NCBI GenBank assembly: GCA_030628225.1
Contig: DAOVRJ010000113.1
Coordinates: forward strand, 1 to 7,706
Source: Candidatus Zixiibacteriota bacterium
Lineage (GTDB): Bacteria > SM23-81
Direction of reading: 5' to 3'
DNA length: 7,706 nt
Shown one piece after another: positions 1 to 7,706 of this stretch. The translations under genes were made by a program, and so were the position numbers. The notes beneath the pieces are model-generated. The model made no database searches and was not told the origin of the DNA. It saw only the letters and a list, made by a program, of their open reading frames with translations. Each line of letters starts with the position of its first letter. Position 1 is the first letter of the stretch.

Positions 1-170
1 AACTCTCTCAACTCTCAAAACTATAATCGAGGATCTAGGATCGGTTCTATCTTTTCATACAGCATCGGTTTATTCTTTTAACGAGTCTCGAATTTCGAAT
101 CTCGAGTCTCGGTTCTTCATCCAGGATCTAGGATCAAGGATCCGCCTTTCTCATCCAGAATCCAGTATCA
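1..170. repeat. Intergenic block of degenerate heptamer repeats
   Basis: No gene is seen here. Three short tandem arrays with a 7-bp period are visible. AGGATCT-type units sit at 30-43 and again, three units, at 123-143. CGAGTCT / CGAATTT / CGAATCT / CGAGTCT run at 82-109. ATCCAGA / ATCCAGT sit at 153-166. Units differ by one or two bases, so these are diverged tandem repeats rather than a clean microsatellite. The CGAGTCT family recurs at 1569-1597 and 7500-7530. The block lies just beyond the terminator of the PEP-CTERM gene and is probably non-coding. Confidence 0.7.
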
Positions 171-187
171 TATCGACATCCGCCTAT

Positions 188-217
188 AAAAAAGGCAGGC
201 GAATGTTCGCCTGCCTT
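188..217 (-). terminator. Intrinsic terminator of the PEP-CTERM gene
   Basis: A perfect inverted repeat pairs 192-203 with 206-217 (arm AAGGCAGGCGAA, effectively a 10-bp stem with a small loop). Read on the minus strand it is followed by a run of six T at 193-188. It lies about 30 bp past the stop codon of the minus-strand gene ending at 246, the expected place for a rho-independent terminator. Confidence 0.9.
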
Positions 218-224
218 CAAGACA

Positions 225-242
225 GATATTGCTGGCAATATC
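225..242 (-). other. Small perfect hairpin between stop codon and terminator
   Basis: GATATTGC (225-232) and GCAATATC (235-242) form a perfect 8-bp inverted repeat with a 2-nt loop, starting 4 nt after the stop of the PEP-CTERM gene. It has no T tract of its own. Together with the terminator at 188-217 it would give the mRNA two stacked 3' hairpins, perhaps protecting it from 3' exonucleases. The role is inferred; only the symmetry is seen. Confidence 0.5.
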
Positions 243-245
243 AGC

Positions 246-911
246 CTAATGCTTGCGGCGACGAAACCAGCTGAATGCACCAAGCCCAAAAAAGCCAGAA
301 CCGAGGAGGAGCAGGGAGCCGGGTTCCGGGATAGGGGTATTGTAGTCACCGGGGACTTTGTCGCTTTCCCCATTTTCAAAACCCTGGAAGCGAGCGACGA
401 AAGACCGAACGCCCTCACCAGCGCCGGGAGGCACAGATAGTTCGTTCACAAAACTCCACTCATCGAGAACGTTAAGATTTGTTCCGGTTAGTTCGAAGGT
501 GAAAGTTTCGGTCGTCCCCACGCCAATTCCTTTAGAGGGATTTCCGCTTATTGCAGCGCCAACATCGAAATACCCAAATGGCGAGAGGTTGACATCGTTG
601 CTGAAAGATGGACCTCCGAGCAAGCAGAAATCTGGATCAGTGAACATAGTGCTGATGCCGGCGATGTTCCCCCCGGGGTTGTTAAACACAAACTTTGTGA
701 GATATCCCCCATTGGCCAGAGGACTGGTGTTCTTCAACACGAACTCTAAAATTGCTTCTCCCTTTGTGGGACAGCCCGTGTAGGTGTAAGTTAAAGAACC
801 TTCAAAGCTACCCCATGTCCCACTTCCGCAGATGAGAAGCGCTTCGCTAGATTGTGGTAAAAGGAACAGAAGCATCAGGATGCCGCACAGAATTGCACAA
901 TGCTTTTTCAT
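246..911 (-). CDS. PEP-CTERM sorting domain-containing secreted protein
   Basis: A 221-residue protein of otherwise unrecognised function, exported and sorted by its C-terminus. Residues 1-24 are a signal peptide (MKKH, hydrophobic ILMLLFLLP, likely cleavage after SSEA). The mature part (25-193) is rich in G, S, T, N and F, probably beta-sheet, with three cysteines (28, 47, 96). The C-terminus is a standard PEP-CTERM signal: PEP at 195-197, a hydrophobic helix at about 199-216, then RRRKH. In this family exosortase (EpsH/XrtA type) recognises the tail in the inner membrane, and many members are linked to exopolysaccharide or biofilm matrix. No exosortase is in the window. The ATG start is backed by AGGAGG at 917-922, 5 nt upstream. 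The gene has its own promoter and terminator, so it is probably monocistronic. Confidence 0.93.
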   Translation of the reverse strand: MKKHCAILCGILMLLFLLPQSSEALLICGSGTWGSFEGSLTYTYTGCPTKGEAILEFVLKNTSPLANGGYLTKFVFNNPGGNIAGISTMFTDPDFCLLGGPSFSNDVNLSPFGYFDVGAAISGNPSKGIGVGTTETFTFELTGTNLNVLDEWSFVNELSVPPGAGEGVRSFVARFQGFENGESDKVPGDYNTPIPEPGSLLLLGSGFFGLGAFSWFRRRKH

Positions 912-1071
912 GAGAACCTCCTCACCTTTTTCGGAATCTCCGCCTACTTTTTAAGGGTTAATTACATGGTAGAAAACAGTTATTGCTTCCTCACTCGAGA
1001 AACATTATTCCTCATGGCCCTGTCCAAGTTTCAGATCTTCGAGGAAAACGAACAATTCTCTCTTTAAAATT

Positions 1072-1100
1072 ATTTTATCATACAATAGCTTTTTTGTCAA
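1072..1100 (-). promoter_or_regulatory. Sigma-70-type promoter of the PEP-CTERM gene
   Basis: On the minus strand, TTGACA (1100-1095) is followed by a 17-nt spacer and TAAAAT (1077-1072), one mismatch from the -10 consensus, in an AT-rich stretch. The predicted start near 1065 gives a leader of about 150 nt. I see no recognisable riboswitch in that leader. I also searched 912-1150 for a -24/-12 sigma-54 element and found none. Confidence 0.7.
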
Positions 1101-1172
1101 GAGGGTTTTTCACTTTTTTTCACTATTTCGATTTGTCGATTTTGGAGAGATAGGCCATGAGAGTCTCGTGGT

Positions 1173-1230
1173 AAAAAAGGGCCCGGGCACAAAGCGAGAT
1201 ACAGGGAGGGGATAAATCCCTTGCCCGGCC
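1173..1230 (-). terminator. Possible second minus-strand terminator or 3' end of a small RNA
   Basis: On the minus strand GGCCGGGCA (1230-1222) pairs with TGCCCGGGCC (1189-1180, one bulged base) and is followed by C and six T (1178-1173). The 32-nt apical part contains a smaller hairpin (GGGAT at 1209-1213 with ATCCC at 1216-1220). The stem is strong but the loop is large for a terminator. It sits between the stronger terminator at 1279-1304 and the PEP-CTERM promoter. It may be a back-up terminator or the end of an undescribed short RNA. Confidence 0.4.
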
Positions 1231-1278
1231 AGTGAGGCGATGTTTGCTCATGCTAAAGACTTGCCCACGACCATGGTC

Positions 1279-1304
1279 AAAAAAAACAGGCCCTCACGGG
1301 CCTG
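1279..1304 (-). terminator. Intrinsic terminator, probably for the LiaF-like gene
   Basis: CAGGCCC (1287-1293) and GGGCCTG (1298-1304) form a perfect GC-rich 7-bp stem with a 4-nt loop. On the minus strand it is followed by eight T (1286-1279). The only minus-strand gene reading toward it is the LiaF-like gene ending at 1643, about 340 bp away. The intervening DNA is almost all heptamer repeat, so repeat growth or insertion may have pushed the terminator away from its gene. Confidence 0.85.
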
Positions 1305-1359
1305 CGGATGAATTGCACGAGATGAATGATCCTGGATTATAGTTCAGAGAGCATATTGA

Positions 1360-1488
1360 ACTCGGATCTGGGAGCTCGGAGTGCGGAGCTCCCCCCACTC
1401 CATCCCAGATATTATTGTTTTTGCTTTTCAGTTCCGCGTTCCGAGTTCCGAACTCCGCGCTCAAATCGTTCCGAGTTCCGAGCTCCAA
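1360..1488. repeat. Facing inverted arrays of degenerate GTTCCGA heptamers
   Basis: The left array (1360-1387) has units ACTCGGA, TCTGGGA, GCTCGGA, GTGCGGA. The right array (1431-1488) has GTTCCGC, GTTCCGA, GTTCCGA, ACTCCGC, then after a 9-nt break GTTCCGA, GTTCCGA, GCTCCAA. The right array is the reverse complement type of the left, so the block can fold back around a roughly 40-nt core at 1391-1430. Short open frames through it translate to runs such as GTRN and are not believable proteins. Confidence 0.75.
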
Positions 1489-1550
1489 GTTAGAATGAGT
1501 TTAGAGAGTTGAGACGCCAGATGCTGGTGCGAAAGGCGGATCCTGGATCG

Positions 1551-1600
1551 GATTTTTCTTTTCCCCCGAGTTTCGAGTCTCGAGTCTCGAATCTCGGCCT
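1551..1600. repeat. Dispersed 50-bp repeat with CGAGTCT heptamer core
   Basis: The segment reads GATTTTTCTTTTCCCCC and then heptamers CGAGTTT, CGAGTCT, CGAGTCT, CGAATCT, CGG, ending GGCCT. A near-identical 48-bp copy in the same orientation lies at 7486-7533, differing by a shorter C run and two substitutions. The heptamer core also occurs at 82-112 without the T-rich lead. The shared T-rich lead shows the unit is longer than the heptamer array alone and was copied as a piece. Non-coding. Confidence 0.75.
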
Positions 1601-1642
1601 TTATCCAGTATCCTCACGAACACGAGCCGCGGTCGCGTCCGT

Positions 1643-2353
1643 TCAGTTCTTAACCTCGATCCCTCCGAACATGACGAAGCCGCTGATGTGCAGTCGACCT
1701 TTTGCAAGTCCCTTGGTGGGCGAAGCCTTTCTGCGCTTGTCTTCCAGGGCGCCGAATATGGGAGTCCCCGTCACCGTTACATCCCAGTCCTGGGGGACGA
1801 AGATGTCGATGGCCCCGAAGAGGGCCGTCAGATGCAGGGAATGCTCGCCCTCGGCGAGCTGAGCTTCGCGCAGGTCGATATCGATGCCGCCGAATAAAGC
1901 AGTGGCATTGCCGCCCTTGAACTGCTGGGAGGTTGGTTGCCTTTCGGCGCCGCCGAAAAGGGCCCAGGCATCCAGGAAATCGATGTCCTCTCCCGTTTCA
2001 TACCCATGCTTCTCAGCCCTGTGCCGAGAGGGCCGCAGCAGTAACCAGGCCCCGGCAGCGATCAGCAGCAGAGGCCAGAGGCGGAAAAGAGCGCTCCACG
2101 CGATGACATCCCAGGTGGCCAGCATGCACAGAATTCCGATGACGATCAGCAGGATGACAGAGCCTATGCTGGATGCGCCCCAGACCATTAGCTTCCAAAG
2201 ACCTACCAGTATAATGACCAGAGGCCACCAGTGGCTGAAAATAGGGCCCAGATCCAGTACGTCCTGGTTGGACAGAAAAAGCAACAGGCCGATGGCAACC
2301 AGCAGAAGTCCGATCCCCCAGCGGTGAGTTCCACGGCCGGATTCTCTGGACAT
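1643..2353 (-). CDS. LiaF-like four-helix membrane protein with cell-wall-active response domain
   Basis: A 236-residue inner-membrane protein. Residues 12-28, 38-57, 62-80 and 87-106 form four hydrophobic helices of the LiaI/LiaF-like transmembrane region. A charged linker (107-128) leads to a soluble C-terminal half with repeated strand motifs at about 132, 153, 178, 199 and 228 (ALFGG, ALFGG, ALFGA, IFGA, MFGG), typical of the LiaF C-terminal domain (LiaF/VraT family, DUF2154-like). In Firmicutes LiaF represses the LiaRS envelope-stress system. Many Gram-negatives carry stand-alone relatives of unknown role, and no LiaRS pair is nearby. I chose the ATG at 2353 because AAAGGAG lies 5 nt upstream. 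An in-frame ATG 15 nt further up (2368) has no ribosome binding site and overlaps this one. A clear promoter lies at 2510-2538. Confidence 0.87.
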   Translation of the reverse strand: MSRESGRGTHRWGIGLLLVAIGLLLFLSNQDVLDLGPIFSHWWPLVIILVGLWKLMVWGASSIGSVILLIVIGILCMLATWDVIAWSALFRLWPLLLIAAGAWLLLRPSRHRAEKHGYETGEDIDFLDAWALFGGAERQPTSQQFKGGNATALFGGIDIDLREAQLAEGEHSLHLTALFGAIDIFVPQDWDVTVTGTPIFGALEDKRRKASPTKGLAKGRLHISGFVMFGGIEVKN

Positions 2354-2452
2354 GTTTTCTCCTTTCATTGGGGATAGAGGTTTGGGATGTTAGCGAGGTT
2401 GAGCTTATTCGCTGCCCTCTCTCGTCTAAAATTCGATCTGTCTATCCGGGAG

Positions 2453-2472
2453 TTGCCGGCGATGTCCGGCAA
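2453..2472 (-). other. Hairpin in the leader of the LiaF-like gene
   Basis: TTGCCGG (2453-2459) and CCGGCAA (2466-2472) form a perfect 7-bp inverted repeat with a 6-nt loop. It lies about 30-50 nt into the predicted 150-nt leader and about 100 nt before the start codon. There is no T tract, so it is not a terminator. It could be an operator or a leader structure; no family is recognised. Confidence 0.4.
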
Positions 2473-2509
2473 AGAGAGATTCGTCCCCAGACGAGTAAGG
2501 TGCAGTGGG

Positions 2510-2538
2510 AATATAATGGAGATGAGCGACGATGTCAA
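2510..2538 (-). promoter_or_regulatory. Sigma-70-type promoter of the LiaF-like gene
   Basis: On the minus strand TTGACA (2538-2533) is separated by exactly 17 nt from TATATT (2515-2510), one mismatch from the -10 consensus. Transcription would start near 2503, giving a leader of about 150 nt. The element lies just downstream of the likely terminator of the preceding gene, so the LiaF-like gene is probably its own unit. Confidence 0.72.
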
Positions 2539-2561
2539 AAAAAATATGGGAATGGCGAAAA

Positions 2562-2593
2562 TTATCTCTCTTATGGCAGCGGATGCCAGAGAG
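2562..2593 (-). terminator. Probable weak terminator of the alpha/alpha-barrel gene
   Basis: CTCTC-TTA-TGGCA (2566-2578) pairs with TGCCA-GAGAG (2584-2593), a 10-bp stem interrupted by a 3-nt bulge with a 5-nt loop. On the minus strand it is followed by ATAATTTT. It lies 16 bp past the stop at 2609 and just before the next promoter. The short, broken T tract makes it imperfect. Confidence 0.45.
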
Positions 2594-2608
2594 TGGTGGA
2601 GGTCTTTC

Positions 2609-3850
2609 TCACTTGAGGGCCAATGCTGAGGGAGGGCTGACAGGGTTTTTGGAAGCGGAAACCTGGGAGAGCAGAAGCAGGGCGTCGATGAAGAACTTGG
2701 CGGCGCAACTAAGGGTTTGGTAGCGCCCGAACTCACCGTCACAGGGAGAAGATCCCTTGATGCCCCCGCGGAGGCCTGGCTGGGAGGTGATGCGGTTCTG
2801 GGTTTTTTTCAAGAAGAGGATCACCTGCTGGGCCGCATGCAGATATTTCTCGCTTCCGGTAACCCGGTAAAGCTTTAACCAGATGCTGGCCATTTGCGCG
2901 TTGCCCGGCAGGCAGCTCCAGGAGGCTCTCTCGGACCAATTGCTGGTGAAGCGCCCGCACATGCTCCCATCGTCGTGGATCTTGCTCAGCAGCACGTCGG
3001 CCGTCTTTCTGGCCGCCGAGAGACACCTGTTGTTGTCCAGAATAAGGGCTGACTGCAAGATCCCCTCGGTGCTGTGGGCGATGGTATGCAGGAGGGTGCA
3101 ATCCGAGTTGTCCAGGCAGCCGCTTCGCATCCAGCCGTTGGACCGCTGTTGCCGGATGCTGTGATCCACGTTCTTTTCACCGGCGGCGCAGTATCGATAT
3201 TCCTCCATGAGGATGCCCGCTTCGATGAGAGCCCACCCGACTCGCGAGCTGCATGCGCTGCCGTCGAATCCGGCGGATTGGGAGAGGTCAAATTGTCCGG
3301 TACCTTGAGGATCCTGGGCTATGATCAGAAAATCGGAGGCGCGCCGAGCCGCCTGAGCGAATCGCTCACTTTGCGTTTCCCGGTGGGCTCGTATCCAACC
3401 GATGATGGCCTGAGCGGTATTGAGAATCTCCGGTGACGGCGGTTCGTCCAAGGTGCCTCCTCCGATAGCTCCATTGAGCATCTGGATCTTGATCAGCCAG
3501 TTAGCCAGGTCGATGGCCCTTTGGCGGAGATCCTCTCTGCCCAGGGCGGCGGCACAGTCGAACAGGGTGGCGATGGCCTCGCCGGTTGCCTTGGGCTGGG
3601 CGGGCTGCCAGCCCCTTTTGGGAAAGTAGGGGTTCCAGCCAAAGCTGTAGCCGCGAGATAGTCCGCCATAGGGCATGGCATCCTGGGCCCGGATGAGCCA
3701 GCCAATGGTTTCTAAGAGATGGACATCATCCAGCTCGGCCACACGATGACCGCCAGATTTATCGCATTTTGCTTCATGAGCGGCCATGCGGTTGAGCAGA
3801 TCTGCCGTCAGCACATTTTCCTGAAGGTATTTTTTGAACCTGGTTACCAT
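2609..3850 (-). CDS. Alpha/alpha-barrel (terpenoid cyclase / prenyltransferase-like) protein of the exopolysaccharide/PEP-CTERM type
   Basis: A 413-residue protein with no signal peptide. It resembles a family of six-hairpin alpha/alpha-barrel proteins found in exopolysaccharide and PEP-CTERM loci, often misnamed prenyltransferase or delta-aminolevulinate dehydratase; their reaction is not established. Visible motifs: GGLSRGYSFGW at 62-72 with GWQPAQPKATG at 80-90, LNGAIGGG at 125-132, LNTAQAIIGW at 143-152, LLHTIAHSTEGIL at 253-265, WSCLPGNAQMASIWLKLY at 311-328, GGIKGSSP at 362-369 and AAKFFIDALL at 383-392. Helical hairpins repeat along the length. The ATG at 3850 follows TTGGGGAAAAAACTC, a modest ribosome site. 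An in-frame TTG five codons upstream has none. A perfect sigma-54 promoter lies upstream, unlike the other genes here. No glycosyltransferases or exosortase adjoin it, so it appears to be a satellite of an EPS locus elsewhere. Recognition is from memory of motifs. Confidence 0.72.
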   Translation of the reverse strand: MVTRFKKYLQENVLTADLLNRMAAHEAKCDKSGGHRVAELDDVHLLETIGWLIRAQDAMPYGGLSRGYSFGWNPYFPKRGWQPAQPKATGEAIATLFDCAAALGREDLRQRAIDLANWLIKIQMLNGAIGGGTLDEPPSPEILNTAQAIIGWIRAHRETQSERFAQAARRASDFLIIAQDPQGTGQFDLSQSAGFDGSACSSRVGWALIEAGILMEEYRYCAAGEKNVDHSIRQQRSNGWMRSGCLDNSDCTLLHTIAHSTEGILQSALILDNNRCLSAARKTADVLLSKIHDDGSMCGRFTSNWSERASWSCLPGNAQMASIWLKLYRVTGSEKYLHAAQQVILFLKKTQNRITSQPGLRGGIKGSSPCDGEFGRYQTLSCAAKFFIDALLLLSQVSASKNPVSPPSALALK

Positions 3851-3874
3851 GAGTTTTTTCCCCAAAAGGTGTTA

Positions 3875-3918
3875 TCTGGCCTTATTTGAATCGACCGGTG
3901 AGTTTTCTGGCCTAATTT
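3875..3918 (-). repeat. Spaced 13-bp direct repeat in the leader of the barrel gene
   Basis: TCTGGCCTTATTT (3875-3887) and TCTGGCCTAATTT (3906-3918) match at 12 of 13 positions, with start-to-start spacing of 31 bp, about three helical turns. Both lie between the predicted sigma-54 start site (about 3955) and the start codon at 3850. They could bind a regulator or structure the leader; chance duplication is also possible. Confidence 0.4.
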
Positions 3919-3965
3919 TTTGCCGGATCGAGAGGTAGTTCAGAGCCGCATTCAACAGTTTACAA

Positions 3966-3981
3966 TGCAAGGTTCGTGCCA
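3966..3981 (-). promoter_or_regulatory. Sigma-54 (-24/-12) promoter of the barrel gene
   Basis: The minus strand reads TGGCAC (3981-3976), GAACC, TTGCA (3970-3966), exactly matching the sigma-54 consensus TGGCAC-N5-TTGCW, with the required 10 bp between the GG and GC dinucleotides. Transcription would start near 3955, leaving a leader of about 105 nt. Sigma-54 with the PrsK/PrsR two-component system is known to control PEP-CTERM and exopolysaccharide genes in some bacteria, which fits the gene downstream. Activation would need an enhancer-binding protein encoded outside this window. Confidence 0.85.
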
Positions 3982-4000
3982 AAAGGAAAGTGGTTTTATA

Positions 4001-4048
4001 AGGGGGAAGTATCCCCCTCGCTTCAACCGGCGTGCTGCTTCGCAGCAC
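4001..4048. other. Two hairpins / palindromes upstream of the sigma-54 promoter
   Basis: AGGGGGA (4001-4007) pairs with TCCCCCT (4012-4018), and GTGCTGC (4032-4038) pairs with GCAGCAC (4042-4048). Relative to the predicted sigma-54 start at about 3955 they lie near -46 to -63 and -77 to -93, and a third palindrome (4058-4078) follows at about -103 to -123. This is where enhancer-binding proteins usually dock. However, the third palindrome belongs to a repeat that is also present downstream of tldD, so the symmetry may come from the repeat rather than from regulation. Confidence 0.4.
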
Positions 4049-4137
4049 CGGGGTGCTATCGGCAGCTATGCTGCCGATGCCGTTTTCCTTTACGTCAACC
4101 GGCACGCGCCCCTCGCCGTTTTCCGCTACCCCCTCTG
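4046..4137 (+). repeat. 92-bp dispersed repeat, copy 1 (inverted relative to copy 2)
   Basis: This segment is nearly identical to the reverse complement of 7536-7626. By eye there are two substitutions and one 1-nt indel over 92 bp. It contains a strong palindrome, ATCGGCAGC (4058-4066), loop TAT, GCTGCCGAT (4070-4078), and then a non-palindromic tail with two CCGTTTTCC motifs (4080-4088 and 4116-4124). Similarity stops sharply at both ends. No believable protein is encoded. The size and palindromic head suggest a REP/MITE-like non-autonomous repeat; its family is not recognised. Confidence 0.85.
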
Positions 4138-4218
4138 CGGTACGACTTGCGAGCAGCACTCAGTTGAGGTCTATAGCCGCAGAAACACGACACCCTCTGA
4201 CCTTTAGGCTGCAACCCA

Positions 4219-4339
4219 AGGGGTCGAGGATTCAAGGATTCCAGGGTTCAAAGGACCCCCGACCACAACCCCGGTGAGGCTGCCAGGCTTTCAATTGCCT
4301 TTCCCCTCGAATCCTGGACCCCTTGACTCCTTGAATCCT
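4219..4339. repeat. Facing inverted arrays of AGGATTCA octamers upstream of tldE
   Basis: The left array (4219-4258) runs AGGGGTCG, AGGATTCA, AGGATTCC, AGGGTTCA, AAGGACCC. The right array (4303-4339) is the reverse-complement type: CCCCT, CGAATCCT, GGACCCCT, TGACTCCT, TGAATCCT. The period is 8 bp, unlike the 7-bp repeats elsewhere. The core (4259-4302) is about 44 nt. The block could fold into one long imperfect hairpin ending about 65 bp before the tldE start. No convincing tldE promoter was found in it or after it. Confidence 0.75.
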
Positions 4340-4385
4340 ATGTTATTTCCAAGCTCGTTTGTCGTCATAAGAAATCTGATACTCT

Positions 4386-4394
4386 AAAAGGAGG
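4386..4394 (+). promoter_or_regulatory. Ribosome binding site that fixes the GTG start of tldE
   Basis: AAAAGGAGG (4386-4394) is a full Shine-Dalgarno match, 9 nt before a GTG at 4404. It selects this non-ATG start, the first in-frame start codon of the gene. Confidence 0.8.
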
Positions 4395-4403
4395 CAAACT
4401 GAA

Positions 4404-5750
4404 GTGTTAGGACAAGCCAAATTGGAAGAGATCGCCCGACGGGTGCTGGGCTTCTCCAGCGCGGATCAAACGGAGGTGCTCATCTTAGGCAACGTTGAGC
4501 ATCTGACCCGCTTCGCTGTTAACACCATCCATCAGAACGTGTCGGAGACCGACGTGACAGTCCGGGTGAGGTCTGTGTTCGGCAGGAAGCAAGGCGTCGC
4601 CTCGGGCAACGACCTGAGCGAAGAAGCTCTGCGAAAGGTGGTGGAATCGGCCGAGACGGTGGCCCGCTTCCAGCAGGACAATCCGGACTTCCACTCCCTT
4701 CCGGAACCATCGCCGGCCAAGGAAGTTGACGCCTACTTCGCGGCAACGGCCAGCTGTAGCCCGGAGACCCGGGCCAGGGGAGCCGCCGCCATCTGTGCCA
4801 TGTCGCGGGAGAATGGCCTGCAGGCAGCGGGCGCCTTCTCCACGGCGGCCAACGAGATCATGGTGGTCAATTCCCTGGGCGTATCTGCATATCACCGCGG
4901 CACCGTGGCGCACATCGTCACCGTCATCATGGGCCAGGACAGCTCCGGTTATGCCTCGGCAGACAGCCTGGACGTGGCCAGGCTGGACCCGGAAGCCATA
5001 GGCCGGACGGCTGTGGACAAAGCCCTGCGGGGCACCAATCCCACGGAAATCGAGCCCGGGGAATACACCGTGATCCTGGAGGAGAACGCCGTGGCCGACA
5101 TGCTGAATACTCTGAGCTACCTGGGCTTTGGCGCTCTGTCGGTCCAGGAGGAGAGCAGCTTCATGAACGGCCGTTTCGGGAAGAAGATCACCGGGGAGAA
5201 GATCACCATCTGGGACGACGGTTACGATCCCCGGGGGTTGATGATACCCATCGACTACGAGGGGGTGCCCAAGCAACGGGTGACCCTGATCGAAAAAGGC
5301 GTGGCCAGGGGCGTGGTCTACGACTCCTTCACCGCCGGCCGGGAGAAGGGCAAAGTCTCCACCGGCCATAGCTGGCCGGCACCCAACACCTACGGTCCCG
5401 AGCCCATGAACCTGTTCATGGCGCCCGGAGAGGCCACCAAAGAGCAAATGCTGTCCTCGACCGAGCGGGGCATCTGGGTGACGCGTTTCCACTACACCAA
5501 CCCGGTTCACCCTATCAAGACGGTGTTCACCGGCATGACCCGGGACGGAACCTTTCTCATCGAGAACGGCCGGATCACCCGACCGCTGAAAAACCTGCGT
5601 TTCACCCAGAGCATTCTGGAGGCCTTCGACAAGGTGGAGATGCTCGGCTCGGAGCTGAAGCTAATCAAGGCCGATTGGGAGAATACCGCCAGCTGCGCTC
5701 CGGCAGTTAAGATCAAGGATTTTCGGTTCACGGGAACAACTGAATTTTAG
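4404..5750 (+). CDS. tldE: TldE/PmbA, non-catalytic subunit of the TldD/TldE metalloprotease
   Basis: A 448-residue cytoplasmic protein of the PmbA/TldE family, close to the usual length of about 450. TldE pairs with TldD to form a heterodimeric protease; in E. coli it matures microcin B17 and degrades the unfolded antitoxin CcdA. The N-terminal domain (about 1-215) contains SETDVTVRV (47-55) and the VVNSLGVSAYHRGT stretch (154-167). The C-terminal domain begins at PGEYTVILE (218-226) and carries YEGVPKQRVTLIEKGV (285-300), STGHSWPAPNT (319-329) and FTGMTRDGTFLIENGRI (375-391). At the position where TldD has its zinc motif this protein reads NTLSYLGFGA (235-244) with no HExxxH, as expected for the non-catalytic partner. 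Start is GTG with a perfect Shine-Dalgarno. tldD follows 244 bp downstream. Confidence 0.94.
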   Translation: MLGQAKLEEIARRVLGFSSADQTEVLILGNVEHLTRFAVNTIHQNVSETDVTVRVRSVFGRKQGVASGNDLSEEALRKVVESAETVARFQQDNPDFHSLPEPSPAKEVDAYFAATASCSPETRARGAAAICAMSRENGLQAAGAFSTAANEIMVVNSLGVSAYHRGTVAHIVTVIMGQDSSGYASADSLDVARLDPEAIGRTAVDKALRGTNPTEIEPGEYTVILEENAVADMLNTLSYLGFGALSVQEESSFMNGRFGKKITGEKITIWDDGYDPRGLMIPIDYEGVPKQRVTLIEKGVARGVVYDSFTAGREKGKVSTGHSWPAPNTYGPEPMNLFMAPGEATKEQMLSSTERGIWVTRFHYTNPVHPIKTVFTGMTRDGTFLIENGRITRPLKNLRFTQSILEAFDKVEMLGSELKLIKADWENTASCAPAVKIKDFRFTGTTEF

Positions 5751-5772
5751 TGAAGGAAGAATACACGTTCGT

Positions 5773-5938
5773 GTTCGTTGAAAAAGAGGATTCAAGGGGT
5801 CAAGGATTCAAGTGCCCCACCACCCCAAATAACTTTTATAGCGCTGCTTTTAGGTTTTCACTTGAATCCTCGAATCCTGGGGTGGCGGACATGGGAGAAA
5901 GGGGAATCCTTGAATCCTTTGATTTTTAATCAACGAAC
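5773..5938. repeat. Fold-back element with 9-bp terminal inverted repeats between tldE and tldD
   Basis: GTTCGTTGA (5773-5781) and TCAACGAAC (5930-5938) are perfect terminal inverted repeats. Inside each end follow A-rich/T-rich tracts and then AGGATTCA-type octamers: AGGATTCA, AGGGGTCA, AGGATTCA on the left (5787-5810), and reverse-complement units on the right at 5863-5878 and 5903-5918. An 11-nt exact match GGATTCAAGTG (5804-5814) faces its complement at 5859-5869. The whole 166 bp could fold into a branched hairpin. It resembles a small MITE-like element. It occupies most of the gap between tldE and tldD, which otherwise contains only the tldD ribosome site. Confidence 0.75.
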
Positions 5939-5994
5939 CTTGAATTAATTAATCTTTCCAATTCTTAATCTTCATTTTTTACTAGGAGAAATTC

Positions 5995-7458
5995 ATGAAA
6001 GAACTCACAGATCGCGCCCTGAACCTGGCCCAGACGCAGGGTGCCAGCTATGCCGATATTCGGATCGTGCACCGCCAGAGGCAGGACATCGCCGTCAAGA
6101 ACGGCGCCGTCCAAGAGCTGTCCCTGGACAGCACCCTGGGTTTTGGCGTGCGGGTTGTCGCCGACGGGGCATGGGGCTTTGCCAGCAGCCACCTGCTCAC
6201 CCCCGAGGAGGTGGACCGGATCACGGCCCTGGCGGTGAATATCGCCAAAGCCAGCGCTATGGCCAAGATCCAGGATGTGAACCTGGGCCCTGCCGAGGCA
6301 CACCAGGGCATCTATCACACACCTGTGGAGATCGACCCCTTCACCGTGCCCCTCAACGAGAAGGTCTCCCTCCTGCTGGAGGCCGACAAAGAGATGCGCA
6401 GCGTAAAAGGGGTCAAGGTGGCCGAGGCTAACATGACCTTTATTCGGGAGAGGAAGACCTTCGCCAGCACACAGGGAAGCCACATCGAGCAGGAGATCGT
6501 TGAGAGCGGGCTGGGCATTGTGGCCCGGGCGGTGGCCAAGGGTGAGATGCAGCAGAGATCCTATCCCAACTCATTCGGGCGGCACCAGGGAACGGCCGGC
6601 TACGAGTTCGTCAAAAAGTGGGACGTGGTGAGCAACGCCCGGCGGATGGGCGAGGAGGCTGTGGAATTGCTGAGCGCGCCGCAGTGTCCCAGCGGGATCA
6701 CCACCATCATCCTGGATGGCCCGCAACTGGCCTTGCAGGTGCACGAGTCGTGCGGCCATCCCATCGAGCTGGACCGCGTGTTCGGCACTGAGGCCGCTTA
6801 TGCCGGCACCAGTTTTCTCACGCCGGATAAATACGGGTCGCTCCGTTATGGCTCCGAGATAGTTAACATCACCGCCGACGCGGTGACCCCCACCGGGCTG
6901 GGCACCTTCGGCTATGACGACGAGGGTGTGCCGGCCCAGAAAACCGACATCATCCGAAAGGGCCTGTTCGTCGGATACCTCACCTCCCGGGAGACGGCCA
7001 GCCAGTTGCGACGCATCCACCCCGACGCGCCGGAGCGCAGCAATGGCTCCATGCGGGCCGACGGCTGGAACCGCATCCCCATCATCCGCATGACCAACGT
7101 CAGCCTGCAGCCGGGCCAGTGGACTCTGGACGACCTCATCGCCGACACCGACGAGGGCATCTACATGATCACCAACAAGAGCTGGAGCATCGACGACAAA
7201 CGGCTGAACTTTCAGTTCGGCACCGAGATGGCCTACGAGATCAAGAATGGTAAGCTGGGAAAGATATACAAGAACGCCACCTACACCGGCATCACCCCTC
7301 AGTTCTGGGGAGGGTGCGACGCCATCTGCAATGCCGGGTGTTGGCACGTGTGGGGCACGGCCAACTGTGGCAAGGGCCAGCCCGGGCAGGTGGCCCATAC
7401 CGGCCACGGCGCAGCCCCGGCTCGGTTTCGTAATGTGCAGGTGGGAGTTATGAAGTAA
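5995..7458 (+). CDS. tldD: TldD, catalytic zinc subunit of the TldD/TldE metalloprotease
   Basis: A 487-residue cytoplasmic protein of normal TldD length (about 480). TldD supplies the active site of the TldD/TldE protease, which cleaves unfolded or extended peptides threaded between the subunits. The zinc motif HExxxH is seen as HESCGH at 250-255, followed by PIELDR. The conserved C-terminal metal-binding region is present: TPQFWGGCDAIC (434-445), NCGKGQPGQVAHTGHG (457-472) with Cys458 as the likely third ligand, then PARFRNVQVGV. The N-terminal domain starts ASYADIRIV (17-25). The region near the active site carries four cysteines spaced C-x3-C-x3-C-x8-C (441-458), of which only the last is expected as a ligand. 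ATG start with AGGAGA 5 nt upstream. tldE precedes it, probably co-transcribed through the fold-back element. The natural substrate is unknown; no peptide precursor gene is visible. Confidence 0.96.
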   Translation: MKELTDRALNLAQTQGASYADIRIVHRQRQDIAVKNGAVQELSLDSTLGFGVRVVADGAWGFASSHLLTPEEVDRITALAVNIAKASAMAKIQDVNLGPAEAHQGIYHTPVEIDPFTVPLNEKVSLLLEADKEMRSVKGVKVAEANMTFIRERKTFASTQGSHIEQEIVESGLGIVARAVAKGEMQQRSYPNSFGRHQGTAGYEFVKKWDVVSNARRMGEEAVELLSAPQCPSGITTIILDGPQLALQVHESCGHPIELDRVFGTEAAYAGTSFLTPDKYGSLRYGSEIVNITADAVTPTGLGTFGYDDEGVPAQKTDIIRKGLFVGYLTSRETASQLRRIHPDAPERSNGSMRADGWNRIPIIRMTNVSLQPGQWTLDDLIADTDEGIYMITNKSWSIDDKRLNFQFGTEMAYEIKNGKLGKIYKNATYTGITPQFWGGCDAICNAGCWHVWGTANCGKGQPGQVAHTGHGAAPARFRNVQVGVMK

Positions 7459-7485
7459 GAGAGATTCGTATAAACCTAGGGTTGT

Positions 7486-7533
7486 GATTTTTCTTTTCCC
7501 GAGTTTCGAGTCTCGAATCTCGAATCTTGGCCT
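7486..7533. repeat. Dispersed 48-bp repeat with CGAGTCT heptamer core (second copy)
   Basis: A direct-orientation copy of 1551-1600: the same T-rich lead (GATTTTTCTTTTCCC), then heptamers CGAGTTT, CGAGTCT, CGAATCT, CGAATCT, TGG and the end GGCCT. It starts 27 bp after the tldD stop and abuts the 91-bp inverted-repeat copy at 7536. The T-rich lead follows a very short AACC/GGTT symmetry at about 7474-7484. No convincing intrinsic terminator for tldD is seen. Confidence 0.75.
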
Positions 7534-7535
7534 CT

Positions 7536-7626
7536 CAGAGGGGGTAGCGGAAAACGGCGAGGGGCGCGGCCGGTTGACGTGAAGGAAAACGGCATCGGCA
7601 GCATAGCTGCCGATAGCGCCCCGGTG
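7536..7626 (-). repeat. 91-bp dispersed repeat, copy 2
   Basis: Reverse-complement copy of 4046-4137, with the palindrome at 7594-7614 (arms ATCGGCAGC and GCTGCCGAT). Two substitutions and one single-base indel separate the copies. A different hairpin, CGCCATT (7629-7635) with AATGGCG (7641-7647), flanks this copy on the same side where copy 1 is flanked by GTGCTGC/GCAGCAC. The two copies bracket tldE-tldD. Confidence 0.85.
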
Positions 7627-7649
7627 CCCGCCATTCTGGAAATGGCGCA

Positions 7650-7688
7650 TTGAAAATTGTAAAATGAAAAGTGAAAAATGCAAAATGA
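7650..7688. repeat. A-rich degenerate heptamer array at the window end
   Basis: Units TTGAAAA, TTGTAAAA, TGAAAAG, TGAAAAA, TGCAAAA and TGAG show a 7-bp period with one 8-bp unit. The minus-strand reading frame through it is a repeat artefact. This is a further, AT-rich heptamer family, distinct from the GC-richer ones elsewhere. It may continue past the window edge. Confidence 0.6.
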
Positions 7689-7706
7689 GTGTCAAACCCT
7701 CAAGAT

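Follow-up and report, generated by a model that had tools for sequence, protein, structure and literature searches.

REPs are high-copy, intergenic and palindromic repeats with a GTAG 5' foot, conserved stem mismatches and a strand-specific architecture (PMC3733652, PMC8266576), and TnpA-REP enzymes read such GTAG-footed imperfect hairpins with mismatches in single-stranded DNA (PMC8266576; PMC3733652). TM_ECO/PIT intrastrand-triplex motifs follow the consensus CCCTCNCCC..GGGNGAGGG..GGGNGAGGG (PMC4666352). The window analysed here, a stretch of 7,706 nucleotides from a Candidatus Zixiibacteriota bacterium, harbors two copies of a structured element on either side of the genes tldE and tldD. 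Among described systems the element appears closest to REP/BIME DNA, a likeness by analogy for which no membership is claimed.

Like the GTAG REPs and REPtrons (E. coli REP, Pseudomonas REPINs), the element is high-copy, intergenic, palindromic, GTAG-footed, mismatched and strand-specific. The palindrome carries the GTAG tetranucleotide at its 5' foot, where it is not fully unpaired, since the last G is able to take part in the outer GC stem. Whereas a GTAG REP is a single 20-40-bp palindrome, the element is a multi-helix fold of 92-137 nt with an extended conserved GAGGGGGTAGC and, in addition, a second conserved end, GCGAGGGGGA followed by a hairpin; unlike in REPtrons, no RAYT gene flanked by the element is found. 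As in BIMEs, palindromic modules are combined as mosaics in intergenic space (35 distinct module combinations in 43 copies), but BIMEs alternate REP units, whereas here modules of fixed order with covarying partners are part of one fold. The MITEs and stem-loop (SLS) families NEMIS, RUP and ERIC are likewise small, dispersed, non-coding and strongly folded; in contrast to MITEs, no parental insertion sequence was found for the element. With TM_ECO/PIT (PMC4666352) it has in common G-tract/C-tract hairpins with a nearby G-tract, the intergenic position, inverted pairs and a link to genome instability. The TM_ECO consensus, however, has 0 matches in the window, and the third G-tract of the element is located tens of bases off, across a variable stem; triplex formation by the element is speculation.

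Two mosaic copies on either side of tldE-tldD

Besides tldE and tldD, the proteins of the window comprise a PEP-CTERM protein, a LiaF-like protein and a C5-epimerase-C-terminus-like protein; no recombinase or transposase, as expected for a composite transposon or an invertible cassette, is found among them. The genes and the repeat pair are located as follows.

4404..5750, + strand: tldE (PmbA/TldE family; PF19289, E 8.8e-49)
5995..7458, + strand: tldD (PF19289, E 1.6e-35; 88% identical in the related genome G001)
5786..5930: GGATTCAAGG/CCTTGAATCC fold-back between tldE and tldD, in the same place in G001
4046..4137, + strand: stretch common to both copies, copy-1 side (pairwise comparison; 92 bp)
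7536..7626, - strand: stretch common to both copies, copy-2 side (pairwise comparison)

The first-pass annotation had described the two common stretches as near-identical inverted copies with two substitutions and one indel, and our comparison agrees, with 97% identity overall (96.7% over 92 columns, E=1.5e-37), namely 97% for the arms 4045-4103/7569-7627 and 100% for 4105-4137/7536-7568. The abrupt end of similarity, which had been noted on both sides, is real for copy 1 versus copy 2 but disappears in comparison with other copies, where both extend further. As copy 1 is built as La...Ra and copy 2 as Lb...Rb, their similarity stops at module changes; the 92 bp are what two mosaic copies have in common and not the repeat unit. 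The bracketed segment had been said to hold exactly tldE-tldD with the intervening fold-back, which are indeed enclosed, together with a second fold-back at 4211-4340.

The full units and their modules, as depicted by the covariance model and by comparison with other copies, are given below.

4000..4136, - strand (folded strand), reads GAGGGGGTAGCGGA...GCGAGGGGGATACTTCCCCCT: copy 1, structured element of full-length La type (covariance model)
7537..7651, + strand (folded strand): copy 2, structured element of Lb type (covariance model, 79 bits, E 1.2e-14)
~4001..4364: copy-1 composite repeat of ~365 bp, consisting of element, Ra, fold-back 4211-4340 and a CTCGTTTGTCG end
7488..7535: module Rb adjoining copy 2, with heptad-like TTCGAGA/CTCGAAT words
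7627..7706: module Lb adjoining copy 2, CCCGCCATTCTGGAAATGGCGCATTG and AT-rich words, to the contig end
4364..4365: junction of the composite repeat and the tldE upstream region, where C304 identity ends and G001 homology begins

Copy 1 matches the model with 147.6 bits (E 5.6e-30), while copy 2 is of the Lb type and does not contain the GGGGG...CCCCC left hairpin. Three left modules are observed, La (GAGGGGGAAGTTTCCCCCTCGC and a hairpin), Lb (AT-rich words and CGCCATTTCCAGAATGGCGGG) and the short form Lc, as well as right modules Ra to Re with alternative inner blocks, and all keep a fixed order and orientation inside the unit. The composite around copy 1, of which the fold-back 4211-4340 is a part, is also present elsewhere in the source genome (contig C215, 91.5% over 342 bp; C304, 91.6% over 323 bp; C81, 79% over 376 bp). 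Compared with other copies, copy 2 spans 7461/7536-7706, that is up to the contig end, and its Lb module superposes with 86% identity on C304 through 7706. One derivative (C155/L086) carries an internal deletion which joins two CCTCGCT direct repeats.

In a base-by-base comparison the composite has its right edge, ...CAAGCTCGTTTGTCG, at 4364, the point of divergence from C304. As G001 homology resumes at this base, the edge marks an insertion-type junction, and the tldE start codon follows 40 bp further downstream. Neither a target-site duplication nor an exact empty site was seen versus G001, which belongs to another genus and is rearranged on the left flank.

The source genome (2.34 Mb, 306 contigs, 92% complete, metagenome-type assembly) contains many further copies. 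BLAST with the repeat returns 31 places, and the right core TCCGCTACCCCCTCT occurs 35 times exactly and 59 times at up to 2 mismatches, versus 14 for the reversed control. A copy count, which had been proposed as a check on the bracketing, was obtained with a covariance model trained on 27 full copies: at a reporting threshold of E<=0.01 it gives 57 matches in the source genome, 42 of them above 45 bits. By chance, 42 copies in 2.34 Mb would form ~2.6 neighbouring pairs within 3.6 kb, ~1.3 of them inverted, and only one contig, that of the window, has two strong matches. With one strong pair seen versus ~2.6 expected, the bracketing of tldE-tldD needs no explanation and is probably a coincidence. 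The orientation of the copies with respect to neighbouring genes is near random (50 placed copies); the genes beside them are ordinary and have no flanking gene family in common. A search of a genome collection with a pattern derived from the 92-bp right core gave no match, this pattern being too specific.

For comparison, three members of the same family and phylum were employed (G001-G003), of which G001 is the nearest relative, from the same family but another genus. In G001 tldE and tldD are found in the same order, with proteins 80% and 88% identical and DNA 78% identical over 3.1 kb, and the two genes are adjacent in G002 and G003 as well. The covariance model detects no element copy in G001-G003. 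The GGATTCAAGG/CCTTGAATCC fold-back belongs to a separate, older repeat family that is common in G001 and in the source genome. LiaF and the epimerase sit together elsewhere in G001, away from tldED, and the rest of the G001 tldED neighbourhood has no DNA match in the source genome except repeats. The resulting synteny break between epimerase/LiaF and tldED is located at copy 1, so a repeat-associated rearrangement near tldED is possible, judging from gene order. Effects of the element on tldED are probably incidental, for example as a structured 5' leader or spacer.

Taken together, we conclude with good confidence that the two repeats arose separately, each being a copy of a dispersed, non-coding REP/BIME-like element that inserted next to tldE-tldD, one on each side, and that the gene pair is no cassette. 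The two alternatives offered by the first-pass annotation thus part ways: independent REP/MITE-like insertions are retained, whereas a mobile or invertible 3.6-kb cassette, in which tldE-tldD would be carried between inverted repeats serving either as recombination sites or as the termini of a composite element, is very improbable. Such a cassette would account for near-identical inverted repeats at both ends, for the synteny break at copy 1 and for the fact that copies 1 and 2 are mutual nearest neighbours (0.967) among 38 compared cores, at a median pairwise identity of copies of 0.76. However, three core pairs on different contigs reach 0.977, so that unlinked copies are equally similar and an identity of 97% does not require the recent copying or gene conversion that had been read from it; recent local copying or conversion of the tldED pair is possible but not needed. 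In addition, the window contains no recombinase or transposase, close pairs are no more frequent than expected among the ~40-57 dispersed copies, the actual repeat units are unlike mosaics that reach both outward and inward, and tldED is adjacent in relatives without the repeat. The cassette reading can be abandoned. There is likewise hardly any chance that the bracketing was created by the joining of short-read contigs at repeats, as might be suspected from a metagenome-type assembly in 306 contigs with many copies within ~220 bp of contig ends. The longest exact stretches shared with any of the other places retrieved are 64 bp for copy 1 and 51 bp for copy 2, which is shorter than the usual long k-mers or reads, and the junction sequences differ; both disfavour an artefact. 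The element also helps to explain contig breaks at its copies in such genomes.

Fold and covariation of the element

The fold described here is that of the strand opposite to copy 1. With a length of 129-148 nt, full copies comprise seven helices or helix segments. They form a closing stem S1, an inner stem S2, S3, two hairpins (H1 and H2) and, terminally, the hairpin H0. Shorter forms with a single hairpin are present in the source genome (Lc) and also in other genomes. In copy 1, H0 and S1 are positioned as follows.

4001..4018: terminal hairpin H0 (AGGGGGA AGTA TCCCCCT), with little or no variation of its pairs across 27 copies
4025..4121: closing stem S1, 4025-4032 pairing with 4114-4121

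S1 encloses H1 (4032-4048), S2, H2 (4059-4077) and S3 and contains a constant C.T mismatch, which is G.A on the folded strand. Its Watson-Crick fraction of 0.82, versus 0.66 after shuffling, is attained by 0 of 2000 shuffles, and DNA folding of copy 1 yields the described structure with a z-score of -5.1. Across the 27 aligned copies 96.4% of the cells are standard pairs, both partners have changed in 16 pairs, and the score for covariation reaches 0.244, compared to 0.089 after shuffling and no more than 0.052 when the partners are slid. The distant pair Z-X, whose partners are ~90 nt apart, is found as A-T in 9, G-C in 7, C-G in 7 and G.T in 2 copies, with 2 mismatches. In S2 three matched alleles occur on the folded strand (TG/CA, GC/GC and tandem GA/GA), and on the same strand 20 of 23 copies have GAA or GCA as the H1 loop. 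Loops of this GNA kind, like sheared G.A pairs, are known to be stable in single-stranded DNA. The GGGGGTAGC segment with the GTAG foot is invariant in all 27 aligned copies.

RNA folding yields z-scores of -4.4 and -5.0 on the two strands. Among the non-Watson-Crick cells, 20 are of the G.U type versus 11 of the A.C type, and as 10 of these 20 fall on a single inherited pair, no clear RNA wobble asymmetry can be derived. An RNA function, or self-templated correction of the palindromes, could also account for the covariation.

Occurrence in distant phyla

A covariance model match outside the source genome, in G020, revealed the ends common to the family, GAGGGGGTAGC ... GCGAGGGGGA-hairpin. Searches across phyla were made with the pattern AGAGGGGGTAGCG-N24-54-GCGAGGGGGA, in which the ends are fixed by the pattern itself and the middle is free, at a chance expectation of ~0.2 matches by our own estimate. 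At least 120 contigs contain matches. Among the matches listed, the hosts include Treponema and other Spirochaetaceae, termite-gut spirochaetes, Prevotellaceae and Fibrobacter/Chitinispirillia, and furthermore a Nitrospirae MAG, Geomonas oryzae and the actinobacterium Candidatus Ancillula. One Prevotellaceae genome of 2.1 Mb holds 298 copies, whereas the reversed control gives 0 (20 host genomes). In a broad set of 386 genomes the element occurs in just 3, and its distribution is therefore patchy.

Comparison of 100 distinct cores shows two constant features, the outer GC/CG pairs and an internal loop of the form G.A - N - A.G, whereas the sequence of the inner stem differs between cores and its pairing is retained. 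The constancy of the ends in this set results from the selection of the matches, since the pattern fixes them; the pairing of the middle is not fixed in this way. On sphingomonad (alphaproteobacterial) plasmids the element occurs in a form whose 5' hairpin, GGGGGCGTTGCGGGGG...CCCCCGCAGAGGGGGTAG, is the same; one 105-bp indel there ends exactly at the 5' end of the element, and no clean empty site was found.

A phage vehicle was rejected, as phage records contain no blastn match and the pattern is present in only 1-3 viral contigs. What looked like an integron-like array in the spirochaete Breznakiella consists of same-orientation copies in an RHS-type repeat locus. Rfam 15 has no covariance model match at the element, and exact-string searches of open-licence papers returned nothing relevant, so the repeat family is apparently undescribed, with an earlier description elsewhere possible.

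High copy number, mosaicism, a conserved fold with compensatory changes and ends common to several phyla thus characterize the element, and its mobility we infer from the dispersal. That the copies are a dispersed family of intergenic structured RNAs (regulatory leader, 3' UTR or sRNA) with the RNA fold under selection is unlikely. The strong covariation and the RNA folding z-scores would fit, but Rfam holds no match, the wobble asymmetry is not clear, orientation to genes is near random with ordinary neighbours that are not common to the copies, and up to 298 near-identical copies per genome fit a repeat better than a regulator. A somewhat more plausible reading, though still a doubtful one, regards the copies as relics with no current mobility and attributes their compensatory changes and mosaics to ectopic recombination as well as to self-templated correction of palindromes as the DNA replicates. 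The divergence of the copies, the deletion derivative joining two direct repeats and the missing transposase partner are consistent with it. Contrary to this, the same conserved ends recur in distant phyla and on plasmids, one genome alone carries 298 copies and presence is restricted by species (the source genome, none in G001-G003), and these observations together point to spread by some active route.

For the independently inserted REP/BIME-like element, we would envisage that it spreads in single-stranded, structured form. Its folded strand, the minus strand in copy 1, would present GAGGGGGTAG at its 5' foot, the GNA/GNA internal loop and the hairpins, in a manner resembling the REP GTAG and imperfect hairpin offered to a single-strand (HUH) transposase, and copying or strand exchange between copies would then generate the mosaics. 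On a tentative view, to which we give somewhat less than even weight, the family represents a new cross-phylum class of structured mobile DNA with GAGGGGGTAGC-GNA ... GNA-GCGAGGGGGA-hairpin ends and a freely varying palindromic middle, which a non-RAYT enzyme would have spread horizontally and multiplied into the hundreds. In any case it combines sequence-conserved ends with a structure-conserved middle and has neither an Rfam entry nor the usual REP transposase.

Candidate mobilisers

The first-pass annotation had proposed to look for a TnpA-REP-type transposase. The source genome contains four Y1_Tnp genes (profile matches, read by eye), none of which is flanked by the element, and thus offers neither a RAYT nor another transposase partner among them; those on C92 and C179 carry palindromes of their own, which are different. 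PF01797 is absent from 12 of the 20 element-bearing genomes, with diverged Y1 proteins scoring below the cut-off, and in other host genomes no copy of the element was detected next to the Y1 genes. The identity of the mobiliser would test for a single-strand hairpin transposition machinery beyond RAYT/IS200.

In two termite-gut spirochaete MAGs, diverged multi-copy RAYT-like genes are located near copies, but they were rejected as partners as they possess their own ends, TGAGCCTGTTYCAAAAC. Some element copies (L189, L208) lie between two terminal repeats of such RAYT-like genes, and in these MAGs the element may therefore ride as cargo.

Element copies in spirochaetes and sphingomonad plasmids

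Superposition of two sphingomonad plasmid loci (L274 and L269) reveals a 105-bp indel whose boundary coincides exactly with the first base of the element (GGGGGGCGTTG) at its 5' end. Such a boundary suggests either that sequence next to the element was deleted or that the element has a fixed 5' terminus. In a termite-gut spirochaete MAG some element copies are situated between two TIR-like TGAGCCTGTTYCAAAAC sequences. Diverged RAYT-like genes, present in multiple copies, are bordered by these TIR-like sequences as well; in 7 of 7 cases the closest element copy upstream is oppositely oriented. In Breznakiella homolactica, five element copies, all in one orientation, recur inside a locus of RHS/YD repeats that also holds orphan C-terminal tails; these copies were probably co-duplicated with the RHS modules.

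L189:5862-6133 and L208:2810-3122: element copies between TIR-like TGAGCCTGTTYCAAAAC
L278-L280, B. homolactica 3.94-4.01 Mb: five same-orientation element copies

Transposase genes in the genome of the window

The 3' end of one RAYT-like gene contains GGGTAGCGGAAAA, of which 13 nt are identical to the element foot, probably by chance or through coding; by eye, no such match is found in the other Y1 genes of this genome. A second, paralogous TldD/TldE-type gene pair is followed directly downstream by an IS200-like transposase carrying CCCCCGCTCGTGAGCGGGGG hairpins.

L064:1314-1331, contig C289: GGGTAGCGGAAAA in RAYT-like gene
L063, contig C221: IS200-like transposase with CCCCCGCTCGTGAGCGGGGG hairpins

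Spacer words and a PYLIS_3 match

Spacers of this genome are filled with several short-period intergenic word families (TTCGAGA heptads, GGATCTAGGATC, CCGAGTTCCGAACTCC and AAAATGCAAAA), some of which are also present in the nearest relative, G001. Cyanobacteria harbor heptad STRR repeats, which these families resemble.

Window 70-115, 1555-1600, 7488-7533; 22-176; 1437-1486: short-period words
L027:1370-1469 (contig C154, about 2169-2268), minus strand: near-threshold PYLIS_3 match (Rfam)

PYLIS_3, the pyrrolysine insertion in mttB, scores 36.3 bits, below the gathering threshold of 38; owing to this match, the organism may use pyrrolysine.
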